64,000 nt of DNA from Phaeacidiphilus oryzae TH49 (lineage in GTDB: Bacteria; Actinomycetota; Actinomycetes; Streptomycetales; Streptomycetaceae): contig NZ_JQMQ01000004.1 in assembly GCF_000744815.1 (NCBI RefSeq), forward strand, positions 620,001 to 684,000. The letters run 5' to 3'. Shown one piece after another: positions 1 to 64,000 of this stretch. The stretch's first letter is position 1; each line of letters opens with the position of its first letter. The notes under the pieces were generated by a model. The model worked only from the letters and a program-made list of their open reading frames with translations. It searched no databases and was not told the origin of the DNA. Position numbers and translations under genes: made by a program.

Positions 1-467
1 GCCAGCTCGCCCGCCGCGCCCGGGAGCAGGTGCGCGAGCGCCGCCCCGCGCACCGCCGGACGCCGCCGCGGGTACGCCGCGAGGTCACCGAGCGCTTCCT
101 GGCCGCCGCCCTCGGCGGCGACCTGGGCGCGCTGATGGACCTCCTCGCCCCGGACGTCACCATGTGGACCGACGGCGGCGGCCGCGTGCGGCAGACCGTC
201 ATGCGCCCGCTGAACGGCCGGGAGAAGGTGGCCCGCTTCATCGCCGGCGTCACCGAGCGCGCCCCGCGCGGGGTCGAGCTGCGCTACCCAGTGGTGAACG
301 GCGACCCGGCCGCCATGCTCGTCGCGGACGGGGCCCCGTTCGCCGTCATGGTCCTCGAACTCACCTCCGACGAGCAGCAGGTGTCGGAGATCTACACGGT
401 CACCAACCCCGACAAGCTCCACCCGCCGGGGAAGAAGGACACAGCACCGGGAAGGAGCACCCCATGA
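1..467 (+). CDS. ECF sigma factor, SigJ/ECF41 type, C-terminal part (5' end outside window)
   Basis: The reading frame is open from base 3 with no start, so the gene begins upstream. The first visible residues (QLARRAREQVRERRP) match the end of the sigma region 4 linker of ECF sigma factors. They are followed by about 125 residues of a SnoaL-like alpha+beta domain (VTERFLAAALGGDLGALMDLL, then DPAAMLVADG), the C-terminal extension that defines the ECF41/SigJ group and tunes sigma activity in that family. The last codon overlaps the next start as ATGA, implying translational coupling. ECF41 genes characteristically sit beside oxidoreductase or epimerase-like partners, and an NmrA-type protein follows directly here. 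The family is fairly sure; its target promoters are not visible. Confidence 0.8.
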   Translation, partial: QLARRAREQVRERRPAHRRTPPRVRREVTERFLAAALGGDLGALMDLLAPDVTMWTDGGGRVRQTVMRPLNGREKVARFIAGVTERAPRGVELRYPVVNGDPAAMLVADGAPFAVMVLELTSDEQQVSEIYTVTNPDKLHPPGKKDTAPGRSTP

Positions 468-1297
468 TCATGGTCACCGGAGCGACCGGGAACCTCGGCC
501 GCCCCCTGATCGCCCGACTCGCCGCCGAAGGAGCCAAGGTGCGCGCCCTCACCCGCGACCCCGGGCGCGCGGCCCTCCCCGAGGGCGTGGAGGCCTGCCC
601 GACCGCCCGGCCGGACTTCGCCGGCGTGGACGCGGTCCTCCTCAACATCGCCGGGGTCGCCGAGACGCTGGACGCGTTCCTCGACGCGGCCCGGGCGGCC
701 GGTGTGCCGCGGATCGTCACCCTCTCCACGCTGCTGGTGGCGGAGGAGCCGGACGCCGCGCCGGGGAGCACGGCCGCACTCCACCGCGGCCTGGAGCGGG
801 CGGTGGAGGCGGCCGTCCCGCAGTGGACGCACCTGCGTGCGGGCGCCTTCGCCTCCAACGCCCTGCAGTGGAGGCCGCAACTCCGCTCCGGGGACGTGGT
901 GCGCGGCCCCTACGCCGAGGCCCGCACCGCCCCCCTGGACGAGTCGGACCTGGCGGCCGTGGCCGTACGGGCGCTGCTGGAGGACGGCCTGCTGGGCCGG
1001 GCACCGGTGCTCACCGGCCCGGAGGACCTCACCACCGCCCGGCAGGTGGAGATACTGGGCCGCGTCCTCGGCCGGTCGCTCCGGTACGAGGAGCTGGATC
1101 CCCGGTCGGCCAGGCGCGCGTTGCTCGCGATGGCCCCGTGGGCCCAGGAGGCCGCCGTGGACTCGATGCTCGGCTATCTGGCGCGCACGGTCGGCCGCCC
1201 GGCGCGGGTCACCACCGAGACGGCGGACATCCTCGGCCGCCCCGCCCGTACCTTCGCGCAGTGGGCCGCCGCCCGCGCCGAAGCGTTCGCGGACTGA
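464..1297 (+). CDS. NmrA-like NAD(P)-binding atypical SDR
   Basis: A 277-residue protein with an N-terminal Rossmann motif TGATGNLG at residues 5-12, as in NmrA/HSCARG-like atypical short-chain dehydrogenases that bind NAD(P) and often sense rather than catalyse. No YxxxK pair stands out. The start is the ATG of an ATGA overlap with the upstream sigma factor, preceded by GGAAGGAG, so the two are translated together. DoxX follows 11 nt downstream. ECF41 sigma factors usually control an adjacent oxidoreductase or epimerase gene, and this is the obvious candidate. The physiological substrate is unknown. Confidence 0.85.
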   Translation: MIMVTGATGNLGRPLIARLAAEGAKVRALTRDPGRAALPEGVEACPTARPDFAGVDAVLLNIAGVAETLDAFLDAARAAGVPRIVTLSTLLVAEEPDAAPGSTAALHRGLERAVEAAVPQWTHLRAGAFASNALQWRPQLRSGDVVRGPYAEARTAPLDESDLAAVAVRALLEDGLLGRAPVLTGPEDLTTARQVEILGRVLGRSLRYEELDPRSARRALLAMAPWAQEAAVDSMLGYLARTVGRPARVTTETADILGRPARTFAQWAAARAEAFAD

Positions 1298-1308
1298 GGG
1301 GGCGCGCG

Positions 1309-1662
1309 ATGGATGCCGTGCAACCGGCGTATGTCGTCGTGACCGTGCTGACGATCGCCTACAGCGCCTTCTCCGCGGGCTGCGACTTCGTCCGCTTCGA
1401 GCAGGTGGCGGTGGGGATGGACAAGGCGGGAGTGCCCAGGTCGTGGATGCCGGCCCTCGGCGTGCCCAAGGCCGCGGCGGCGTTGGGCCTGGTGGCCGGG
1501 TTCTGGTGGCCGGTGCTCGGCACGGCGGCCGCGGCCGGCCTGGTCGTGTTCTTCACCGCCGCCGTCGGGGTCCACCTGAGGGTCCGGGACTACTCCTTCG
1601 GACTGCAGTATCCGTTCTTACTTCTGGCCGCGTCCGTCCTGGTACTCGGACTGCTACGCTGA
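1309..1662 (+). CDS. DoxX-like family membrane protein
   Basis: A 117-residue hydrophobic protein with about four predicted membrane segments (around residues 6-24, 43-63, 68-86 and 95-115) and a short polar stretch FVRFEQVAVGMDKAGVPRS after the first helix, typical of DoxX-like (DoxX_2) proteins of the actinobacterial membrane. The chosen ATG lies 11 nt after the NmrA stop. The gene appears to end the operon starting with the sigma factor. DoxX relatives occur with redox enzymes and may take part in thiol or quinone redox homeostasis; no specific reaction can be assigned here. Confidence 0.75.
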   Translation: MDAVQPAYVVVTVLTIAYSAFSAGCDFVRFEQVAVGMDKAGVPRSWMPALGVPKAAAALGLVAGFWWPVLGTAAAAGLVVFFTAAVGVHLRVRDYSFGLQYPFLLLAASVLVLGLLR

Positions 1663-1836
1663 GGCCGAGCCGGGGGTATTCCCCCGGTCCGGCGTACCGG
1701 GGCGCCCCCCTCAGAGCTTGGGTGGTGGCCCCCGCCGAGATCCGGGTGCCGGCCGTATGGGCCGGTGGCGGGCCGTTTCCTAGGGTCGTGGAGACGATCG
1801 TTCGTTGCTTCACACCCTGACCAGGCAGGAGCCCGC

Positions 1837-2901
1837 ATGCCGCCCATCAGCACGCTCTCCACACCCGTGCGCAGCCGCGCCGGCACCCCCGTGCGCGGTC
1901 GCGCCGAGAGCGATTTCTCGCCCCTCCTCAGGCAGGTCAAGGAGGCCGGGCTGCTGCGGCGCCGGCGTGGCTACTACGCCCGCGTCATCACGCTGAACCT
2001 CCTCGCCCTCGCCGCCACCTGGGCGGGGGTGCTCCTCAGTGGGGGAGGGTGGTGGGTGCTGGCACTGGCCCTGCCGATGGCGGTCTTCAGCGCGCGCTCG
2101 GCCTTCATCGGGCACGACGCCGGTCACCAGCAGATCGCCCGCACCCGGCGGGTGAACCGCGCCCTCGGCCTGATCCACGGCGACCTCTTCCTCGGTATGG
2201 GCTACGGCTGGTGGAACGACAAGCACAACCGGCACCACGCCAATCCCAACCACGTCGGCAAGGACCCGGACGTCGAGGTCGGGGCACTGGTCTGGACCCG
2301 GGCGCAGGCCGTGGAGCGGGCCGGGTTCGCCGGCTTCCTGACGAAGTACCAGGCCTGGCTGTTCTTCCCGATGCTGCTGCTGGAGGGCTTGGCCCTGAAG
2401 GTCGCCAGTGTGCGGGACCTCCGCCGCCAGACCCCACGGGCCCGGGCACTGGAGGGCTCGCTGCTCGCCGTCCACCTGGCCGGGTACGCGGCACTGCTGC
2501 TGATCGCCCTGCCGCCGCAGGTCGCCGTCGTCTTCGCACTGCTCCACCACGCGCTCTTCGGACTGCACCTCGGCTGCTCTTTCGCCCCGAACCACAAGGG
2601 CATGGAGATGCCGGAGGAGGGCGACGGCGAGCGCTGGGGGCATCTCCGCCGACAGGTGCTGACCTCGCGGAACGTCCGCGGGACGGCGCTCGTCGACTGG
2701 TTCCTCGGCGGGCTGAACTACCAGGTCGAGCACCATCTGTTCCCCAGCGCCCCGCGCCCGCACCTGCGCCGCATCCAGCCGCTGGTGCGCGCGCACTGCG
2801 AGGCACTCGACGTGCCCTACACCGAGACCGGGCTGCTCGACTCCTACGCCCAGGCGCTGCGCCATATGCACGCTGTGGGCGCTCCACTGCGGGAGCGCTG
2901 A
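1837..2901 (+). CDS. membrane fatty acid desaturase / acyl lipid desaturase
   Basis: A 354-residue di-iron membrane desaturase. The three histidine boxes are intact: HDAGH (93-97), HNRHH (130-134) and QVEHH (296-300, in NYQVEHHLFP). Hydrophobic helices near 50-70 and 205-240 should anchor it in the membrane. The QVEHH third box is typical of the DesA3/linoleoyl-CoA type acting on acyl-CoA or phospholipid acyl chains and needing electrons from a ferredoxin or reductase not seen nearby. ATG 1837 follows CAGGCAGGAG. A TAGGGT box at 1781-1786 could be the -10 of a single-gene promoter. A strong palindrome lies just after the stop. Confidence 0.93.
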   Translation: MPPISTLSTPVRSRAGTPVRGRAESDFSPLLRQVKEAGLLRRRRGYYARVITLNLLALAATWAGVLLSGGGWWVLALALPMAVFSARSAFIGHDAGHQQIARTRRVNRALGLIHGDLFLGMGYGWWNDKHNRHHANPNHVGKDPDVEVGALVWTRAQAVERAGFAGFLTKYQAWLFFPMLLLEGLALKVASVRDLRRQTPRARALEGSLLAVHLAGYAALLLIALPPQVAVVFALLHHALFGLHLGCSFAPNHKGMEMPEEGDGERWGHLRRQVLTSRNVRGTALVDWFLGGLNYQVEHHLFPSAPRPHLRRIQPLVRAHCEALDVPYTETGLLDSYAQALRHMHAVGAPLRER

Positions 2902-2913
2902 ACCTGCGGCTCC

Positions 2914-2943
2914 CGGCCGCCGCCTCCGCGGAGGCGGCGGCCG
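2914..2943. terminator. perfect 30-bp palindrome between convergent genes
   Basis: The two 15-base arms are CGGCCGCCGCCTCCG and its exact complement CGGAGGCGGCGGCCG with no loop bases. The site lies between the convergent desaturase and flavin hydroxylase genes, so it probably acts as a bidirectional terminator. A second repeat of CGACGGGCCCG follows at about 2953-2985. Confidence 0.7.
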
Positions 2944-3018
2944 CCGTGCCGCCCGACGGGCCCGCCGCCGTCGGCGACGGGCCCGCGTCCGTGCGGCCGG
3001 CGGCCCCTGGCGGTTCGG

Positions 3019-4803
3019 TCAGCCCGCCGTGCCGAGCACCGCGTCCAGCGCCCCCGCGAGCAGCCGCCGAGCCTCCGCCGGGTCGGCCGGGGCCACCCGC
3101 TGCCGGAAGGCCACGTACAGGTCGGGCCGGACCAGCAGCACCCCGGAGTCCTCGATCTCGCGGGCCTCGGCCCAGGTGCCGTAGGGGTCCTCGTACTCCT
3201 GGCCGGGGCCGACGCACACCGGGCGGAGAAGCAGGCCGCGCTCGTCGGCCAGCTCGGCCGCGGCCCGCAGCCAGGCCTCGCCGCCGATTCCGGTCAGCAC
3301 GCTGAACTCGCCCTTGCCGCCCAGGTCCAGCGTGGAGAGCCGGCGGCCCTCCCGGGTGACCCAGGCGTGCGGCAGCTTGGCGCCGGGGCGGCTGGTCGGC
3401 TGCGCGTACAGCTCGGGGTCGCGGCGGAACTCCTCGCGCGGGGAGCCGTCGGGGACCACGGCCCGGGAGGAGTACCGCTGGTTGTGCTCGACGCCGTGCG
3501 CGTTGAACTCGTAGGACTTGTAGGCGATCGCCTCGCGCAGCGCCTGCCGGATCTTCTCCCCGCGCGGACCGGGCTCGCGGCGGGCGGCGAGATGCTCGGC
3601 CAGGGCCTCGGCGTCCGAGGTGTCGCTGAGCTCGAGCGCCTGCACGATCCGGCCGGTGTCCGCGATGGACTGGTTGGCGCGCTCCACGATCTGCCGGGCG
3701 ATCGGCGCCCGCTCGGCGTCGTAGCTGTCCAGCAGCGCGGGCGAGGCCGTGCCGCGCAGCACGTGGGCGAGCTTCCAGCACAGGTTGTAGGAGTCCTGGA
3801 CCGAGGTGTTGGAGCCGAGGCCGTTGGTCGGGGGGTGCCGGTGGACGGCGTCGCCGACGCAGAAGACCCGGCCCTGGGAGAGGGCGGTGGCGTAGTGGTG
3901 GTTGACCGTCCAGGGGGCGGAGGACTTGATCCGCATCTCGAAGTCCTCGGTGCCGACCAGCTGGACGGCGAGCTTGCGGATGAACCCGTCGGTCAGCTCG
4001 GGGGGCCCGACCGCGGGGTCGTAGCCCCACATCAGCATCCACTCGGTCCACGGCTTGATCATCCGCAGCACGCCGAGGCCGATGCCGTCCTTGTCGGCGC
4101 CGGGCTGCAGCATCCAGTACAGGACGGACGGCCGGTGGGCGACGAAGCGGGTCAGATCGGCCTCGATGATGATGTTCATCGCGCCGGAGACCGGACCGGG
4201 GCCCTCATAGGGCAGTCCGGCATGCTCGGCGACCGTGCTGCGGGCGCCGTCCGCGCCGATCAGATACCGCGAACGGACCTGGTACTCCTGGCCGGTGAGC
4301 CGGTCGCGGACCAGGGAGGTGACGCCGTCGGCGTCCTGCTCGTGACCGAGGTACTCGCTGTCGAAGCGGATCTTCGCACCCCGCTTCTGCGCCTCGCCGA
4401 CCAGGATCGGCTCGGTGATGGTCTGCGGGGCGTCCACCATCGAGCAGGGGCTGGCCAGCTGGTAGGCGGCGTGCTTGACGGGGTCGGTGCCCCAGGAGGG
4501 GATCCGGCCGAGCTCCTCGCCGACCAGGCTGGTGCAGAAGGTGGTGTTGCTCATCAGCTCCCACGGGGTGGCCTCGCGCATCAGGCGCTCTTCGAGCCCG
4601 AGGTCGCGCAGCACCTCCACGGTGCGCTGGTTGGTGATGTGGGCGCGGGGGGTGTCCGCGAGCGCGCCGTACTTGGTGATCAGCTGGACGCGGATGCCGT
4701 AGGTCGCCAGCAGCAGCGCGGCCGCGCCGCCGGCCGGGCCGGAGCCGACGACGAGCACATCGGTTTCGAGGAGGGGTATGGACGGTGAGGGGGAGGCGGT
4801 CAC
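3019..4803 (-). CDS. FAD-dependent aromatic hydroxylase, 2,4-dichlorophenol 6-monooxygenase-like
   Basis: A 594-residue class A flavoprotein monooxygenase. The N-terminal GSGPAGGAAA binds the FAD ADP moiety. RYLIGADGARSTV is the DG motif region and RVFCVGDAVHRHPPTNGLG is the GD motif contacting the flavin ribityl chain; a thioredoxin-fold C-terminal domain follows. The segments PRAHITNQRTVEVLRDLGLE and the overall length resemble TfdB-type phenol hydroxylases, which use NAD(P)H and O2 to ortho-hydroxylate phenols. The start is GTG 4803, with AAGGA five bases upstream. It is a lone gene on its strand; OsmC follows upstream across about 220 bp. The real substrate could be a phenol or a natural-product aromatic. 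Confidence 0.88.
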   Translation of the reverse strand: MTASPSPSIPLLETDVLVVGSGPAGGAAALLLATYGIRVQLITKYGALADTPRAHITNQRTVEVLRDLGLEERLMREATPWELMSNTTFCTSLVGEELGRIPSWGTDPVKHAAYQLASPCSMVDAPQTITEPILVGEAQKRGAKIRFDSEYLGHEQDADGVTSLVRDRLTGQEYQVRSRYLIGADGARSTVAEHAGLPYEGPGPVSGAMNIIIEADLTRFVAHRPSVLYWMLQPGADKDGIGLGVLRMIKPWTEWMLMWGYDPAVGPPELTDGFIRKLAVQLVGTEDFEMRIKSSAPWTVNHHYATALSQGRVFCVGDAVHRHPPTNGLGSNTSVQDSYNLCWKLAHVLRGTASPALLDSYDAERAPIARQIVERANQSIADTGRIVQALELSDTSDAEALAEHLAARREPGPRGEKIRQALREAIAYKSYEFNAHGVEHNQRYSSRAVVPDGSPREEFRRDPELYAQPTSRPGAKLPHAWVTREGRRLSTLDLGGKGEFSVLTGIGGEAWLRAAAELADERGLLLRPVCVGPGQEYEDPYGTWAEAREIEDSGVLLVRPDLYVAFRQRVAPADPAEARRLLAGALDAVLGTAG

Positions 4804-5023
4804 TGAGGTCCTTGTCCGCGGGCGTCGGGAGCGGCGCGCGCGCCTGACCGGAACGGGACGTCAACTCCCGTACGCCGGAGGCTGATCGAGACGACGACGA
4901 CCGGCCCGGCCGCGCATGATCGACGAGGATAGAGGCTCCGCGGAACAAGCGGAACCTCGGCCTCAACCTGGGCGGCCATGGCCGGCCGTGGCCGGCCCCG
5001 GCTGCGCCCTCGATCGGGCGCCG

Positions 5024-5476
5024 TCAGTCGGACGCGGCGCCGTCCGCCACCACCGTCTGCACCGGCGTGCCGGTCTCGATGGTGCGGCTGACCGTGCACA
5101 GGCGTTCGTGGGAGGTCTTGACCGCCCGCGGCAGGATGGTGCGGGCGCGGTCGCCGCCGTCCCCGGGCGGGAAGGACACGTGGAAGGTGACCTGGAGGTC
5201 CGTCATCCGGTTGCCCAGCTCGTCGCTGACCTTGTTCCCGGTGACGGAGAGGGTGAACTCGGTGGGCTCCGCATGGCGGCCGGTGGCGACGTCGACGTCG
5301 GCCGCGGTGCAGCCGCCGATCGCGGCCAGCAGGAGCTCGACCGGAGTGAACTCGGTGCCGCCGTCCGGCCCGGAGCCGGTGCCGAAGCGTACGGTACCGC
5401 CCCGGGCGTTGGTGGCGGTGAAGCTTCCGGGACCGGTCCGCTCGACACCGACCGAGCGCAGAGAGTCGTCTGTCAT
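5024..5476 (-). CDS. OsmC/Ohr family peroxiredoxin-like protein
   Basis: A 150-residue OsmC-fold protein. The two redox cysteines expected of OsmC/Ohr thiol peroxidases are present: C56 in AAIGGCTAAD and C127 in HERLCTVSR. The family reduces organic hydroperoxides with lipoyl or other dithiol partners in the cytoplasm. TPVELLLAAIGGCTA is the most diagnostic stretch. The start ATG 5476 is preceded by GGTCGGGGG. The 220 bp between its end and the hydroxylase start holds only GC-rich inverted repeats around GGCCATGGCC. Confidence 0.9.
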   Translation of the reverse strand: MTDDSLRSVGVERTGPGSFTATNARGGTVRFGTGSGPDGGTEFTPVELLLAAIGGCTAADVDVATGRHAEPTEFTLSVTGNKVSDELGNRMTDLQVTFHVSFPPGDGGDRARTILPRAVKTSHERLCTVSRTIETGTPVQTVVADGAASD

Positions 5477-5645
5477 CCCCCGACCCTACCGCCACCAGCG
5501 ACTTCACCCGCGCGAGGCCGGACCGGCACGGGACCGGCACGGTACCGGCGCGGTGTCGGCCCGGGACCGGCGCGCTCGCGGTGGCGCCGCCCGCACGGCC
5601 GATCCGCCCACCCCGCACGAGGGTTGAGGATCCAAGATCCCGTCC

Positions 5646-5669
5646 TTACACTTCCGGCGCCGAGTGTAA
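5646..5669. promoter_or_regulatory. inverted repeat upstream of the P450 gene
   Basis: TTACACT (5646-5652) and AGTGTAA (5663-5669) form an exact 7-bp inverted repeat with a 10-bp GC spacer, 37 bp before the P450 start. Such AT-rich arms stand out in this GC-rich DNA and look like a TetR-type operator. No regulator gene lies next to it, so the protein binding it is unknown. Confidence 0.5.
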
Positions 5670-5706
5670 CCACCCGAGCACCGTCAACCGGTCGGAGGCA
5701 CTCCGG

Positions 5707-6939
5707 ATGGCCGAGGCAACCATGAGCGGGACCCGGGCCGACGCCCCTCGGACCGCACTGACCAGCGGTGAGTTCTGGGGCGGCGATCCCCACACCGGCC
5801 TGACCTGGCTGCGTGCCAACGACCCCGTGCACTGGGACGCCGAGGGCGGCGTCTGGGCCTTCACCAAGTACCAGGACGTCCGCGAGGCCTCGCTCCACCC
5901 GGAGGTCTTCTCCAACGCCGGCGGCATCCGCCCGGAGACCGGCGCCCTGCCGATGATGATCGACATGGACGACCCGCAGCACCTGCGCCGTCGCCGCCTG
6001 CTCAACAAGGGCTTCACCCCGCGCCGGGTACGCGAACTGCGCCCGCGCATAGAGACCGTCTGCCACGCCCTGGTGGACCGGGTCTGCGAACGCGGCTCCT
6101 GCGACTTCGTCACGGAGATCGCAGCCTGGCTGCCGCTCATCGTCATCGGCGACCTGATCGGCGTCGTACCCGACCGGTACGGGGATCTCCTCCGCTGGTC
6201 GGACGACCTGATGCGGGCTCAGGGGCAGCTCGGCGACCCGGGGGTGATGGAGCGGTCGGCCTGCGCCTTCGCCGGCTACAGCGAGTACTTCGGCTCCGTC
6301 CTCGCCGACCGCCGGGCCGGCCCGGCCCGGGACGACCTGGTCAGCGTGCTCCTGCGGGCCGAGGTCGACGGGGACCGGCTGGACGACGACTCGCTGCTGC
6401 ACGAGACGCTGCTCCTGCTGATCGGCGGGGACGAGACCACCCGGCACGTCATCAGCGGCGGCCTCTACCGACTGCTGGCCGACCGGGAGAACTGGGCGCG
6501 GCTGGGCGCCGAGCGCGCCCTGCTGCCCTCGGCGATCGAGGAGATGCTGCGCTGGGTCACGCCGATCAAGAACATGGCGCGCACCCTCACCCGGGATGCC
6601 ACCGTCCGCGGCAGGCGGCTGGCGGAGGGCCAGAAGGTGCTGCTGCTCTACCCCTCCGCCAACCGCGACGAGGAGGTCTTCCCCCACCCGTTCCGATTCG
6701 ACATCACCCGCAGCCCCAACGACCATCTGGCCTTCGGCCTCGGCTCGCACTTCTGCCTGGGCAGCTCGCTGGCCCGGCTCGAACTGGACACCGTCTTCAC
6801 CGTGCTCCTCGATCGGCTGCCGGACATCCGCCTCGCCTCCGCGGAGGAGCCACCGCTGCGGCCCGCCGCCTTCGTCAGCGGATACGAGAACCTCGCCGTC
6901 GAGTTCACCCCGACCGCGCCGGTCGGCGCCAAGCTGTAG
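5707..6939 (+). CDS. cytochrome P450, CYP142-like (sterol side-chain hydroxylase family)
   Basis: A 410-residue soluble bacterial P450. The I-helix oxygen motif GGDETT is at 240-245, ExxR at E279-R282, and the heme loop FGLGSHFCLG carries the thiolate Cys350. The segments FSNAGGIRP, ALPMMIDMDDP, LIGGDETTRH and KNMARTLT closely match mycobacterial CYP142, which hydroxylates the cholesterol side chain at C26/C27. That points to a sterol or long alkyl substrate needing ferredoxin and reductase supplied elsewhere. ATG 5707 was chosen because it follows the dyad at 5646 and a GGTCGGAGG stretch. No other sterol catabolic genes are nearby, so the physiological substrate is uncertain. Confidence 0.88.
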   Translation: MAEATMSGTRADAPRTALTSGEFWGGDPHTGLTWLRANDPVHWDAEGGVWAFTKYQDVREASLHPEVFSNAGGIRPETGALPMMIDMDDPQHLRRRRLLNKGFTPRRVRELRPRIETVCHALVDRVCERGSCDFVTEIAAWLPLIVIGDLIGVVPDRYGDLLRWSDDLMRAQGQLGDPGVMERSACAFAGYSEYFGSVLADRRAGPARDDLVSVLLRAEVDGDRLDDDSLLHETLLLLIGGDETTRHVISGGLYRLLADRENWARLGAERALLPSAIEEMLRWVTPIKNMARTLTRDATVRGRRLAEGQKVLLLYPSANRDEEVFPHPFRFDITRSPNDHLAFGLGSHFCLGSSLARLELDTVFTVLLDRLPDIRLASAEEPPLRPAAFVSGYENLAVEFTPTAPVGAKL

Positions 6940-7126
6940 CCCGCCGGATGAAGCCCGAACCGAGCGCACCGCCCGCAGCGCGCGGTGCCGCCCCCGCGAC
7001 GCTCCGCGCAGCGTGTGTCCCCCGCGGTCCTGGGGTAGGCGCGCGGAGCACCCATCCGGCCCGCACTCCCCGGCGGTCCGGGAAAGCGCCGGCCTCCACG
7101 CCGGCCCCAGCATCAGCGGAGGAATC

Positions 7127-7438
7127 GTGGGGACTTTCACCAGGCCCGCGCAGTGGGCGATCCAGTACCGCGAGGGCGGCCCGCTGGAAGCCATATCCCG
7201 GCCGTCCGAGACGGAGAATCTCACCGTCCGCTTCGTCGGCGGCCCCCGCGACGGCGAGGAACTGCCCTTCCCGAAGGACCACCGCCTTCCGCTGGAGGTG
7301 TTCACCGTCCGCACCATCGCCCGAGCCGAGGACCTCGCCGGTCATCCGGACGCGGACGCCCCGCACTACACCCTCACCCGGCCGGAGCAGGACGAGAGCT
7401 CCGTGCCCCGCACCTACGAGTGGAGCGCCCGGGACTGA
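7127..7438 (+). CDS. small hypothetical protein
   Basis: A 103-residue acidic protein of unknown function. It starts at GTG 7127 behind AGCGGAGGAATC. Its middle holds LTVRFVGGPRDGEELPF, a pattern I recognise from small uncharacterised actinobacterial proteins but cannot assign to a function. No signal peptide, membrane helix or catalytic motif is visible. It stands alone, 187 bp after the P450, and a hairpin follows its stop. Confidence 0.6.
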   Translation: MGTFTRPAQWAIQYREGGPLEAISRPSETENLTVRFVGGPRDGEELPFPKDHRLPLEVFTVRTIARAEDLAGHPDADAPHYTLTRPEQDESSVPRTYEWSARD

Positions 7439-7459
7439 ACCGGCCGGGGGGCGGCCGGT
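7439..7459. terminator. stem-loop after the small hypothetical gene
   Basis: ACCGGCC (7439-7445) pairs with GGCCGGT (7453-7459) around a 7-base G-rich loop, immediately after the stop codon and between convergent genes. The following 50 bases contain imperfect repeats of GACTCACC. Confidence 0.5.
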
Positions 7460-7510
7460 CAGTCGTCGAGTCACCGGCTCATCGAGGCATCGCGTGACCG
7501 ACTCACCGAC

Positions 7511-8347
7511 TCACCAATGGCCCGGCCGCACCAGGCCGGCGGGCAGCCGGGTCGCCCCGTCGCCCCTCGCCGAGTTCAGCTGAGCCTGCGTCAGGAAGAT
7601 GCTCCCGGTCAGGTCGGCGCCCCGCAGATCGGCGTCGCGCAGGTCGGCGCCGATCAGGTCCGCCGTCCGCAGGTCGGCCCCGCGCAGATCGGCCGCGATC
7701 AGCAGCGCCCCGCGCAGGCTCGCACCCCGAAGGTCCGCGCCGGCCAGCCGTGCGCCGACCAGATCGGCCCCTCGGTGGTCGCGCTTCCGTCCCCGCACCC
7801 CGGCGCGCACCAGTTCGCTGGCGCGCAGCAGCAGCGGGTTGACCCCGTCCCGGACCGCCGCCACATCGAGCCCGGCCAGTTCCTCCGCGCCCAGCCGGGT
7901 ATGCCGGTCGACGTCCGCACGCGCCCGCCGCAGCTCCTCGTGGACGGGCCCGGCGGCCGGCAGCGCCAGGGCCTCGGTGAGGTACCACAGCAGCTCGTGG
8001 AGCTGCCGCATGACCGGGAAGACCTCGAACATCAGCGCCGCCCGCCCGGGCTCCGCGCGCCAGTCCCGGCCGCCGAAGGTGACCTGGGAGACCTGCTGCC
8101 CGGCCCCGAAGCAGTCGAAGACGGTGCAGCCGGGGAAGCCGCTCTCCCGCAGCCGGGCGTGAATGCCGCAGCTGAAGTCCTTCCGCAGGTTCTCGCAGGG
8201 CTGCCCGGCGGCCTTGTTCACCGCGAAGTCCGCGGAGCGGGCGAAGGCCAGGGCGACGCAGCACAGCCCGAAGCAGGCCGTGCAGTCGGCCTTCAGGGCC
8301 AGCCGCAGGGCGGCCTCGGTCGGACGGTCGTCGTTCTGCTCGGACAA
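7511..8347 (-). CDS. pentapeptide-repeat protein with N-terminal cysteine-rich domain
   Basis: A 278-residue protein in two parts. The N-terminal 75 residues hold a cysteine cluster (CTACFGLCC, then single Cys at QPCEN, FSCGI, GCTVFDCFG) that could bind a metal or an Fe-S cluster. The C-terminal 80 residues are A(D/N)LRG-type pentapeptide repeats (GADLVGARLAGADLRG and onward), which fold as a right-handed quadrilateral beta-helix. Some pentapeptide proteins mimic DNA and protect gyrase, but the Cys-rich N-terminus argues for another role and I do not assign one. It is 24 bp downstream of the N-acetyltransferase and probably co-transcribed with it. Confidence 0.85.
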   Translation of the reverse strand: MSEQNDDRPTEAALRLALKADCTACFGLCCVALAFARSADFAVNKAAGQPCENLRKDFSCGIHARLRESGFPGCTVFDCFGAGQQVSQVTFGGRDWRAEPGRAALMFEVFPVMRQLHELLWYLTEALALPAAGPVHEELRRARADVDRHTRLGAEELAGLDVAAVRDGVNPLLLRASELVRAGVRGRKRDHRGADLVGARLAGADLRGASLRGALLIAADLRGADLRTADLIGADLRDADLRGADLTGSIFLTQAQLNSARGDGATRLPAGLVRPGHW

Positions 8348-8371
8348 GGCGCCAGGTCTCCTGCCGTACTC

Positions 8372-9262
8372 TCAACTCTCGCCGGACGGATCCGCCATCA
8401 TCCCACCACCAGCCGCCTGCCCCGCCGCCGCCCGCGCCGCGCGCCGGCGCTCATGCGCGGCCCAGGTCCTCGCCCACAGCCGGCGGCGGGTGGCGGCGTC
8501 CAGATCGGAGAGGTCGAGGCCGAAGAGACCGGTGAGGATCGCGTACCACTCCTCGGCGCTCACGATCTCCCGCTCGCGCTGGCCGGACGCGTCCAGGCGG
8601 CGCAGCACGCAGCCGCGCAGCACGTCGAACCCCTCGGCGTCGCGCCGCTGAGCAGTCAGCGTGCGGACGAAACCGGACTCCGGCGAGGTGGCGAACCACT
8701 CGTGGATCTCGGCGAAGTCCTCCGGCAGGCGTGCCGGGGCCTCGTCGAACTCGAAGAACCGGAAGGAGCCGCGCTCGTGGTTGGTGAACCGCCACCCGCC
8801 TGGCGTCCGCTCCAGCACGAAGGTGAAGGAGCCCTGGGTGTACCGGCCGGGCCGCAGCGGCAGGGGATCGTGGAGCCCGTCGCCCAGCCCCACGTCGGCC
8901 AGGTAAGCCCGGCCCCCGGCCGTCACGGTGAGGGCGAGGTGGTGTCCCTCCTCGACCGGGCCGCCGGCGGTGTGCTGCACATCGGCGCGGTGGAGGGTGA
9001 CGCCGAAGCCGAGGTGGCGCAGGAGTGCGCCGAACGCGCCGTTGAGGTGGAAGCAGTACCCGCCGCGGCCGCCGGCGAGCCGGCCCACCGAGTCGGCGGC
9101 GGCCAGCGGGGTGCGACGCGGGACGTGGTGGTCGATGCACTCGTAGGCGATGCGCTCGACATGCGCCCGATGGAGCGCGGTCAGGGTCTCCGACGTGGGC
9201 GGAAGCGATCGCTCCGCGAAGCCGAGCCTGTCGAGGTAGCCGGCGAGGTGAGTGGGGTCTAT
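8372..9262 (-). CDS. nat: arylamine N-acetyltransferase (start codon ATA)
   Basis: The protein has the NAT catalytic triad. Counting from the ATA codon at 9262, Cys70 lies in GGYCFHLNGAF, Asp123 in YLADVGLGDG, and the His in EEGHHLALTV is near residue 109. These numbers match the canonical Cys69/70, His107-110 and Asp122-127 of the family, which acetylates arylamines and hydrazines from acetyl-CoA by a ping-pong mechanism. The frame has no ATG, GTG or TTG near this point. ATA has GGGAGG six bases upstream. The next in-frame candidate is GTG 9361, which would add a 33-residue extension with non-coding-like third positions. I keep ATA and flag it. Confidence 0.8.
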   Translation of the reverse strand: MDPTHLAGYLDRLGFAERSLPPTSETLTALHRAHVERIAYECIDHHVPRRTPLAAADSVGRLAGGRGGYCFHLNGAFGALLRHLGFGVTLHRADVQHTAGGPVEEGHHLALTVTAGGRAYLADVGLGDGLHDPLPLRPGRYTQGSFTFVLERTPGGWRFTNHERGSFRFFEFDEAPARLPEDFAEIHEWFATSPESGFVRTLTAQRRDAEGFDVLRGCVLRRLDASGQREREIVSAEEWYAILTGLFGLDLSDLDAATRRRLWARTWAAHERRRAARAAAGQAAGGGMMADPSGES

Positions 9263-9415
9263 TCGGGGCCTCCCAGGCCGTTCGGCTGCCGCGGAGAGGC
9301 TCCGCGGAATCGACCCCCGAAGCCTAGTCCTCCCCGCCGCCGGGGCCGCCGGGCCGTCCACGCCCGGGAGAACAAAACGGATCTTTCGCCCCGCCCTTCC
9401 CCGGGTACGCGACCC

Positions 9416-9470
9416 GTGAAAGAGGCCCCACGAAAGAGGCCCCACGAAAGAGGCCCCCGAAAGAGGTCGC
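9416..9470. repeat. tandem repeat of CGAAAGAGGCCCCA
   Basis: Four consecutive copies of a 13-14 base unit (GTGAAAGAGGCCCCA, CGAAAGAGGCCCCA, CGAAAGAGGCCCC, CGAAAGAGGTCGC) fill the intergenic space just before the ribosome binding site of the HhH gene and opposite the NAT start. Only the first and last units diverge noticeably, so this is a recent expansion or a maintained binding array. Confidence 0.8.
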
Positions 9471-9490
9471 AGCCAGTGAAAGGAGCAGCC

Positions 9491-10117
9491 GTGAGCCCGA
9501 GCCGGAAGGAGACCGTCGCCCGCCTGCTGCGCGAGCACCCGGGCGCGTACGCGGAGGACGCCGGCATCACATTGGCCGACAAGCCCGCCCCGCTCTACCA
9601 GCTGCTGGTGGTCTGCGTGCTGGCGTCGGCGCCGATCCGCGCCGAGATGGCCGCGCATGCCGCCCGGGAGCTGTTCCGCGCGGGGATGCGCACCCCCCGC
9701 GCGATGGCCGACGCGACCTGGCAGCAGCGGGTGGACGCGCTGGGGCGCGCCCACTACCGCCGCTACGACGAGAGCACCGCGACCGCGCTGGGGGAGGGGG
9801 CGGAGCTCGTCCTCGACCGCTGGCACGGCGATCTGCGCCGCCTCCGCGCGGAGGCGGACGGCGACCCCAAGCGGGTGCGGGAGCTGCTGCGCGAGGTGCC
9901 GCGGATCGGCCCGACCGGCGCGGACATCTTCTGCCGCGAGGCCCAGGGCCTGTGGCCGGAACTGCGCCCGACCTTCGACCGCCGCGCCCGGGAGGGCGCC
10001 GACGCCCTCGGCCTGGGCCGGGACCCCGGGAAGCTGGCCGGTCTGGTGGACGGCCGTGACCTGCCCCGATTCGCCGCGGGCCTGGTCCAGGCGGCCCTGG
10101 ACGCCCGCCACTCCTGA
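9491..10117 (+). CDS. endonuclease III-like HhH-GPD protein
   Basis: A 208-residue helix-hairpin-helix protein. The HhH-GPD core is VPRIGPTGADIFCREAQGLW, followed by the region where Nth/MutY carry the catalytic aspartate; FDRRAREGA could supply it. The Lys expected in the hairpin of bifunctional glycosylases is not seen and there is no C-terminal four-cysteine Fe-S motif, so this is either a monofunctional or a non-catalytic relative. It starts at GTG 9491 with AAAGGAG in front. It stands alone, divergent from NAT across the tandem repeat. Confidence 0.7.
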   Translation: MSPSRKETVARLLREHPGAYAEDAGITLADKPAPLYQLLVVCVLASAPIRAEMAAHAARELFRAGMRTPRAMADATWQQRVDALGRAHYRRYDESTATALGEGAELVLDRWHGDLRRLRAEADGDPKRVRELLREVPRIGPTGADIFCREAQGLWPELRPTFDRRAREGADALGLGRDPGKLAGLVDGRDLPRFAAGLVQAALDARHS

Positions 10118-10224
10118 CGGACGGGCCGGGGCGGTACGGGAGTGCGGAGCTGCGGTGCGTGCCTGGCGCAACGAGGCCGGCGAGGCGGCCGATTAAGGGC
10201 TTCAGCCGTGGGGGCGGAGTCTTC

Positions 10225-10261
10225 TAGAGTGGTTCGCCACAGTTGATGACCGGGCGTCAAC
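10225..10261 (+). promoter_or_regulatory. promoter and dyad before the methyltransferase
   Basis: TAGAGT at 10225-10230 fits the HrdB-type -10 consensus, with a weak TTCAGC 18 bp upstream. Immediately downstream, GTTGATG (10242-10248) and CGTCAAC (10255-10261) form an inverted repeat with one mismatch, placed where a repressor would block transcription start. Confidence 0.5.
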
Positions 10262-10281
10262 TATGCCGGAGGGGAACCGCT

Positions 10282-11139
10282 TTGGGCATGGCGAGCACGC
10301 GAGGGGCCGACGGCGCCGAGGAGTGGGCCCCGGTCGGCCGGGACCTGCGCACCGACCTGCCGCACACCGCCCGGATGTACGACTACTACCTGGGCGGCAA
10401 GGACAACTTCCCCGCCGACCGGGCGGCCGCGGAGAAGATCCGCGCGCTCTTCCCGGACACCTTCACCGCCGCCCGGGCCAACCGCCGGTTCATGGTCCGC
10501 GCCGCCCGCTACGCCGCCGAGGAGGGCATCACGCAGTTCCTGGACATCGGCACCGGCATCCCCACCAGTCCCAACCTCCACGAGGTGGCGCAGGGGATCC
10601 ACCCCGCCGCCCGGATCGTCTACGTGGACAACGACCCGATCGTCCTCGCCCACGCCCGCGCCCTCCTCACCAGCACCCCGCAGGGCCGCACCACCTATAT
10701 CGACGCGGACCTCCGCGATCCGGAGACGATCCTCTCCTCCCCGCAGCTGACCCGCACGATCGACCCGAAGCGGCCGATCGCGCTGTTCCTGATGGCCGTC
10801 CTCCACTTCGTCCCGGACTCCGACCGCCCCCACCAGACCGTCCAGCGGCTGAAGGAGATGCTGCCGTCGGGCAGCATGCTGGTCCTCTCCCACAGCACCG
10901 CGGACTTCGTCGCCCCGGAGATGCTGACCCACCGCAAGGACACCGAGGACGCGTACGCGACCGGCGGCACCAGCCTCGCGCTGCGCTCCGGCGAGGAGAT
11001 CATGCGGTTCCTGTCCGGGCTGGACCCCGTCGAGCCGGGCCTCTGCCCGGTCCACGAGTGGCGGTCCACCGCCCCGGAAGACCTCGCCCTCTCCCGCGAG
11101 CGCGTCCCGTTCTACGCCGCCGTCGCCCGCAAACCCTGA
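10282..11139 (+). CDS. SAM-dependent methyltransferase, DUF574 (PF04672) family
   Basis: A 285-residue protein of the actinobacterial SAM-methyltransferase family DUF574. Signature stretches are the N-terminal RMYDYYLGGKDNF, the SAM-binding FLDIGTGIPTSPN, VYVDNDPIVLAHARALL and the C-terminal ERVPFYAAVARKP. These genes are very abundant in Streptomyces, but few substrates are known. The start is TTG 10282, because GGAGGGG lies seven bases upstream; ATG 10288 is the alternative, with a less favourable 13-base spacing. Monocistronic with its own promoter/dyad. Confidence 0.88.
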   Translation: MGMASTRGADGAEEWAPVGRDLRTDLPHTARMYDYYLGGKDNFPADRAAAEKIRALFPDTFTAARANRRFMVRAARYAAEEGITQFLDIGTGIPTSPNLHEVAQGIHPAARIVYVDNDPIVLAHARALLTSTPQGRTTYIDADLRDPETILSSPQLTRTIDPKRPIALFLMAVLHFVPDSDRPHQTVQRLKEMLPSGSMLVLSHSTADFVAPEMLTHRKDTEDAYATGGTSLALRSGEEIMRFLSGLDPVEPGLCPVHEWRSTAPEDLALSRERVPFYAAVARKP

Positions 11140-11274
11140 CCCGGCCGGGCGCGGCCCCACCCGACCCGGCTCCCGCTCCACCCCCGCGCCCCCTCCACCC
11201 CACCCCGGGTCCACGCCACCCCCCGGCACCGGCGAAACTGGTCTGGGAGAGAGACCAGCCGAGGGGAGCCGACC

Positions 11275-11711
11275 ATCATCCACGTCACCGCCGCGCCCGC
11301 CACCGCCGTGGCGGTCGCCTTCGTCTGGCTGGGGATGGTGCTGGCCATCTCCTTCCTGGAGGCGCCGCTGAAGTTCCGCGCCCTGGGGTCACCATCCCGA
11401 TCGGCCTGGGCATCGGCCGGATGGTCTTCCGCGCGCTGAACACCGCCGAGGCGGTCCTCGCCGTGGTGGCGCTGGCCGCCTGCGGGATCTGGGGCCACAG
11501 CGCGTCCGTCGTCCCGGCGGTCGTCGCGGCCGTCCTGCTGGCCGCGCAGCTCGCCCTGGTCCGTCCCGGCCTCAACCGCCGCTCGGACCGCGTCCTGGCC
11601 GGCGAGGAGCTTCCGCGCTCCCGGGCCCACCTCTACTACGTCGCCCTGGAGTGCCTGAAGGTGCTGGCCCTGCTGGCGCTCGGCATCTCGGTCCTCACCG
11701 CCGGCGCCTGA
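11275..11711 (+). pseudogene. small membrane protein gene broken by a one-base frameshift
   Basis: Two frames join to make one recognisable four-helix membrane protein. The frame from about 11275 gives AVAVAFVWLGMVLAISFLEAP then LKFRAL. After about 11393 the +2 frame continues GVTIPIGLGIGRMVFRALN and ends LALGISVLTAGA at 11711. Adding one C in GCGCCCTGGGGTC (about 11380-11392) restores APGVT and a continuous reading of about 145 residues. The upstream frame also lacks a normal start: ATC 11275 sits at proper distance from GAGGGGAG, and GTG 11308 is the first standard codon. The gene is either decayed or mis-sequenced at one base. The family is an uncharacterised membrane protein. Confidence 0.7.
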
Positions 11712-11726
11712 GAGCCGAGGCGGGGC

Positions 11727-12818
11727 TCACCGCGGGGACGGCATGAGCGCCGTGCGGTCGAACGGCCCCGAGTGCTCGGCCGCGTAGGCCACCGCCTCGT
11801 TGACCTCCTCCAGGGCGAAGCCCCGGACCTGCTCGCCACCGAGGTCCAGCAGCCCCGAGCCGACCAGCCGGATCAGCCCGGCGTTCGCCGCGCGCGGAAG
11901 CATCCACTGCCCGCGCACGGTCACCGAGTTCCGCATCAGCCAGGGGTACGGCAGCGCGAGGTCCTCGCCCCCGAGCATGCCGACCCCGCCCATCAGCACC
12001 ACCCGCCCGTACTCGCGGACGGTCATCGCCGCGGCGCGGACGGCCGCGCTCGGCGCCTGCGGCGGCAGCAGGTCGAGCACCACGTCGACCGGGCCCTCCG
12101 CGGCCTCCACCATCGTCGCGGTGTCGGTCTCCGGGTCCCCGCTCAGCGGGACGGTCCGCACCCGCGGCCCGAACCGCTCGGCGAGCCGGGCGAGCACCTT
12201 CCGGTTCCGGCCCGGGGCGACGACCAGGCCCGCGCCCATCGCCAGGCCGACCGCCACCGCACTGCTGCCGAAGTTCCCCGTGGCGCCACTCACCAGCAGG
12301 GTCTCCCCGGCCGCCAGGCCGCCGGCCGCCAGGCCGCTGTAGGGGACGGCGTACACGGTGAGCGCTGCCGCCCAGCGGGCGGGGTCCTCGTCGGCCGCCG
12401 GCGGCAGCGGATACACGTTCTCGGTGAGGGTGCGCATCAGCTCCGCGTAGGACCCGTCGGGCAGATGGCGGGCGAGCCGGGCGCCGCCCGCCCCCCGGGA
12501 GCTCCAGCCCTGGAGCGCGATGTCCGGGGTCAGGGCGTCGTCCCGGGAGCGCAGCGTGGCGTCGCACCAGACCAGGTCCCCGACCCGCAGCCGGGTCGCG
12601 TCCGGACCCACCGCGGCGATCCGGCCCACCGCGCCCACCCCGGGCACCACCGGCGGCTCCAAGGGGTAGTTCCGCGCCCCCGAGAAGACCTCCTGGGTGT
12701 ACGGCAGCACGGCCGCGGCCAGCACTCCCACCAGCACCTCGCCCCCGCCCGCCACCGGGTCCGCCAGCTCGCCCACCGTGAGGGGGCTTCCGAAGGCCGT
12801 CAGTACCGCTGCTCGCAT
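11727..12818 (-). CDS. MDR-family quinone/alcohol oxidoreductase (zinc-free type)
   Basis: A 363-residue medium-chain dehydrogenase/reductase. The N-terminal GroES-like domain (EPPVVPGVGAVGRIAAVGPDA) is followed by the Rossmann motif LVSGATGNFGSSAVAVG, which binds NAD(P)H. The GHE zinc ligand pattern of true alcohol dehydrogenases is missing, so a quinone oxidoreductase or enoyl reductase-like activity is more likely. ATG 12818 has GAGGAGAAG upstream. The LysR gene diverges from it 114 bp away and is the probable regulator. Confidence 0.88.
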   Translation of the reverse strand: MRAAVLTAFGSPLTVGELADPVAGGGEVLVGVLAAAVLPYTQEVFSGARNYPLEPPVVPGVGAVGRIAAVGPDATRLRVGDLVWCDATLRSRDDALTPDIALQGWSSRGAGGARLARHLPDGSYAELMRTLTENVYPLPPAADEDPARWAAALTVYAVPYSGLAAGGLAAGETLLVSGATGNFGSSAVAVGLAMGAGLVVAPGRNRKVLARLAERFGPRVRTVPLSGDPETDTATMVEAAEGPVDVVLDLLPPQAPSAAVRAAAMTVREYGRVVLMGGVGMLGGEDLALPYPWLMRNSVTVRGQWMLPRAANAGLIRLVGSGLLDLGGEQVRGFALEEVNEAVAYAAEHSGPFDRTALMPSPR

Positions 12819-12897
12819 GGCTCTTCTCCTCGTTCGGCGTCCACCGGCCCGTCGTGCCGGCGGTTCGACGCTAACCACCGGCCAGGGCATGCGGGAA

Positions 12898-12926
12898 GCG
12901 AAGGTCTCGCATCTCTGGTATGCGTA
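12898..12926. promoter_or_regulatory. LysR-type intergenic control region, pair 1
   Basis: An inverted repeat GCGA-aggtc-TCGC (12898-12910) lies just before TGGTATGCGTA (12916-12926). The latter ends six bases before the LysR ATG and recurs with the same spacing at the second LysR gene (17947-17957). It could be an extended -10 (TGGTAT) of a leaderless transcript, a LysR contact site, or both. Confidence 0.6.
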
Positions 12927-12932
12927 CTGCGC

Positions 12933-13826
12933 ATGGACATCTCCACCGGGAGCCTTCGGGTGCTCCGCCAGATCGCCGAGTCCGGGAGCTTCACCGCCGC
13001 CGCGGGGCAGCTCGGCTACACCCAGTCGGCGATCTCCCGGCAGGCCGCCGCCCTGGAGCAGGCCGCCGGCGCCGCTCTCTTCGAACGCCGTCCGGACGGG
13101 GTCCGGCTCACCGACGCTGGCCTGACCCTGCTGCGGCACGGCCGCACCATCCTCGACGCGGCGGCGGCAGCCGAGCGTGAGCTCTCCGGCGCGGCCGCAC
13201 CCGCCCAGGTGGTACGCCTCGGGGTCTTCCTCAGCGCGGGGGCCGCCATCCTGCCCACCGTGCTGGCCCGGTTGGCGGCGGAGCAGCCGCAGATCACCGT
13301 CCGGACGCGGGAGGGCACCACGCCGTCTCTCGCCCGCGCCCTCCGCGCCGGCTCGATCGATCTCGCCGTCCTCTCCTCCCGGCCGCCGCACCGCCCGCCG
13401 GACACGGAGTCCCCGCGGCTCCACCTGCGGGTCGCGGGGGAGGTGGAACTCCAGGTGGCGGTGGCCGCCACCGGCCGGTTCGCGGGGCGCACCGCCGTGG
13501 ACGCCGACGAGCTCGCCACGGCGGACTGGATCGACACCCCCTCGACCGGCGCGGAACCCCTCCTCGGTGTCTGGCCGGGTCTGCCCGGCCGGCCGACCGT
13601 CGCCCACCGGGCCCGCGACTGGCTGACCAAACTCCACCTGGTCGCCGCCGGCTTCGGCGTCACCACGGTCCCCGCCCGCCTCGCGCCCGTGCTCCCCCCG
13701 GGCGTCGCACTGGTCCGGGTCGAGGGGGCCCCTCCGGAGATCCGCCGGATCCTGGTGGCCCGGCTGCCCGGCCGGGCAGCCCCCGCGGTCACCGCGGTGG
13801 CCGAGACCGTGGCGGCGGCGCTCTGA
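12933..13826 (+). CDS. LysR-family transcriptional regulator, paralogue 1
   Basis: A 297-residue LTTR. The winged helix-turn-helix is SGSFTAAAGQLGYTQSAIS at residues 17-35, then RPDGVRLTDAG in the wing. The effector domain ends with VAHRARDWLTKLHLVAAGFG. There is no Shine-Dalgarno before ATG 12933, so a leaderless message is likely. It diverges from the MDR oxidoreductase and probably controls it. It is clearly paralogous to the LysR at 17964: both share the MD start, GYTQSA(I/V)SRQ, and a C-terminal ARDWL.KL.LVAAG.G.TTVPA. Confidence 0.93.
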   Translation: MDISTGSLRVLRQIAESGSFTAAAGQLGYTQSAISRQAAALEQAAGAALFERRPDGVRLTDAGLTLLRHGRTILDAAAAAERELSGAAAPAQVVRLGVFLSAGAAILPTVLARLAAEQPQITVRTREGTTPSLARALRAGSIDLAVLSSRPPHRPPDTESPRLHLRVAGEVELQVAVAATGRFAGRTAVDADELATADWIDTPSTGAEPLLGVWPGLPGRPTVAHRARDWLTKLHLVAAGFGVTTVPARLAPVLPPGVALVRVEGAPPEIRRILVARLPGRAAPAVTAVAETVAAAL

Positions 13827-13935
13827 TCGCCGAGGCGCCGGAGATCGGCATAGGCCATTGCGGGCGACCCGCTGGTCATCCGGCCCCGAGAGGCCCTACG
13901 GTCACGAAGGAATCGCAACGACCAGGGACGACATC

Positions 13936-14229
13936 GTGGACCCGCGCACTTTCCACCTTCCTGACAGCCCTGCCCGGCGCAAGCTGGAGCAGGAACGCCG
14001 GCAACTCCTGGAGGCGCTGCAGCGCGCGAACCAGGTCTACACCCTCACCTGCAGCCAGGCCCTGATCACCGGCGTCCCCGACTGGGGCGAGAGCGAGGAG
14101 GCCGACCGCCTGCTCGCCCATGTCGTCGAGGCCCGCACCGCCCTGCGCGAGTTCGACGAGCAGCACCCCCAGGTCCGCGAGCCGGACGACGCCCCGCCGC
14201 CCCCGGAGTCCTGGCCCCAGCCGCGCTGA
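13936..14229 (+). CDS. small hypothetical protein, coiled-coil-like
   Basis: A 97-residue protein with a helical charged N-terminal half (ARRKLEQERRQLLEALQRANQ) and a proline-rich acidic tail ending PPPPESWPQPR. The start is GTG 13936 preceded by CAGGGACG; an upstream TTG at 13858 would add 26 residues of poor coding quality. One Cys (LTCSQ) is present. No family recognised. It converges on the TetR gene 13 bp away. Confidence 0.6.
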   Translation: MDPRTFHLPDSPARRKLEQERRQLLEALQRANQVYTLTCSQALITGVPDWGESEEADRLLAHVVEARTALREFDEQHPQVREPDDAPPPPESWPQPR

Positions 14230-14242
14230 CCGGCTCGGGGCC

Positions 14243-14872
14243 TCAGGAGCGGGGCTGCCCCGGCAGCAGCACCCGAAGGGCGTCCGGGAAGGAGCCGGTG
14301 CCGTCCTGTTCGAGCAGTGCCAGGTCGAGGAGGAACCCCGGCAGCATGGCCAGCAGTGCCAGGGCCACCGCCTCGGCGGACGCGCCCTCCAGCCCGCCCG
14401 CCGCCTGGACCTCGCGGACCACGTCCGCGAGGTCCCCCGCCATCTGCGCACTGGCCGAACGCAGCCGCTCGGCCAGTGCCGGATCACGCAGTGCCTCGGC
14501 CCAGACCATCAGCGCCACCGTGGCGAGCCGCTGGTCGGCGTGCCGGGAGGCGACGTCCTCCAGCAGAGCGGTCATCACCCGCGCGGGATCGGAGCCGCCG
14601 CCCCCCTCGCCACCGCCGCCGCTCTGGCCGCTGCTGCGCACGGCCGCTCGCAGCGCGCCGGCCACCTCGGCCAGGTTCTCCGTCGCGACGGCGAGGATCA
14701 TGTCGTCCTTGCCGGCGAAGTAGCGGTAGACGGCCCCGGTCGACCGGCCCGCCTCGGCGATGACGTCCTGCATCGAGGTGCGGTGGAAGCCGTTGCGGAC
14801 GAAGCAGCGCCTGGCCGCGTCCAGGATCTCGGCCCGCTGCCGGTCCTTGTACTCCTGGCTCACCTTCGGCAC
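14243..14872 (-). CDS. TetR-family transcriptional regulator
   Basis: A 209-residue TetR repressor. The N-terminal DNA-binding domain reads RAEILDAARRCFVRNGFHRT, then STGAVYRYFAGKDDMI. A low-complexity GQSGGGGEGGGGSDP insert sits near residue 95 between the DNA-binding and ligand domains. GTG 14872 follows GAGGAGGACCC and overlaps the upstream beta-propeller gene by 13 bp, so the two are co-translated. A TTCG-rich repeat upstream of the propeller gene at 15892 may be its operator. The ligand is unknown. Confidence 0.9.
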   Translation of the reverse strand: MPKVSQEYKDRQRAEILDAARRCFVRNGFHRTSMQDVIAEAGRSTGAVYRYFAGKDDMILAVATENLAEVAGALRAAVRSSGQSGGGGEGGGGSDPARVMTALLEDVASRHADQRLATVALMVWAEALRDPALAERLRSASAQMAGDLADVVREVQAAGGLEGASAEAVALALLAMLPGFLLDLALLEQDGTGSFPDALRVLLPGQPRS

Positions 14873-15873
14873 GGGTCCTCCTCGGCGCGGAGCTCCGGCC
14901 GGGGGCGGAGCTCGGCGCGCAGCAGGGCGGCGTGGCGGACGATGCCGTCCGGGGCCGAGGTGGTCCCGCCGTCCGTGGTCACGTACATCACCCGGCCGTG
15001 GTCGCCGGGCTCGCTGCCCCAGTGGGCGCTGGACGGCCCGACGAGCGCCCGGTCCAGTGGGTCGCCGGCGATGTGCCGGACCTCGCTGCCGTGCCGCGGG
15101 GCGAGGGGGACGCGGTCGAGGGTGTTGGCCCGGTGCCGGGTGACGTAGGCGAAACCGGCCGCCTCGTCGAGGCAGAAGTCGTCGGCGTTGTCGATGGCCG
15201 CGACGAACTCCGGTGGCCCGGAGGGGTCGAGGGTGTCCGGGTCGACGGGGACCCGCATGAACACCTGCTGCGCGGTGGAGGTGAAGTAGAGGTAGCCGGT
15301 CCGCGGGCCGTAGCGGACGCCGTTCACGCCCGGCTGGGGCGGCCAGGGGACCCCGCCGTCCGGGTCGTCGGCCATGGTGTCGTGCTCGGCCCAGACCCGG
15401 GCGGTCGCGGAGCGCGCACCGGGGCCGAGGTCGACGCGCCAGACCAGGCCCGCGAAGCAGTCGGCGACGGCCAGCACCCCGGGTCCGAGAAGGCAGCTGC
15501 CGTTGAGGGCCCGGGCCCGCTCGTCGAAGCTGAGGATCACCTCGGGCGAGACGGGCAGACCCGGGGCCCAGCCCGTCAGATCGAGGCGCACCAGCTGGGA
15601 CTCGTGGGTGGTGTAGCCCTCGGTGAGGCTGAGCACCAGCACGCCGGGTTCCGGCTCCACGAGTCCGGTGACCGGATGCTCGAAGGTGTGCACCAGTACC
15701 GGCTCGGTCATGGCGCGCGGAGCCGGGCCGGGGACGCACCACAGCTGCTTCTGCAGCAAGGCGGTGATCAGCACCGACCCGTCGGCGCGTACCAGGAGGT
15801 TCTCCAGGAAGAACCCCTCCGGGAAGTGGGCCACCGGCGTGAGGGTGACCGCGGGCAGGGGAGCGAGGGCCAT
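14860..15873 (-). CDS. SMP-30/six-bladed beta-propeller protein
   Basis: A 337-residue cytoplasmic protein with repeated blade signatures (NLLVRADGSVLITAL, GSCLLGPGVLAVADCFAGLVWRV, GVNGVRYGPRTGYLYFTST, NADDFCLDEAAGFAYVT). The pattern N-G-V-x-Y and the DDF-C metal-side residues resemble SMP-30/gluconolactonase-like lactonases and fungal homologues of unknown substrate. No signal peptide. ATG 15873 has GGAGGCGAG in front. The TetR gene overlaps its 3' end, which suggests a small degradation unit regulated by that TetR. Confidence 0.75.
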   Translation of the reverse strand: MALAPLPAVTLTPVAHFPEGFFLENLLVRADGSVLITALLQKQLWCVPGPAPRAMTEPVLVHTFEHPVTGLVEPEPGVLVLSLTEGYTTHESQLVRLDLTGWAPGLPVSPEVILSFDERARALNGSCLLGPGVLAVADCFAGLVWRVDLGPGARSATARVWAEHDTMADDPDGGVPWPPQPGVNGVRYGPRTGYLYFTSTAQQVFMRVPVDPDTLDPSGPPEFVAAIDNADDFCLDEAAGFAYVTRHRANTLDRVPLAPRHGSEVRHIAGDPLDRALVGPSSAHWGSEPGDHGRVMYVTTDGGTTSAPDGIVRHAALLRAELRPRPELRAEEDPCRR

Positions 15874-15889
15874 CTCGCCTCCAAAAAAA

Positions 15890-15913
15890 GAGAGCGTTCG
15901 TTCGCTATCGCTC
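15890..15913. promoter_or_regulatory. TTCG-rich dyad, candidate TetR operator
   Basis: AGCG (15893-15896) and CGCT (15903-15906) flank TTCGTT. A wider GAGCG...CGCTC pairing spans 15892-15913. It lies 17-40 bp before the beta-propeller start, next to an unusual run of seven A residues. It resembles the CGTTCG-type operators of many TetR proteins, and a TetR is encoded in the same operon. Confidence 0.4.
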
Positions 15914-15916
15914 CCA

Positions 15917-15958
15917 CCCTACGCCCTACGGCCCACCCCCTACGCCCTACCCCCTACG
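15917..15958. repeat. five copies of CCCTACG
   Basis: CCCTACG recurs at 15917, 15924, 15938, 15945 (last base changed) and 15952, separated by C-rich filler. The repeat runs into the stop codon of the following SDR gene, whose final bases are part of the last copy. It is probably slippage-prone DNA at the operon junction. Confidence 0.75.
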
Positions 15959-16823
15959 CCCTGCCCCCCGGCCCCGCGGCGGCCGGACGCCAGGGGACCA
16001 CCCGACCCTCCCGCACCAGCTCGCCGTACTGGCCCGGGTCGAGCGGGCCCAGTGCGAGATCCAGCAGGGCCGAGGACGCCTGCTCCGGGGTGGGCGCGGC
16101 GCTGACGTCCCACCACGCCTGGGAGGTCGGGGTGTTCATCATTCCGGGGCAGACCGAGGCGATCAGGATGCCGCGGGCCAGGTCCCGCTCCCGCCGCTGG
16201 GCGGCGAGGGTGCGGACGGCCGCCACCTGGCCGATCTTCGAGGGGATGTTGACGAAGGCCGGCCAGGGACCGCTGAAGGCGCTGCCGTCGCGGACGGCCT
16301 CCCGCCAGTCGATGACGGCCGCGTCCACCGCGTCGAGGGTGGGCAGCCCGTCGAAGCGGCTGTGCAGCGAGGGCGCGAGGGAGGCCAGCGTGCCCAGCGC
16401 GCTGGCCACCACGATCAGCCGCCCGTGGTCGCGCAGGGCCGGGGCGAACGCCCGCAGCAGCCGGGTGGTGCCCAGATTGTTGACCTCGGTGAAGGGGGTC
16501 ACGACCGCGCGCGGGTCGTCCTGTGGCGTCACCCGCATCACCGCGTTGCCGAAGACGATGTCGACTCCGCCGTGCCGCTCGGTCAGGGCGTCCGCCAGCT
16601 CCTGCGCGCGGGTGGGGTCCGCCACGTCGAAGAGCTCGGCGCGAATCTCGGCGCCGGAGCCCACCTGTTCCGAGGCGATCTCCTTGAGCCTGCGGGCGTC
16701 CCTGCCGGTCGCGTAGACGATGTCGCCGGCGCCCAGGCGCCGGGCCAGTCCCTTGACCAGGGCCAGACCGAGGCCCTGGGTGGCCCCGGTGACCAGGGCG
16801 ATCCGCTGTCCGTTCGTCGTCAT
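15954..16823 (-). CDS. carbonyl-reductase-like SDR lacking the catalytic tyrosine
   Basis: A 289-residue short-chain dehydrogenase. TGATQGLG binds NAD(P), and LIVVASALG supplies the catalytic serine region. SVCPGMMNTPTS follows the last strand. The segment aligned with the human CBR1 motif WPSSAYGVTKIG is WPAFVNIPSKIG, so the YxxxK tyrosine is replaced by Asn192 while Lys196 is kept. Activity as a normal reductase is therefore doubtful. ATG 16823 follows GAGAAGAGGAG. It is 73 bp downstream of another SDR and probably in one operon with it. Confidence 0.85.
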   Translation of the reverse strand: MTTNGQRIALVTGATQGLGLALVKGLARRLGAGDIVYATGRDARRLKEIASEQVGSGAEIRAELFDVADPTRAQELADALTERHGGVDIVFGNAVMRVTPQDDPRAVVTPFTEVNNLGTTRLLRAFAPALRDHGRLIVVASALGTLASLAPSLHSRFDGLPTLDAVDAAVIDWREAVRDGSAFSGPWPAFVNIPSKIGQVAAVRTLAAQRRERDLARGILIASVCPGMMNTPTSQAWWDVSAAPTPEQASSALLDLALGPLDPGQYGELVREGRVVPWRPAAAGPGGRA

Positions 16824-16896
16824 GCCGTCTCCTCTTCTCTCCTCGTTCTCTCCTGGAAGCGGTTCTCCCGATGCCACCGGGGCCGCCGTCCCCGGC

Positions 16897-17838
16897 TCAA
16901 CGGCGGGCTGTGCCGGCCCCGTCGGCGAGCAGCCGCTCGGAGAGGGTCCACAGCCGCTCGGCGTTGTCGGGGTCGACGGCGTAGCGGGCGACGCCGTGCA
17001 GTGTGCCGGTGCGGCGGTCGACGGTCTCGGCTTCGTTGCAGTCCTCGAAGTAGCGCCCGCTGACGCCCTCCACCAGCGGGGAGGCCGCCAGCAGGACGGT
17101 GGTGGCGGCGCCCTGCTCCAGGGTCTTGATCTGGTCGGGGGAGACCCGTCCGCTGCTGCCGCCGACGTGCCGCTGGAGGTTGGTCCTGACGGCCCCCGGC
17201 ATCAGCGCGTTGGCGGTGATCCCGTCCCGGGCCCAGCGGCGGGCGGCGGCCACGGCGAAGAGCACGTTCGCGGTCTTGGACTGGGCGTACGCGGCCCATG
17301 GGTCGTAACTGCGGAAGGCGAAGTGCGGGTCGTCGAAGACCACCGGTGAACGCTGGTGGCCGGTGGAGCTCAGGACGACCACCCGGGCGCCGCCGGCCGC
17401 CGCGAGCGCGCTGTGGAGGGCGTTGGCGAGGGCGAAGTGCCCCAGATGGTTGGTGGCGAACTGGAGCTCCCAGCCCTGCGGGGTGTACTGCTCGGCGCAG
17501 GCCATGATCCCGGCGTTGTTCACCAGGATGTCCAGCGGCCCGTTCCAGGCGGCCGCGAAGGCGGACACCGAGGCGGGGTCGGTCAGGTCCAGCGGCGCCA
17601 CCCGCAGGGCCTCGCTGCCGGTGGAGGCGGTGATCCCGGCGGCCGTCCGCTCGCCGGCCGCCGGGTCCCGGACGGCGAGGACGACCTCGGCGCCGCGGGC
17701 GGCCAGCACCCGGGCGGTCTCCGCGCCCAGTCCGGAGGAGGCGCCGGTGACCACCGCGCGCCGCCCGCTCAGGTCGATCTCGGCGGCCACCTCCTCGGCG
17801 GTGGTGGCGAAGCCGAAGGGGGTGGTCAGAAGGGTCAT
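16897..17838 (-). CDS. short-chain dehydrogenase/reductase (retinol dehydrogenase-like)
   Basis: A 313-residue classical-fold SDR. VVTGASSGLGAE is the NAD(P) motif, LVNNAGIM the NNAG motif, VVLSSTGH holds the serine, and YAQSK is the intact YxxxK. The length and the F..S.GH.RS stretch match the WW-oxidoreductase/retinol dehydrogenase-like group, which reduces or oxidises varied aldehydes and alcohols. ATG 17838 has GAGGAGTCC upstream. It diverges from LysR paralogue 2 across 125 bp containing a CCAAC/GTTGG dyad, so it is the likely regulated gene. Confidence 0.9.
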   Translation of the reverse strand: MTLLTTPFGFATTAEEVAAEIDLSGRRAVVTGASSGLGAETARVLAARGAEVVLAVRDPAAGERTAAGITASTGSEALRVAPLDLTDPASVSAFAAAWNGPLDILVNNAGIMACAEQYTPQGWELQFATNHLGHFALANALHSALAAAGGARVVVLSSTGHQRSPVVFDDPHFAFRSYDPWAAYAQSKTANVLFAVAAARRWARDGITANALMPGAVRTNLQRHVGGSSGRVSPDQIKTLEQGAATTVLLAASPLVEGVSGRYFEDCNEAETVDRRTGTLHGVARYAVDPDNAERLWTLSERLLADGAGTARR

Positions 17839-17925
17839 GCCGGACTCCTCGCTCGGGGGTGCTCGTCGCGGAGCCGCCGTGCGACGGCTCCGCACCCCAC
17901 CGTAGGAGCGGCGGCGTCCATGACG

Positions 17926-17957
17926 CCAACGAAAGTTGGACACATGTGGTATGCGTA
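17926..17957. promoter_or_regulatory. LysR-type intergenic control region, pair 2
   Basis: CCAAC-gaaa-GTTGG (17926-17939) is a perfect short dyad. It is followed by TGGTATGCGTA (17947-17957), the same 11-mer found before the paralogous LysR at 12916, again ending six bases before the ATG. The dyad sits between the divergent SDR and LysR starts. Confidence 0.6.
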
Positions 17958-17963
17958 GACGTC

Positions 17964-18887
17964 ATGGACTTCCGGGACGTCTCCCTCACCGGCCTGCGGG
18001 TCTTCCGCGCGGTGGCCGAACAGGGCACCTTCACCGCGGCGGCGATCGCGCTGGGCTACACCCAGTCCGCGGTGTCCCGGCAGATCGCCGCCGTGGAACG
18101 GGCCGCCGACGCCAGACTGCTGGACCGGCGCCGGGACGGCGTCCAGCTCACCGCCGCGGGCCAGCTGGTCCTCCGCCGTGCCTCGGCGGTGCTGGACGAG
18201 ATCGAGCAGACCGCCCGCGAGCTGTCCGGGATCGAGGACCAGGGCGGCACCGTACGGGTCGGCTGGCCGCCCAGCCTCGGGTCGGTGGTGGTGCCGCGGG
18301 CCATCGTCGCGCTGCGCGCCAGCCATCCCGCGATCACCGTCACCACCCGTGAGGGCGGAACCCCGGCACTGGTCCGGGCGCTGCGGACGGGCAGCGTCGA
18401 CCTGGCGCTGCTCGGCTCCGCCCCGCCGTTCCGGCCGCCGGACTCGGAGTCGCCCCCGCTGGTCACCCAGACGCTGGCCGAGCGCAGCCTCCGGGTGGCG
18501 CTGCCCGCGAGCCATCCGCTGGCCCGCCAGGACTACGTGGACATCGCCGACCTCCACGGGCAGCGCTGGATCGCCGCCCCGCCCTCGGGCGGCGAGCGCC
18601 TGATGGGCGTCTGGCCCGGCCTGGACGAGCGGCCCGAGATCGCCCACACCGCCCGCGACTGGCTGGCCAAGCTGCAACTGGTCGCCGCCGGCTGCGGCCT
18701 GACGACGGTGCCGGCCCCGCTCACCCACGCCGTGCCCGAGGGGGTCCGGATCCGCCCGGTGCGCGGCGGCCCCCAGGAGCAGCGGCGGCTCGTCCTGGCC
18801 CGGCTGCCCGAGCCGCCGCAGGAGGCGGTGGTCCGGGTGGCCGAGGCGCTGCGCGCGGCCGCCCTGGAGGTGGACGCACTGCAGTGA
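17964..18887 (+). CDS. LysR-family transcriptional regulator, paralogue 2
   Basis: A 307-residue LTTR with its helix-turn-helix in GTFTAAAIALGYTQSAVSRQ (about residues 23-42) and a periplasmic-binding-like effector domain. It is paralogous to the regulator at 12933 throughout. No Shine-Dalgarno precedes ATG 17964; the TGGTATGCGTA box six bases upstream suggests leaderless translation. It diverges from the SDR at 16897 and probably regulates it and the genes downstream of it. Confidence 0.93.
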   Translation: MDFRDVSLTGLRVFRAVAEQGTFTAAAIALGYTQSAVSRQIAAVERAADARLLDRRRDGVQLTAAGQLVLRRASAVLDEIEQTARELSGIEDQGGTVRVGWPPSLGSVVVPRAIVALRASHPAITVTTREGGTPALVRALRTGSVDLALLGSAPPFRPPDSESPPLVTQTLAERSLRVALPASHPLARQDYVDIADLHGQRWIAAPPSGGERLMGVWPGLDERPEIAHTARDWLAKLQLVAAGCGLTTVPAPLTHAVPEGVRIRPVRGGPQEQRRLVLARLPEPPQEAVVRVAEALRAAALEVDALQ

Positions 18888-18933
18888 GAGCGGTGCCCCG
18901 GGGGGACGTCTGCCTGCGGGGGGAGGGGCGGGC

Positions 18934-19188
18934 TCACTCGAAGACGGTCAGTACCGCGCCCTCGATCTCCACCGCGCGCCCGGGGGCGGTGTTGCTGCGC
19001 AGCGCCTCAAGGCACCGCTGGAAGAGGGCGCATTCGTCGCCGTCCAGCACGGCCGCGGCGAGGTCCAGCAGTTCCTGGACCGCCTCGTCGGTGAGCACCG
19101 CCGGCATCTCGCCGGACAGCAGCAGCACGGACTCGCCGGAGTGGGAGCGCACCACGGCGGTGGTGGGACTTCCCTGGACGATCAGCAC
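18934..19188 (-). CDS. small acidic hypothetical protein
   Basis: An 84-residue protein starting at GTG 19188 behind GAGGGGGA. It reads as a short beta-rich start (VLIVQGSPTTAVVRSHSG), a helical middle rich in Leu, Asp and Glu, and a final strand (AVEIEGAVLTVFE). No family recognised. It lies 208 bp downstream of the XRE regulator on the same strand and may be transcribed with it. It lacks the WRKSSYS pattern of DUF397 partners of XRE proteins and does not resemble a known toxin. Confidence 0.55.
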   Translation of the reverse strand: MLIVQGSPTTAVVRSHSGESVLLLSGEMPAVLTDEAVQELLDLAAAVLDGDECALFQRCLEALRSNTAPGRAVEIEGAVLTVFE

Positions 19189-19396
19189 AGTTCCCCCTCG
19201 GCCCAGAGGAACCGTGTCCCTCACGTACCTCGGACTGCGGGTGACGATAGCCCGGTGTCCCTCGTGCGAGTGACAGGCCGCGAGTACATCCCGCGCGGAA
19301 TCCCCCGTGCGAGTGGAAACCGGCCGAAGCCGCAACCATCGTCCGCTCGGCTGCGTCCCCGGTTCCTCGAATCCGCTCGCCCGCCCCGCCCGGGCG

Positions 19397-19789
19397 TCAG
19401 TCGGCCGCGGGCTCTCCGCCGCCCGCGGAGTCGCCGCGTCGCAGCAGCGAGTCCACCAGGGCGGTGACGTGCCGGCGGTCCTCGGGGGAGAGCCGCTGGA
19501 GGCTGGCGATCAGGGTGTTCACCTCGGGGTCCGCGGGCGGCCCCGCGTCGGCGTAGACCTGGATGCCGCAGGCCTCCGCGGCGGCGCGGCGAACCGTTTC
19601 TGGAGTCAGGCCCAGCCCTTTGGCCAGCCCTTCCAGCGTCGCGGGCTGGGGCATCCGGACCATCCGGTCGGTGGTCGCCAGATGGTGGACCGTCGAGCGC
19701 GGGATCCCGCCCCGGCGGGCCACGTCGCCGTACGACCAGCCGTGCAGCTCCAGCTGCTCCCTGATCAACTGCTGCATGGCGTTGGACAC
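19397..19789 (-). CDS. XRE-type helix-turn-helix regulator, likely controls the peptide cassette
   Basis: A 130-residue protein with a Cro/C1 helix-turn-helix (WSYGDVARRGGIPRSTVHHL, then LEGLAKGLGLTPETV) in the N-terminal half and a helical C-terminus (NTLIASLQRLSPEDRRHVTAL) for dimerisation. GTG 19789 is preferred, with AGGGAG upstream; the internal ATG 19777 has no ribosome binding site. It diverges from the peptide genes across 263 bp that carry two TGTCCAA/TTGGACA-type dyads, and a single TTGGACA half-site overlaps its own start codon (19782-19788). Repression of the peptide promoter plus autoregulation is the simplest reading. Confidence 0.8.
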   Translation of the reverse strand: MSNAMQQLIREQLELHGWSYGDVARRGGIPRSTVHHLATTDRMVRMPQPATLEGLAKGLGLTPETVRRAAAEACGIQVYADAGPPADPEVNTLIASLQRLSPEDRRHVTALVDSLLRRGDSAGGGEPAAD

Positions 19790-19954
19790 GTGACGGATCG
19801 CTCCCTGCCTCGGTCGGCGTCGGCCGGCGCCGGACATCTGTGCTCGGCCGCCGCTCAGTCTAAGAGGATCAGCCCGCTCCGCCGAAGGCAAGGCCGTCCA
19901 CCTGCCCCGCACCGGCGGTTACCCATCCGTTACCAAGCGTTGCCGGGATTCCCC

Positions 19955-19984
19955 TTGCGGAGCCGCTCGCCGTCCGGCTAGTGT
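19955..19984 (+). promoter_or_regulatory. promoter of the peptide cassette
   Basis: TTGCGG (19955-19960) and TAGTGT (19979-19984) are separated by 18 bp, matching the HrdB-type TTGnnn-18-TAGnnT promoter. Transcription would start near 19991, inside the first of two operators. Confidence 0.65.
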
Positions 19985-20022
19985 CCAATCTCGTTGGACA
20001 GAGCGTCCCACTCCGTTGGACG
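19982..20022. promoter_or_regulatory. two tandem 19-bp dyads (operators) before peptide gene 1
   Basis: TGTCCAATCTCGTTGGACA (19982-20000) is a perfect TGTCCAA-N5-TTGGACA dyad overlapping the -10 box. CGTCCCACTCCGTTGGACG (20004-20022) is a second copy with one mismatch. The two centres are 22 bp apart, two helical turns, so two repressor dimers could bind the same face. The adjacent XRE gene is the obvious source of the binder. Confidence 0.7.
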
Positions 20023-20052
20023 CAACCACTCTTCCCTGAAGGGGGAACCACC

Positions 20053-20268
20053 GTGATCGACTTCCGTGAGCTGGATGCCGAGTCCGCCGACCTGCTGCCG
20101 GGCCGCGAGGCGCTGGGGAAGCTGACCTTCACCTTCACCCGGACCACCAACGTGACCAAGCACGTGGCCAACGTCCACGCGCACAACGAGTCGGCCGCGG
20201 TCAACCAGTGGTCGCCCGAGGCGGTCGCCCAGTCCGAGGCCTCCCAGAGCATCTCGATCCACCAGTAG
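20053..20268 (+). CDS. small peptide 1 of a tandem pair, candidate precursor peptide
   Basis: A 71-residue peptide with a charged N-terminal part (DFRELDAESADLLPGREALG), a Thr-rich stretch (TFTFTRTTNVT) and a His/Asn/Gln/Ser-rich C-terminus ending SISIHQ. It has no Cys, no signal peptide and no membrane helix. GTG 20053 follows GAAGGGGGAACC. The N-terminal acidic leader and the low-charge, Asn/Gln-rich tail resemble a leader/core layout. A 61-residue block is identical in the next gene. Neighbouring M50 protease and Tat protein suggest it is processed or exported; the function is unknown. Confidence 0.75.
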   Translation: MIDFRELDAESADLLPGREALGKLTFTFTRTTNVTKHVANVHAHNESAAVNQWSPEAVAQSEASQSISIHQ

Positions 20269-20393
20269 CGGCGAGGCACTGCGGTCGCATCGCTCCTCCC
20301 CACTGACCGCGGGCCGCTCCGCGCTGGACCCCGCAGTTCCACCCATCAGAGTCCCAGAGACCACAGATCAGCAAGCACAGAAAGGCCACCATC

Positions 20394-20612
20394 ATGAGCA
20401 TGGACCCCCGCGAGTTGGATGCCGAGTCCGCCGACCTGCTGCCGGGCCGCGAGGCGCTGGGGAAGCTGACCTTCACCTTCACCCGGACCACCAACGTCAC
20501 CAAGCACGTGGCCAACGTCCACGCCCACAACGAGTCGGCCGCGGTCAACCAGTGGTCGCCGGAGGCGGTCGCCCAGTCCGAGGCCTCGCAGGGCATCAGC
20601 ATCAGCCAGTGA
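20394..20612 (+). CDS. small peptide 2 of a tandem pair, candidate precursor peptide
   Basis: A 72-residue near-copy of peptide 1. The 61 residues from RELDAE to SEASQ are identical, and only the first few residues and the tail differ (GISISQ here, SISIHQ there). Across those 61 codons I count six DNA differences, all synonymous, so the copies are kept by selection rather than merely recent. ATG 20394 has AGAAAGGCC upstream. The 125 bp between the two genes contains no operator; CACTGCGG and CCGCAGT could form a long-range hairpin. It is followed after 82 bp by the M50 protease gene. Confidence 0.75.
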   Translation: MSMDPRELDAESADLLPGREALGKLTFTFTRTTNVTKHVANVHAHNESAAVNQWSPEAVAQSEASQGISISQ

Positions 20613-20694
20613 TCCGAGCACCCGTGCGGCCGGCTTGTCGGTCGTAGGCCGCACGGGTCCCGCGGGGGCGGGGGCGACGAGGGAAGGGCCGGAG

Positions 20695-22698
20695 ATGACT
20701 GCGATCGGGGATCGCGAGAACAGCCGCCATCGGCGGGGGCGCAGGCGCGGCCAGGGCACCGCGCACGCGACCTCCGGGCTGGTCGCGACTCCACCCGTGA
20801 CGTCGGCACCGACTCCACCGCCTCCGGAGCCGCCATGGGACGCGCCTCCCGGCCTCGTCCCCGCTCCCGCCCCTGGCGCCGGCCGTTGGGACGGCGCCAC
20901 CCGAACCGACGTCCACACGGACCCAGGGTCCGAGACGGGTGCTCCGTACCAGGAACCGCGCCCGTGGGGGGTGCCGCGGCTCACGGCAGGGCTGCGGCTG
21001 CACGGCGAGTACCGGGGCTCGGGCTTCACCGAGCCCCGGTACATCGCCCGGCGCGGCGACGGCCAGGTGCTCCAGCTGTCCCGCCTGCTGTACCTGGTCA
21101 CCCGGGCCATCGACGGCCGGCGCGACCTGGAGGGCGTCTCCCACCGGGTCAGCGCCGAGTACGGCCGCGAGCTGAGCACCGAGAACATCGCCTACCTCAT
21201 CGACCGCAAGCTGGAGCCGCTCGGCGTCACGGTGCCGCCCGGGCAGGAGAACGACCAGGTCGACGCCCCGCGCTCGGACCTGCTGCTCGCCCTCCGCTTC
21301 CACAAGGTCCTCTTCCGCGAGTCCGCGGTGGCCCGGATCGCCGGCGCGCTCAGCTGGCTCCACCGGCCGCTGCTGGTCGCCCTCGTCCTGCTGGGCATGG
21401 GCGGCCTGGACGCCTGGCTGTTCGGCAGCTTCGGGGCCATCACGCCGGTGCTTCACACCCTCGACCAGCCGGTGCTGCTCCTCGCCGTCTTCGCGCTGAC
21501 CGTGGCCTCGCTCGTCTTCCACGAGTTCGGCCACGCCTCGGCCTGCCGCTACGGCGGCGCCAGCCCCGGATGCATCGGCTGCGGGATCTTCCTGGTCTGG
21601 CCCTCGCTCTACACCGACGTCACCGACGTCTACCGGATCGGCCGCAGCGGCCGGCTCCGAACCGACCTCGGGGGGGTCTACTTCAACCTGGTCTTCATGC
21701 TCGGCCTGGCCGGGCTGTTCTTCCTGACCGGCCAGCAGTTCCTGCTCGGAGCCGTCTACCTGGGCCACTTCGAAGTGCTCGAACAGCTGATGCCGGCCGT
21801 CCGGCTGGACGGCTACTACATCCTCGGCGACCTCGCCGGGGTTCCCGACCTTTACGGGAAGATCCGCCCCATCCTCCTCAGCGCGCTGCCCGGCCGACCC
21901 ACCCACCCCGAGGTGGCCGGCCTCAAGCGGTCGGCGCGGACCGTGGTCACGGTCTGGGTGCTGACGATGATCCCCCTCCTCCTCGGCGATCTCGGCTACG
22001 CGCTGTGGAACCTGCCGAGGATCGTCACCACCGGCGTGCGCTCGCTCACCGTGCAACTGGTGGGCACCGCCGACGCCTTCGGCTCCGGGCGGATCGCCGA
22101 GGGGCTGCTCGGAGTGGTCGGCAGTGTGATGCTGATCTGCCCACTGCTGGGGATGGGCTACCTCTCCGTGCGGCTGGGAGGCCGGCTGATCCGGGCGGCG
22201 GTCGCCGGCACCCGCGGCAAGCCGGGACTGCGGCTGACGCTCGGCGGGGTCGCGCTGGGGGGCGCGGCCGCGCTCAGCCTGGCCTGGGCGGTCGGCGTCA
22301 CCCCGCGGCCGCTGCCGGAGCAGCCGCCGATCGTCCCGGTGCTCCAGCCAGGGGTGCCGACCACAGCGCCGAGCAGCTCCCCGACGGCGGTGCCCACCCG
22401 TCCGCACACCCGGCGGCCGCACCCGAGCGCCACCGCCCACGCCGGGCCCAGCTCCACCCCGCGCCCCAACCCCTCGGCCACGCACACCTCCAAGGCGTCC
22501 GGTCGCGCCACCTCGGCGGCCTCGGGCACGGCCTCGGCCACCCCGAAGCCGAGCGGGCCGGCCGCCCAGCCGGCGAGCGGGCCCACCCCGTCGGCCTCCC
22601 CGACGCCGATGTCCTCCCCGACTCCGTCGCCGCCGCCCCCCTCGGTGAGCGCCAGCGGTACCGCCACCGCCTTGCCCACGGTCAAACCGACGCCGTGA
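20695..22698 (+). CDS. membrane M50 peptide zinc metalloprotease with PqqD/RRE-like domain and Pro/Thr/Ser-rich tail
   Basis: A 667-residue protein. Residues 1-95 are basic then proline-rich. Residues 118-178 (LQLSRLLYLVTRAIDGRRDL and onward to DRKLEPLGV) look like a PqqD-type winged helix, the fold used as RiPP recognition element to bind leader peptides. The site-2-protease-like core carries HEFGH at 276-280 and the third zinc ligand in RLDGYYILGDLAGVPDL (Asp372), between about six membrane helices. After 540 comes a roughly 125-residue Pro/Thr/Ser/Ala tail, presumably outside the cell. It belongs to the putative peptide zinc metalloprotease group (YydH-like). ATG 20695 follows GAGGGAAGGG. 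The peptides just upstream are the natural substrate candidates. Confidence 0.85.
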   Translation: MTAIGDRENSRHRRGRRRGQGTAHATSGLVATPPVTSAPTPPPPEPPWDAPPGLVPAPAPGAGRWDGATRTDVHTDPGSETGAPYQEPRPWGVPRLTAGLRLHGEYRGSGFTEPRYIARRGDGQVLQLSRLLYLVTRAIDGRRDLEGVSHRVSAEYGRELSTENIAYLIDRKLEPLGVTVPPGQENDQVDAPRSDLLLALRFHKVLFRESAVARIAGALSWLHRPLLVALVLLGMGGLDAWLFGSFGAITPVLHTLDQPVLLLAVFALTVASLVFHEFGHASACRYGGASPGCIGCGIFLVWPSLYTDVTDVYRIGRSGRLRTDLGGVYFNLVFMLGLAGLFFLTGQQFLLGAVYLGHFEVLEQLMPAVRLDGYYILGDLAGVPDLYGKIRPILLSALPGRPTHPEVAGLKRSARTVVTVWVLTMIPLLLGDLGYALWNLPRIVTTGVRSLTVQLVGTADAFGSGRIAEGLLGVVGSVMLICPLLGMGYLSVRLGGRLIRAAVAGTRGKPGLRLTLGGVALGGAAALSLAWAVGVTPRPLPEQPPIVPVLQPGVPTTAPSSSPTAVPTRPHTRRPHPSATAHAGPSSTPRPNPSATHTSKASGRATSAASGTASATPKPSGPAAQPASGPTPSASPTPMSSPTPSPPPPSVSASGTATALPTVKPTP

Positions 22699-22762
22699 AC
22701 CCCGACTTTCCGTCGTCCGCCGACGAGTGTCCGCCGGCGGCCCAGCAGAGGAGCTGCGCACG

Positions 22763-23452
22763 ATGAATCCACACAAACACCGCCGGTACCAGCTGACCGT
22801 GAGCCGCCGAACCGTCCGCTTCGGGCTGCTGGCCACGGCCGGGCTGGCCGCGCTCGCCAGCGCCGCGCCGGCCGCCGAGGCCGCCGAGGGCATCGGCCAC
22901 GACGTCGGGGTGGCCACCGACGACGTGTTCAGCCGCGCCGACGCGGCCCACACGGTGGACGCCACCGACTCCTTCACCGTCCACCAGTTCGGCCCGCTGG
23001 TCGCCGCCCATCTGCACAACGAGGCGGTGGCCGCCTCGGTGGCCTGCCACCCGGACCGGCCCTGCCGCTCGGTGGCGCTGTCCTTCCAGATCGACACCAT
23101 GGCCGGCACCCGGATCCACCTCCAGGCCGACAACACCAGCTCGGCCGAGAACATCCACTGTGCGGGCTGCGAGACCTTCGCCGGGGCCTGGCAGTTCGTG
23201 GTCTCCACCCCGCAGGCCTTCCGGCTCACCCCCGCCGAGCAGGCCCGACTGGGCACCATCCACCGGCAGTTGGACGCCCTCACCCACTCGAAACTGCCCA
23301 CCTCCGAGGTGCGGGCGCAGGCCGACGTGCTGGCGGGCGAGGTCACCACGCTGCTGCAGACCGCCGCCGCCCACGCCCCGCAGGGCCCGGGCACCGACCC
23401 GCTCGGCTCCTTCCGTCCCACCGTCACGGTCCAGCACCACTTCGCCGGCTGA
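22763..23452 (+). CDS. Tat-type secreted protein with a CxxC and a second Cys pair
   Basis: A 229-residue exported protein. The N-terminus has a twin-arginine motif (SRRTVRFG), a hydrophobic run and an Ala-rich cleavage region ending AAEAAEG. The mature part holds four cysteines: ACHPDRPC and HCAGC. ENIHCAGCETFAGAWQFVV is the most distinctive stretch. The C-terminal 80 residues are helical. ATG 22763 has AGAGGAG upstream and lies 64 bp after the M50 gene, so it is probably the last gene of the peptide operon. Tat export implies folding, perhaps metal or disulfide formation, before secretion. No family name can be given. Confidence 0.7.
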   Translation: MNPHKHRRYQLTVSRRTVRFGLLATAGLAALASAAPAAEAAEGIGHDVGVATDDVFSRADAAHTVDATDSFTVHQFGPLVAAHLHNEAVAASVACHPDRPCRSVALSFQIDTMAGTRIHLQADNTSSAENIHCAGCETFAGAWQFVVSTPQAFRLTPAEQARLGTIHRQLDALTHSKLPTSEVRAQADVLAGEVTTLLQTAAAHAPQGPGTDPLGSFRPTVTVQHHFAG

Positions 23453-23482
23453 CCCCGCGCCTGCTCGTCAGGCCTCTGATCT

Positions 23483-23515
23483 TCGCCGGGCCCGGAGCGC
23501 CGCCGGGCCCGGCGA
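23483..23515. terminator. strong bidirectional terminator
   Basis: TCGCCGGGCCCGG (23483-23495) pairs exactly with CCGGGCCCGGCGA (23503-23515) around a 7-base loop. It separates the end of the peptide cassette from the convergent S53 peptidase gene, so the two are transcriptionally insulated. Confidence 0.85.
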
Positions 23516-23527
23516 GGCGGTGTGCGC

Positions 23528-25576
23528 TCAGCCCGCCTCGCGGCGGAGGCCGGCGAGGAAGGCCGCGCCGTTCGGGGTGCCGACCCCGGTCGTGGTGTCG
23601 TAGCCCCGGACCGTCACCTGCTGGGTGTCCGCCCGGTTCTGGACGTCGAAGACGTCCACGCCGGGGCTGCTCCCCGAGCCGTCGGCGGGGAGGTAGGCGG
23701 CCCGGTCCGCCGCGGGGGTGTGCGGACCGAGCGGCAGGATGTCGTGCAGCGCCCGTGTTCCGGCCAGCCGGTACAGCACCGGGTCGAGGAAGCCGAACGG
23801 CGTCCGCCGGCCCTGCTGCGCGTCCGCGACCAGCCCGGCGACCAGCGGGCAGGCCAGGCTGGTGCCGGCGTTCGGCATGGTCGCGTACGGCCCCGGCCTG
23901 CCGTGGCTCTCGGTGGCGATGTAGCCGGTCAGCAGGCCGGTGTCCAGATCGGCGTCGGCGGCCAGATCGGGCACCGTCCGGCGGAGCACCGTCCGTCCGC
24001 CCACCCGGGCGCGGGCCATGGAGGCGGGGACGACGCCCTTCTGGTAGACGGGCTGCGGATAGCCGGACGCGGCTCCGCCGCCGCTCCCGCTGACCCCCAG
24101 GTCGGACCACCGGCCGGCGTCGAGGGTGGCCGCATCGCTGGACCAGCCGGTCTCGAAGACCCGCCCGCCCGTCCTGGCGAGGCCGAGGCTGGTGCCGCCG
24201 ACGGTCACCGCGTAGGGGTCGGCGGAGGTCGCGGTGATGCCGGGGGTGTCGCCCGAGGCGAAGTACATCCCCACGCCCTCCGCGGCCCCCCGCACGTCGA
24301 GTGCGTGGACGGTCTGTGCCGGCACCGAACCCTCGGGGATCTGCCAGGAGTTCGACTCGATCGAGGCCAGCGGGCGGCGGCCGTCCGCGGTGAGGACGTG
24401 CATCGCCGCGTTGAGCAGCGCCTGGTTCTCGTCGCAGCCGCCTCCGACCACCATCAGCTGCGTGGCGCCCGGGGCCATCGCGTACACGGCCTCGGAGTCC
24501 ATCTCCGCCTCGTCCTCGTAGGCGGCGGTCCGGGCCGAGCGCGCGGAGGGGGTGGCGCACGCCCCGGCCTGGACGATCCTCAGCTGGGCGGGGTTCGGCC
24601 TGGGCAGGTGGTTGCGGGCGGCGTACTCGGTCAGGGTCCGGAACATCGCGGTGGGGGTCTCGTCCTCGATCAGCGCGACGGTCTGGCCCCGGCCGGTGTC
24701 CGTCCGGGTGGCACCGTAGGCGGCGCGGATCTGTGCGGCGGAGTACCCGCAGATCGGCAGGGAGGCCTCGGCCAGCCCCCGGTAGCGCGGACGGACGGCA
24801 TGCCGGTACCGGCCCCAATAGGGGGAGCAGGCGGGCGACTTGGCGGTGTGCGCGGCGCGGACGGCCGGGGCCGGGGCGTGCGGGGCCGCCGCGCGAGAGA
24901 CCGCCGCGCGGGGCATCGCCGCTTTCGGGACGCCCGCCGGGACGCTGCCGAGGCCGGTCACGCCGATCACGTCCGGCAGCAGCCCCGTCGGCAGCGAGAC
25001 CTCGCGGTCGTTGGCGGACACCGTCCGGGACCCGCCGTCGGCGCCGCTGATCCGGTACCGGTCGATCCGCACCCGCAGGGCGGCCTCCACCGTCGCCACC
25101 GGGCCGGTCGCCGACACGTAGTCACGGCCCGGGTCGGTGCGCACCTGGGTGAGACCGCTGTGCCGCAGCCAGTCGGCGACCGCCGCGGCCCGGGCCAGGG
25201 AGGGGCCGAACCGCGCGGTGTAGGCGGCGGGGCTGAGGTAGCGGTGGAAGGCCGGGGTCCCCGGGGTGGCCGCGGCGGTGGCGAAGGCCTCCGCGCCGGC
25301 CAGGTCCGGCCGCAGCCACACCTGGAAGGTCATCGGCCGGTCGGCCGGGGCGGCGCCGGTGACCGTCGCGGCGGCGGACCGCACGGCGGGGGAGACGCTG
25401 CCGGGCAGCGGAGTCGTCCCCGGGGCGGTCGCCGTTTTCCCAGCGGCCCCGGAGACCCCCGTCAGACCCAGCGCCAGCGCGAAGACCCCGCAGCAGGCCA
25501 GCACGGTGTCGCGAGCGCGACCCCGATCCCTCTTCGCCGACTTCCCCGACTTTCTCGACTTCCTCGACGCGATCAC
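23528..25576 (-). CDS. secreted S53 (sedolisin/kumamolisin-type) serine-carboxyl peptidase
   Basis: A 682-residue preproprotein. A basic N-terminus and a hydrophobic segment (VLACCGVFALALGLTGVSG) form the signal. An inhibitory prodomain follows (AFHRYLSPAAYTARFGPS). In the catalytic domain, Glu356 and Asp360 lie in EDEAEMDSEAVY, and the nucleophile is Ser573 in AGTSLACP. The C-terminal DTTTGVGTPNG matches the calcium site of sedolisins. These acid-active proteases digest extracellular protein and self-activate by removing the prodomain. GTG 25576 has GGGGAG seven bases upstream. It faces the peptide cassette but is separated by a terminator. Confidence 0.9.
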   Translation of the reverse strand: MIASRKSRKSGKSAKRDRGRARDTVLACCGVFALALGLTGVSGAAGKTATAPGTTPLPGSVSPAVRSAAATVTGAAPADRPMTFQVWLRPDLAGAEAFATAAATPGTPAFHRYLSPAAYTARFGPSLARAAAVADWLRHSGLTQVRTDPGRDYVSATGPVATVEAALRVRIDRYRISGADGGSRTVSANDREVSLPTGLLPDVIGVTGLGSVPAGVPKAAMPRAAVSRAAAPHAPAPAVRAAHTAKSPACSPYWGRYRHAVRPRYRGLAEASLPICGYSAAQIRAAYGATRTDTGRGQTVALIEDETPTAMFRTLTEYAARNHLPRPNPAQLRIVQAGACATPSARSARTAAYEDEAEMDSEAVYAMAPGATQLMVVGGGCDENQALLNAAMHVLTADGRRPLASIESNSWQIPEGSVPAQTVHALDVRGAAEGVGMYFASGDTPGITATSADPYAVTVGGTSLGLARTGGRVFETGWSSDAATLDAGRWSDLGVSGSGGGAASGYPQPVYQKGVVPASMARARVGGRTVLRRTVPDLAADADLDTGLLTGYIATESHGRPGPYATMPNAGTSLACPLVAGLVADAQQGRRTPFGFLDPVLYRLAGTRALHDILPLGPHTPAADRAAYLPADGSGSSPGVDVFDVQNRADTQQVTVRGYDTTTGVGTPNGAAFLAGLRREAG

Positions 25577-25741
25577 GCGACCACTCCCCGTCCGGTAAGG
25601 CGTCCGCCGACACTTCCCCCACATCGGCCGAGCGCCATCATGCCGTCCGGTCCCCGCGTCGCCGGGGGCGACACGAGGGTTTTCTCCCCGGCTGGAATGA
25701 TGGCCGAAAGCGCCGGTGGGGCGCGTGCGGCGGAGGAACGC

Positions 25742-26536
25742 GTGGATCGGTTGGTGGTGGCCCGGGCGGCCCGGCCCGAGGACGGTGGGTGCCGGCATCT
25801 GCTGGTGTGGCGGGCGGGGCCGGGCTGGCGGATGGTCAGCAGCGCGATCCTGGGCGGCGGCATCGGCTCCCGCCGATGGGTGCTGAACGCCCAGGTCCGC
25901 CCCGGCTATGCGCGGATGGACCCGGACCGCCATCTCCAGGAGCTCGCCGACGCACAGGAGTTGACCGGTCCCGGCGTCGGCCTGATGACCGCGGCCCAGG
26001 TGGACGACGTGGCCTGGGCGGAGGACCACGGCGTCACCGCGGTGGTGACGGCCGGCATCGGCGTGCCGGCCTGGGCGGCGGAGGCCGTCGCGGGTGGGGA
26101 GGCGGGCCCGGTCGCGCCCCCGCGCGAAGCCGCCGCCGCCGTCCCCGCCTACCGGCCCGGCACGATCAACATCCTGGTCGCTGTCCCGGCGGCGATCCCG
26201 GACGCGGGCCTGGTCAACCTGCTGGCCACGGCGACCGAGGCCAAGGTGCAGGCGCTCCTCGACGCCGGCTACGACTGTTCCGGGACCCCCTCGGACGCCG
26301 TCTGCGTGGCGGTGCGCGAACCCGGCCCCGGTACTCCGGCCGACGCCTTCGGCGGCCCCCGCTCGACCTGGGGGACCCGTCTGGCGCGGGCGGTGCACGC
26401 CGCCGTCCGGCTCGGCGCCGAGCGCGACCGCGCCCGGCGCGCCCAGGGCCCGCCCATGGTCCATGCCGAGCCCGGCCCCTCCTGCGCGCTTGACGACGTG
26501 GGCGCTCGGCTGTCGGCGTACCGGCCCGCCGGCTAG
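25742..26536 (+). CDS. cbiZ: adenosylcobinamide amidohydrolase CbiZ
   Basis: A 264-residue protein of the CbiZ family, which cleaves the aminopropanol side chain of adenosylcobinamide to adenosylcobyric acid so that salvaged corrinoids can re-enter B12 synthesis. Family signatures are VLNAQVRPGY, GPGVGLMTAAQV, VTAGIGVPAWA, PGTINILV and ATEAKVQALLDAGYDCSGTP. GTG 25742 is chosen because GGAGGA is five bases upstream; ATG 25697 would add 15 residues with a weak site. No other cobalamin genes or B12 riboswitch are visible here. Its 3' end overlaps the convergent Hsp regulator by 4 bp. Confidence 0.9.
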   Translation: MDRLVVARAARPEDGGCRHLLVWRAGPGWRMVSSAILGGGIGSRRWVLNAQVRPGYARMDPDRHLQELADAQELTGPGVGLMTAAQVDDVAWAEDHGVTAVVTAGIGVPAWAAEAVAGGEAGPVAPPREAAAAVPAYRPGTINILVAVPAAIPDAGLVNLLATATEAKVQALLDAGYDCSGTPSDAVCVAVREPGPGTPADAFGGPRSTWGTRLARAVHAAVRLGAERDRARRAQGPPMVHAEPGPSCALDDVGARLSAYRPAG

Positions 26537-27144
26537 GAGCCTGGCTGAACCCCCGGCTGGCCTCGGCGCCGGTCGTTGCTGTCCTGCCGCAGCCGGTCGG
26601 TCTGGCGGGTGAGGCGGTCGATCCGGTCGGAGAGGTCGGACTCGTCCGCGGTCAGATGCTCCTGGGCGCTGTTGATCGGGCCGATCAGGTCGGCGGCGTC
26701 GTCGCCGCCGAGCGCCCCGGCGAGGGCGTCCCGGGTGGCCGGCGGGAGCTCGGAGACCGCGGTGATCTGGCCGGCGAGCTGACGCAGATCGGCGGCGTTG
26801 TCCCGGGCCCAGGCGGTGACGGCGCGGTCGGCGGCGCGGCGGTCGCGGGTCTCGCGGACCCGCTCCTCCCGGGTGGTCCCGGGGGAGCCGGGCCGGAGCC
26901 GCAGGTAGCGGCGTTCGGCGGCCTGCCGGCTGGCGACGCCGAGTGGGGGAGCGAGGTCGGCCCAACTGGCACCTGCCGACCGGGCGGCCTCGATCAGCTC
27001 CGCCTCCCACCCGGTGAGCTGTTCGCGCAGCCGGCGCAGGCTCTGCAGCGCGTCCAGCGCCCGGGCGGAGTCGCCGGCGGGGAGCGCCGCCTCGATCGCC
27101 GCCAGGGACTCCCGGGCGGTGGGGAACTCCGGCTGCGCGGTCAC
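26533..27144 (-). CDS. Hsp18 transcriptional regulator-like protein
   Basis: A 203-residue protein with a helix-turn-helix region (SWADLAPPLGVASRQAAERRY) and a long charged C-terminal coiled-coil (DESDLSDRIDRLTRQTDRLRQ). This architecture is annotated in Streptomyces as a regulator next to hsp18/hsp20, and an hsp20 gene is indeed divergent, 128 bp away. GTG 27144 is preferred over GTG 27153 because GCGAGG lies eight bases upstream of it. It probably represses hsp20, either through heat-sensitive binding or through a partner. Confidence 0.8.
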   Translation of the reverse strand: MTAQPEFPTARESLAAIEAALPAGDSARALDALQSLRRLREQLTGWEAELIEAARSAGASWADLAPPLGVASRQAAERRYLRLRPGSPGTTREERVRETRDRRAADRAVTAWARDNAADLRQLAGQITAVSELPPATRDALAGALGGDDAADLIGPINSAQEHLTADESDLSDRIDRLTRQTDRLRQDSNDRRRGQPGVQPGS

Positions 27145-27175
27145 AGGCCACACCTCGCATCCTCGTCGTCCGGTT

Positions 27176-27218
27176 GATGACCCGGAGATTTGTCATCGGT
27201 TCGACGACATGCTACAAC
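27176..27218 (+). promoter_or_regulatory. hsp20 promoter with overlapping dyad
   Basis: TTGTCA (27190-27195) and TACAAC (27213-27218) are separated by 17 bp and form a good promoter. The -35 is buried in the right arm of an inverted repeat, GATGAC (27176-27181) with GTCATC (27192-27197). A repressor there would block RNA polymerase; the divergent regulator is the candidate. Confidence 0.65.
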
Positions 27219-27272
27219 AGCAGCAGACAGCAGCGCATGAGCAGCCACCTGAACAAGAGGAGGTGTTCGACC

Positions 27273-27713
27273 ATGCTGATGCGCACCGACCCCTTCCGCG
27301 AGTTCGACCGCCTGACCCAGCAGTTGCTGGGCGGCCCCTCCGGCACCTGGTCCCGGCCGACGGCGATGCCGCTGGACGCGTGGCGCGAGAAGGACGAGTA
27401 CGTCATCGCCTGCGACATCCCGGGGGTGGACCCCGAGGCGATCGACATCGACGTCGAACGCAACATGCTCACCGTCAAGGCCGAGCGCCGGCCGACCGCC
27501 AGGAGCGACGAGGCGCAGCCGGAACTCTCCGAGCGGCCACTGGGCGTCTTCTCCCGCCAGATCATGCTGGCCGACACCCTCGACACCGAGCGCATCAGTG
27601 CCGACTACCACGCCGGCGTCCTCACGCTGCGGATCCCCATCGCCGAGCGGGCCAAGCCGCGCAAGATCTCCATCAACGCCGGGGAGACCGGCCGCCGGGA
27701 GATCACCGGCTAG
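27273..27713 (+). CDS. hsp20: Hsp20/alpha-crystallin small heat-shock protein
   Basis: A 146-residue small heat-shock chaperone. The alpha-crystallin domain runs from about residue 38 to 135 with EKDEYVIACDIPGVDPEAI, NMLTVKAERR and the terminal ADYHAGVLTLRIPIAE, including the A-x-x-x-x-G-V-L-T-L strand. The C-terminal ISI (KISINAGE) is the I-x-I motif used in oligomer assembly. It holds unfolding proteins in the cytoplasm without ATP. ATG 27273 follows AAGAGGAGG. It is regulated by the divergent gene through the dyad at 27176. Confidence 0.95.
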   Translation: MLMRTDPFREFDRLTQQLLGGPSGTWSRPTAMPLDAWREKDEYVIACDIPGVDPEAIDIDVERNMLTVKAERRPTARSDEAQPELSERPLGVFSRQIMLADTLDTERISADYHAGVLTLRIPIAERAKPRKISINAGETGRREITG

Positions 27714-28026
27714 GGGCCGCGGCCGCCTGGTCACGGGGCTGGCCGGGCAGGGTGGAGACGACCCCCTGTCCGCTCCGCCCGGCCCGCCCCGGCTCGATCC
27801 GCCGCCGCGCCTGCCGCATGCCGCCTTCGCGCCACTGCGGGCGAGGACCGCGTGCGAGCACCGCGTGCGAGCCCGCCACTGGCGGCCACTGCCCGCCGCC
27901 ATCGGCCGCTGCCGGCCGATCGCCTCCGGCGCAGCGCCCCGTGCCCTCCGTGCCCTCGGCACCCGGACCACCGACCCCTTACCGTCCCCTACCGCCAGAC
28001 ACCCCAGAAAGGGCATCCCCCTACCG
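27714..28026. other. 313-bp intergenic region
   Basis: No gene is seen. The only structure is a short direct repeat of GCGTGCGAGC around 27850-27870. Base composition stays high-GC, and no clear promoter boxes were found before DUF2267. Confidence 0.5.
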
Positions 28027-28452
28027 ATGCGTGCCACCCCTGCCCCCACGCTCAGCACCGACTACGTCCAGATGCTGGAGATGATCCGCTACCGCGGCGC
28101 CTTCCCGACCCGGGAGCGTGCCCAGCAGGCGGTCGAGAACGTCCTCGGCGCCCTCGGACGCCGCCTCTCCGGCGAGGAGCGCGTCGACCTCGCCGCCTGC
28201 CTGCCGCGCGAGGCAGCCCGCGTCCTCGCCGCCCAGATCCCGGAGCCGGAGGCACTGACCGGTTGGGAGTTCGTCAAGGACCTCGCCGAGCGCACCGGCG
28301 GCGACCTGGCCCCCACCCGCTGGGAGGTCGGCTCGGTGCTCGGCGTCGTCGCCCGCATCGTCGGACCCGCCCTGCTCGGCCGCGTCCTCTCCCGCCTCCC
28401 CAACGGCTACGCCCTCCTCTTCGGCCAGGCCGAACTCACCCAGGCCGCGTGA
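28027..28452 (+). CDS. DUF2267 domain protein
   Basis: A 141-residue DUF2267 protein: MLEMIRYRGAFPTRERAQQA, then LGALGRRLSGEERVDLAACL and LPREAARVLAAQI. The fold is helical, with no catalytic residues known. DUF2267 genes in actinobacteria sit near hsp20, universal stress and redox genes, and the same is true here. ATG 28027 has AAAGGG at suitable distance. Function unknown. Confidence 0.85.
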   Translation: MRATPAPTLSTDYVQMLEMIRYRGAFPTRERAQQAVENVLGALGRRLSGEERVDLAACLPREAARVLAAQIPEPEALTGWEFVKDLAERTGGDLAPTRWEVGSVLGVVARIVGPALLGRVLSRLPNGYALLFGQAELTQAA

Positions 28453-28529
28453 CGGTTGACGCGGGCCGTCGGTGACGTGACCATGCGGGCAGCGGCCGAC
28501 AAGGACGCCGTCGACGAAGAGGAGCGGCC

Positions 28530-29411
28530 AGGCCCCAGCCCACCGTCCTGCTCTCCGGATTCGCCTTCACCGAGGCGCCGCGCTGGAGGGACGGGCGCCT
28601 CTGGTTCTCCGACTTCTACCAGGGCCGGGTCTTCTCGGCCGCCGAGGACGGCTCCGACCTGCGGGTGGAGGCGGTGGTCGAGGAGCAGCCCGGCGGCCTG
28701 GGCTGGCTGCCGGACGGCCGGCTGCTCATCGTGTCGATGCGCGACCAGCGGATCCTGCGCCGGGAGGCGGACGGAACCCTGGCCGTCCACGCCGACCTCG
28801 CCGGCCGGATGCTCGGCTATGCCAACGACATGGTGGTCGACGCCGCCGGCCGGGCCTGGGTGGGCGGCTTCGGCTACGACCTGATGGGCGGAGCCCCCCT
28901 CGCCCCCTCGGGCCTCCTCCGGGTCGACCCGGACGGGAGCGTCCGCGAGGTCGCCGACGACCTCTGGTTCCCCAACGGCATGGTGCTCACCCCGGACGGA
29001 ACCCTTCTGGTCAACGAGACCTTCGGCAACCGGATCAGTGCCTTCGCCGTGGACGCGGCCGGCGAGTTGGGCGACCGCCGCGTCTGGGCGCGGTTCGGCG
29101 ACCTCCCGGTCGAGCGGGAGTTCCTGAAGATGGTGCCGGAACTCGTGGTGAGCCCCGACGGCTGCTGCCTGGACGCCGAGGGCGCCCTGTGGATCGCCGA
29201 CGCCACCGGCGGGCGTCTCCTCCGGATCGCCGAGGGCGGGACGATCACCGAGGAGATCCGCCCGGGCACCAACGTCTACGCCTGCGCCCTGGGCGGCAGC
29301 GACGGCCGGACCCTCTTCGCCTGCGCGGCCCCCGACTTCTTCGAAGAGGCCCGCCGGGCCGCCCGCGAGGCCACCATCCTGTCCATCGAGGTCGCGGTGC
29401 CGGCGGCCTGA
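28530..29411 (+). CDS. SMP-30/gluconolactonase family protein with a defective start
   Basis: A six-bladed propeller lactonase-like protein. TEAPRWRDGRLWFSDF supplies the metal-binding Glu of blade one, NDMVVDAAGRAWVGGFGYD the Asn, and PDGCCLDAEGALWIADA the Asp that coordinate the divalent ion in SMP-30/gluconolactonases. The first blade is present only if reading starts near 28530, where the codon is AGG, placed five bases after GAGGAG. No ATG, GTG or TTG exists in this frame between an upstream TGA and GTG 28665, and starting there would remove the first blade. Either an ATG became AGG or a base is wrong. About 293 residues as drawn. Confidence 0.7.
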   Translation, partial: RPQPTVLLSGFAFTEAPRWRDGRLWFSDFYQGRVFSAAEDGSDLRVEAVVEEQPGGLGWLPDGRLLIVSMRDQRILRREADGTLAVHADLAGRMLGYANDMVVDAAGRAWVGGFGYDLMGGAPLAPSGLLRVDPDGSVREVADDLWFPNGMVLTPDGTLLVNETFGNRISAFAVDAAGELGDRRVWARFGDLPVEREFLKMVPELVVSPDGCCLDAEGALWIADATGGRLLRIAEGGTITEEIRPGTNVYACALGGSDGRTLFACAAPDFFEEARRAAREATILSIEVAVPAA

Positions 29412-29490
29412 CACGCCTTGGGCGTGGGCGGGCCACGGAACGCCCGCCCGTCCCACTCCCGCGCCTTCCGGCCCCCGTGCAGAACGAGCC

Positions 29491-29617
29491 GCTGGTAAAA
29501 GATGACTATTTTTGATCGGTAGGAAATTGTTCCTGATTAGGTAACGAGAGGCGTCTCCGCCTCTTCTGCGGCATGCGCGGATCCATGCTCGTGGTCGTTC
29601 CGGACGACAACGTCCGG
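29491..29617. other. AT-rich leader with three small hairpins before the His-rich gene
   Basis: Bases 29491-29545 are strikingly AT-rich (for example GACTATTTTTGATCG), a likely promoter. Three inverted repeats follow: AGGAA/TTCCT (29521-29534), GAGGCG/CGCCTC around TCTC (29548-29563), and CCGGACG/CGTCCGG around ACAA (29600-29617). The last two could form stable stems in the 5' leader of the next gene. Confidence 0.55.
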
Positions 29618-29663
29618 GACGTCAAGAGATCTCCGATCTCCCACGCAGAAAGGCCAGATTCCC

Positions 29664-29972
29664 ATGGCTCATTCGATGGTCCGGATCGCCCGGGCTGCCG
29701 CCGTCGCCGCCGTGGCCGGTGGCGCGCTCCTCGGCCTGGCGGGCACCGCCTCCGCCGCCGCCCCCGCCCACGAGGGCGGGCCGGTCGGCTTCTACCACCA
29801 CCACTGCCGCCACCACGAGGGCTTCCGCGACCACCGCTGGTACCAGGGCCGCCGCGACGACGACGACCGCTGGCGCCCCGCCTTCTCGGAGCACTCCGAG
29901 CACTCCGACCACTCCGAGCACGGGTACGGCGAGCACTTCGGATACGGCGAGCACGAGGGCTACCGGCGCTGA
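29664..29972 (+). CDS. small secreted histidine-rich protein
   Basis: A 102-residue exported protein. The N-terminal signal (MVRIARAAAVAAVAGGALLG) has an AXA site in TASAAA near residue 32. The mature chain of roughly 70 residues contains 13 His plus many Asp, Glu, Tyr and Arg: HHHCRHH, then RDDDDRW, then SEHSEHSDHSEH, then GYGEHFGYGEHEGY. It has one Cys. The repeated E-H and H-H pairs suggest surface metal binding (zinc, copper or nickel), though no homologue is recognised. ATG 29664 has GAAAGG upstream. A very long leader with hairpins precedes it. Confidence 0.75.
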   Translation: MAHSMVRIARAAAVAAVAGGALLGLAGTASAAAPAHEGGPVGFYHHHCRHHEGFRDHRWYQGRRDDDDRWRPAFSEHSEHSDHSEHGYGEHFGYGEHEGYRR

Positions 29973-29995
29973 CGGCCTGCTGAGGACGCCGACAG

Positions 29996-30044
29996 CGGCT
30001 CCGGCCCCGGCCCCCGTGGACAACGGGGGCCGGGGCCGGAGCCG
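29996..30044. terminator. very strong bidirectional terminator, 22-bp stem
   Basis: The left arm 29996-30017 and right arm 30023-30044 are perfectly complementary over 22 bp (starting CGGCTCCGGCCCCGG) with the 5-base loop GGACA. It lies between the convergent His-rich protein and DUF5133 genes. Confidence 0.9.
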
Positions 30045-30051
30045 TTCGCCC

Positions 30052-30297
30052 CTACCGGCCGATTCCCTCCCCGCGCCTGCGCTCCCAAGGGAGCACCGCC
30101 CCGCGCTGATGCCGCGCCGCGGCGAGGGCCACGTCGATGTCGGTGGTGCCGGCGGCCTCGCACAGGCTGCAGGCGGCCTCGTCGAGTCGGCGCCGGGCCT
30201 CGCCTCCACCGTGCACCGCATTCTGCAGTCGCAGTTCCTCGTACTGGGCAGCCAGGCCGAACAGGCTGCGCGCGCTCACCATCAGAACCTCCGGCAT
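30052..30297 (-). CDS. DUF5133 protein
   Basis: An 81-residue protein matching DUF5133 of Streptomyces: LFGLAAQYEELRLQNAV, RRLDEAACSLCEAAGTTDID and VALAAARHQ. The family is small, cytoplasmic and uncharacterised, often linked to regulatory or stress loci. ATG 30297 fits the family N-terminus. An upstream GTG 30339 with GGAAGG about ten bases away is a real alternative, giving 95 residues. Confidence 0.75.
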   Translation of the reverse strand: MPEVLMVSARSLFGLAAQYEELRLQNAVHGGGEARRRLDEAACSLCEAAGTTDIDVALAAARHQRGAVLPWERRRGEGIGR

Positions 30298-30555
30298 TCG
30301 GTTGCGGTGGAATCCGATTCCGGCCATCTGCCCGTTCACCGCGGCCCTATCCTTCCGCCTCCGGTATTAATCCGAATGGCGCATGCCGCCGGCATTCACT
30401 CACCGCAGCGGCATTCCGCCGGCGGCGCGAACCTGCCCGGGCGGCGAGATCGCCGATGTCCCCTCGGAGGGAACCGGGCGGCTGCAAGAATCGTCGCAGC
30501 AGGCGACGGCTGTCCCAGCAGAACTCCGAGCAGGCGGATGGTAGGTGGTGGGGGG

Positions 30556-32781
30556 ATGCCCACGGAGGCGCTCCAGGCCGGCGATCCCCGGACGGTGGGC
30601 CCCTACCGCCTCCTCTGGCGCCTCGGGCGGGGCGGGATGGGACGGGTGTACGTCGGTCGCTCGCGTGGTGGGCGGGCGGTCGCGGTGAAGGTGGTGCACC
30701 CGGAGTTCGCCGGTGATCCGCAGTTCCGGCGGCGGTTCGCCCAGGAGGTGGCCGCCGCGCGGAAGGTCGGCGGGTTCTACACCGCACAGGTGGTCGACGC
30801 GGACCCGCAGGCCGAGACGCCCTGGCTGGCGACGGCGTACGTGCCGGGTCCCTCGCTCTACGAGGCGGTCGAGGCGCACGGCCCCCTCGCCGGCCCGGCG
30901 GTCCGTGCCCTGGGGGCCGGCCTGGCCGAGGCCCTGATGGCCGTCCACCAGGCGGGCCTGGTCCACCGGGACCTCAAACCGGCCAATATCATCCTGGCCG
31001 GGGACGGCCCGCGGGTCATCGACTTCGGCATCTCCCGGGCGCTGGACGCCAGCCATGCCTCCACGACCGTCATCGGCACGCCCGGCTTCATGTCTCCCGA
31101 GCAGGCCCGCGGCCTGGAGGCGGGCCCGGCCGGGGACGTCTTCGCGCTGGGCGCGGTGCTGGCCTTCGCCGCGTCCGGGCGCGGGCCGTTCGGGACGGGC
31201 CAGGTCGAGGCGATCATCTACCGGATCGTCCACGCGGAACCGGACCTGGAGGGCGTACCGGGGGACATCGCGGATCTGGCGCGCGCTTGCCTGGCCAAGG
31301 AACCTGCCGAACGCCCCGCCGTGGCAGAGGTGCTGGACCGCCTGGCGGCCCCCTCCGGGGCCTCCTCCACGGCCACTTCCGCGTCCTCCTCCGCGACCGC
31401 GACCGCGTCGGCGGCGGGGGAGACCTGGGTACCGGCCGCCGTGACGACGATGATCGACGAGCGTGAGCGCGAACTCTCGGCCCAGATCAGGGCTCTGGGC
31501 ACCACCCTCGACGGCGGCGGCTCCAGCGGCCCGCGAACCCCCGCCGGCCCCCGCGACACCCTCGCCCAGGACGCCGCCGTCGACGCGCCGTCGGCCCAGA
31601 CGGGCCAGGAGGGCGGCCCAGCACCCCGGCGGCCCCCCGTCAGCCGCCGCAACGCCCTCGCGGCGGCCGGCCTGGGGGTCGCCGCCGCCGTCGGCGTCCC
31701 CCTCGGACTCGTCCTGAGCTCCGGTTCGCGTCGAGGAAGCGCGAACGGCGATCAGGGCCGGGCGAGGACCGCCTCGGACACCGCGAGCGGGAACCTCCGT
31801 CCGCAGGGCCCGGTGACCGTCTTCGACGGCGGTGCCGGTCTCGTGCGCTCGGCCGCGTTCCATCCTGGCGGCGGCCATCTGGCCAGCGCGGGGGAGGACG
31901 GCGTGGTGCGGCTGTTCGAGACGGCGACCTGGCAGGCCGCGAGGACCTTCACCCACAAGGTCGCCAACCCCTGGAATCTGTCGCTCGCCAAGATCACGGC
32001 CTTCAACGCGCTCTTCAACGCGGCGATGTGCGTGAACTTCCGCCCGGACGGGCGCGACCTGGCGGTCGCCAACGGCGACGGCACGGTCAGCCTGTGGAAT
32101 CTCGCCCAGGGTACCGAGGTCGTACTGCCCTTCATCGACCCCACCGAGTGGAACGGCGTGGTCGCCTCCGTCGCCTTCGCGCCGAACGGCGGCACCCTCG
32201 CGGCCGTCTACGACTCGGCCGCCGTGCGGATCTGGCGGACCGGCGACCAGACCACCGTGGCCAACCTGGCGACCGGAGCCGGTTACTGGATCGCGCAGGT
32301 GGCGTACCACCCGGCCGGGGGCCTCCTGGCCAGTGCGAGCGGTAACGGCAATCCGGGCAACGGCGTCGGCGACGGCCTGCTGGAGTTGTGGGACCCCACC
32401 TCCGGCTCCAAGATCACCACCCTCGCCGACACCAATTCGCCGGAGGGGCAGCTGCTGGCGTTCAGCCCGGACGGGAAGACCCTGGCGAACGTCCGCAGCG
32501 ACGGTCAGACCACCCTCTGGGACGTGGCCGCCCAGAGCGCCCGGACCGTCCTGACCCCGGCCGGCTCCGGGGCGAGCTGCGTGGCCTTCGGGCCGGGCGG
32601 CCTGCTGGCGACCGGCTTCACCGACGGCACGGTCACGGTGTGGTCCGCGCGGTCCGGAAAGGCCCTGGCGACCCTCACCACCCGGAGCGACAGCAAGGTG
32701 CACAGCGTCGCCTTCAGCCCGGACGCCCGCTACCTGGCCGCCACCACAAGCAGGTTGAGCGTCTGGACCCTCAGAAGCTAG
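30556..32781 (+). CDS. membrane Ser/Thr protein kinase with extracytoplasmic WD40 repeats
   Basis: A 741-residue PknB-type kinase. Residues 18-275 are the kinase: GRGGMGRVY loop, Lys45, HRDLKPAN with catalytic Asp139, DFG at 156-158, and SPEQ in place of APE. An Ala/Ser/Thr linker follows, then one membrane helix near 363-390 (NALAAAGLGVAAAVGVPLGL). The rest (about 400-741) is a WD40-like propeller with repeats such as VRSAAFHPGGGHLASAG, VNFRPDGRDLAVANG, LAFSPDGKTLANVRS and VAFSPDARYLAA, probably a sensor outside the cell. ATG 30556 has AGGTGG upstream; ATG 30538 is possible. The ligand is unknown. Confidence 0.92.
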   Translation: MPTEALQAGDPRTVGPYRLLWRLGRGGMGRVYVGRSRGGRAVAVKVVHPEFAGDPQFRRRFAQEVAAARKVGGFYTAQVVDADPQAETPWLATAYVPGPSLYEAVEAHGPLAGPAVRALGAGLAEALMAVHQAGLVHRDLKPANIILAGDGPRVIDFGISRALDASHASTTVIGTPGFMSPEQARGLEAGPAGDVFALGAVLAFAASGRGPFGTGQVEAIIYRIVHAEPDLEGVPGDIADLARACLAKEPAERPAVAEVLDRLAAPSGASSTATSASSSATATASAAGETWVPAAVTTMIDERERELSAQIRALGTTLDGGGSSGPRTPAGPRDTLAQDAAVDAPSAQTGQEGGPAPRRPPVSRRNALAAAGLGVAAAVGVPLGLVLSSGSRRGSANGDQGRARTASDTASGNLRPQGPVTVFDGGAGLVRSAAFHPGGGHLASAGEDGVVRLFETATWQAARTFTHKVANPWNLSLAKITAFNALFNAAMCVNFRPDGRDLAVANGDGTVSLWNLAQGTEVVLPFIDPTEWNGVVASVAFAPNGGTLAAVYDSAAVRIWRTGDQTTVANLATGAGYWIAQVAYHPAGGLLASASGNGNPGNGVGDGLLELWDPTSGSKITTLADTNSPEGQLLAFSPDGKTLANVRSDGQTTLWDVAAQSARTVLTPAGSGASCVAFGPGGLLATGFTDGTVTVWSARSGKALATLTTRSDSKVHSVAFSPDARYLAATTSRLSVWTLRS

Positions 32782-32836
32782 TGCCTTGGCCGCCGACTGC
32801 GAACTCCGCTGGACAGCGTGCACCCCCTGGGCAAGC

Positions 32837-33394
32837 ATGCGCACGGTGACAGACGAAAACGACCGGCGGTCGTGCCGGGTGCGGTTGGTGGAGCTGTCCG
32901 CCGGCACCATGTCCGCGCTGCGCGACGGCGACCTCCGCCGGGCCGGTGCGCGGGCCGGCGTTGAGCTGACCGAGTTCTTCGTGACGGATCGGGCGCGGTG
33001 GCTCTGGCGGCTGCGGCTCGAACAGATCGCGGCGGACCCCGGCCATGCGCGGTGGATGGTGCGGCAGGCCGTGGTCGCCGCCGACGGACTGGTCGTCGGC
33101 CATGCCGGGTTCCACGGACCTCCCGATCAGGCCGGCATGGTCGAGATCGGCTACGCGATCGCTCCCGCCTTCCGCCGCCGGGGCTACGGCCGGGCGGCAC
33201 TGATCGAACTGCTGCGCAGGGCCGCTGCGGAGCGCGGGGTGACGACCGTGCGGGCGGCGATCAGCCCGGACAACGCGGCGTCGCTGGCGACCATCCGCGG
33301 GTTCGGCTTCGTCCAGGTGGGGGAGCAATGGGACGACGAGGACGGCCTTGAGCTCGTCTTCGAGGTCCCCGTGGGCGGGAGCCCGCGCCTCTGA
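32837..33394 (+). CDS. GNAT-family N-acetyltransferase
   Basis: A 185-residue GNAT fold. The acetyl-CoA pyrophosphate loop is RRRGYGRAAL preceded by VEIGYAIAPAF (beta4), and NAASLATIRGFGF is the beta5-alpha4 region, as in RimJ/RimL-like ribosomal or small-molecule acetyltransferases. ATG 32837 is weakly preceded by CTGGGC; GTG 32846 is also possible. It follows the kinase by 55 bp on the same strand and may be read from its transcript. The substrate is unknown. Confidence 0.85.
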   Translation: MRTVTDENDRRSCRVRLVELSAGTMSALRDGDLRRAGARAGVELTEFFVTDRARWLWRLRLEQIAADPGHARWMVRQAVVAADGLVVGHAGFHGPPDQAGMVEIGYAIAPAFRRRGYGRAALIELLRRAAAERGVTTVRAAISPDNAASLATIRGFGFVQVGEQWDDEDGLELVFEVPVGGSPRL

Positions 33395-33423
33395 CCGGGG
33401 AGTGGCGGGGCGACGCGGAAGCC

Positions 33424-34395
33424 TCAGCCGCGGATGCGCTGCCGGAGGAAGAGGGCGGCTCGGTCGAGGGCCTCGCCGGCCTCGTCGAGGCTGTCCGTGA
33501 ATGCCTGGAAGACGTGCGGCACCTTCGCCGTGATGTCGAGGACCACGTCCACCTCGGCGTCCGAGGCGCGGAGGGCGAGACGGCGGGCGTCGTCGAGGAG
33601 CAGCTCGTTGGTGCCGACCTGGAGCAGCATCGGCGGGAGGCCGGCCAGGTCGCCGCTCACGGCGGGGCTGAGCAGCGGGTCGCGGCCGTCCGCGTCGGCG
33701 ACGTAGTAGTGGCTCATGCGATCGATGTCCGCGCGGTCCAGGAGTGGGTCGGCGGCCGCCTTGGTCACCATGCTCCGGCCTTCTCGGGTGGCGTCCAGGC
33801 CCGGTGAGAAGGCGACGAGGGCGGCGGGCATCGGGAGCCCGGCATCGCGCGCCGCCAGTGCGCCCGTGACGCTCAGTCCGCCGCCGGCGGAGTCGCCGGC
33901 GAAGGCGATCGACTGGGGCGGATGCGCCGCGTCCAGCAGTTCCCGGTAGGCGGCGACCACGTCCTCCACATCGGCGGGGAAGGGGTGCTCCGGCGCCAGC
34001 CGGTAGTCCAGCGAATACGCGGGAATCCCGGTCCTGAGCACCAGCTCTGCGGTGAGTCCCAGCGCTGTGTGGGGGGATCCGACCACATGGGAGCCGCCGT
34101 GGAAGTAGAGAAGGGTGCCAGTGGCGGCTTCCCGGCTCTCGGGACTGATGTGCAGTGCGGGGCGCCCGCCCAGTGGCCTCGCGTCGACCCGGACGCCTCC
34201 GGGCACCGGCAGTGTGCTCATCAGCTGCACAAAGCCCGCACGCAGGTCCTCGACGGTCGGCTGCACGGCTGCCCCGGTGGAGCCTCCGACACCATCGCCT
34301 CCGGCCCCGTTGGCACTGCCGCCGCCACCGCCACTGCTGCCGTCGCCGGCGCTCCGAAGCTGCGCGTCGAGCTGCTCTCGCTGAATCCTGGACAT
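33424..34395 (-). CDS. alpha/beta hydrolase, hormone-sensitive-lipase type esterase
   Basis: A 323-residue esterase. The oxyanion motif HGGSH replaces the usual HGGG, the nucleophile elbow is FAGDSAGGG, and the catalytic His is in KVPHVFQAF. DYRLAPEHPFPADVEDV is typical of the HSL/AES group that hydrolyses short acyl esters. A Gly/Ser-rich insert (SSGGGGGSANGAGGDGVGGS) lies near residues 18-40. ATG 34395 follows GAAGGA. It diverges from a MarR gene 45 bp away, which has an operator over its start and probably controls both. Confidence 0.9.
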   Translation of the reverse strand: MSRIQREQLDAQLRSAGDGSSGGGGGSANGAGGDGVGGSTGAAVQPTVEDLRAGFVQLMSTLPVPGGVRVDARPLGGRPALHISPESREAATGTLLYFHGGSHVVGSPHTALGLTAELVLRTGIPAYSLDYRLAPEHPFPADVEDVVAAYRELLDAAHPPQSIAFAGDSAGGGLSVTGALAARDAGLPMPAALVAFSPGLDATREGRSMVTKAAADPLLDRADIDRMSHYYVADADGRDPLLSPAVSGDLAGLPPMLLQVGTNELLLDDARRLALRASDAEVDVVLDITAKVPHVFQAFTDSLDEAGEALDRAALFLRQRIRG

Positions 34396-34429
34396 GGTCG
34401 GTCCTTCCCTCCGGGAGTTGTTGCTACTA

Positions 34430-34453
34430 CAGTACATGCCATGGCAGATACTG
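34430..34453. promoter_or_regulatory. 24-bp dyad over the MarR start codon
   Basis: CAGTA (34430-34434) and TACTG (34449-34453) flank a perfect TGCCATGGCA (34437-34446); both share one centre. The MarR ATG (34441-34443) lies inside. TACAGT (34428-34433) seven bases before the ATG fits a leaderless -10. Binding would block MarR itself and the divergent esterase. Confidence 0.7.
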
Positions 34454-34920
34454 CAAGGGAAGATTACATCGATCTCGGCACGGTCTTCGACGACCTCGTC
34501 CGCGTCGAGACCCGCCTCTACAACGCGGTGGCCGATCGGCTGAAGAGCGAGGCCGGCATCTCGGCCGGGCACTTCGAGCTGCTGCGGCACGTCCACGCGC
34601 AACCGGACGCCCGCGTCGCGGATCTGGCCGCGGTCTTCGCGATCGGGGTCGGGACGACCAGCAAGATCGTTGACCGGGTGGAGGAGGAGGGCTGGCTGGA
34701 GCGCCGGCCGAATCCGGCGAACCGGCGCTCCTCCCTGCTGGCGCTGACGCCGGCCGGCCAGGCGGTGGTCTCCCGGGCCGAGTCGGTCTGGCGGGCGGCG
34801 ATCGAGGAGATCCTGGGCGCGTCCCCGGTCACCGCCGCGGAGCTGGCCGCCCTCGGCCGAACGCTCGGCGCCCTGCGTTCCGATCTCGAGGACCGCCGCC
34901 TGGGTCTCCCGAACGGATGA
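34441..34920 (+). CDS. MarR-family transcriptional regulator
   Basis: A 159-residue MarR repressor. The winged helix reads ISAGHFELLRHVHAQPDARV, VADLAAVFAIGVGTTSKIVD, then RRPNPANRRSSLLALTPAG for the wing. No ribosome binding site is seen; the TACAGT box seven bases upstream suggests a leaderless mRNA. The dyad across the start codon implies autorepression. The esterase transcribed in the opposite direction is the likely target and its substrate or product a likely inducer. Confidence 0.93.
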   Translation: MADTAREDYIDLGTVFDDLVRVETRLYNAVADRLKSEAGISAGHFELLRHVHAQPDARVADLAAVFAIGVGTTSKIVDRVEEEGWLERRPNPANRRSSLLALTPAGQAVVSRAESVWRAAIEEILGASPVTAAELAALGRTLGALRSDLEDRRLGLPNG

Positions 34921-34977
34921 GGCGCGGCGGGGCGGCCCGATTCCGGCCGCCGAACCGCCGACCCGGCACCGCGGGGC

Positions 34978-36426
34978 TCAGCCCGCCCAGATCTCCGGCC
35001 TGCGGTCGGACCACGGGCGGGCGCGCTCCAGTTGGGCGGAGAGGGAGATCAGGAGGGCTTCGGCGCCGTAGCGGGCGCCGAGCATGGTGCCGATCGGGAG
35101 GCCGTCGGGGTTCCAGTGGACGGGGACGTTGACCGCGGGCAGGCCGGTGGCGTTGTACACCGGGGTGAACGGGGTGAAGGCGCTGATCCGGCGGAACTCC
35201 TCGACGGGGTCGGCGTCGTTGCGCAGCCCGCCGACCGGCGCGGGCGGCTGGGCCAGCGTCGGGCTGAGGATGACGTCGTAGGGCCCCTCGGGGGCGAGGA
35301 GTCCGGCCACCAGCTGGCCCATCGCGCGGAAGGAGTACAGCGCCTCGTGGTAGCGGGCCGCCGGGACCGCGCGCCCGCGCTCGCGCAGGCTGCGGGTGAG
35401 CGGGAGCAGCAACTCCTCGCCGCCTTCGGGAACCGGCCGCGCCGCCGCGCTGACCTCCCACACCGTGGTGAACATCCGGGCGAAGTAGTCGTCCCCGGCC
35501 GGGAGTTCGAGCGGTTCGACCTGGTGGCCCAGCTGGCCCAGCAGTTCGGCGGTCTCCTGGGCGGCGGCCAGGCAGTCCTGATGCACCGTCAGCCCGGGTA
35601 CCAGCGGTGCGGTGAGGAGCGCGATCCGCAGCGGTCCGGGCTCGCGGTCGGCCGCGGCCAGGAACGAGTCGCCGGGGGCGGGGGAGGGGGCCGCGTAGGG
35701 GTCGCCCGGCATCGCGCCGGCCATCGCGTCGAGCAGCGCCGCCGCGTCGGCGACCGTCCGGGCCAGCGGGCCGCTGGTGGAGAGGCCCGTGACGTCGTGC
35801 TGCACCGGCCCGGCGCTGATCCGTCCGCGGCTCGGCTTGATGCCGAACAGCCCGCACACCGCGGCCGGGATGCGTACCGACCCGCCGCCGTCGCTGCCGT
35901 GGGCGAGCGGCGCGAGTCCGGACGCGACGGCGGCGCCCGCGCCACCGCTGGAGCCGCCCGCCGACCGCTCCAGGTCCCACGGGGTGCGCGCCGGGGGAGC
36001 GACGTCGTTCTCGGTGTGGCAGGGCAGGCCGAACTCGGGGGTGTTGGTCTTGCCGAGAATGACCGTGCCGGCGGCCCGGAGCCGGGTGACGACGTGGTCG
36101 TCGGCCTCGGCGGTGTACTCGGCGAACGCGGCCGAGCCGAAGGTGGTGCGCACCCCGGCGACGTTGTTGAGGTCCTTGATCGGGCAGGGCACCCCGTGCA
36201 GCGGGGGGAGCGCACGGCCCTCGCGCCGGGCCGCGGTGGCCTCGGACTCGGCGTCCGCGGCCTGCTTGCGGGCGAGCTCGGGGGTCGGGGTGGTGTACGC
36301 GCCCAGCTCGGCGCTGTGCCGCTCGATCCGGGCGAGGTAGTGGTCGGCCAGCTCGACCGGGGAGAGGTCGCCCTCCCGGATCATCCGGGCCTGCTCCAGC
36401 GCGGTCAGATCGTGCAACTGCGTCAT
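34978..36426 (-). CDS. amidase signature family enzyme
   Basis: A 482-residue amidase. The Ser-cisSer-Lys triad is visible: Lys in GVPCPIKDLNNVAG, then the Gly/Ser-rich signature GGSSGGAGAAVASG with the nucleophile, followed by DGGGSVRIPAAVCGLFG. Family members hydrolyse amides to acids and ammonia, with very varied substrates. ATG 36426 follows AGGAGGCACC. Single gene converging on the MarR gene. The substrate cannot be deduced. Confidence 0.93.
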   Translation of the reverse strand: MTQLHDLTALEQARMIREGDLSPVELADHYLARIERHSAELGAYTTPTPELARKQAADAESEATAARREGRALPPLHGVPCPIKDLNNVAGVRTTFGSAAFAEYTAEADDHVVTRLRAAGTVILGKTNTPEFGLPCHTENDVAPPARTPWDLERSAGGSSGGAGAAVASGLAPLAHGSDGGGSVRIPAAVCGLFGIKPSRGRISAGPVQHDVTGLSTSGPLARTVADAAALLDAMAGAMPGDPYAAPSPAPGDSFLAAADREPGPLRIALLTAPLVPGLTVHQDCLAAAQETAELLGQLGHQVEPLELPAGDDYFARMFTTVWEVSAAARPVPEGGEELLLPLTRSLRERGRAVPAARYHEALYSFRAMGQLVAGLLAPEGPYDVILSPTLAQPPAPVGGLRNDADPVEEFRRISAFTPFTPVYNATGLPAVNVPVHWNPDGLPIGTMLGARYGAEALLISLSAQLERARPWSDRRPEIWAG

Positions 36427-36676
36427 GTCGGGTGCCTCCTGGCCTGGTTGCGGACGCAGGCGGGCCGGGCGGACCCGGAGACGCCGCTGCTCGAATCGTC
36501 CCGGCGTCGATCTTGCCCTCATCCGTCGCCCGGAGTCCAGGGTCCGGCGCCCTGTCGCTTCCGCCTCGCCCCCGTTGTCAGTGGCGGGGGCTAGGTTGTG
36601 GGCAGTCGGAAGCCGCATGGTGCGGTCGCGCGCCGGCGGCGCGCCGGCGCCGTATCAACCGGGAGGGGAGCACGCG

Positions 36677-37084
36677 ATGCCAGCTGAGGACGAGGCCCCG
36701 TCGTGGGCCGGCGGGGTGGCGCTGATCAATCTCTTCGTCGCCGACCTCGATGCCGCACGGGCCTTCTACCGGCGGGTCTTCGGCCGGCCCGTCGAGTTCG
36801 AGGACGACCGCTCGACGGCCTTCCGCTTCGGAGAGGTCCTGGTGAACCTGCTGGACGAGTCCGCGGCCCCGGGGGTCATCGCCCCGGCCGTGGTGGCCGC
36901 GCCGGGCGGTGGTTCGCGCTTCGCCCTGGCGATGACCGTCCCCGACGTCGACGCGGCCTGCGCCGAGCTCAGGACCCGCGGCGTCGAGCTCCTCAACGGT
37001 CCGGTGGACCACCCGTGGGGGATGCGCACAGCGGCCTTCGCCGACCCCGACGGCAACGTGTGGGAGATAGCCTCACCGGTGTGA
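36677..37084 (+). CDS. VOC-superfamily (glyoxalase-like) protein
   Basis: A 135-residue VOC protein with paired beta-alpha-beta-beta-beta modules: INLFVADLDAARAFYRRVFG, then VPDVDAACAELRTRGVEL and AAFADPDGNVWEIAS at the end. The metal ligands of true glyoxalases are only partly kept, so binding of a small molecule or antibiotic-like ligand is possible. ATG 36677 follows GGGAGGGGAG. The stop overlaps the next start (GTGA), so it is co-translated with the F420-type oxidoreductase. Confidence 0.85.
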   Translation: MPAEDEAPSWAGGVALINLFVADLDAARAFYRRVFGRPVEFEDDRSTAFRFGEVLVNLLDESAAPGVIAPAVVAAPGGGSRFALAMTVPDVDAACAELRTRGVELLNGPVDHPWGMRTAAFADPDGNVWEIASPV

Positions 37085-37488
37085 CCGGACTGGATTCGGC
37101 GACCCTCGACGCCTTCACCCGCGCCCGCTACGTCAGCCTCACCACCTACCGCCGCGACGGTACCCCCGTCGCCACGCCGGTCTGGCATGTGATGGCGGAC
37201 GGAAGGCTGTACCTCACCACCGCAGCCGCGGCCTGGAAGGTGCGGCGGCTGCGCCGCGACCCCGCGGTGAAGGTGGCGGTCTGCGACGTCCGCGGCCGGG
37301 TCGCCCCCGGGGCGACGGAAGCCGTGGGCAGCGGCAGGATTCTGGACGCCGAGGGCACCGCGCGGGTGCAGTCCCTCCTCGCCCGCAAGTACGTCCTGGC
37401 CCGGCTGGGCAATGGCTGGTCGCGATTGACGGGCCGGTGGAACCGCCATCCGGTCGTCGCCCTCGAGATCGCCTTCCCGGCGAAGTAA
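37081..37488 (+). CDS. PPOX-class F420-dependent oxidoreductase
   Basis: A 135-residue split-barrel flavin/F420 protein of the Rv1155/PPOX group: TRARYVSLTTYRRDGTPVATPVW, YLTTAAAAWKVRRLRRDP and VAVCDVRGR. Such proteins reduce cofactor-bound substrates using F420H2 or FMN. GTG 37081 overlaps the VOC stop by four bases, so expression is coupled. The small tandem suggests that the VOC protein binds or delivers a substrate or resists a related compound. Confidence 0.85.
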   Translation: MTGLDSATLDAFTRARYVSLTTYRRDGTPVATPVWHVMADGRLYLTTAAAAWKVRRLRRDPAVKVAVCDVRGRVAPGATEAVGSGRILDAEGTARVQSLLARKYVLARLGNGWSRLTGRWNRHPVVALEIAFPAK

Positions 37489-37549
37489 CCCGCGTACCCG
37501 GCGCCCGCGCACTCGGAACGTGGGTGGATGGCGCCCGCGTTCCCGGGGC

Positions 37550-38155
37550 CTACCGGCGGAGCCCGTGCAGCAGCAGCTCGGCCAGGCAGGCGTAGGCCTC
37601 GGCGTCGGCGAGGCCGGTGGCCGCGGCCACCTGGCGCTGCTGGATGCGGACCATCACCGAGGAGATGACGTCCGCCGCGAAGGCGACGTGGACGTCGTGG
37701 AACTCGCCGGCCGCCACGCCCTCCTCGATCAGCTGCTCCACCCGGCGGGCGGCGGCCCGGGTGTTCTGCTCGTAGACCTCGGAGGCCGGTTCGAAGCCCG
37801 CCACGTCCTCGAAGAACCGCGGCGAGAGCGGGGCGAGCTCCGAGGCGACGGCCCGGAGGTAGGCGGCCAGCCGGGCCGCGGCCGGGCCCGACTCGGCCGC
37901 GAGGTCGGACTCCACCCGCACGGTGGCCTTGCGGAAGAAGTACACCACCACCGCACGGACCAGCTGCTCCTTGCTGTCGGCGAGCCCGTAGAGGGTGCGC
38001 TTGGAGCAGCGCAGGCGCGCGGCCAGGTCGTCGAGGGTGAGGTGGGCGAACCCCTCCTGGGTGAGGAGGTCGACCAGGGCCTCGAACAGCTCGGTCCGGC
38101 GCGCGGCACCGCGTCCCGTCTGCTTCGGCCCGACCTCGTCGGCAGTTTCGATCAC
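37550..38155 (-). CDS. TetR-family regulator of acyl-CoA dehydrogenase
   Basis: A 201-residue TetR protein. The HTH is LTLDDLAARLRCSKRTLYGL, followed by DSKEQLVRAVV; the ligand domain is helical. GTG 38155 has no ribosome binding site. Reading backward, CATAAT lies six bases upstream, so the message is probably leaderless. A 19-bp palindrome covers both the -10 and the start codon, indicating tight autoregulation. The acyl-CoA dehydrogenase gene diverges 79 bp away and is the likely target; an acyl-CoA could be the inducer. Confidence 0.9.
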   Translation of the reverse strand: MIETADEVGPKQTGRGAARRTELFEALVDLLTQEGFAHLTLDDLAARLRCSKRTLYGLADSKEQLVRAVVVYFFRKATVRVESDLAAESGPAAARLAAYLRAVASELAPLSPRFFEDVAGFEPASEVYEQNTRAAARRVEQLIEEGVAAGEFHDVHVAFAADVISSVMVRIQQRQVAAATGLADAEAYACLAELLLHGLRR

Positions 38156-38173
38156 CTGGGCATTATGCCCAGG
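38155..38173. promoter_or_regulatory. 19-bp palindrome, TetR operator
   Basis: CCTGGGCATTATGCCCAGG is a perfect 9+1+9 palindrome. It contains the reverse-strand -10 box CATAAT (38162-38167) and touches the GTG start of the TetR gene. Confidence 0.75.
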
Positions 38174-38193
38174 CCCGATTAGCGCTACGATTT

Positions 38194-38223
38194 CCGGTAC
38201 TGACGTACCCCTCAAAGTACCGG
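38194..38223. promoter_or_regulatory. GGTAC/GTACC repeats before the acyl-CoA dehydrogenase
   Basis: GGTAC-tgac-GTACC (38196-38209) overlaps a wider CCGGTAC (38194-38200) / GTACCGG (38217-38223) pair. Three half-sites sit within 40 bp of the dehydrogenase start, a second possible operator cluster distinct from the 19-bp palindrome. Confidence 0.5.
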
Positions 38224-38234
38224 TTGGAGTCGCG

Positions 38235-39398
38235 ATGTCTGTCGACCGCCTGCTGCCCACCCCGGAGGCAGCCGATCTCATCGCACTGACCAGGGAGATC
38301 GCCGACAAGGAGCTGGCCCCCAAGGCGGCCGAGCACGAGCGGCGCGAGCTCTATCCGGAGGGACTCTTCGCCACCCTGGGCCGGGCCGGCCTGCTGGGAC
38401 TCCCGTACCCGGAGGAGTACGGCGGCGGAGGCCAGCCTTACGAGGTCTACCTGCAGGTGCTGGAGGAGCTGGCCGCCCGCTGGGCCGCCGTCGCGGTGGC
38501 GACCAGCGTCCACACCCTCGCCTGCCATCCGCTCAGTGCCTTCGGCACCGAGGCGCAGAAGCAGCGCTGGCTGCCGGCCATGCTCGGCGGCGAGGTGATC
38601 GGCGGCTACAGCCTCTCCGAGCCGCAGGCCGGCTCCGACGCGGCCGCACTGCGCTGCAAGGCGGAGCCGGTCGCGGGCGCGGACGGCGCGCTCACCGGGT
38701 ACCGCGTCACCGGCACCAAGGCCTGGATCACCCACGGCGGCCGAGCCGACTTCTACGCCCTCTTCGCCCGCACCGCGCCGGGCAGCCACGGCATCTCCTG
38801 CTTCCTGGCGCCCGGTGCCGCGGAGGGGCTGAGCTTCGGCAAGCCGGAGGAGAAGCTCGGCCTGCAGGCCGTGCCGACCACCTCGGCCATGTGGGACGGC
38901 GCGGTCATCGACGCGGACCGCCTGATCGGCACCGAGGGGCAGGGCCTGCAGATCGCGTTCAGCGCCCTCGACGGCGGCCGGCTCGGCATCGCGGCCTGCG
39001 CCACCGGTCTCGCCCAGGCCGCGCTGGACGTGGCGGTCGACTACGCCAACGAGCGCACCACCTTCGGCCGGAAGATCGTCGACCATCAGGGCCTCGGCTT
39101 CCTCCTGGCGGACATGGCCGCCGCCGTCGACTCCGCCCGCGCGACCTACCTCGACGCGGCCCGCCGCCGCGATCTGGGCCGCCCGTTCGGCCGCCAGGCC
39201 AGCGTCGCCAAGCTGATCGCGACGGACGCCGCGATGAAGGTCACCACCGACGCGGTCCAGGTGCTCGGCGGTTACGGCTACACCCGCGACTTCCCGGTCG
39301 AGCGCTATATGCGCGAGGCGAAGATCATGCAGATCTTCGAAGGGACCAACCAGATCCAGCGCCTGGTGATCAGCCGCCAGCTCTCCCGGGGGCACTGA
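38235..39398 (+). CDS. acyl-CoA dehydrogenase
   Basis: A 387-residue FAD enzyme of the acyl-CoA dehydrogenase family: helical N-domain, beta-domain with YSLSEPQAGSDAAAL and TGTKAWITHGG (FAD binding), and helical C-domain with QVLGGYGYTRDFPVERYMRE. The catalytic base is Glu369 in QIFEGTNQIQ, the position used by short-chain and butyryl-CoA dehydrogenases. It introduces the alpha-beta double bond in fatty or branched acyl-CoA catabolism, with ETF as electron acceptor. ATG 38235 is preceded by TTGGAG. The divergent TetR is the likely controller. Confidence 0.95.
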   Translation: MSVDRLLPTPEAADLIALTREIADKELAPKAAEHERRELYPEGLFATLGRAGLLGLPYPEEYGGGGQPYEVYLQVLEELAARWAAVAVATSVHTLACHPLSAFGTEAQKQRWLPAMLGGEVIGGYSLSEPQAGSDAAALRCKAEPVAGADGALTGYRVTGTKAWITHGGRADFYALFARTAPGSHGISCFLAPGAAEGLSFGKPEEKLGLQAVPTTSAMWDGAVIDADRLIGTEGQGLQIAFSALDGGRLGIAACATGLAQAALDVAVDYANERTTFGRKIVDHQGLGFLLADMAAAVDSARATYLDAARRRDLGRPFGRQASVAKLIATDAAMKVTTDAVQVLGGYGYTRDFPVERYMREAKIMQIFEGTNQIQRLVISRQLSRGH

Positions 39399-39420
39399 GC
39401 CCGCACTGCTGCGCGCCCGC

Positions 39421-40587
39421 TCAGCCGGTCGGGTACCGGTCGGCGCAGATGAGAACGGTGTCGTCGGCCGGCACCCCGCCGCCGTGCCGGACCAGTTCCG
39501 CCCACAGGCGCCGCAGCAGAACCTCCGGCTCCCGCCGGGCGGAGCCCTCCGGGCGGGGTGAGGTGCTGTCGCGGGCACACCGGGCCGCGCATTCGGCGAG
39601 GGGAAAGAAGCGGCCCTCGCGGTCGCGGGCCTCGCTCGCGCCGTCGGTGTAGAGGAGGAGGACGGAATCACGGGGGAACGGGAAGACCGTGGACGCGTAG
39701 GCGCACCGCGCCAGTTCGCCCAGCCCCAGCGGGACGGCCGGGCGTTCGACCCGGAGCCAGCTCGCGCCCCGGTCGCCGATGAGCAGCGGAGCCGGATGTC
39801 CGCAGCTGATCAGCTCGATCTCGTCGCGCTCGTCGGGGATGTCCAGGACGGCGGCGGTCACGAAGTGCTCCTCGGCCTGGAGGGGCTTGCCCATCCCCGT
39901 CGCGCCGCGGTACAGGGCGTTCTGCTGGTTGAGGCCCCAGCGCACGGACTCCTCCAGCTCCGCCACCAGCTCGGGCAGCGGCATCTTCCGATGCGCCGCC
40001 GCGCGGAAGGAGCCGACCAGCAGGATCAGCGCGTCCAGCGCCGCCATGCCCTTGCCCCGGACGTCGCCGATCATGATCCGGGTGCTGGTCTCCGTGCGCA
40101 CCAGGCTGAACAGGTCGCCGCCGAGGTCGGCCTCGCCGGCCGCGGCGTGGTAGCAGGAGGCGAGCCGAAGTGGGCCGGCCCGGTCCGGCACCGGTGGGAG
40201 GAGCGTCTGCCGGGTGGTGGCGTAGGCCCGGCTGACCCGCTCGTTGCGCTGTCTGAGCCGCTCGCGCAGCATGGCGAGGGCGGTGAGGAGGACGCCCAGC
40301 AGCACCAGCGAGGCGAGCTGGACGATCAGGTTCTCGGTGCCGAGCGCCCCCCGCACGAACCCGATGACGACCAGCGCCGTCACGGCCAGTGCGGCGATCA
40401 CCGCGGTGGCCCGCACCCCCGCGAAGCCGGCGACGAAGGCCGGCGCCGCCGCCAGGAGCGGGCCCAGATGGACGTCGGGCGGCGCCAGCACGTCGACCAG
40501 GGTGATCAGCACCATCCATGCCAGCGCCGGGCCCAGCAGCGCGACCACGCGTCGCCTGCCACGCATCCACCGGGAGCCCTGCGGCAT
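39421..40587 (-). CDS. membrane PP2C/SpoIIE-type protein phosphatase
   Basis: A 388-residue protein. About four N-terminal membrane helices (residues 13-105, e.g. VVALLGPALAWMVLITLVDVL) precede a PPM/SpoIIE phosphatase domain with AAGEADLGGDLFSLVRT and MIGDVRGKGM holding metal-binding aspartates, then ELISCGHPAPLLIG, LLLYTDGASEARD and the final PADDTVLICAD. Such proteins dephosphorylate anti-anti-sigma factors in Streptomyces stress circuits. No sigma or STAS gene is adjacent. ATG 40587; ATG 40566 is an alternative. Confidence 0.9.
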   Translation of the reverse strand: MPQGSRWMRGRRRVVALLGPALAWMVLITLVDVLAPPDVHLGPLLAAAPAFVAGFAGVRATAVIAALAVTALVVIGFVRGALGTENLIVQLASLVLLGVLLTALAMLRERLRQRNERVSRAYATTRQTLLPPVPDRAGPLRLASCYHAAAGEADLGGDLFSLVRTETSTRIMIGDVRGKGMAALDALILLVGSFRAAAHRKMPLPELVAELEESVRWGLNQQNALYRGATGMGKPLQAEEHFVTAAVLDIPDERDEIELISCGHPAPLLIGDRGASWLRVERPAVPLGLGELARCAYASTVFPFPRDSVLLLYTDGASEARDREGRFFPLAECAARCARDSTSPRPEGSARREPEVLLRRLWAELVRHGGGVPADDTVLICADRYPTG

Positions 40588-40788
40588 ACCTCTGGGATAC
40601 ACCCCGTCCGGCCCAGGCGCCCGCCGAGCCCCATCGGCCCCAGCCGCGGGCGGCCAGCGGGCGCGGTCCTCGGACAGCCGCCGGGAGACCGCCCGCAGCG
40701 GCGGCCCGCGGCGCGCTGCTGCGCGGGGTGGCTCCGCACTGGTACTCCTACGGTGACCAAGGTAAGCCGCTGCGCCTGGGAGGGCCGC

Positions 40789-41757
40789 ATGACAACGGAC
40801 CGACTGACCGACGTCCACGCCCACTTCGTCACCGCCGGCTACGTCGCCGCCGCCCGGGCGGCCGGCGTCCAGCACCCGGACGGGATGCCCGGCTGGCCGG
40901 AGTGGAGCGTGGAGCAGCACCTCGACCTGATGGACCGGGGCGGCATCGGCAAGTCGTATCTCTCGGTCTCCTCCCCGGGCGTCCACTTCGGGGACGACAC
41001 GGCGGCCCGCGCGCTCGCCCGCGAGGTCAACGAGTTCGGCGCCGGGGTGCGCGCCGAACGGCCCGAGCGCTTCGGCCAGTTCGCCTCCCTGCCGCTGCCC
41101 GACGTCGAGGGGGCGCGCGCCGAGGCCGGGTACGCGCTGGACGTCCTCGGCGCGGACGGCGTCATCGTCGAGAGCAACCACCACGGCGTCTACCTCGGCG
41201 ACCCGCGGCTGGAGCCGCTCTGGGCGGACCTGGACCGGCGGGCCGCCGTGGTCTTCGTCCACCCCACCTCTCCGCCGCACGCCGAGGACCTGGCCCTGGG
41301 CCGGCCGCGACCGATGATCGAGTTCATCTTCGACACCGCCCGCACCGCGGCGGACCTGCTCTTCCGCGGTGTGCTGGCACGGTACGGCGGCATCCGCTGG
41401 ATTCTCACCCACGGCGGCGGGGCGCTTCCGCTGCTGGCCGACCGGATGGAGCTGGTCCGCGGCCTGGTCGGCGACCGGGCGCTGAGCGGCACCGAGGAGG
41501 GCGGCGGCCCGACGGTCCTGGAGCAGCTCGGCCGGCTCTGGTACGACATGGCAGGCACGCCGTTCCCGCGCCAGATCGCGGCGCTGGACGCCGCCTTCGG
41601 CACCGACCGCCTGCTCTACGGCAGCGACTACTGCTGGACGCCGATCGGCATGGCGCTCGACCAGGTCGCAGCGGTGGACGTGGCCGAGCCGCCGTCCGCC
41701 GACGACACCTGGCGCAGTCTCACCAGCCGCAACGCCCGGCGGCTCTTCGGCGGGTGA
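40789..41757 (+). CDS. amidohydrolase-family decarboxylase (ACMSD-like)
   Basis: A 322-residue metal-dependent TIM-barrel enzyme. TDVHAHF gives the HxH pair, VFVHPTS and LTHGGG the next two His, and YGSDYCW the catalytic Asp, as in aminocarboxymuconate-semialdehyde decarboxylase and related 2-amidohydrolases. It probably decarboxylates an aromatic or ring-cleavage acid; the substrate is unknown. ATG 40789 has GGGAGGG upstream. Isolated gene between convergent and divergent neighbours. Confidence 0.88.
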   Translation: MTTDRLTDVHAHFVTAGYVAAARAAGVQHPDGMPGWPEWSVEQHLDLMDRGGIGKSYLSVSSPGVHFGDDTAARALAREVNEFGAGVRAERPERFGQFASLPLPDVEGARAEAGYALDVLGADGVIVESNHHGVYLGDPRLEPLWADLDRRAAVVFVHPTSPPHAEDLALGRPRPMIEFIFDTARTAADLLFRGVLARYGGIRWILTHGGGALPLLADRMELVRGLVGDRALSGTEEGGGPTVLEQLGRLWYDMAGTPFPRQIAALDAAFGTDRLLYGSDYCWTPIGMALDQVAAVDVAEPPSADDTWRSLTSRNARRLFGG

Positions 41758-41783
41758 CGCCCGGGCACGTCCGGGCCTCCGGG

Positions 41784-42251
41784 TCAGCGGGCGGAGCTCA
41801 GCGTGCTCCTGCTCAGCGACCAGATCACCATGAGCCCGAGGCCGACGCCGATCACGGCCCACACCGGGGTGTAGGGCAGCCACATGAAGTTGGCGATCAC
41901 CGCGAGGCCGGCCAGCACCATGGCGGTCACCCGCGCCCAGGTCGTGCCGCGCAGCACGCCCAGGCCGGTCAGGAACAGCAGGACGCCGAGTGCGATGTGG
42001 ATCCAGCCCCAGGCGGTGAGGTCGAACCTGAACGCGTAGTGCCCCACCACGGCGTAGACGTCGTCCTTCGCCACCGCGGCGACGCCCTGCAGGACGCCGA
42101 GGACTCCCTGGACCAGCAGGAGCACGGCGGCCAGCAGCGCGCCGGCCTCGGCCCACGGCCGGTGCCGCCCGTCATCCGCCGGGCCCGGGGGGACCGAGGC
42201 CGAGGAGGCCGAGCTGCGTGCTCCGTCGGAACGGCTTGTGGAATGGCTCAT
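41784..42251 (-). CDS. four-helix membrane protein (DUF7144-like)
   Basis: A 155-residue membrane protein with a Ser-rich N-terminus and four helices: AGALLAAVLLLVQGVLGVLQ, GWIHIALGVLLFLTGLGVL, VTAMVLAGLAVIANFMWLPY and AVIGVGLGLMVIWSL. It matches a family of Streptomyces membrane proteins that lie beside universal stress genes. ATG 42251 has AGGAGAGGAG upstream. It is 139 bp downstream of the universal stress gene on the same strand, so it is possibly in the same regulon. Confidence 0.8.
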   Translation of the reverse strand: MSHSTSRSDGARSSASSASVPPGPADDGRHRPWAEAGALLAAVLLLVQGVLGVLQGVAAVAKDDVYAVVGHYAFRFDLTAWGWIHIALGVLLFLTGLGVLRGTTWARVTAMVLAGLAVIANFMWLPYTPVWAVIGVGLGLMVIWSLSRSTLSSAR

Positions 42252-42390
42252 GAGGGGATCTCCTCTCCTGCGACCGTTCCCCCCGCTCCGGGATGGGTCG
42301 CGTCATCAGCACCGACGCTGCGCGATGAGGGCGAGGGCGACTATCCGGCGGGGCCATTCGGGTGAGTGCCGGTGCCCGGCGGGGAGGACT

Positions 42391-43215
42391 TCAGGCGTCG
42401 TGCGGGACCAGTGCCACCGGACCCGGGGCCAGGTCCAGGATCCGCTGCAGCCCGGGCGCCGCCGGAGCGGCTGCTCCTCGCCGCCCGCGCTCCACCCCGA
42501 GGACCAGGACGGATGCCTGCTGGGCGGCCCGGAGCAGCTGCTCCTCGGGGTCGCCGGTACCGGGACGGCGGGCCACGCGCACCGAGGGGAACTTCTCCTG
42601 CATCCCGTTGAGGAGACCGTCCAGGCCGTCCAGGTCGTCCTCGTCCCCGTTCGCCGGGCCTGCGCCGTCGCTGCCGGCGGTGCCCGGGCTCTCGACGGCC
42701 AGCCGCGCTCCGCGCTCGTCCGCGAGCCGGAAGGCGAACTCGGCCGTGACGGCGTCGATGCGGCCGTCCACCGAACCCAGCACGATGTCGAACGGAGGCA
42801 CGACGCCCTGTGGCAGATGCACTCTCAGCAAGGCGACGGGGCAGTGGGCCCGGGCCGCCACAGTGGCCGCGGCGGCCGTCACCGCCCCAGGCGCCGCGCC
42901 GGCCGGCTGCTCCGGCGGCCCGGCCGCCAGGACAAGCAGGTCCGTCTCGGCGCTGGCGGCGACCAGAACGGGACCCGGCGGCCCGGCCGCCGTCCGTACG
43001 GTGACGGACACCCCGGGGAAGGACCGGGGGAGGTCCGTCGCGAGCAGCCGGAGCCGGGCCGGGAGACCGTCCTCGCGGCCGCTGGTGGAACCGGCCGGGG
43101 CGACGCCGAGGAGGACGAGGGGCGCCCGGCGCAGCAGGGCCTCACGTGCTGCCCAGCGAGCGGTGACGGCATCGCTCGGGGTGCCGTCCGGGCAGGCGAC
43201 GACGGGTAGGACCAT
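42391..43215 (-). CDS. universal stress protein, tandem UspA domains
   Basis: A 274-residue protein of two Usp-like Rossmann domains (1-125, 135-274). The segments GPPGPVLVAASAETDLLVLAAG and EEQLLRAAQQASVLVLGVER are the ligand-facing parts. The ATP-binding G-2x-G-9x-G(S/T) is degenerate in both halves, so it may not bind ATP. Its second domain holds a DEDDLDGLDGLL insert. ATG 43215. A GGGACC..GCCC box lies about 75 bp upstream, similar to oxygen-responsive DosR/OsdR sites. Confidence 0.82.
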   Translation of the reverse strand: MVLPVVACPDGTPSDAVTARWAAREALLRRAPLVLLGVAPAGSTSGREDGLPARLRLLATDLPRSFPGVSVTVRTAAGPPGPVLVAASAETDLLVLAAGPPEQPAGAAPGAVTAAAATVAARAHCPVALLRVHLPQGVVPPFDIVLGSVDGRIDAVTAEFAFRLADERGARLAVESPGTAGSDGAGPANGDEDDLDGLDGLLNGMQEKFPSVRVARRPGTGDPEEQLLRAAQQASVLVLGVERGRRGAAAPAAPGLQRILDLAPGPVALVPHDA

Positions 43216-43286
43216 GGCAGCACCTCCGGCAAGCGGCGCCGATCCCTTCTCCTCCCAGTCTGGTCCGCGTCACCCGCGCGGGGTAT

Positions 43287-43300
43287 GGGCTTCAGGTCCC
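43287..43300 (-). promoter_or_regulatory. DosR/OsdR-like box upstream of the universal stress gene
   Basis: On the minus strand the site reads GGGACCTGAAGCCC, close to the GGGACnnnnGnCCC pattern of DosR/DevR and Streptomyces OsdR binding sites. It is 72-85 bases upstream of the USP ATG. A related box precedes the second USP gene. Confidence 0.45.
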
Positions 43301-43322
43301 TCGCTGCGGGCGCTGTGGAGGC

Positions 43323-43676
43323 TCAGCGTCGGGCCAGGCGGCGCTCGCCGCCCGCACCCTGGGTGTACGCGAGTTCGTAGTGGGCGAAGAGCGCCGGCTC
43401 CTGCTCGGCCTTCAGCACGCCGTCGGTCTCGATCGAGGGGGCGTCCTTGACCAGGCCCTTGGCGTAGGGCACCCGGACGTAGCCGGGGCCCACCACGGCG
43501 CCGATCAGCGGCACGAAGACCAGCCGGCGCTTTCCGGGCAGTCCCACCGTCACCGTGATGAAGAACGGCTGGTCGGTGGCTGTGTCCACATACACCGACT
43601 CCAGGGTGCCGATCTTCTTGTCTTTCTCGTCGACCACGTCGTGATCACGCCATTCGCGGATGTCGGCACTTTCCAT
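43323..43676 (-). CDS. PRC-barrel domain protein
   Basis: A 117-residue PRC-barrel protein: REWRDHDVVDEKDKKIGTLE and VYVDTATDQPFFITV form the characteristic beta barrel, then LVFVPLIGAVVGPGYVRVPY. PRC-barrel proteins bind RNA processing, photosystem or membrane partners; in actinobacteria many sit in stress clusters. ATG 43676 has GGGAGC upstream. It diverges from PPK2 with 227 bp between them. Confidence 0.85.
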   Translation of the reverse strand: MESADIREWRDHDVVDEKDKKIGTLESVYVDTATDQPFFITVTVGLPGKRRLVFVPLIGAVVGPGYVRVPYAKGLVKDAPSIETDGVLKAEQEPALFAHYELAYTQGAGGERRLARR

Positions 43677-43903
43677 GAACGCTCCCAGCTCGAAGTTGAT
43701 CCAAGTTATCGCCTTGAGCTTCTTCCCGGCGTGCGCCCCGGCCGAGCGCCGCCGCACAGGTGAATTCCTCGCAGGGCGACCCCCCAGCGGCCGAACCACC
43801 CCCGGAGGGTGATGCCGCCGCCCTCGCGCCGTCCGATCCTGCGGGGTCGGGCGCGAGTACCGGCACGGGCACGCCGCGCGGGCGAGTGAGAGGACCGAGG
43901 GCG

Positions 43904-45004
43904 ATGGCTGACGAGAGAAGCGCGCGGATAGCGGAGTTCGTCCGGCCGCTGCGGGTCGTGCCCGGCACCAAGGTGGACCTGCCCAGGGATTTCGATCCCG
44001 GCCACCGGGCGGGCATCCGCCGGAAGAAGGACGGCGTCGAGCTCCTCACCAGCGGGATCCAGCTGCTCGCCGACCTCCAGCGGCGGCTGGCGGCGCAGGA
44101 CACCTACGGGGTGCTGGTCTGCCTGCAGGCGCTGGACGCCGGCGGCAAGGACGGCACGATCCGGCATGTGATGAGCGGCATCAACCCGCAGGGCGTGCGG
44201 GTGGTGGGCTTCAAGGTGCCCTCGCAGGAGGAGCTGGACCACGACTATCTGTGGCGTTACGCCTGCCATCTCCCCCGGCGCGGGGAGATCGGGATCTTCA
44301 ACCGCTCGCACTACGAGGAGGTCCTCGCGGTGCGGGTGCACCCGGTCAACCTGGAGCGGCAGAAGCTGCCGCTCGCGGCGCGCGGTCCGGACATCTGGGA
44401 GCGGCGCTATCGGGAGATCAACGACTGGGAGCACTATCTGACCGACAACGGCTTCCGGATCGTCAAGCTGTTCCTCAACCTCTCCAAGGAGGAGCAGCGC
44501 ATCCGATTCCTCAAGCGGATCGACGTCCCCGAGCGGAACTGGAAGTTCTCCTCCTCGGACGTCCGCGAGCGGGCCCGGTGGGACGACTACCAGCGGGCGT
44601 TCTCCCAGATGCTGTCGGCGACCAGCACGGAGTGGGCGCCGTGGTACGTGGTCCCCGCCGACCGCAAGTGGTTCGCGCGGGTGTGCGCGGGCGCGGTGCT
44701 GGCCCATGTGCTGACCGACATCGACCCCCACTACCCGCGGATCGACGCCGCGGCGCGGCGCGAACTCGCGCAGGTGAGGACGGAGTTGCGACACGAGGCT
44801 CCGAAGGGGGCGGCCGCCGACCCCTATCTGGAGTCGGCCTCGGAGCAGGGCGCCGGGGATGGGCGGAAGGGGAAGGGAGCGGAGGGCACGAAGGGCGCGA
44901 AGAAGAGCAAGATGGGCGCCAAGAAGAGCACGAAGGGCGCCAAGAAGAGCGCAGAGAAAGGCGCGAGGAGCGCGAGGAGCGCTGAGAAGAAGGCGTCCGC
45001 ATGA
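43904..45004 (+). CDS. PPK2-family polyphosphate:nucleotide phosphotransferase with a Lys/Ala-rich tail
   Basis: A 366-residue PPK2. The phosphate loop is LQALDAGGKDGTIRHVMSG, INDWEHYLTDNG is the Walker B-like region, and the lid includes NRSHYEEVLAVRVHP. PPK2 moves phosphate between polyphosphate and nucleotides (ADP to ATP, GDP to GTP). The last 45 residues are a low-complexity basic tail with repeats of KGAKKS and GAKKST, like a histone-H1 or HupS tail, unusual for the family and perhaps binding DNA or polyphosphate. ATG 43904 has GAGAGGACCGAGG upstream. The stop overlaps the P-type ATPase start (ATGA). Confidence 0.9.
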   Translation: MADERSARIAEFVRPLRVVPGTKVDLPRDFDPGHRAGIRRKKDGVELLTSGIQLLADLQRRLAAQDTYGVLVCLQALDAGGKDGTIRHVMSGINPQGVRVVGFKVPSQEELDHDYLWRYACHLPRRGEIGIFNRSHYEEVLAVRVHPVNLERQKLPLAARGPDIWERRYREINDWEHYLTDNGFRIVKLFLNLSKEEQRIRFLKRIDVPERNWKFSSSDVRERARWDDYQRAFSQMLSATSTEWAPWYVVPADRKWFARVCAGAVLAHVLTDIDPHYPRIDAAARRELAQVRTELRHEAPKGAAADPYLESASEQGAGDGRKGKGAEGTKGAKKSKMGAKKSTKGAKKSAEKGARSARSAEKKASA

Positions 45005-47745
45005 CCACGCGGACGGGCGTGCCCGGCCAGCCGGCGGCAGCGGACCGCGCCTGGCACGCCCTGTCTCCGGCGCAGGTGGCCGCGGCGGTCGGGGTGGACC
45101 CGGCCCAGGGCCTGAGCGGGGCGCGGGCCGCCGAGCTCCTCGCCGCCGACGGCCCCAACACCCTGCCCGAGGAGAAGCCGGTGCCGGGCTGGCGCCGCTA
45201 CCTTCAGCAGTACCGCAGCTATATGCAGCTGGTGCTGGTGAGCGCGGCCGTGGTCTCCCTGGTGATCAAGGAGTGGAGCACCGGGGTGCTGCTGCTGGTG
45301 CTGACCGTCGTCAACGCGGTGGTCGGGATGCGCCAGGAGGGCAAGGCGGAGAGCGCCATGAACGCCTTGCGCTCGATGCTGAAGGCGACGGCCCGGGTGC
45401 GCCGGGACGGGACGGAGTCGGAGATCCCGGCCGAGGAGGTCGTCGTCGGCGACGTGGTGCTCTGCACCGCGGGCGGCGAGGTGCCGGCCGACGGCCGGAT
45501 CGTCTCCGCGAGCGCGCTGCAGATCGACGAGTCCGCGCTGACCGGGGAGAGCGTGCCGGCGGCCAAGGACGCCGGCACTCTGATCGCGGGCGAGGATCTG
45601 CCGCCGGGCGAGCGCACCAATATGGCCTTCATGAACACCCCGGTCACCCATGGCAGTGGCACGGTGGTGGTCACCGCCACCGGCGCCGGCACCGAACTGG
45701 GCCGGATCTCCGCGATGCTGACGGCGACGCACCGGGAGGCCTCGCCGCTCTCCCGCGAGCTGGACCGGCTCACGCTGTGGATCACCGGCACGGCCGGGCT
45801 GACGATGATCGTGATGTTCGTACTGGGCCGCGGCCGCGGGACGGCGTGGGACGCCCTCTTCGTCAGCGCCGTGTCGCTGGCCATCGCCGCCATCCCGGAG
45901 GCACTGCCGACGGTCTCGCAGACGATCCTCTCCATCGGCGGTGTGGAGCTCGCCCGTCGGGAGGCCATCGTCAAGGACCTGCCCTCGGTGGAGGCGCTGG
46001 GCTTCACCTCCGCGATCAACTCCGACAAGACCGGCACCCTGACGATGAACCAGATGACGGCCGTGGAGGTGATCGACCCGGGCGACCGCTACACCGTCTC
46101 CGGCACCGGCTACTCGCTGGAGGGCCGGATCCACCACGCCGTCGGCGAGGCGCCGGACATGACGGAGGCGATCCTGCCCTTCGTCATCGCCAACGACGCC
46201 GTGCTGCTGGACGGCCAGGTGGTCGGCGACCCCACCGAGGGGGCTCTGCTGGTCCTCGCCCACAAGGCCGGGCTGGACATCGAGGGCGCTCGTGAGCGGC
46301 TGCCGCGCAGCGCCACCCTGCCCTTCGACCCCGCCTACAAGCTGATGGCCGTCTTCAGCCGGGCGACCGACGCGGCGGGCCGCCCGGTGGTGCGGTGCTT
46401 CGTGAAGGGGGCGGTGCCCGCGGTGATGGAGCGCGCCGGCACCGCGCTGGCCAGGGGAGCGTCCCTGCCCTGGGACGAGGGGCTGCGGGCCCGCGCGCAG
46501 CAGCACGTCGAGCGGATGGGCGGCGAGGGGCTGCGGGTGATGGCTGCGGCCCGGCGCGATCTCGACCCGGCGGAGTTCGACCCCGAGGGCGACCTCCTCG
46601 GTTATCTGATGGGCCTTCAGATGACCGCGCTGGTGGGGATGGTGGACCCGCCCCGGGCCGAGTCGCGGGCCGCGGTGGCCGCCGCGCAGGCCGCCCACAT
46701 CCGGGTGCGGATGGTGACCGGGGACGACGTGGTCACCGGCGCCGCCATCGCCGGCCGTCTCGGCATCGGGGGAGAGGCGGTCCTCGGCGCGGACTTCGCC
46801 GCGCTGCCGGTGGAGGAGCGGCTGGCGCGGATCGACCGGATCGGGGTGGTGGCCCGGGTGGCGCCCGAGCACAAGGTGCTCCTCGCCGACACCCTGAAGA
46901 AGCGCGGCGACGTGGTGGCGATGACCGGCGACGGCGTCAACGACGCGCCGGCGATCAAGGCGGCCGACATCGGGGTGGCGATGGGCTCGGGCACTGAGGT
47001 GGCCAAGAACGCCGGCCGGATGGTGCTGACCGACGACAACTTCGCGACCCTCGTCTACGCCGTCGAGCAGGGCCGGAAGATCTACGACAACCTCACCAAG
47101 TACATCCGCTTCGTGCTGGTGCTCCTCGTCGTCTTCGTGCTGACGTTCCTTGGCGCGACCCTGTTCGACATCGCGGCCGGCGAGCCGTTCACCCCGGCCC
47201 AGGTGCTGTGGATCCACTTCGTGGTGAACGCCGCGTTCGGCTTCGCCCTCGGCTTCGACCGGCAGAGCCCCGGCCTGATGGCCCGGCGGCCGCGGCCGCG
47301 CGGTCAGCCGGTGCTGACCGGCTCGGTGGCGCTCACCGTCGGCCTCTCCGGTCTGGCGATCACGGTGGGTCTGCTCCTGCTGATCAAGCTCGGCGAGTCG
47401 CACTTCGGGGAGGTGGCGATCGGCCGGTCGATCGCGTTCACCGCGTTCGCCCTCTGTCTGATCGTCGCCGCGCTGGAGTGCCGGAGCGAGACCGGGACCG
47501 TCCTCACCACCGTCACCTTCGACGGCAAGCAGATGAACCGGGCCCTCCTGGCCGAGTTCGTCCTCGCGGTGCTGACGACCCAGATGGACGCCTTCCGGCA
47601 CCTCCTGGGCACGACCCGGCTCGACCTGACCCAGTTCTCCTGGGCCCTGATCCCGCCGGTCGCCCTCCTCGCCCTCTGGGAACTGGGCAAACTCCTCGCC
47701 CGCCACCGACGCGCGCTACCCGCCTCGCCGGGGGAGAGCGGATAG
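45001..47745 (+). CDS. P2-type cation-transporting ATPase (SERCA/PMA-like)
   Basis: A 914-residue P-type ATPase. N-terminal cation-ATPase domain, TGES at 181-184 (actuator), helix-4 motif AAIPEALPTV, phosphorylated Asp342 in SDKTGTLT, nucleotide domain around 400-560, and GDGVNDAPA at 643-651. Six C-terminal helices follow. The architecture is that of Ca2+ or Na+/K+-type P2 pumps; PEALP instead of the SERCA PEGLP leaves the ion unclear. ATG 45001 overlaps the PPK2 stop by four bases, so ATP regenerated from polyphosphate could feed this pump. Confidence 0.93.
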   Translation: MTTRTGVPGQPAAADRAWHALSPAQVAAAVGVDPAQGLSGARAAELLAADGPNTLPEEKPVPGWRRYLQQYRSYMQLVLVSAAVVSLVIKEWSTGVLLLVLTVVNAVVGMRQEGKAESAMNALRSMLKATARVRRDGTESEIPAEEVVVGDVVLCTAGGEVPADGRIVSASALQIDESALTGESVPAAKDAGTLIAGEDLPPGERTNMAFMNTPVTHGSGTVVVTATGAGTELGRISAMLTATHREASPLSRELDRLTLWITGTAGLTMIVMFVLGRGRGTAWDALFVSAVSLAIAAIPEALPTVSQTILSIGGVELARREAIVKDLPSVEALGFTSAINSDKTGTLTMNQMTAVEVIDPGDRYTVSGTGYSLEGRIHHAVGEAPDMTEAILPFVIANDAVLLDGQVVGDPTEGALLVLAHKAGLDIEGARERLPRSATLPFDPAYKLMAVFSRATDAAGRPVVRCFVKGAVPAVMERAGTALARGASLPWDEGLRARAQQHVERMGGEGLRVMAAARRDLDPAEFDPEGDLLGYLMGLQMTALVGMVDPPRAESRAAVAAAQAAHIRVRMVTGDDVVTGAAIAGRLGIGGEAVLGADFAALPVEERLARIDRIGVVARVAPEHKVLLADTLKKRGDVVAMTGDGVNDAPAIKAADIGVAMGSGTEVAKNAGRMVLTDDNFATLVYAVEQGRKIYDNLTKYIRFVLVLLVVFVLTFLGATLFDIAAGEPFTPAQVLWIHFVVNAAFGFALGFDRQSPGLMARRPRPRGQPVLTGSVALTVGLSGLAITVGLLLLIKLGESHFGEVAIGRSIAFTAFALCLIVAALECRSETGTVLTTVTFDGKQMNRALLAEFVLAVLTTQMDAFRHLLGTTRLDLTQFSWALIPPVALLALWELGKLLARHRRALPASPGESG

Positions 47746-47756
47746 CTTGGCCGGTC

Positions 47757-48182
47757 ATGGATGTTCTCTTCATCACGAGCGTGGCGGCGGTCGTCGCCGA
47801 CCCGCCGCGCAGCCGCGAGCTCTTCATCGACGCGCTCGGCCTGCCCCTGGAGGGCGAGGGCGACGGCTACTACTCCAGCGGCAGCATCCCCGGGAGCAGG
47901 CACTTCGGCCTCTGGCCGCTCACCGAGGCGGCGCAGGCCTGCTTCGGCACCGCCCGCTGGCCCGCCGACCAGGTGCTGCCGCAGGCCTCCATCGAGTTCG
48001 AGGTGGCGAGCCCGGAGGCGGTGGCCGCCGCCGGCGCCGAGCTGGAGGAGGCGGGCCATGAACTCCTCCACCAGGCCCGCACCGAACCGTGGGGCCAGAC
48101 GGTGGCCAGGCTGCTCACCGCGGACGGCCTGATCATCGGCATCTCCTACGCCCCCGCCCTCCACGAGGAGGGGCGCGGCTGA
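47757..48182 (+). CDS. VOC-superfamily (glyoxalase-like) protein
   Basis: A 141-residue VOC protein: SVAAVVADPPRSRELFIDAL, GYYSSGSIPGSRHFGLWPL and IEFEVASPEAVAAAGAELEEAG. The second half ends VARLLTADGLIIGISYAP with a likely metal or substrate site. No Shine-Dalgarno; TAGCTT (47743-47748) eight bases before ATG 47757 suggests a leaderless start 11 bp after the ATPase stop. Substrate unknown. Confidence 0.8.
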   Translation: MDVLFITSVAAVVADPPRSRELFIDALGLPLEGEGDGYYSSGSIPGSRHFGLWPLTEAAQACFGTARWPADQVLPQASIEFEVASPEAVAAAGAELEEAGHELLHQARTEPWGQTVARLLTADGLIIGISYAPALHEEGRG

Positions 48183-48227
48183 GCCGGAGGCCGGGTGGGC
48201 CGGCGCTTCCCGCCGGTTGCCCGCCGG

Positions 48228-48257
48228 TTGCCCGCCGGGTGGCCGGACTGCTAGCGT
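48228..48257 (+). promoter_or_regulatory. promoter of the leader ORF/patatin unit
   Basis: TTGCCC (48228-48233) and TAGCGT (48252-48257) are 18 bp apart, as in HrdB promoters. The -35 lies in three near copies of CGCCGGTTGCC (48211-48240). Transcription would start near 48264, leaving about 30 bases before the small ORF. Confidence 0.6.
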
Positions 48258-48294
48258 TCCGGCGATCGTGCGTCGACTTCAGGAGGTGAGCCCC

Positions 48295-48354
48295 ATGAAC
48301 GCGGTATCCGCAGTGGGTGCTCCCCCGCAGTCCACGATCACGCGGCTGAGGTAG
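48295..48354 (+). CDS. 19-codon leader ORF
   Basis: ATG 48295 follows a perfect AGGAGGTGAG at ideal spacing and encodes MNAVSAVGAPPQSTITRLR before TAG 48352. The signal is far stronger than for most genes here, so it is probably translated. It sits between the promoter at 48228 and the patatin gene. Its stop codon overlaps the left arm of a stem whose right arm holds part of the next ribosome binding site, the arrangement of a translational attenuator. Confidence 0.55.
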   Translation: MNAVSAVGAPPQSTITRLR

Positions 48355-48397
48355 TCGCCGCCGGGAGCGCCCGACCCGCACTTCGCGAAAGGCGACT
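48353..48397 (+). promoter_or_regulatory. RNA stem that may mask the patatin ribosome binding site
   Basis: AGTCGCC (48353-48359) pairs exactly with GGCGACT (48391-48397). An inner CGGG/CCCG stem (48362-48373) lies in the loop. The right arm includes the GG of AAAGG, the only ribosome binding site candidate for the patatin gene. A ribosome stopping at the leader ORF end would occlude the left arm and free it. Confidence 0.5.
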
Positions 48398-48400
48398 CCC

Positions 48401-49324
48401 ATGGACGCGACACCCACTTCTTCTGCACCCACCTCCCCCCTCGGCGACCGCGCGCTGGTACTCGGCGGCGGGGGATCGGCCGGCAACGCCTGGACGATCG
48501 GCATCGTCGCCGGGCTGTCCGAGGCCGGACTGGACGTGACCGAGGCCGACCTGATCGTCGGCACCTCGGCCGGATCGACGGCGGCGGCCCAGATCACCGG
48601 AGGAAAGCCGGCCGAACTGCTGGCCGGCATCCTCTCCGCCACGCCCCCGCAGCGGCCCCGCGCGGGCGGACCCGACGGTGGCGGCGTACGGCCGGCGGCC
48701 GACCATATGGAGGTGACCGCCGCGATCATCGCCGGCGCCGAGGACGCGGCCGACATGCGCCGCAGGATGGGCGCGGCGGCGCTGCAGGCGGACGCCGGCT
48801 CCGACGGCTCGGCACAGGCCCGGTGGCGCGCCACGGTCGCCGCCCGACTGCCCCGCCAGGACTGGCCGGCGCGGCCGCTGCGGATCACGGCGGTCAACGC
48901 CCGTACCGGCGAACCGGTCGTGTTCGGCCGCGACAGCGGGGTCGACCTGGCCGATGCCGTCGCCGCCAGCTGCGCCAACGGCTTCGGTGTCGGACCGTAC
49001 GCCATCGGCGGAGAGCGGTACATCGACGGCGGCTACCGGCGCAACGAGAACGCCGACCTGGCGGCCGGCCACCGGCGGGTGCTGGTGCTGTCGCCGCTGG
49101 GCGGCAGGACCCGGCACCCCCTGGAGTGGGGGATGCAACTCGCCGCCCAGGTCGAGGAGTTGAGGGCGGGCGGCAGCCGGGTGGAGACCGTCCTCCCCGA
49201 CGAGGCGGCCCGGAGGGCGTTCGGCGACAACCTGATGGACCTGTCGGCCCGCCGGCCGGCCGCGCGGGCCGGCCGCGAGCAGGGCAGGGCGCTGGCCGAG
49301 GAGCTCGGCGCCTTCTGGAGCTGA
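48401..49324 (+). CDS. patatin-like phospholipase
   Basis: A 307-residue patatin. The oxyanion loop is GGGGSAGNAW, the nucleophile elbow GTSAGST with Ser56, and the catalytic Asp is in DGGYRR (Asp209). Patatins cleave acyl chains of phospholipids or other esters with a Ser-Asp dyad in the cytoplasm. ATG 48401 has AAAGG nine bases upstream, partly in the stem at 48391. Expression may depend on the leader ORF. Function in metabolism unknown. Confidence 0.9.
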   Translation: MDATPTSSAPTSPLGDRALVLGGGGSAGNAWTIGIVAGLSEAGLDVTEADLIVGTSAGSTAAAQITGGKPAELLAGILSATPPQRPRAGGPDGGGVRPAADHMEVTAAIIAGAEDAADMRRRMGAAALQADAGSDGSAQARWRATVAARLPRQDWPARPLRITAVNARTGEPVVFGRDSGVDLADAVAASCANGFGVGPYAIGGERYIDGGYRRNENADLAAGHRRVLVLSPLGGRTRHPLEWGMQLAAQVEELRAGGSRVETVLPDEAARRAFGDNLMDLSARRPAARAGREQGRALAEELGAFWS

Positions 49325-49334
49325 CGCCCGCCTC

Positions 49335-49367
49335 CCGCCGGGCCGTCGGCATCGACGGGCCCGGCGG
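49335..49367. terminator. bidirectional terminator
   Basis: CCGCCGGGCCGTC (49335-49347) pairs with GACGGGCCCGGCGG (49354-49367) with one bulged base and a 6-base loop, between the convergent patatin and amidohydrolase genes. Confidence 0.8.
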
Positions 49368-49386
49368 GGGCCTGCGGCCTGCGGCC

Positions 49387-52300
49387 TCAGAGCGGCGGCA
49401 GCTGGTCCGCGCAGCAGCCCTCCCGGCGCAGTTCCCTGGCCACCCTCAGCCAGTCCGCGTCCGAGGCGCGGTCGGCGGGGGCGGCCTGCCCGGCGTACGC
49501 GCCGACCAGGTCGGAGGGGCGGTGGAGAAAGCCGTCCCGGATGGCGTACGCGGTGTCCGTCAGCGCGTCGAAGTCGGTGAACGGGTCTCCGTGGACCACC
49601 GTCAGATCGGCGACCTTGCCCGCCTCGACCGTGCCGAGCCGGTCGCCCAAACCGTAGAGGCGGGCGGGCACCACGGTCGCCGTGCGCAGCGCCTGGGCCG
49701 GGCTGAACCCGTTGCGGTGCAGTCCGCGCAGGCCCAGGTGGACATGGAGGCCCACCGGCACCAGCGGGGCGTCCGTGCCCAGCGCCAGCACCCCGCCCTC
49801 GGCGACGATCCGCCGGTACACGCCCACCTCGGTGGCCAGGGCGTCCAGTTGGGCGGTGGTGGGCGGGGTCTTGGCGTAGGTCTGGACGGCGGCGGTGTCC
49901 CAGGGCGGCATCAGCACCGTCACCCGCGGATCCTGCGCGAGGCCGGGATCGGCGCCGAGCAGCGGCAGGGCGGTGAAGGGGGTGATGACGATGGCGAAGG
50001 CGCCGTCCCGGTACTCCTCCAGCAGGTCCTGGTAGGAGTGGCCGGTCGGCGAGGTGGCGTGGCCGTACTCCAGGCGCTGGGTGGCCTGCAGATGGGTCGT
50101 CAGGTCCTGGCCGGCGTTGCGGCCGGGGAAGCACAGGTGGCTGCCGGAGCGGACGCCGAGGCGGTGGTGGGCGGTGGCGGCCGCCGCGGCCATCGTCGAT
50201 CCGGGGGCGCGGACGTAGGTCTTGACGAAGTCGTAGTCCAGGGCCACCGCCCGGGACAGGGTGCGGGCGACGCCCTCGGGCGTGCGGTGGGCCCGGCCCA
50301 TGCTGTAGGCGACCCGGGAGCCGTCGATCAGCTCGCCGGTGGCGAGCAGCCGCGGGCCGAGGGTGGCGCCGGAGGCGAGGGACTCGCGCAGCCGGACCGC
50401 CTCGTAGGCGAAGCTGCCCAGGGAGACGTTGGTGGTGATGCCGTAGGCGAGCATGGTCAGGGTCTGCCGGCCGCCGTAGGTGTACTGCCAGGGGTGGGTG
50501 TGGGAGTCCCACAGCCCCGGCAGGAGGGTGCCGTCCGAGCAGTCGAGATAGGTCTCGCCGGCGCGTGCGCCGTCACCGCGGTGGGCGGAGACGCTCTGGA
50601 TGCGGTTGCCGCGCAGCACCACGTCCACGTCGTCGCGGGCCGCATCGCCCAGGCCGTCCCACATCCGGCCGGCGTGGATGCGGGTGGTGCCGGTCCGGTC
50701 AGGGAGCGAACGGCGGTAGGTGAGAGGGGTGCTGACGGACCGTCGGGCGCTGCCGTCGGCGCTGATCAGCTTGAGGGTGCCGTTGGAGAGGTAGAGGAGG
50801 GTGCCCGAGTCGGCCGACCAGGAGGGGTGGTCGGCGGGCTCGTCGTCCCCGGTGAGCCTGCGGGCCGGGCCGTTGGGGGTGCCGTCGGGGCCGACCGGCA
50901 GCAGCCACAGGGCGGACTCGGCGATCAGGGCGAAGTGCCGTCCGTCGGGGGACCAGGTGGGTCCGCTGTCGCAGCGGTCGGCGATCGACTGGTGTTCGGC
51001 GGGCAGGTGGTAGGTCGACGGGTAGCCGCCGGAGCCCCCGGCCGGGCCGGCGGTGTCGATCACCCGGATGAGGTTGTAGCCCTCGCGGTACTTCTGGTTC
51101 AGCCGGTTGCGGTCGCAGATGGCCAGGTAGCGGCCGTCGGGCGACCAACTCGGGCGGCCGGGCAGGCCGTTGGCGCCGATCGGGGTGGCCGCCACGGTCT
51201 CCGCCCCGGTGGCGAGGTCCTTGACGAGGATCTTCCCGGTGCTGTCCTCGCAGGCCAGCCTGGTGCCGTCGGGGGAGAGGGCGGGGTTGAGCCGGCCGCC
51301 GGTGGCGAGGGTGGTCTCCGCGCCGTCGGAGAGCCGGTGGCGGTAGACGGCGGCCAGGCCCTCCCGGTCGGAGACGTACAGCAGCGACCGGCCGTCCGGC
51401 GCCCAGGAGGGCATGTGGAGGTAGGCCGTGGGCGGGGACTGCACCAGGCGGCGCGGGGCGGAGCCGATCCGCATCACCCACAGCGCGTTGAGGGCGACGA
51501 AGGCGACCTGGCGGCCGTCGGGGGAGAGCGCCGGCAGGTGGATGCCGCGCACCGGGCGGTCGGCGGTGGAGTCCAGGTCGTAGGTCTTGTCCCGGTACCG
51601 GGGCCGCTCCACTTCCAGCCGCGCGTCGAACGGGATGCTTCGCGCCGCGCCGGGGGTCCCGGCGCCGCTCCCACCCGGTACGACCCGGGTCCGGACCTCC
51701 CCCGAGGCGGTGTAGAGGAGGGTCGAGGGGTCGAGCCAGCGCGGGGTCGCCGGGAAGACGTCCTCGTCCGGGTCGCTGACCTGTGTCCCGTCGACCATCA
51801 GGCGGGACCGCGGCAGGGGGTCGGCCGCCGTGGCGGCGCTGTAGTGCACCCAGGCGACGGACCCGCCGTCCGGCGAGACGGACGGGCACAGCACCGAGCT
51901 GCCGGCGGCCACGGTCCGCTCGACGCGGACCGTGCCGCCGGTCCCCGCGGCGAGGGGGACGGAGGCCAGCGTCAGTCCGCCGTCGTTGCCGCCGGCGGCG
52001 AGGTGGGCCGCCCGGACGAAGACGATCCGCGCGCCGTCGGGCGTGAACGCCGGGTCGTAGTCCTCGTATCCGCCGGGCGCGGTGATCTGCCGCAATGCGC
52101 CGTTGCGCACGTCCACCGTCCAGATGGTGTACGAGCTGCCGGCGGCCGGGTCTCCGCCGCGCTCCGAGGAGAAGGCGAGAAGGCTGCCGTCCGGGGACCA
52201 GGCCGCGCCCCGGTCGTCCCAGGGGCCGCTGGTCAGCCGGCGCGGGCGGGAGCCGTCGGCGTCCAGCAGCCACAGGTGGAAGCCGCCGTCCTGGTAGCCG

Positions 52301-52707
52301 CAGACCGCGAGGGTCCGGCCGTCGGGGGAGAAGGCCGGCCGGGTCGGCTCCAGCTGCCACCGGGTCAGCGCTGTCGCGGTGCCGCCACCGCGCGGAACGG
52401 ACCACAGCAGGCCCTGCACCTCGACCACCAGCGGGCCGTCGCCCGGAGCGGCGGTGACCGAGAGGTTGGTGCCCTGCCGGTAGCCGAGTGCCGCGGTGGG
52501 GCCGCGCCGGACGGCGGCTGTGGCGGCTGTGCCGGCTGTGCCGACATCGGCGGCTTCCGCGACCGGAGTGCGGAGGCCATTGAGCCCGGCGGCGACCAGC
52601 GGCGCCGCCCCGAACGCGGCCAGCACCGTCCGCCGGGCGACGCCGGGGCGGCCGGGCGGCTGGGAGGAGCTCTGGGCAGAGCCCTGCGGGATAGAGGTGT
52701 CCGACAC
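49387..52707 (-). CDS. large Tat-exported propeller-amidohydrolase fusion
   Basis: A 1106-residue exported protein. The N-terminus carries a twin-arginine motif (ARRTVLAAFG) and hydrophobic run. About 650 residues of TolB/DPP-like beta-propeller blades follow (PAFSPDGRTLAVCGYQ, AWSPDGSLLAFSSERGGDP, PALSPDGRQVAFVALN). The rest is an amidohydrolase domain of the imidazolonepropionase/prolidase-like group: WDSHTHPW gives HxH and GTDAPLVPVGLHVHLGL the Asp. Fusions of this kind are known and probably act on peptides or amides outside the cell. GTG 52707 with GGCGGAG upstream. Single gene. Confidence 0.85.
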   Translation of the reverse strand: MSDTSIPQGSAQSSSQPPGRPGVARRTVLAAFGAAPLVAAGLNGLRTPVAEAADVGTAGTAATAAVRRGPTAALGYRQGTNLSVTAAPGDGPLVVEVQGLLWSVPRGGGTATALTRWQLEPTRPAFSPDGRTLAVCGYQDGGFHLWLLDADGSRPRRLTSGPWDDRGAAWSPDGSLLAFSSERGGDPAAGSSYTIWTVDVRNGALRQITAPGGYEDYDPAFTPDGARIVFVRAAHLAAGGNDGGLTLASVPLAAGTGGTVRVERTVAAGSSVLCPSVSPDGGSVAWVHYSAATAADPLPRSRLMVDGTQVSDPDEDVFPATPRWLDPSTLLYTASGEVRTRVVPGGSGAGTPGAARSIPFDARLEVERPRYRDKTYDLDSTADRPVRGIHLPALSPDGRQVAFVALNALWVMRIGSAPRRLVQSPPTAYLHMPSWAPDGRSLLYVSDREGLAAVYRHRLSDGAETTLATGGRLNPALSPDGTRLACEDSTGKILVKDLATGAETVAATPIGANGLPGRPSWSPDGRYLAICDRNRLNQKYREGYNLIRVIDTAGPAGGSGGYPSTYHLPAEHQSIADRCDSGPTWSPDGRHFALIAESALWLLPVGPDGTPNGPARRLTGDDEPADHPSWSADSGTLLYLSNGTLKLISADGSARRSVSTPLTYRRSLPDRTGTTRIHAGRMWDGLGDAARDDVDVVLRGNRIQSVSAHRGDGARAGETYLDCSDGTLLPGLWDSHTHPWQYTYGGRQTLTMLAYGITTNVSLGSFAYEAVRLRESLASGATLGPRLLATGELIDGSRVAYSMGRAHRTPEGVARTLSRAVALDYDFVKTYVRAPGSTMAAAAATAHHRLGVRSGSHLCFPGRNAGQDLTTHLQATQRLEYGHATSPTGHSYQDLLEEYRDGAFAIVITPFTALPLLGADPGLAQDPRVTVLMPPWDTAAVQTYAKTPPTTAQLDALATEVGVYRRIVAEGGVLALGTDAPLVPVGLHVHLGLRGLHRNGFSPAQALRTATVVPARLYGLGDRLGTVEAGKVADLTVVHGDPFTDFDALTDTAYAIRDGFLHRPSDLVGAYAGQAAPADRASDADWLRVARELRREGCCADQLPPL

Positions 52708-52899
52708 GTTCTCCGCCTTTCTCGAACCGGATCGAACCGGGCGTGCCTGTCTGGCAACTGACGGAAACGGAGAATGTCCTCCGAGCTGTGCACGATGGCA
52801 CCGCCCGACCCTCCGGTCAATGCCGCCCCACTCGCGCCTCCGGCGCAATCACCCGTCCGACCTATGCCCCCGCGCGCGGTAATCGGTACGCTGGACGCC

Positions 52900-53619
52900 G
52901 TGACCACGGGGGAGATCGACTACAACGACTACGAGGCGTTCGCGCGCGTCTACGCCCGCAACAGCGAGTCGAATCCGATCAACGCCCTCTACGAGCGGCC
53001 GGCGATTCTGGCGCTGGCCGGCGACGTGCGCGGGCGGCGGGTGCTGGACGCGGGATGCGGTCCCGGGGCCCACAGCGCGGAGTTGATCGACGGCGGGGCC
53101 GAGGTGACCGGACTGGACCTGAGCGCGGACCTGCTGGCCGTCGCACGTGAGCGACTCGGGCCCGACGTGCCGTTGCACCGGCTCGACCTGCGCCGCCCGC
53201 TGCCGTTCCCGGACGGCGCCTTCGAGTTGGTGCTGTGCTCGCTCGTCCTCCACTACCTGGAGGAGTGGGGGCCGACACTGAGCGAGTTCCGCCGTCTCCT
53301 GGTCCCCGGCGGCCGGGTGGTGCTCTCCACCCACCACCCGTTGATGGACATGCGCGTCAGCGGAAGCGACGACTACTTCGGCAGGTACGCCTTCACGGAG
53401 GACTGGCAGCGGGAGGGCCGGACGATGCACATGCGCTTCTGGCACCGCCCGCTGCGGGACATGCTGGCGGCGTTCGCCGAAGCGGGATTCGTGGTCGATG
53501 AGATCCGCGAGCCGAATCCGCTGCCGGAAATGGCGGAGAGCGCCCCGGAATTCCATCGGCATCTGACCCGCAACGCCCAATTCCTGTTCTTCGCACTGTC
53601 CGCCCGCTTCGCCCGCTGA
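52900..53619 (+). CDS. class I SAM-dependent methyltransferase
   Basis: A 239-residue methyltransferase: VLDAGCGPGAHSAEL (motif I), VTGLDLSADLLAVA (motif II), then LVLCSLVLHYLEEW and LLVPGGRVVLSTHHP. The UbiE/Methyltransf_11 type methylates small molecules. GTG 52900 is preferred: TACGCT lies exactly seven bases upstream, fitting a leaderless message; an upstream ATG 52864 would add 12 residues with poor signal. Substrate unknown. Confidence 0.88.
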   Translation: MTTGEIDYNDYEAFARVYARNSESNPINALYERPAILALAGDVRGRRVLDAGCGPGAHSAELIDGGAEVTGLDLSADLLAVARERLGPDVPLHRLDLRRPLPFPDGAFELVLCSLVLHYLEEWGPTLSEFRRLLVPGGRVVLSTHHPLMDMRVSGSDDYFGRYAFTEDWQREGRTMHMRFWHRPLRDMLAAFAEAGFVVDEIREPNPLPEMAESAPEFHRHLTRNAQFLFFALSARFAR

Positions 53620-53644
53620 CCGCTTCGCCCGCGCGGGTGGGCGG

Positions 53645-54199
53645 TCAGGCGGCGGTGATCTCCGTGGTGACCGTGGCGTTCACACTGGAGACCGTGCCGG
53701 CGCCCGCCTCGCAGGCCAGGATCGCCGTCGCGGGGGCGACCTGGACCTGCTCGAAGACGTCGCCCTCGAAGACGCCGGAGGTCACGGTGCCGGTGAGGTC
53801 GGTGATGATGTCCGCGCCCTCCACACTGGTCACCCGGGTGCCGCTCCAGGTGGTGGTCTGCCCGGTGTTCCAGGTGATCGTCGAGCCCACCGGCCCGGTG
53901 GCGAGGAGGTCGAGACAGGACATCGTCGTGTCCACCGTCTCCCGGGTGCTGCCCGAGGTGATGTCGGGGTGGCTGAGTGAGACGCAGGGGCCGTAGGTCG
54001 TGGCCAGGGTGACGTGGGTGGGCTGCGCGGCGAGGGTGAGCGGCGGGTCGAAGCCGGTGACCCGGTTGCTCGGCAGTGAGCAGGTGAGGTCGGCGAGCCC
54101 CGCCGCGTGCGAAGCCGGGGCGGCCAGCAGGCCCACCCCGGAGAGCGCGGTGAAGAGGGACAGTGCGGTGGCCCCGCGTAAGGTGCGAAGACGGTTCAT
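53645..54199 (-). CDS. secreted protein of unknown function, four cysteines
   Basis: A 184-residue exported protein. The signal peptide is RGATALSLFTALSGVGLLA with cleavage after SHA. The mature part is beta-rich with Thr, Val and Gly repeats (TITWNTGQTTTWSGTRVT) and four Cys that could form two disulfides (DLTCSL, YGPCVS, MSCLD, LACEA). It resembles small immunoglobulin-like secreted proteins of Streptomyces. ATG 54199 has GGGGGTC upstream. Function unknown. Confidence 0.75.
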   Translation of the reverse strand: MNRLRTLRGATALSLFTALSGVGLLAAPASHAAGLADLTCSLPSNRVTGFDPPLTLAAQPTHVTLATTYGPCVSLSHPDITSGSTRETVDTTMSCLDLLATGPVGSTITWNTGQTTTWSGTRVTSVEGADIITDLTGTVTSGVFEGDVFEQVQVAPATAILACEAGAGTVSSVNATVTTEITAA

Positions 54200-54467
54200 G
54201 GAAGAGACCCCCGAAGTGGATGCGGGAAGCGGGTGCGGCCATTCTGCGCAATGCGCTTCGGGCATATTCCTGTGAAGCGCTCAGGGCAGAGACGGCATAC
54301 CCAGATCCTCGCTCGCTTAGGCGCTGGAAGGCACCTCGGGATATCCGCCAATTCCCAACCGCGTCCGCGTTCCCGCGTCCGGTGATCGAACCCGAATACG
54401 ACCGGATGCGGCGCTGGCGGGGAGTGCCTCCGGGGTCCTCCCGGCGGCCGACACTACGCTGGCGACC

Positions 54468-55667
54468 ATGAGCACCGTCGAAGCCGAACGCCCGGCGCAT
54501 CCCTGGTACGTCCTGGCAGCCGTCGTCTTCGCCATCGGCATGGCCGGAACCACGCTGCCCACACCGCTGTACGGGCTCTACCGCCAGCAGCTCGGCTTCT
54601 CGGAGTTCATGGTGACGGTCATCTTCGCGGTCTACGCGGTCGGGGTCATCACCGCGCTGCTGGTGGCCGGCAACTTCTCGGACGTGCTGGGCCGCAGGCC
54701 GGTGCTGTGGGCCGCTCTCCTCCTCTCGGTGCTCAGTGGCTGCTGCTTCGTGTTCGAGGGCGGGTTGCCGCTGCTCTTCCTCGGCCGCCTCCTCTCCGGT
54801 TTCGCGGCCGGTCTCTTCAGCGGCGCCGCCACCGCCGCCGTCACCGAGCTGGCGCCGGAGCGATCGCGCGGACGGGCCGCGTTCACCGCCACCGCGGCCA
54901 ACATGGGCGGCCTGGGCTGCGGCCCGCTGCTCTCCGGTCTGCTGGCCCAGTACGCCCCCGCGCCGCTGCGCCTGCCCTACCTCGTCCACCTCGGACTGCT
55001 GGTGGTCGCGGCCGGGTTGGTCCGGGTGCTTCCGGAGTCCGTGCCCAGGACCGACGCCCGCGGGCTGCCCCGGCCGCAGGGGATGGTGGTGCTGCCCGAG
55101 GTCCGCGGGATCTTCGTGCCGGCTGCGCTGGCCTGCTTCGCCGGCTTCGCGGTGCTCGGGCTCTTCACCGCCGTGGCCCCGAGCTTCGCCGCCCAGTACC
55201 TGGGGGTCGACAATCTCGCCGCCGAGGGCGCGATCGTCCTGTCCGTCTTCCTCGCCTCCACGGCCGGCCAGTCGCTGACCGGCCGGGTGGGCGCGGCCCG
55301 GGCGCTGCCGATGGGGGCCGCGGTGCTGGTGCTCGGGCTGATCGGGATCGGCTGCTCCCTCCTCGCGGAGTCGGTGGCGCTGCTGGTGGTCGGAGCCGTG
55401 ATCAGCGGCCTCGGCCAGGGTCTGGCCTTCCGCGCCTCGGTCGCCGCCGTCGGCCGGGCCGCACCCGGCGAGCAGCGCGGCGCGACCATCTCCGCCCTCT
55501 TCGTCACCGCCTACGTCGGCATCTCGCTGCCCGTGGTCGGGATCGGCGCCCTCGCCCTGGCCGCGGGGCTGCGCGACGCCGGCGTGATCTTCGTGGCCTG
55601 CGTGGCCGCCGTCTCCGCTCTGGTCTGCGGCTACCTGCTGCGGCATCCACTGGCGCGGGCCGCGTAG
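54468..55667 (+). CDS. MFS drug-type efflux transporter
   Basis: A 399-residue major facilitator protein with about 12 helices. The cytoplasmic loop motif A is VAGNFSDVLGRRPVLWAALLL, with the antiporter-like helix-5 sequence ANMGGLGCGPLLSGLLAQYAP. Such proteins export drugs or metabolites with proton antiport. ATG 54468 has no Shine-Dalgarno; TACGCT (54455-54460) seven bases upstream suggests a leaderless start. Substrate unknown. Confidence 0.9.
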   Translation: MSTVEAERPAHPWYVLAAVVFAIGMAGTTLPTPLYGLYRQQLGFSEFMVTVIFAVYAVGVITALLVAGNFSDVLGRRPVLWAALLLSVLSGCCFVFEGGLPLLFLGRLLSGFAAGLFSGAATAAVTELAPERSRGRAAFTATAANMGGLGCGPLLSGLLAQYAPAPLRLPYLVHLGLLVVAAGLVRVLPESVPRTDARGLPRPQGMVVLPEVRGIFVPAALACFAGFAVLGLFTAVAPSFAAQYLGVDNLAAEGAIVLSVFLASTAGQSLTGRVGAARALPMGAAVLVLGLIGIGCSLLAESVALLVVGAVISGLGQGLAFRASVAAVGRAAPGEQRGATISALFVTAYVGISLPVVGIGALALAAGLRDAGVIFVACVAAVSALVCGYLLRHPLARAA

Positions 55668-55706
55668 CGGGTGGAATGAAGTGGGCCGCCGATTGTTGAA
55701 AGCGAT

Positions 55707-56729
55707 ATGAAAAAGATCGGGTTCCTGTCCTTCGGGCACTGGTCGCCCGCGCCGCACTCGCAGACGCGGTCCGGGGCAGACGCCCTCCTCCAGTCGATCG
55801 ACCTCGCGGTCGCCGCCGAGGAGCTGGGCGCCGACGGCGCCTACTTCCGGGTGCACCACTTCGCGCGGCAGCTCGCCTCGCCGTTCCCGCTGCTCTCCGC
55901 GATCGGCGCCCGCACCAGCCGGATCGAGATCGGCACCGCCGTCATCGACATGCGCTACGAGAACCCCCTCTACATGGCCGAGGACGCCGGCGCGGCGGAC
56001 CTGATCTCCGGCGGCCGGCTCCAGCTCGGCCTCAGCCGGGGATCCCCGGAGCAGGTGATCGAGGGCTGGCGGCACTTCGGGTACCGCCCCGAGGAGAACG
56101 GCAGCGACGCCGACATGGCCCGCGCCCACACCGAGCGGCTGCTCGACGTGCTCAAGGGAGAGGGCTTCGCGGAGCCCGACCCCCGGCCGATGTTCGCCAA
56201 CCCGCCCGGGCTGCTGCGCGTCGAACCGCACTCCGAGGGGCTGCGGGACCGCATCTGGTGGGGCTCCGGCTCGAACGCCACCGCGGCCTGGGCCGCAAGG
56301 CTGGGGATGAACCTGCAGAGCTCGACGCTGAAGGACGACGAGAGCGGCGAACCGCTGCACGTCCAGCAGCGCAAGCAGATCGAGGCCTACCGGGAGGCCT
56401 GGCGCGCCGAGGGGCACGCGCGGGAGCCGAGGGTCTCGGTCAGCCGCAGCGTCTTCCCCCTGCTCGACGACCGCGACCGTGCCTACTTCGGCCGGGGGGG
56501 CGGCTCGGAGGACCAGATCGGCTACATCGACGCCCGCACCCGCAGCGTCTTCGGCCGCTCCTACGCCGCCGAGCCCGACGTCCTGGTCAAGCAGCTCGCC
56601 GCGGACGAGGCGGTCGCGGCGGCCGACACCCTGCTGCTCACCGTCCCCAACCAACTGGGCGTCGAGTACAACGCCCATCTGATCGAGGGCGTCCTCACCC
56701 ACGTCGCCCCGGAGCTCGGCTGGCGCTGA
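55707..56729 (+). CDS. luciferase-like flavin-dependent monooxygenase
   Basis: A 340-residue LLM-class oxidoreductase TIM barrel: SGADALLQSIDLAVAAEELG, RIEIGTAVIDMRYENPLYMA and LQLGLSRGSPEQVI are typical flavin-site segments. It uses FMN(H2) or F420 to oxidise alkanes, aldehydes or other small molecules; the substrate is unknown. ATG 55707 follows GAAAGCGAT. It is 39 bp downstream of the MFS gene on the same strand, so the two may form a detoxification pair. Confidence 0.88.
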   Translation: MKKIGFLSFGHWSPAPHSQTRSGADALLQSIDLAVAAEELGADGAYFRVHHFARQLASPFPLLSAIGARTSRIEIGTAVIDMRYENPLYMAEDAGAADLISGGRLQLGLSRGSPEQVIEGWRHFGYRPEENGSDADMARAHTERLLDVLKGEGFAEPDPRPMFANPPGLLRVEPHSEGLRDRIWWGSGSNATAAWAARLGMNLQSSTLKDDESGEPLHVQQRKQIEAYREAWRAEGHAREPRVSVSRSVFPLLDDRDRAYFGRGGGSEDQIGYIDARTRSVFGRSYAAEPDVLVKQLAADEAVAAADTLLLTVPNQLGVEYNAHLIEGVLTHVAPELGWR

Positions 56730-56759
56730 CCCCCGGCCCGGCGTCTCCGAACACCCCCG

Positions 56760-56795
56760 CCACCCCGTTTCGTCGCGGACGACGAAGCGGGGTGG
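56760..56795 (+). terminator. strong stem-loop terminator
   Basis: CCACCCCGTTTCGTC (56760-56774) pairs with GACGAAGCGGGGTGG (56781-56795), 15 bp with one T-G pair and a 6-base loop, after the luciferase-like gene. The following 258 bp to the S9 gene hold a TAGCTT box (56841) and the palindrome GGGGGTACCCCC (57001-57012), and no gene. Confidence 0.85.
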
Positions 56796-57053
56796 CCCGG
56801 CTTGTGGCCGGCGACGAAGCCATCGGGAGGGCGGGTGGCCTAGCTTCTTACGGCATCATCCGTTCGACGGCTCGGAGTTGGGGATCCGGGGGTGCCGGCT
56901 GTCCACGAGGTGCGCCGCATCGGTGCTCCCGCCGAGGCTCGCCGTGAGCCGGCCGCACCGGGCGGCCTGCCACGTCGCCGTCCCGTCCGGCCCTTCCGCC
57001 GGGGGTACCCCCCTGCGGATCCGTCCACCCCGTCCGCGAGGAGACCGCACACC

Positions 57054-60000
57054 GTGACGCGACGCCTGGCCATCGACGACCTCTACGCCATCGCGCTGCC
57101 CGAGCAGCCGGCGCTCTCCCCGGACGGTGCGCGGATCGCCTACGTCCTGCGCACCGCCGAGCGCGAACAGGACCGCGACGAACGGGCGTTGTGGACCGTG
57201 CCGACCGGTGGGGGAGCGGCGCGCCGGCTCACCCGCGGTCCCGCCGACACCGCGCCGGCCTGGTCGCCGGACGGCCGGTCGCTTGCCTTCCTGCGCGGCG
57301 GCGACGGCCCCCCGGCGCTGTGCCCCCCTCAGCTGTGGCTGCTGCCCTCGGCGGGCGGTGAGCCCCAGGCGCTGACCGGCCTCCCGGCGGGCGCCGGTGA
57401 GCCGGTGTGGAGCCCGGACGGGAGGGAGATCGCGTTCACCGCCCCGGTGGAGACCGGCGACCGGGAGCCGGCGGCCGGCTCCGGGAGGCCGGCCCCGCCC
57501 GTGGTGGCCGACCGGCTCTCCTATAAGGCGGACGGGCACGGCGTGTTCGGCACCGTCCGCGTCCACCTCCACGTGCTGGACCTGGAGAGCCGTGCGGTCC
57601 GCCAGGTCACCGACGGCGACTGGCACGCCGGCCGCCCGGCCTGGTCGCCCGACGGCCGCAGCCTCGCCTTCTGCGCGGCATCCGACCCCGACGCCGACCT
57701 GACGATGCGTTCGGCCGCGTATGTCCTCGACCCCGCCGACCCGGCCGCCCGGCCGCGCCGGATCGGCACCGGCGAGGGGACGGCGTACGCCGTCGACTGG
57801 ACCGCCGACGGCGAGGCGCTCCTGGTCACCGGCCGTACGGACACCGAGCTCGGGCACGCGAGCGTTCTGCGCGTCCCGCTGGACGGCGGCGCCCCCGCCG
57901 ACCTCACCGCCGTTCTCGACCGCAACGTCATGCCGGGCGGCACCGGCTACCCGGGCGCCGCCCCCCGGGAGGCGGCGGACGGGCGGACGCTGTTCTGCGT
58001 CCGCGACCGGGGCTGCACCCACCTGTACGCGCGGGACGCCGACGGGGGCGCGCCCCGGCCGCTGGTCGCCGGCGCGGGCCGGGTGGTCTCCGGGCTCTCC
58101 ACCGTCGGCGACACGGCCGCCCTCGTCCTGGCCACGCCCACCTCCTACGGCGAGATCGCCACCGTCCAGCTGTCCACCGGCCGCGAGGAGGTGCTCACCC
58201 GGCACGGCGCCGGACACCAGGAGGTGGAGCTGTTCGCCGCCCGGGAGCGGGAGTTCACCGTCTCCGACGGCCGCACCGTGGAGGGCTGGCTGCTGCGCGA
58301 CCCGGCCGCCACCGGCCCCGGCCCGCTGCTGCTGGACATCCACGGCGGCCCGCACAACGCCTGGAACGGATCGGCCGACCCCTTCCACCTCTACCACCAG
58401 GCGCTGGTGGCCCGCGGCTGGTCGGTGCTGCTGCTCAACCCGCGCGGCAGCGACGGCTACGGCGAGTCCTTCTTCACCGCCTCCCGCGGCGTCTGGGGCG
58501 CGGGCGACGCGGCCGACCTCCTGGAGCCCCTGGACGCCCTGGTCGCCGAGGGGATCGCGGACGCCCGCCGGCTGGCCGTGGCCGGCTACAGCTACGGCGG
58601 CTTCATGACCTGCTATCTCACCGGCCGCGACCGGCGCTTCGCCGCGGCCGTCGGCGGCGGCGTGGTCAGCGACCTGGCCAGCATGTGCGGCACCAGCGAC
58701 GAGGCCCACCTGCTGGCCGTGGCCGAACTCGGCGGCCGCCCGTGGGAACTGCGCGAGCGCTACGCCGAACTCTCCCCGTACTCCCGGGTGGCGGAGGTCC
58801 GCACGCCGACGCTGCTCCTCCACGGGGCCGCCGACGAGCGCTGCCCGGTCGGGCAGGCCGAGCAGTGGTTCACCGCGCTGCGCGAGCGGGGCGTCCCCAG
58901 CCGGCTCGTCCTCTACCCCGGCGGCTCGCATCTGTTCCTCCTCGAAGGGCCGCCCTCCCACCGGGTGGACTACGCCCGCCGGATCGTCGACTGGGTGGAG
59001 CGCCACGCCCGCGCCACCGCCGAGGCCCCGGCCCGCGCGCCGCTGGACGCCGCACACTGGAACCGGCGGCTGGCGGCGCTGGCGGCCCGGCACCGGGTGC
59101 CCGGCGCGGTGCTGGGGATCTCCCGGGGCGGCGAACTCGCCCTGGCCGCCTGGGGCGTGCTGAACACCGAGACCGGCGTCCAGGTGGGTGAGGACTCGCT
59201 CTTCCAGATCGGGTCCGTCACCAAGATCTGGACCACCACCCTCCTCATGCAGCTGGTCGAGGAGGGCAGGCTCGACCTGGACGCCCCCGTCGCCGACGTC
59301 CTGCCCGAGCTGCGGCTGTCCGACCCGCAGGCGCGGAAGCAGGTGACGGTCCGTCATCTGCTCACCCACACCAGCGGCATCGACGGCGACGTCTTCACCG
59401 ACACCGGGCGCGGCGACGACTGCCTGGAACGCTACGTGGAGCAGCTCGCCTCGGCGGCCCAGAACCACCCGCTGGGCGCCACGTTCTCCTACTGCAACTC
59501 CGGCTTCGTGCTGGCCGGCCGGATCGTCGAGAAGCTCACCGGCACGACCTGGGACGCGGCCGTCCGGGAGCGGCTGTGCGGCCCGCTCGGGCTGCGGCAC
59601 ACCACCACCCTGCCCGAGGAGGCGCTGCGCTTCCGCACCGCGATCGGCCACGACGCCGGCGGCGACGGGGAACCCCGACCGGTCCCGGCCTGGGGGCTGC
59701 CGCGCTCGTCCGGGCCGGCCGGGCTGATCACCGCGAGCGCCGCGGACGTCCTGGCCTTCGCGCGGGTGCACCTGGCCGGGGGGCTGGCCGCGGACGGGGG
59801 CCGGGTACTGTCGCGGCGGTCGGCGGAGGCGATGACCGCCAAGGAGGTCGACCTGCCCGACACCCACACCCTCGGGGACTCCTGGGGCCTGGGCTGGATC
59901 CGCTTCGGCTGGGACGGCCACCGGGTGATCGGCCACGACGGCAGCACCATCGGCCAGTCCGCCTTCCTCCGCCTGCTGCCCGAAGAGGATCTCGCGGTCA

Positions 60001-60404
60001 CCCTCCTCTGCAACGGCGGCAGCGCCCAGGACCTCTACCTGGACCTCTTCCGGGAGGTCTTCGCGGAGCTGGCCGGGGTCGACATGCCGCAGCCGCTGGA
60101 ACCGCCGGCCGAGCCGCCGGCGGTGGGCCTGGAGCGGCACCTCGGCCGCTACGAGCGGGCCGGGGCGCGGATCGAGATCCTGCGGGGCGAGGCGGGGCCG
60201 CGCCTGCGGCACACGGTCACCGGCCCGCTCGCCGCCATGGTGCCCGAGACGGTGCAGGAGGTGGACCTGGTGCCGGTCGCGGACGGCCTGTGGGTGGTGC
60301 GCCTGCCGGGCAGCCGGTCCTGGACCCCGGTCACCTTCTACCCGCTGCCGAGCGGCGAGCCGTACCTCCACTTCGGCCTCCGCGCCACCCCGAAGGTGTC
60401 CTGA
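57054..60404 (+). CDS. S9 prolyl oligopeptidase-type peptidase fused to a class C beta-lactamase-like domain
   Basis: A 1116-residue fusion of two serine hydrolases. Residues 1-400 are a TolB-like propeller (AWSPDGRSLAFLRGG, PVWSPDGREIAFTAP). The S9 domain follows with HGGPHNAW and nucleophile Ser513 in GYSYGGF; DERCPVGQAEQ and GGSHLF supply the Asp and His. From about 680 a class C penicillin-binding fold begins: SxxK S721-V-T-K724, YCN 813-815, HDG 961-963. The end is a lipocalin-like domain (LGRYERAGARIEILRGE). GTG 57054 has GAGGAG upstream. No signal peptide is evident. It may cleave peptides and D-amino amides in sequence. Confidence 0.88.
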   Translation: MTRRLAIDDLYAIALPEQPALSPDGARIAYVLRTAEREQDRDERALWTVPTGGGAARRLTRGPADTAPAWSPDGRSLAFLRGGDGPPALCPPQLWLLPSAGGEPQALTGLPAGAGEPVWSPDGREIAFTAPVETGDREPAAGSGRPAPPVVADRLSYKADGHGVFGTVRVHLHVLDLESRAVRQVTDGDWHAGRPAWSPDGRSLAFCAASDPDADLTMRSAAYVLDPADPAARPRRIGTGEGTAYAVDWTADGEALLVTGRTDTELGHASVLRVPLDGGAPADLTAVLDRNVMPGGTGYPGAAPREAADGRTLFCVRDRGCTHLYARDADGGAPRPLVAGAGRVVSGLSTVGDTAALVLATPTSYGEIATVQLSTGREEVLTRHGAGHQEVELFAAREREFTVSDGRTVEGWLLRDPAATGPGPLLLDIHGGPHNAWNGSADPFHLYHQALVARGWSVLLLNPRGSDGYGESFFTASRGVWGAGDAADLLEPLDALVAEGIADARRLAVAGYSYGGFMTCYLTGRDRRFAAAVGGGVVSDLASMCGTSDEAHLLAVAELGGRPWELRERYAELSPYSRVAEVRTPTLLLHGAADERCPVGQAEQWFTALRERGVPSRLVLYPGGSHLFLLEGPPSHRVDYARRIVDWVERHARATAEAPARAPLDAAHWNRRLAALAARHRVPGAVLGISRGGELALAAWGVLNTETGVQVGEDSLFQIGSVTKIWTTTLLMQLVEEGRLDLDAPVADVLPELRLSDPQARKQVTVRHLLTHTSGIDGDVFTDTGRGDDCLERYVEQLASAAQNHPLGATFSYCNSGFVLAGRIVEKLTGTTWDAAVRERLCGPLGLRHTTTLPEEALRFRTAIGHDAGGDGEPRPVPAWGLPRSSGPAGLITASAADVLAFARVHLAGGLAADGGRVLSRRSAEAMTAKEVDLPDTHTLGDSWGLGWIRFGWDGHRVIGHDGSTIGQSAFLRLLPEEDLAVTLLCNGGSAQDLYLDLFREVFAELAGVDMPQPLEPPAEPPAVGLERHLGRYERAGARIEILRGEAGPRLRHTVTGPLAAMVPETVQEVDLVPVADGLWVVRLPGSRSWTPVTFYPLPSGEPYLHFGLRATPKVS

Positions 60405-60425
60405 GGACGGAGACTCGGCCGTTCC

Positions 60426-60440
60426 GGCCCCGAAGGTCCC
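60426..60440 (+). promoter_or_regulatory. DosR/OsdR-like box upstream of the second universal stress gene
   Basis: GGCCCCGAAGGTCCC, whose complement GGGACCTTCGGGGCC matches the GGGACC...GnCC pattern seen before the other universal stress gene. It lies 103-117 bp before the ATG. Confidence 0.4.
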
Positions 60441-60542
60441 AGGAGGTGTGGCCGGTCGGCCCTGGTCGCCGGGAGGCGGTGATCGCAGGCTGGTGCCGTG
60501 AGCGGGGGGACAGACGGTTGCCGATCGGACAGGAGTGGGCTG

Positions 60543-61049
60543 ATGGCCGGCACGGCGGAGCGGCAGGGGTCCCGGAGGCAGCGGCCGGGGCGGATCGTGG
60601 TCGGAGTGGACGGCTCGGCGTCCTCCCAGGAGGCACTGCGGTGGGCCGTCGGGCAGGGCCGGCTGGCGGGGGCGGTGGTGGAGGCACTCGCGGCCTGGGA
60701 GCGGCCACTGGACTACGGCGGCTACGGCGTGGCGCTGATGGACGTCGACTTCGCTGGCCCGGCGCGGGACGCGCTCGATTCCAGCATCGCGGCACTGGGG
60801 CCGGAGGCGGAGAAGGACGTGGAGATCGTCCGCCGGGTGGTCCAGGGCCACCCGGCGGACGTCCTCCTCAAGGCCGCCCAGGGCGCTGATCTCCTCGTCC
60901 TGGGCAGCAGGGGCCACGGCGGCTTCGCCGGCGCCCTGCTCGGTTCGGTGGGCCAGCACTGCGTCCAGCACGCCGGCTGCCCCGTGGTGATCGTCCGCCA
61001 CGGCGAACAGCCCGCAGACGCGGAGGCGCGGACCCGCCCGGCCTCCTAG
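60543..61049 (+). CDS. universal stress protein (single UspA domain)
   Basis: A 168-residue UspA protein: RIVVGVDGSASSQEALRWAV, DVLLKAAQGADLLVLGSRG and HGGFAGALLGSVGQHCVQHA with the ATP-binding G-2x-G-9x-G-S intact, so it probably binds ATP. Usp proteins support survival under hypoxia or stress. ATG 60543 follows ACAGGAG. A box resembling DosR/OsdR sites lies upstream. Its 3' end overlaps the convergent amidohydrolase by 4 bp. Confidence 0.92.
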   Translation: MAGTAERQGSRRQRPGRIVVGVDGSASSQEALRWAVGQGRLAGAVVEALAAWERPLDYGGYGVALMDVDFAGPARDALDSSIAALGPEAEKDVEIVRRVVQGHPADVLLKAAQGADLLVLGSRGHGGFAGALLGSVGQHCVQHAGCPVVIVRHGEQPADAEARTRPAS

Positions 61050-62041
61050 GCGATGCCGAAGACCCGTTCGGCGGTGCGGTGGCCGATGGCCGTCCGCTGG
61101 GCCTCCGTGAGGGGCAGGTCCCGCAGGAAGGCCAGCGCTCCCGCCGGGTCCTCGTACGGGTAGTCGATCGCGAACATGATGTTGTCCTCGCCGACGGCGC
61201 GCAGGGCGAGGGCGAGGACGTCGGGATCGTCGATGCCGCTCGTGGTGATGACGAAGTTGCGGCGGAAGTACTCGCTCGGGGTGAGCGAGAGCCTCGGCAT
61301 CGGTGTGGCCGCCCCGGCCGTCCTGGCCGCGAACGCGTGCCGGTTGTCGATCCGCCGCAGCCAGTACGGGATGCCCTCGCCGAGATGCCCGAGGACGACG
61401 GTCAGCTCCGGGTGACGGTCCAGGGCACCGCTGAGGATGAGCCGCATGGCGTGCAGCCCGGCCTCCGCCTGGTAGCCCCAGATCGCACCCGGCAAGCCGT
61501 AGTCGCGGTAGGGAGCGAGGGCGCTCGGTGCCCGCGGATGGAGGTAGACCGGCGCGTGCTGCTCCTCGGCCGCCGCCAGCAGCGGCGCGAACTCCGGCTC
61601 GTCCAGATACCGCCCGCCGGTGTGCGAGTTGACCATGATGCCGTGGAGCCCCAGGGTGCCCATGGCCCGCTCGATCTCGGCTGCCGCGGCGGCCGGATCC
61701 TGCGGCGCCACCGTGGCCAGCCCGCCGAATCGGCCGGGGTGCCGCCGCACGACCGCGGCCAGCGCGTCGTTGAAGTCCCGGGCCAGCGGCACCGCGTCGG
61801 CGGCCGGGTAGGGCTGGACGCCGGGCGGGTTGAGGCTGAGCACGGCCATGTCCTGGCCGAGGGCGTCCATCTCCCGCAGCCTGGCGTCGAGATCGGTGAG
61901 GCGGGCGCGGGAGGCGGGAGCGCGCTCCAGCGTGCGCATCAACTCCATCTCGGTCTCGTCGCCGGGCACGACCTCCAGGCCGTGCGCCACCCGCAGGAAC
62001 GCCTCGGTGGCCATATGCTCCTCGACCGCGACGACCCTCAC
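61046..62041 (-). CDS. amidohydrolase/decarboxylase (gamma-resorcylate decarboxylase-like)
   Basis: A 331-residue metal-dependent TIM barrel. The N-terminal VEEH replaces HxH with the E-x-H found in salicylate/gamma-resorcylate decarboxylases. APVYLHPRAP and VLGHLGEGIP give the next His, and FAIDYPYED the catalytic Asp. It probably decarboxylates or carboxylates an aromatic acid, substrate unknown. GTG 62041 overlaps the SDR stop by four bases (GTGA), so the two are coupled in a three-gene operon. Confidence 0.88.
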   Translation of the reverse strand: MRVVAVEEHMATEAFLRVAHGLEVVPGDETEMELMRTLERAPASRARLTDLDARLREMDALGQDMAVLSLNPPGVQPYPAADAVPLARDFNDALAAVVRRHPGRFGGLATVAPQDPAAAAAEIERAMGTLGLHGIMVNSHTGGRYLDEPEFAPLLAAAEEQHAPVYLHPRAPSALAPYRDYGLPGAIWGYQAEAGLHAMRLILSGALDRHPELTVVLGHLGEGIPYWLRRIDNRHAFAARTAGAATPMPRLSLTPSEYFRRNFVITTSGIDDPDVLALALRAVGEDNIMFAIDYPYEDPAGALAFLRDLPLTEAQRTAIGHRTAERVFGIA

Positions 62042-62796
62042 GCCCGACGCCCCCCGTCGACCGACAACGCGATCCCGGTGACGTAGGAGGCGTCGTCGGA
62101 GCAGAGCCAGACCGCCGCGGCGGCGGCCTCCTCGGGCGTGGCGAGCCGGCCCAGCGGGGTGATCGACGCCTGCATCGCGATCATGTCCGTGCCGGCGGCC
62201 ACCGCCTCGAAGCCCGGCGTGCGGGTGGGGCCGGGGCAGACGGCGTTGACCCGGATGCCCTGCGGCGCGTAGTCGACGGCGGCGACCTTGGTGAGGCCGA
62301 CGATGCCGTGCTTGGCGGCCACATAGGCGGGCGCGGTGGGAATCGCGTACAGGCCGCCGTTGGACGCGACGTTGACGATCGCACCGCCGCCGCGGGCGCG
62401 CAGCGCGGGCAGCTCGTACCGCATGCAGTGGAAGGTGCCGGTGAGGTTGACCCGCACCACCCGCTCGAACTCCTCGGGCGCCATCTCGTCGAGCCTGCGG
62501 TGGTGCGAGGCCAGCCCGGCGTTGTTCACCGCGAAGTCGAGGCCGCCGAAGGAGGCGACGGTGCGCTCGACGGCCGCCGCCACGGCGCGCTCGTCGGCGA
62601 TGTCGACGGTGACGGCGAGGGCTTCGCCGCCGTCCTCGCGGATCGACTCCGCCGTCTCGGCCGCCGCGTCCGCGTCGATGTCGAGCACCGCCACCGCGGC
62701 TCCGTCGCGGGCGAACCGCAGCGCCGTGGCGCGACCGATCCCGCTGCCGGCGCCGGTGACCAGACCCGCCCTCCGGGGGGCGGCCGCGCCGCTCAT
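62038..62796 (-). CDS. short-chain dehydrogenase/reductase
   Basis: A 252-residue classical SDR: VTGAGSGIGRA (NAD(P)), DFAVNNAG, IVNVASNGGLYA (Ser) and YVAAKHG (YxxxK), then RVNAVCPGPTRTPG. It probably oxidises or reduces a hydroxyl or keto group on the same substrate as the adjacent decarboxylase-like enzyme. ATG 62796 overlaps the upstream gene stop (ATGA), and its stop overlaps the next start. Confidence 0.92.
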   Translation of the reverse strand: MSGAAAPRRAGLVTGAGSGIGRATALRFARDGAAVAVLDIDADAAAETAESIREDGGEALAVTVDIADERAVAAAVERTVASFGGLDFAVNNAGLASHHRRLDEMAPEEFERVVRVNLTGTFHCMRYELPALRARGGGAIVNVASNGGLYAIPTAPAYVAAKHGIVGLTKVAAVDYAPQGIRVNAVCPGPTRTPGFEAVAAGTDMIAMQASITPLGRLATPEEAAAAAVWLCSDDASYVTGIALSVDGGRRA

Positions 62797-63110
62797 ACCA
62801 GCACCTCGTGGTTGGCCCAGGCGACCTTGTAGGGGTGCCGGCTCTGCCAGCGGTCGATGACCTCGTGCATCCCGGGCGCGGCGAAGGCCTTGGCCAGTGC
62901 CTCGGTGTCGGCGACCGTCGCCTGCACGATCGCGGTCGCGATCAGGGCCGGAATGGCCTCCTCACCGGGGATGGAGATGTGCCGTCGGGTCGCGACCGAC
63001 CGGACGAGGCCGGAGTCGAGGAGAACGCGTTCGATGTCTGCCAGGTACTGATCGAGCTCCGCGTCGGCCAGCGGCTGGTCGAAGGAGACGATCATCGTGT
63101 GGTTGATCAT
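62793..63110 (-). CDS. small ferredoxin-like alpha+beta barrel protein
   Basis: A 105-residue protein: HTMIVSFDQPLADAELDQYL, then a helix and VSVATRRHISI-like strands, GMHEVIDRWQSRHPY near the end. The size and strand order suggest a dimeric alpha+beta barrel of the Dabb/EthD type, which binds small molecules or acts as a cyclase. It is the first gene of the operon; ATG 63110 lacks a strong ribosome binding site, and upstream in-frame ATG 63161 is an alternative. Function uncertain. Confidence 0.65.
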   Translation of the reverse strand: MINHTMIVSFDQPLADAELDQYLADIERVLLDSGLVRSVATRRHISIPGEEAIPALIATAIVQATVADTEALAKAFAAPGMHEVIDRWQSRHPYKVAWANHEVLV

Positions 63111-63197
63111 GCGGCCATTCTTGGCCGGAACCACCATCCGCGTCCAAGACCGATCGGCCATCCTTCGATAACCTGTAGGCATCGATGAACGGGCGCT

Positions 63198-63380
63198 TCA
63201 GTCCCGGCGTCGGTCGCGGTGCGGCCGGACGCGGCCGAGTACCGTCCGCAGTTGCCGCCTCATCCTCCGCGCCTTCGCGTACTGCCGCGCCGCACGGGCC
63301 CGCATGGTCGCCGCCCGCTCCCGCACGGCGGTGTTGTAGTCGTCGAGCGGTTCGACGCCCCGGGGAACGTGCGGGCGCAT
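63198..63380 (-). CDS. small basic hypothetical protein
   Basis: A 60-residue Arg/Ala-rich protein (VRERAATMRARAARQYAKAR, then RMRRQLRTVLGRVRPHRDRRRD). ATG 63380 follows a good GAGGAGGC. It could bind nucleic acid through its many Arg residues, but no family is recognised. Confidence 0.55.
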   Translation of the reverse strand: MRPHVPRGVEPLDDYNTAVRERAATMRARAARQYAKARRMRRQLRTVLGRVRPHRDRRRD

Positions 63381-63580
63381 CCGTGCCTCCTCAGTCCGTC
63401 GGGGGGGCAGGGACACCGCAGGGCCGGGGAGCTCTGCTGGACTGTGGCGAAGCTGCACCCCCAGCCTCTCGCGGCAGAGGGGATCCACCAAAAGGAAGTG
63501 CCGAGTCGGGAACCACGCCGGCGGCGACTAACCGGTCGGTACGCCCAGCGCCCCCGGCCAATCGGCGCTAAGCTGCCGAC

Positions 63581-63617
63581 CGAGGGCCTGCCGACTCCCC
63601 CGTGCGGCAGGCCCTCG
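63581..63617. terminator. 13-bp stem terminator
   Basis: CGAGGGCCTGCCG (63581-63593) pairs exactly with CGGCAGGCCCTCG (63605-63617) around an 11-base loop, downstream of the decayed hydrolase and upstream of the small basic protein gene on the minus strand. Confidence 0.8.
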
Positions 63618-63645
63618 CCATGGGCGAGCCCCTCGCCCTCCGCCG

Positions 63646-63878
63646 TCACCCCGGCGCCCGTCCGCTCAGCCACGCGTAGGCCTCGCGGCGGTTGCCGTGT
63701 CGAAGCTGAGCAACCGCAGGCCGGACTCCGCCGCGCTCTCGACGCCCGCCCCGGACAGCAGCCGCGACCCGGGCGACCCCGGATGGACCACCACCCCGAG
63801 GCCGTCCGGCGACCCGCCGTCCTCGACCAGGATCTCGCCGTGCGGAGTGTCCACCAGGTGGGTGCGGGTCTCAGACAT
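63646..63878 (-). pseudogene. alpha/beta hydrolase remnant with internal deletion
   Basis: From ATG 63878 the first 60 residues match the start of an alpha/beta hydrolase (HGEILVEDGGSPDGL, HPGSPGSRLLSG, AAESGLRLLSFD), then the frame breaks at TAG 63666. In another frame the complement of 63705-63646 reads GNRREAYAWLSGRAPG and stops, which looks like the C-terminal helix of the same family. The catalytic core is missing, so most of the gene was lost by an internal deletion. Confidence 0.6.
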
Positions 63879-63919
63879 GGCGCCGTTGGTACCAGAGGGG
63901 GCAGTTGACCGCGACCGCT

Positions 63920-64000
63920 TTACCCGGCCGCCACCGGCACCCGGAACAGCTGGGCTCCCGCACCGTCGGTGAAGACCAGGGCGCCACGGCTCTTCGGCAC
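63920..64000 (-). CDS. C-terminal end of a gene continuing past the window
   Basis: On the minus strand the frame is open from the window edge to TAA 63920 and encodes SRGALVFTDGAGAQLFRVPV and a few more residues. The strand-turn-strand pattern is like a last beta-propeller blade of a TolB/S9-type protein. Only 26 residues are visible, so the identity is a guess. Confidence 0.4.
   Translation of the reverse strand: MPKSRGALVFTDGAGAQLFRVPVAAG

Follow-up and report, generated by a model that had tools for sequence, protein, structure and literature searches.

The window analysed here, 64,000 nucleotides of DNA from the soil bacterium Phaeacidiphilus oryzae TH49, carries a gene unit that is well supported as a conserved entity (Table 1). 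Two small precursor peptides, each divided into a leader and a core, precede a membrane protease and an exported partner protein, with an XRE-type regulator gene diverging upstream. Predicted structure gives good support to a fusion, within the protease, of an RRE domain with a site-2 protease part. We class the unit as a probably modification-free variant of RRE-site-2 protease systems and lean, by a little, towards leader-dependent processing and surface delivery without modification of the peptides as its function.

Table 1. Features of the unit, with positions numbered from the first letter of the window.
Feature	Position	Strand	Remark
P5, small conserved protein	18934..19320	-	adjoins XRE gene, start uncertain
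XRE-type regulator, 130 aa	19397..19789	-	HTH_31 and HTH_3 above Pfam cut-off
Candidate promoter TTGCGG-18-TAGTGT	19955..19984	+	sequence reading only; overlaps first dyad
Palindromic operator candidate GTCCAATCTCGTTGGAC	19983..19999		overlaps readable -10
Second dyad CGTCC-N9-GGACG	20004..20022		read from sequence
Peptide A precursor, 71 aa	20053..20268	+	leader and beta-arch-like core
Peptide B precursor, 72 aa	20394..20612	+	same layout as peptide A
RRE-site-2 protease (M50), 667 aa	20695..22698	+	Pro/Ser/Thr-rich C-terminal tail
RRE-like domain of protease	20962..21252	+	model residues 1-97
HEFGH zinc-binding motif	21520..21534	+	both His and Glu invariant in aligned proteases
Exported partner protein, 229 aa	22763..23452	+	signal peptide, two Cys pairs
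13-bp inverted repeat, 7-nt loop	23483..23515	+	possible terminator, without U-tract

All five genes described in an earlier note on this DNA are present, at or near the positions reported, and its proposal that they form a single unit is supported by the recurrence of the gene set and its order in other genomes. Conservation of gene order had been set beforehand as the refuting test, and the order is kept: tblastn placed a peptide 5′ of the M50 gene at 79 of 80 named loci, and the contig of the remaining one (L093) starts inside the peptide core. Among 297 genomes of the family, the peptides and the exported protein co-occur in an identical set of 45, and the protease is found in all of these and, as a distant M50 only, in six more. 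The exported protein gene was detected at 70 of the 80 named loci. The contigs of the other 10 stop 2-673 bases past the matched protease region; this gene usually starts 189-1447 bases past that region (median 682).

Gene clustering over flanks of up to 8 kb around the 80 loci returned no cluster in more than 25 of them besides the protease, peptide, XRE regulator, exported protein and P5. In this set, neither a modification enzyme nor a transporter or exporter accompanies the unit repeatedly, which agrees with the reported absence of modification enzymes and of a match to any standard RiPP class. An ABC ATPase gene lying 3 kb off on the opposite strand at 25 of the 80 loci is part of a shared syntenic block. 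The P5 gene, absent from the earlier note, recurs at 56 of the 80 loci, with homology spanning about residues 30-127; P5 had no family above cut-off in Pfam or NCBIfam and matched one PHROG of unknown function (E 0.048). Apart from that match, PHROGs and PADLOC recognised the XRE protein alone, Pfam returned nothing above cut-off for the peptides, protease or partner, and searches of PDB sequences with alignments of these three gave chance-level matches. Open papers showed us no description of the unit, and none of its leader strings or of a link between RREs and amyloid, though one may be in print elsewhere.

The twin peptides are nearly identical, as had been claimed (71/72 residues; 93% DNA identity over 211 nt), and the leader/core split of each is a feature that had been missed. 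The motif LLPxREAL (L-L-P-x-R-E-A-L) is invariant in the 54 peptides aligned, 86 peptide ORFs having been found; the C-terminal Q72 is nearly invariant. In the cores, for which entropy was computed over 130 peptides from 65 loci, the value is 0 at positions 44, 46, 48, 52, 55, 60, 66, 68 and 72, with variable residues of 1.7 bits or more between the invariant ones across positions 43-71. The conserved residues alternate, by computation, as in a stacked beta-arch. Peptide identity is 0.81 within loci and 0.69 between loci; the idea that each genome copied its A from its B was not borne out, only 5 of 65 A peptides being nearest to their own B. Median dN (0.29) and dS (0.45) for the window peptides are not informative. 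The same leader also occurs on an unrelated His/Asp/Gly/Arg-repeat core next to a second protease, on one contig (L069 = L166).

The protease was proposed to carry an RRE domain; predicted structure supports this, although Pfam finds no PqqD match in the N-terminus. The model has three strands followed by three helices, and VIA-align superposes it on the leader-bound lasso-peptide RRE of TbiB1 (Z 8.5, rmsd 2.9, 84 aligned), MccB (Z 7.1) and a heterocyclase (Z 7.0). A methyltransferase domain heads the list (Z 9.4), with domains of response regulators and Fur at Z about 5-7, so that the modelled fold matches winged-helix domains in general; plain Foldseek gave weak E-values of 0.39-0.51. For the membrane part, VIA-align returned RseP (Z 9.3), SpoIVFB (Z 8.8) and mjS2P (Z 8.2), which share its fold and zinc ligands and from which it differs by the RRE-like N-terminus and the dedicated leader-bearing cargo. 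H187, E188, H191 and D283 (model numbering) are invariant in 58 of 58 aligned proteases, D283, within RLDGY, being the candidate third zinc ligand. In profile searches, Pfam M50 is hit in 10 of 21 members (best E 0.0016) with no match for the window protein, NCBIfam gives sub-threshold M50 matches only, and the protease profile reaches mjS2P among PDB sequences at E 1.7 only. The C-terminal tail is probably extracellular. On plasmids, both copies of this protease carry the annotation 'hypothetical protein'.

The daptides are among the closest known systems. As given in excerpts of one report, the daptide protease MpaP is an intramembrane site-2 protease with an RRE fused to its N-terminus, and daptide clusters hold several precursor genes each (PMC10036551), so that on those excerpts the fusion and the multiple precursors are common to both. 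The MpaP model NF041824 is also the best NCBIfam match of our protease, at 77.3 bits over residues 115-386 and a cut-off of 300 bits. In contrast, the daptide leader ELExMEAP and invariant C-terminal Thr differ from the LLPxREAL and C-terminal Gln found here, none of the co-occurring daptide genes (oxidoreductase, PLP enzyme/aminotransferase, methyltransferase, ABC) recurs with the unit at the 80 loci, and the exported partner is a feature of the unit that sets it apart from the daptide system. A daptide reading was rejected on leader, C-terminus, co-occurring genes and NF041824 cut-off alike. The YydH/LiaK/EpeP proteins resemble the unit in using an M50 protease to mature a peptide, and EpeP, the epipeptide protease, is thought to both cleave and export, according to an extract of PMC10885120. 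Their model NF058609 scores our protease at 36.1 bits (cut-off 225), and the epipeptide cluster includes a radical SAM epimerase, whereas at the 80 loci the unit has no recurring radical SAM gene.

The exported partner has a signal peptide, six long strands, a helical hairpin and two Cys pairs. It had been described as a Tat protein, and the window sequence does contain a Tat-like SRRTVRFG; an anchored count over 70 homologues, however, found no RR ahead of the hydrophobic stretch in 40, a Tat-like motif in 23 and another RR in 7, and Tat export was rejected as a family feature. Aligned by hhalign, the peptide core and the exported protein reach 27.3, where 400 column shuffles peak at 17.4, with a probability from hhalign itself of 45% only. 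Against the tails fused to the protease elsewhere, the exported protein scores 100.9 (E 1.1e-13), 100 shuffles giving at most 26.0. By this sequence comparison it is a homologue of the domain that other actinobacteria carry at the C-terminus of the protease itself, a relationship that the earlier note had overlooked. The fused tail motif is present at 16 of 40 distant loci. The core and the fused tails are not similar (score 13.9), and within the exported protein the match of one half to the other is weak (15.2), so that 'two motif copies' in it is a reading of the sequence by eye. Structural matches of the partner are weak (Foldseek best FapC, E 0.37; VIA-align best Z 3.1, CsgA fibril Z 3.0); they were not used as evidence and do not prove a new fold.

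Related gene sets, recognised by sequence, are found across actinobacteria, a phylum-wide spread that had also gone unnoticed. There the cargo is a single protein of 219-502 residues with two tandem domains. A leader ORF matching a pattern lies 5′ of the protease gene at 34 of 39 distant M50 loci (opposite strand 2 of 39, downstream 0 of 27), the pattern having been built on those same loci. In a held-out phylum sample, a leader ORF was recognised by eye at 18 of 22 loci and by the fixed pattern at only 6 of 22 (opposite strand 2 of 22). No partner was detectable at loci with LLPERMTL-type cargo.

We propose that the RRE of the protease would bind the precursor leader LLPxREAL in the cytosol, that the site-2 protease would next cleave behind the leader, either inside the membrane or next to it, and that the freed core would pass outward by a route for which no export channel was identified. 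The core would form a strand-turn-strand beta-arch whose inner ladder (Ala, Asn, Ser, Gln, Ile) is conserved and whose outer face is highly variable, and given this build cores A and B would be expected to stack. The partner, with its core motif and two Cys pairs, would most likely receive, anchor or nucleate the emerging cores on the cell surface. Of the options listed in the earlier note, a surface or amyloid-like peptide fits best. The fuller picture, a phylum-wide actinobacterial export-and-assembly pathway in which an RRE-guided site-2 protease gates leader-tagged beta-arch proteins whose surface fibres are nucleated by a disulfide-stapled outer domain, is put forward tentatively. In curli, one alternating strand motif, with ladders of Asn, Gln, Ser and Ala, is common to the major and minor subunits CsgA and CsgB. 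The likeness is by analogy only, the alternating core pattern here being known from sequence; the unit differs in its export route and in having one motif per peptide in this genome, and Pfam Curlin, searched at E up to 1, matched no peptide.

The partner and its fused homologue could instead be a regulatory outer domain of the protease, as the PDZ domains are in RseP, with a cargo that is perhaps soluble, located at the surface or in the matrix. That the homologue is fused to the C-terminus of the protease speaks for this, but regulation alone does not explain the core motif in the partner, which in Streptomycetaceae is a separate exported protein, and we regard it as unlikely, if with some weight. 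Also unlikely, and a shade more so, is an unmodified secreted antimicrobial in which the cores would be two-peptide bacteriocins, with immunity coming from the partner or P5. The tandem peptide pair, the variable outer face of the core and the use of RRE-M50 in daptides and M50 in epipeptides would suit such a role, yet the core is mildly hydrophilic (mean GRAVY -0.29) and no exporter gene recurs at the 80 loci. The two-domain cargo of 219-502 residues and the protease-fused partner in other actinobacteria suit assembly better than immunity.

The control region bears on a third alternative. The XRE gene is present and divergent as described, but the start at 19912 makes it over-long; it probably begins at a GTG at 19789, giving 130 aa, and most homologues have GTG at that residue. 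Both dyads reported 5′ of the operon exist and can be read directly. The 7.8 Mb genome has a single match to GTCCAA-N5-TTGGAC (reversed-pattern control 0), a pattern present at 61 of the 80 named homologous loci. A similar second dyad is visible in many listed homologues, and in many CTAGTGTCC or CTACTGTCC adjoins the dyad. As to the 'strong promoter', a sigma-70 scan returned none. Repression of the operon by the XRE protein, acting at the palindrome that overlaps the candidate promoter, is probable. M50 proteases of the Eep type release pheromones, and here such a protease might free one that the adjoining XRE regulator senses, a reading for which the divergent XRE gene and the palindrome unique in the genome can be cited. 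Signalling is nevertheless improbable, and was rejected, since the distant cargo runs to 502 residues and the XRE protein has HTH-type Pfam matches only, with no TPR-type sensor domain; the cores are also long and strand-like, and the fused outer domain would have no role. RRNPP/Rgg peptide sensing does not fit an XRE protein of about 130 aa with those matches. A RiPP modified by enzymes with genes elsewhere in the genome has the right anatomy of leader, core and RRE but is very improbable, with no modifying enzyme gene recurring in the flanks of up to 8 kb at the 80 loci and Cys rare in the peptides (19 of 65 A, 1 of 65 B).

Genome mining for modified natural products makes use of leader peptides and RRE domains. 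The unit described here is widespread and appears to follow the same logic of recognition, with structural-looking cargo and no recurring modifying enzyme. Should the proposed pathway hold, it would be a new use of RREs, with RRE/leader pairs steering structural proteins and not natural products only, and RRE-based mining may flag loci that make no RiPP. It would also give a role to proteins named by no library searched (Pfam, NCBIfam, PHROGs, PADLOC), bear on whether site-2 proteases act as export gates, and provide an actinobacterial counterpart of curli-type nucleation.

Downstream of the last gene, a terminator with a 13-bp stem had been reported. It lacks a U-tract and is absent from the terminator-scan list, and the 96-nt stretch containing it folds better than shuffles by only z = -1.47; the stem itself is real, with arms at 23483-23495 and 23503-23515.

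The best reading of the unit is RRE-guided leader recognition followed by intramembrane cleavage and outward release. The RRE of the membrane protease would recognize the precursor leader, the site-2 protease would cleave the leader-bearing cargo within the membrane, and the beta-arch cargo would be released outward to a surface partner; the assembled product may serve as a sheath, a matrix or in adhesion. The gene content proposed in the earlier note (XRE regulator, twin peptides, membrane protease and exported protein) was borne out by reading of the window, which lies in a high-GC genome of 7.8 Mb, with the XRE gene upheld and its start revised as tabulated. The pro-kumamolisin-domain gene, whose product is probably a secreted S53-type protease, is not part of the recurring unit.

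Coordinates of the unit and its neighboring genes
Feature	Position	Strand	Remarks
LysR regulator	17859-18887	+	Pfam E 2.1e-31 and 1.3e-19; adjoins P5
P5, small conserved protein	18934-19320	-	Leftmost in unit
XRE regulator		-	Right of P5; start probably 19789, not 19912
Promoter region with two dyads			Between XRE and peptide genes
Peptide A	20053-20268	+	Near-identical to peptide B
Peptide B	20394-20612	+
Membrane protease	20695-22698	+
Exported protein	22763-23452	+
13-bp inverted repeat			Right end of unit, beyond exported-protein gene
Pro-kumamolisin activation domain gene	23531-25603	-	Pfam E 9e-24; convergent, downstream of unit
Hsp20 small heat-shock protein	27174-27713	+	Pfam E 2.2e-20

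A search with peptide B matched 45 of 297 family genomes, spread over 7 of 17 genera, most matches being tandem pairs, and the exported-protein profile matched exactly the same 45. The protease profile matched these 45 and six more genomes (G012, G020, G067, G131, G141 and G241) with distant M50 relatives only (E 1e-107 to 1e-118); the two that were read, G067 and G141, have different cargo with LLPERAVL/VLPERTVM-type leaders. In the named collection, the best 80 of 470 relatives were kept as loci, from Streptomyces, Streptacidiphilus, Kitasatospora, Actinacidiphila, Peterkaempfera and Actinospica among others, some in the same genomes as the family search. In 51 of these 80 all the genes were present in the order P5, XRE, two peptides, protease and exported protein. 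A peptide was found upstream of the protease by tblastn in 79, and in the 80th (L093) the contig starts inside the peptide core. The exported protein was detected in 70 and is missing from the other 10 likely because their contigs end there, 2-673 bases past the matched part of the protease, when its gene starts 189-1447 bases past that part (median 682, n = 70). Rough gene clustering with flanks of up to 8 kb recovered the protease in 80 loci, the peptide in 70, XRE in 69, the exported protein in 59 and P5 in 56; the next clusters, in at most 25, include a block of shared synteny in which an ABC ATPase lies on the other strand, 3 kb off. At one locus (L081, genome G182) the protease and exported-protein matches are divided between reading frames, a possible decay or sequencing error.

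The palindrome GTCCAATCTCGTTGGAC overlaps a readable -10. Its half-sites at the same spacing have no second occurrence in the window's genome and were found in 61 of the 80 named loci; on the simplest reading, the XRE protein would repress the unit via this palindrome.

The leader motif LLPxREAL is invariant in all 54 aligned precursors, picked out of 86 ORFs plus the window pair. Core entropy was computed over 130 peptides at 65 loci, namely the window and 64 of the 80 named ones. Conserved positions fall on every second residue in the first arm (44, 46, 48, 50, 52), change register at a turn near S55 and resume the alternation in the second arm (60, 62, 64, 66, 68, 70, 72). The variable residues between them (43-71) have entropies of at least 1.7 bits, with position 58, in the turn region, lying in between (0.9). 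This alternation is the pattern of a predicted strand-turn-strand unit with one face buried and one exposed. Ala, Ser and Asn abound in the core, which is mildly hydrophilic; a single Cys, several times at the turn, occurs in 19 of 65 A peptides vs. 1 of 65 B peptides and could possibly form an inter-subunit disulfide. On a single contig, shared with L166, the same leader precedes an unrelated His/Asp/Gly/Arg-repeat core (L069, minus strand), perhaps metal-binding, beside a second protease, a paralogue sharing 56% identity with that of the window. In the converse case, Gly/Tyr/Arg-rich proteins at L089 and L090 have no leader and end in about 46 core-like residues; they may use this core at the surface. 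Reading the peptides as a RiPP with modifying enzymes encoded at a distance, as an unmodified antimicrobial or as a pheromone has weak points in each case.

The window protease has no Pfam family match; among NCBIfam models it comes closest to the M50 proteases of daptides (77.3 bits, cut-off 300) and epipeptides (36.1 bits, cut-off 225). In its AlphaFold model (58 aligned sequences, mean pLDDT 87.6), three strands and three helices precede the membrane helices. By VIA-align this N-terminus matches the RREs of leader-bound TbiB1 (Z 8.5, rmsd 2.9, 84 residues), MccB (Z 7.1) and heterocyclases (Z 7.0). The RRE proposed in the earlier note gained a structural match, but the top match is a methyltransferase domain (Z 9.4) and DNA-binding winged helices also score (Z about 5-7), so the fold by itself is no proof of it. 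The membrane part matches RseP (Z 9.3), SpoIVFB (8.8) and mjS2P (8.2); plain Foldseek E-values are weak (SpoIVFB 0.39, TbiB1 0.51). The zinc ligands are unchanged in 58 of 58 aligned sequences, and the positive-inside rule, applied to the window protease and the distant-locus tails, places the C-terminus probably outside the cell. The protease architecture is already known, the RRE-site-2 protease fusion having been described for daptides (PMC10036551). A term search found no 'M50' in the main text of an RRE paper (PMC12710340), and the open papers searched showed no system that joins modification-free cargo to beta-arch cores and an outer partner.

The exported protein is modeled by AlphaFold with pLDDT of at least 90 for 156 residues, mostly within 48-203, as six long strands and then a helical hairpin. 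Its second hairpin aligns gap-free with the peptide core (hhalign probability 45%, E 2.2e-4 for a single comparison; score against the core alone 27.3, with 400 column shuffles reaching at most 17.4). The leader gives no alignment (score 11.2), and a first core-like copy, seen by eye, is weak (15.2). At 16 of the 40 distant loci a C-terminal domain with CxxC motifs is fused to the protease. Over 134 columns this domain and the exported protein are homologous (score 100.9, highest of 100 shuffles 26.0; probability 98%, E 1.1e-13). The window's exported protein is thus a detached form of an outer domain of this protease; the rival view of the partner as a regulatory outer domain has weak points. 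The peptide core does not match the fused tails (score 13.9) but does match both domains of the long cargo described below (24.7 and 25.3; highest of 200 shuffles for the former, 20.2). The window protein has a Tat-like signal, as the earlier note proposed, but 40 of 70 homologues have no RR, so Tat is only a possible export route.

The protease occurs in 58 of 394 genomes of the class. Among 57 distant matches 40 were read and 39 scored, L201 being cut by a contig end; a leader-pattern ORF with a ribosome site lies upstream in 34 of 39. Scanning the opposite strand gave 2 of 39, and a downstream control gave 0 of 27; the pattern had been tuned on these same loci. By eye, leaders also precede the protease at L209, L213, L219 and L220, and no leader ORF was seen upstream at L224. 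Some distant loci have three peptides in tandem, whose leaders are of the ELPDREQMS type and whose cores share the motif of the window peptides. Others have one protein of 219-502 residues in which an ALPDKEVVS-type leader is combined with two core-like domains in tandem, and others a longer Asn/Ser/Pro-rich cargo with LLPERMTL-type leaders. The phylum sample held the protease in 25 of 396 genomes; its 29 loci, minus six in genomes already seen and one broken fragment, left 22 in 19 new genomes. The fixed pattern matched 6 of these 22 vs. 2 on the opposite strand, and reading upstream ORFs by eye gave precursors in 18 and none in L251, L254, L255 and L263. Three loci (L261, L266, L269) have ELPGRDLL or QLPTRRL-type leaders with short hydrophobic Gly-rich cores, a separate cargo class. 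Five (L246, L248, L256, L259, L204) have an extra leaderless small ORF upstream of the precursors, some 1.0-1.4 kb before the matched protease part; its start is basic and its sequence follows a pattern like N-x-A-x-x-x-N ... Q-x-V-x-Q.
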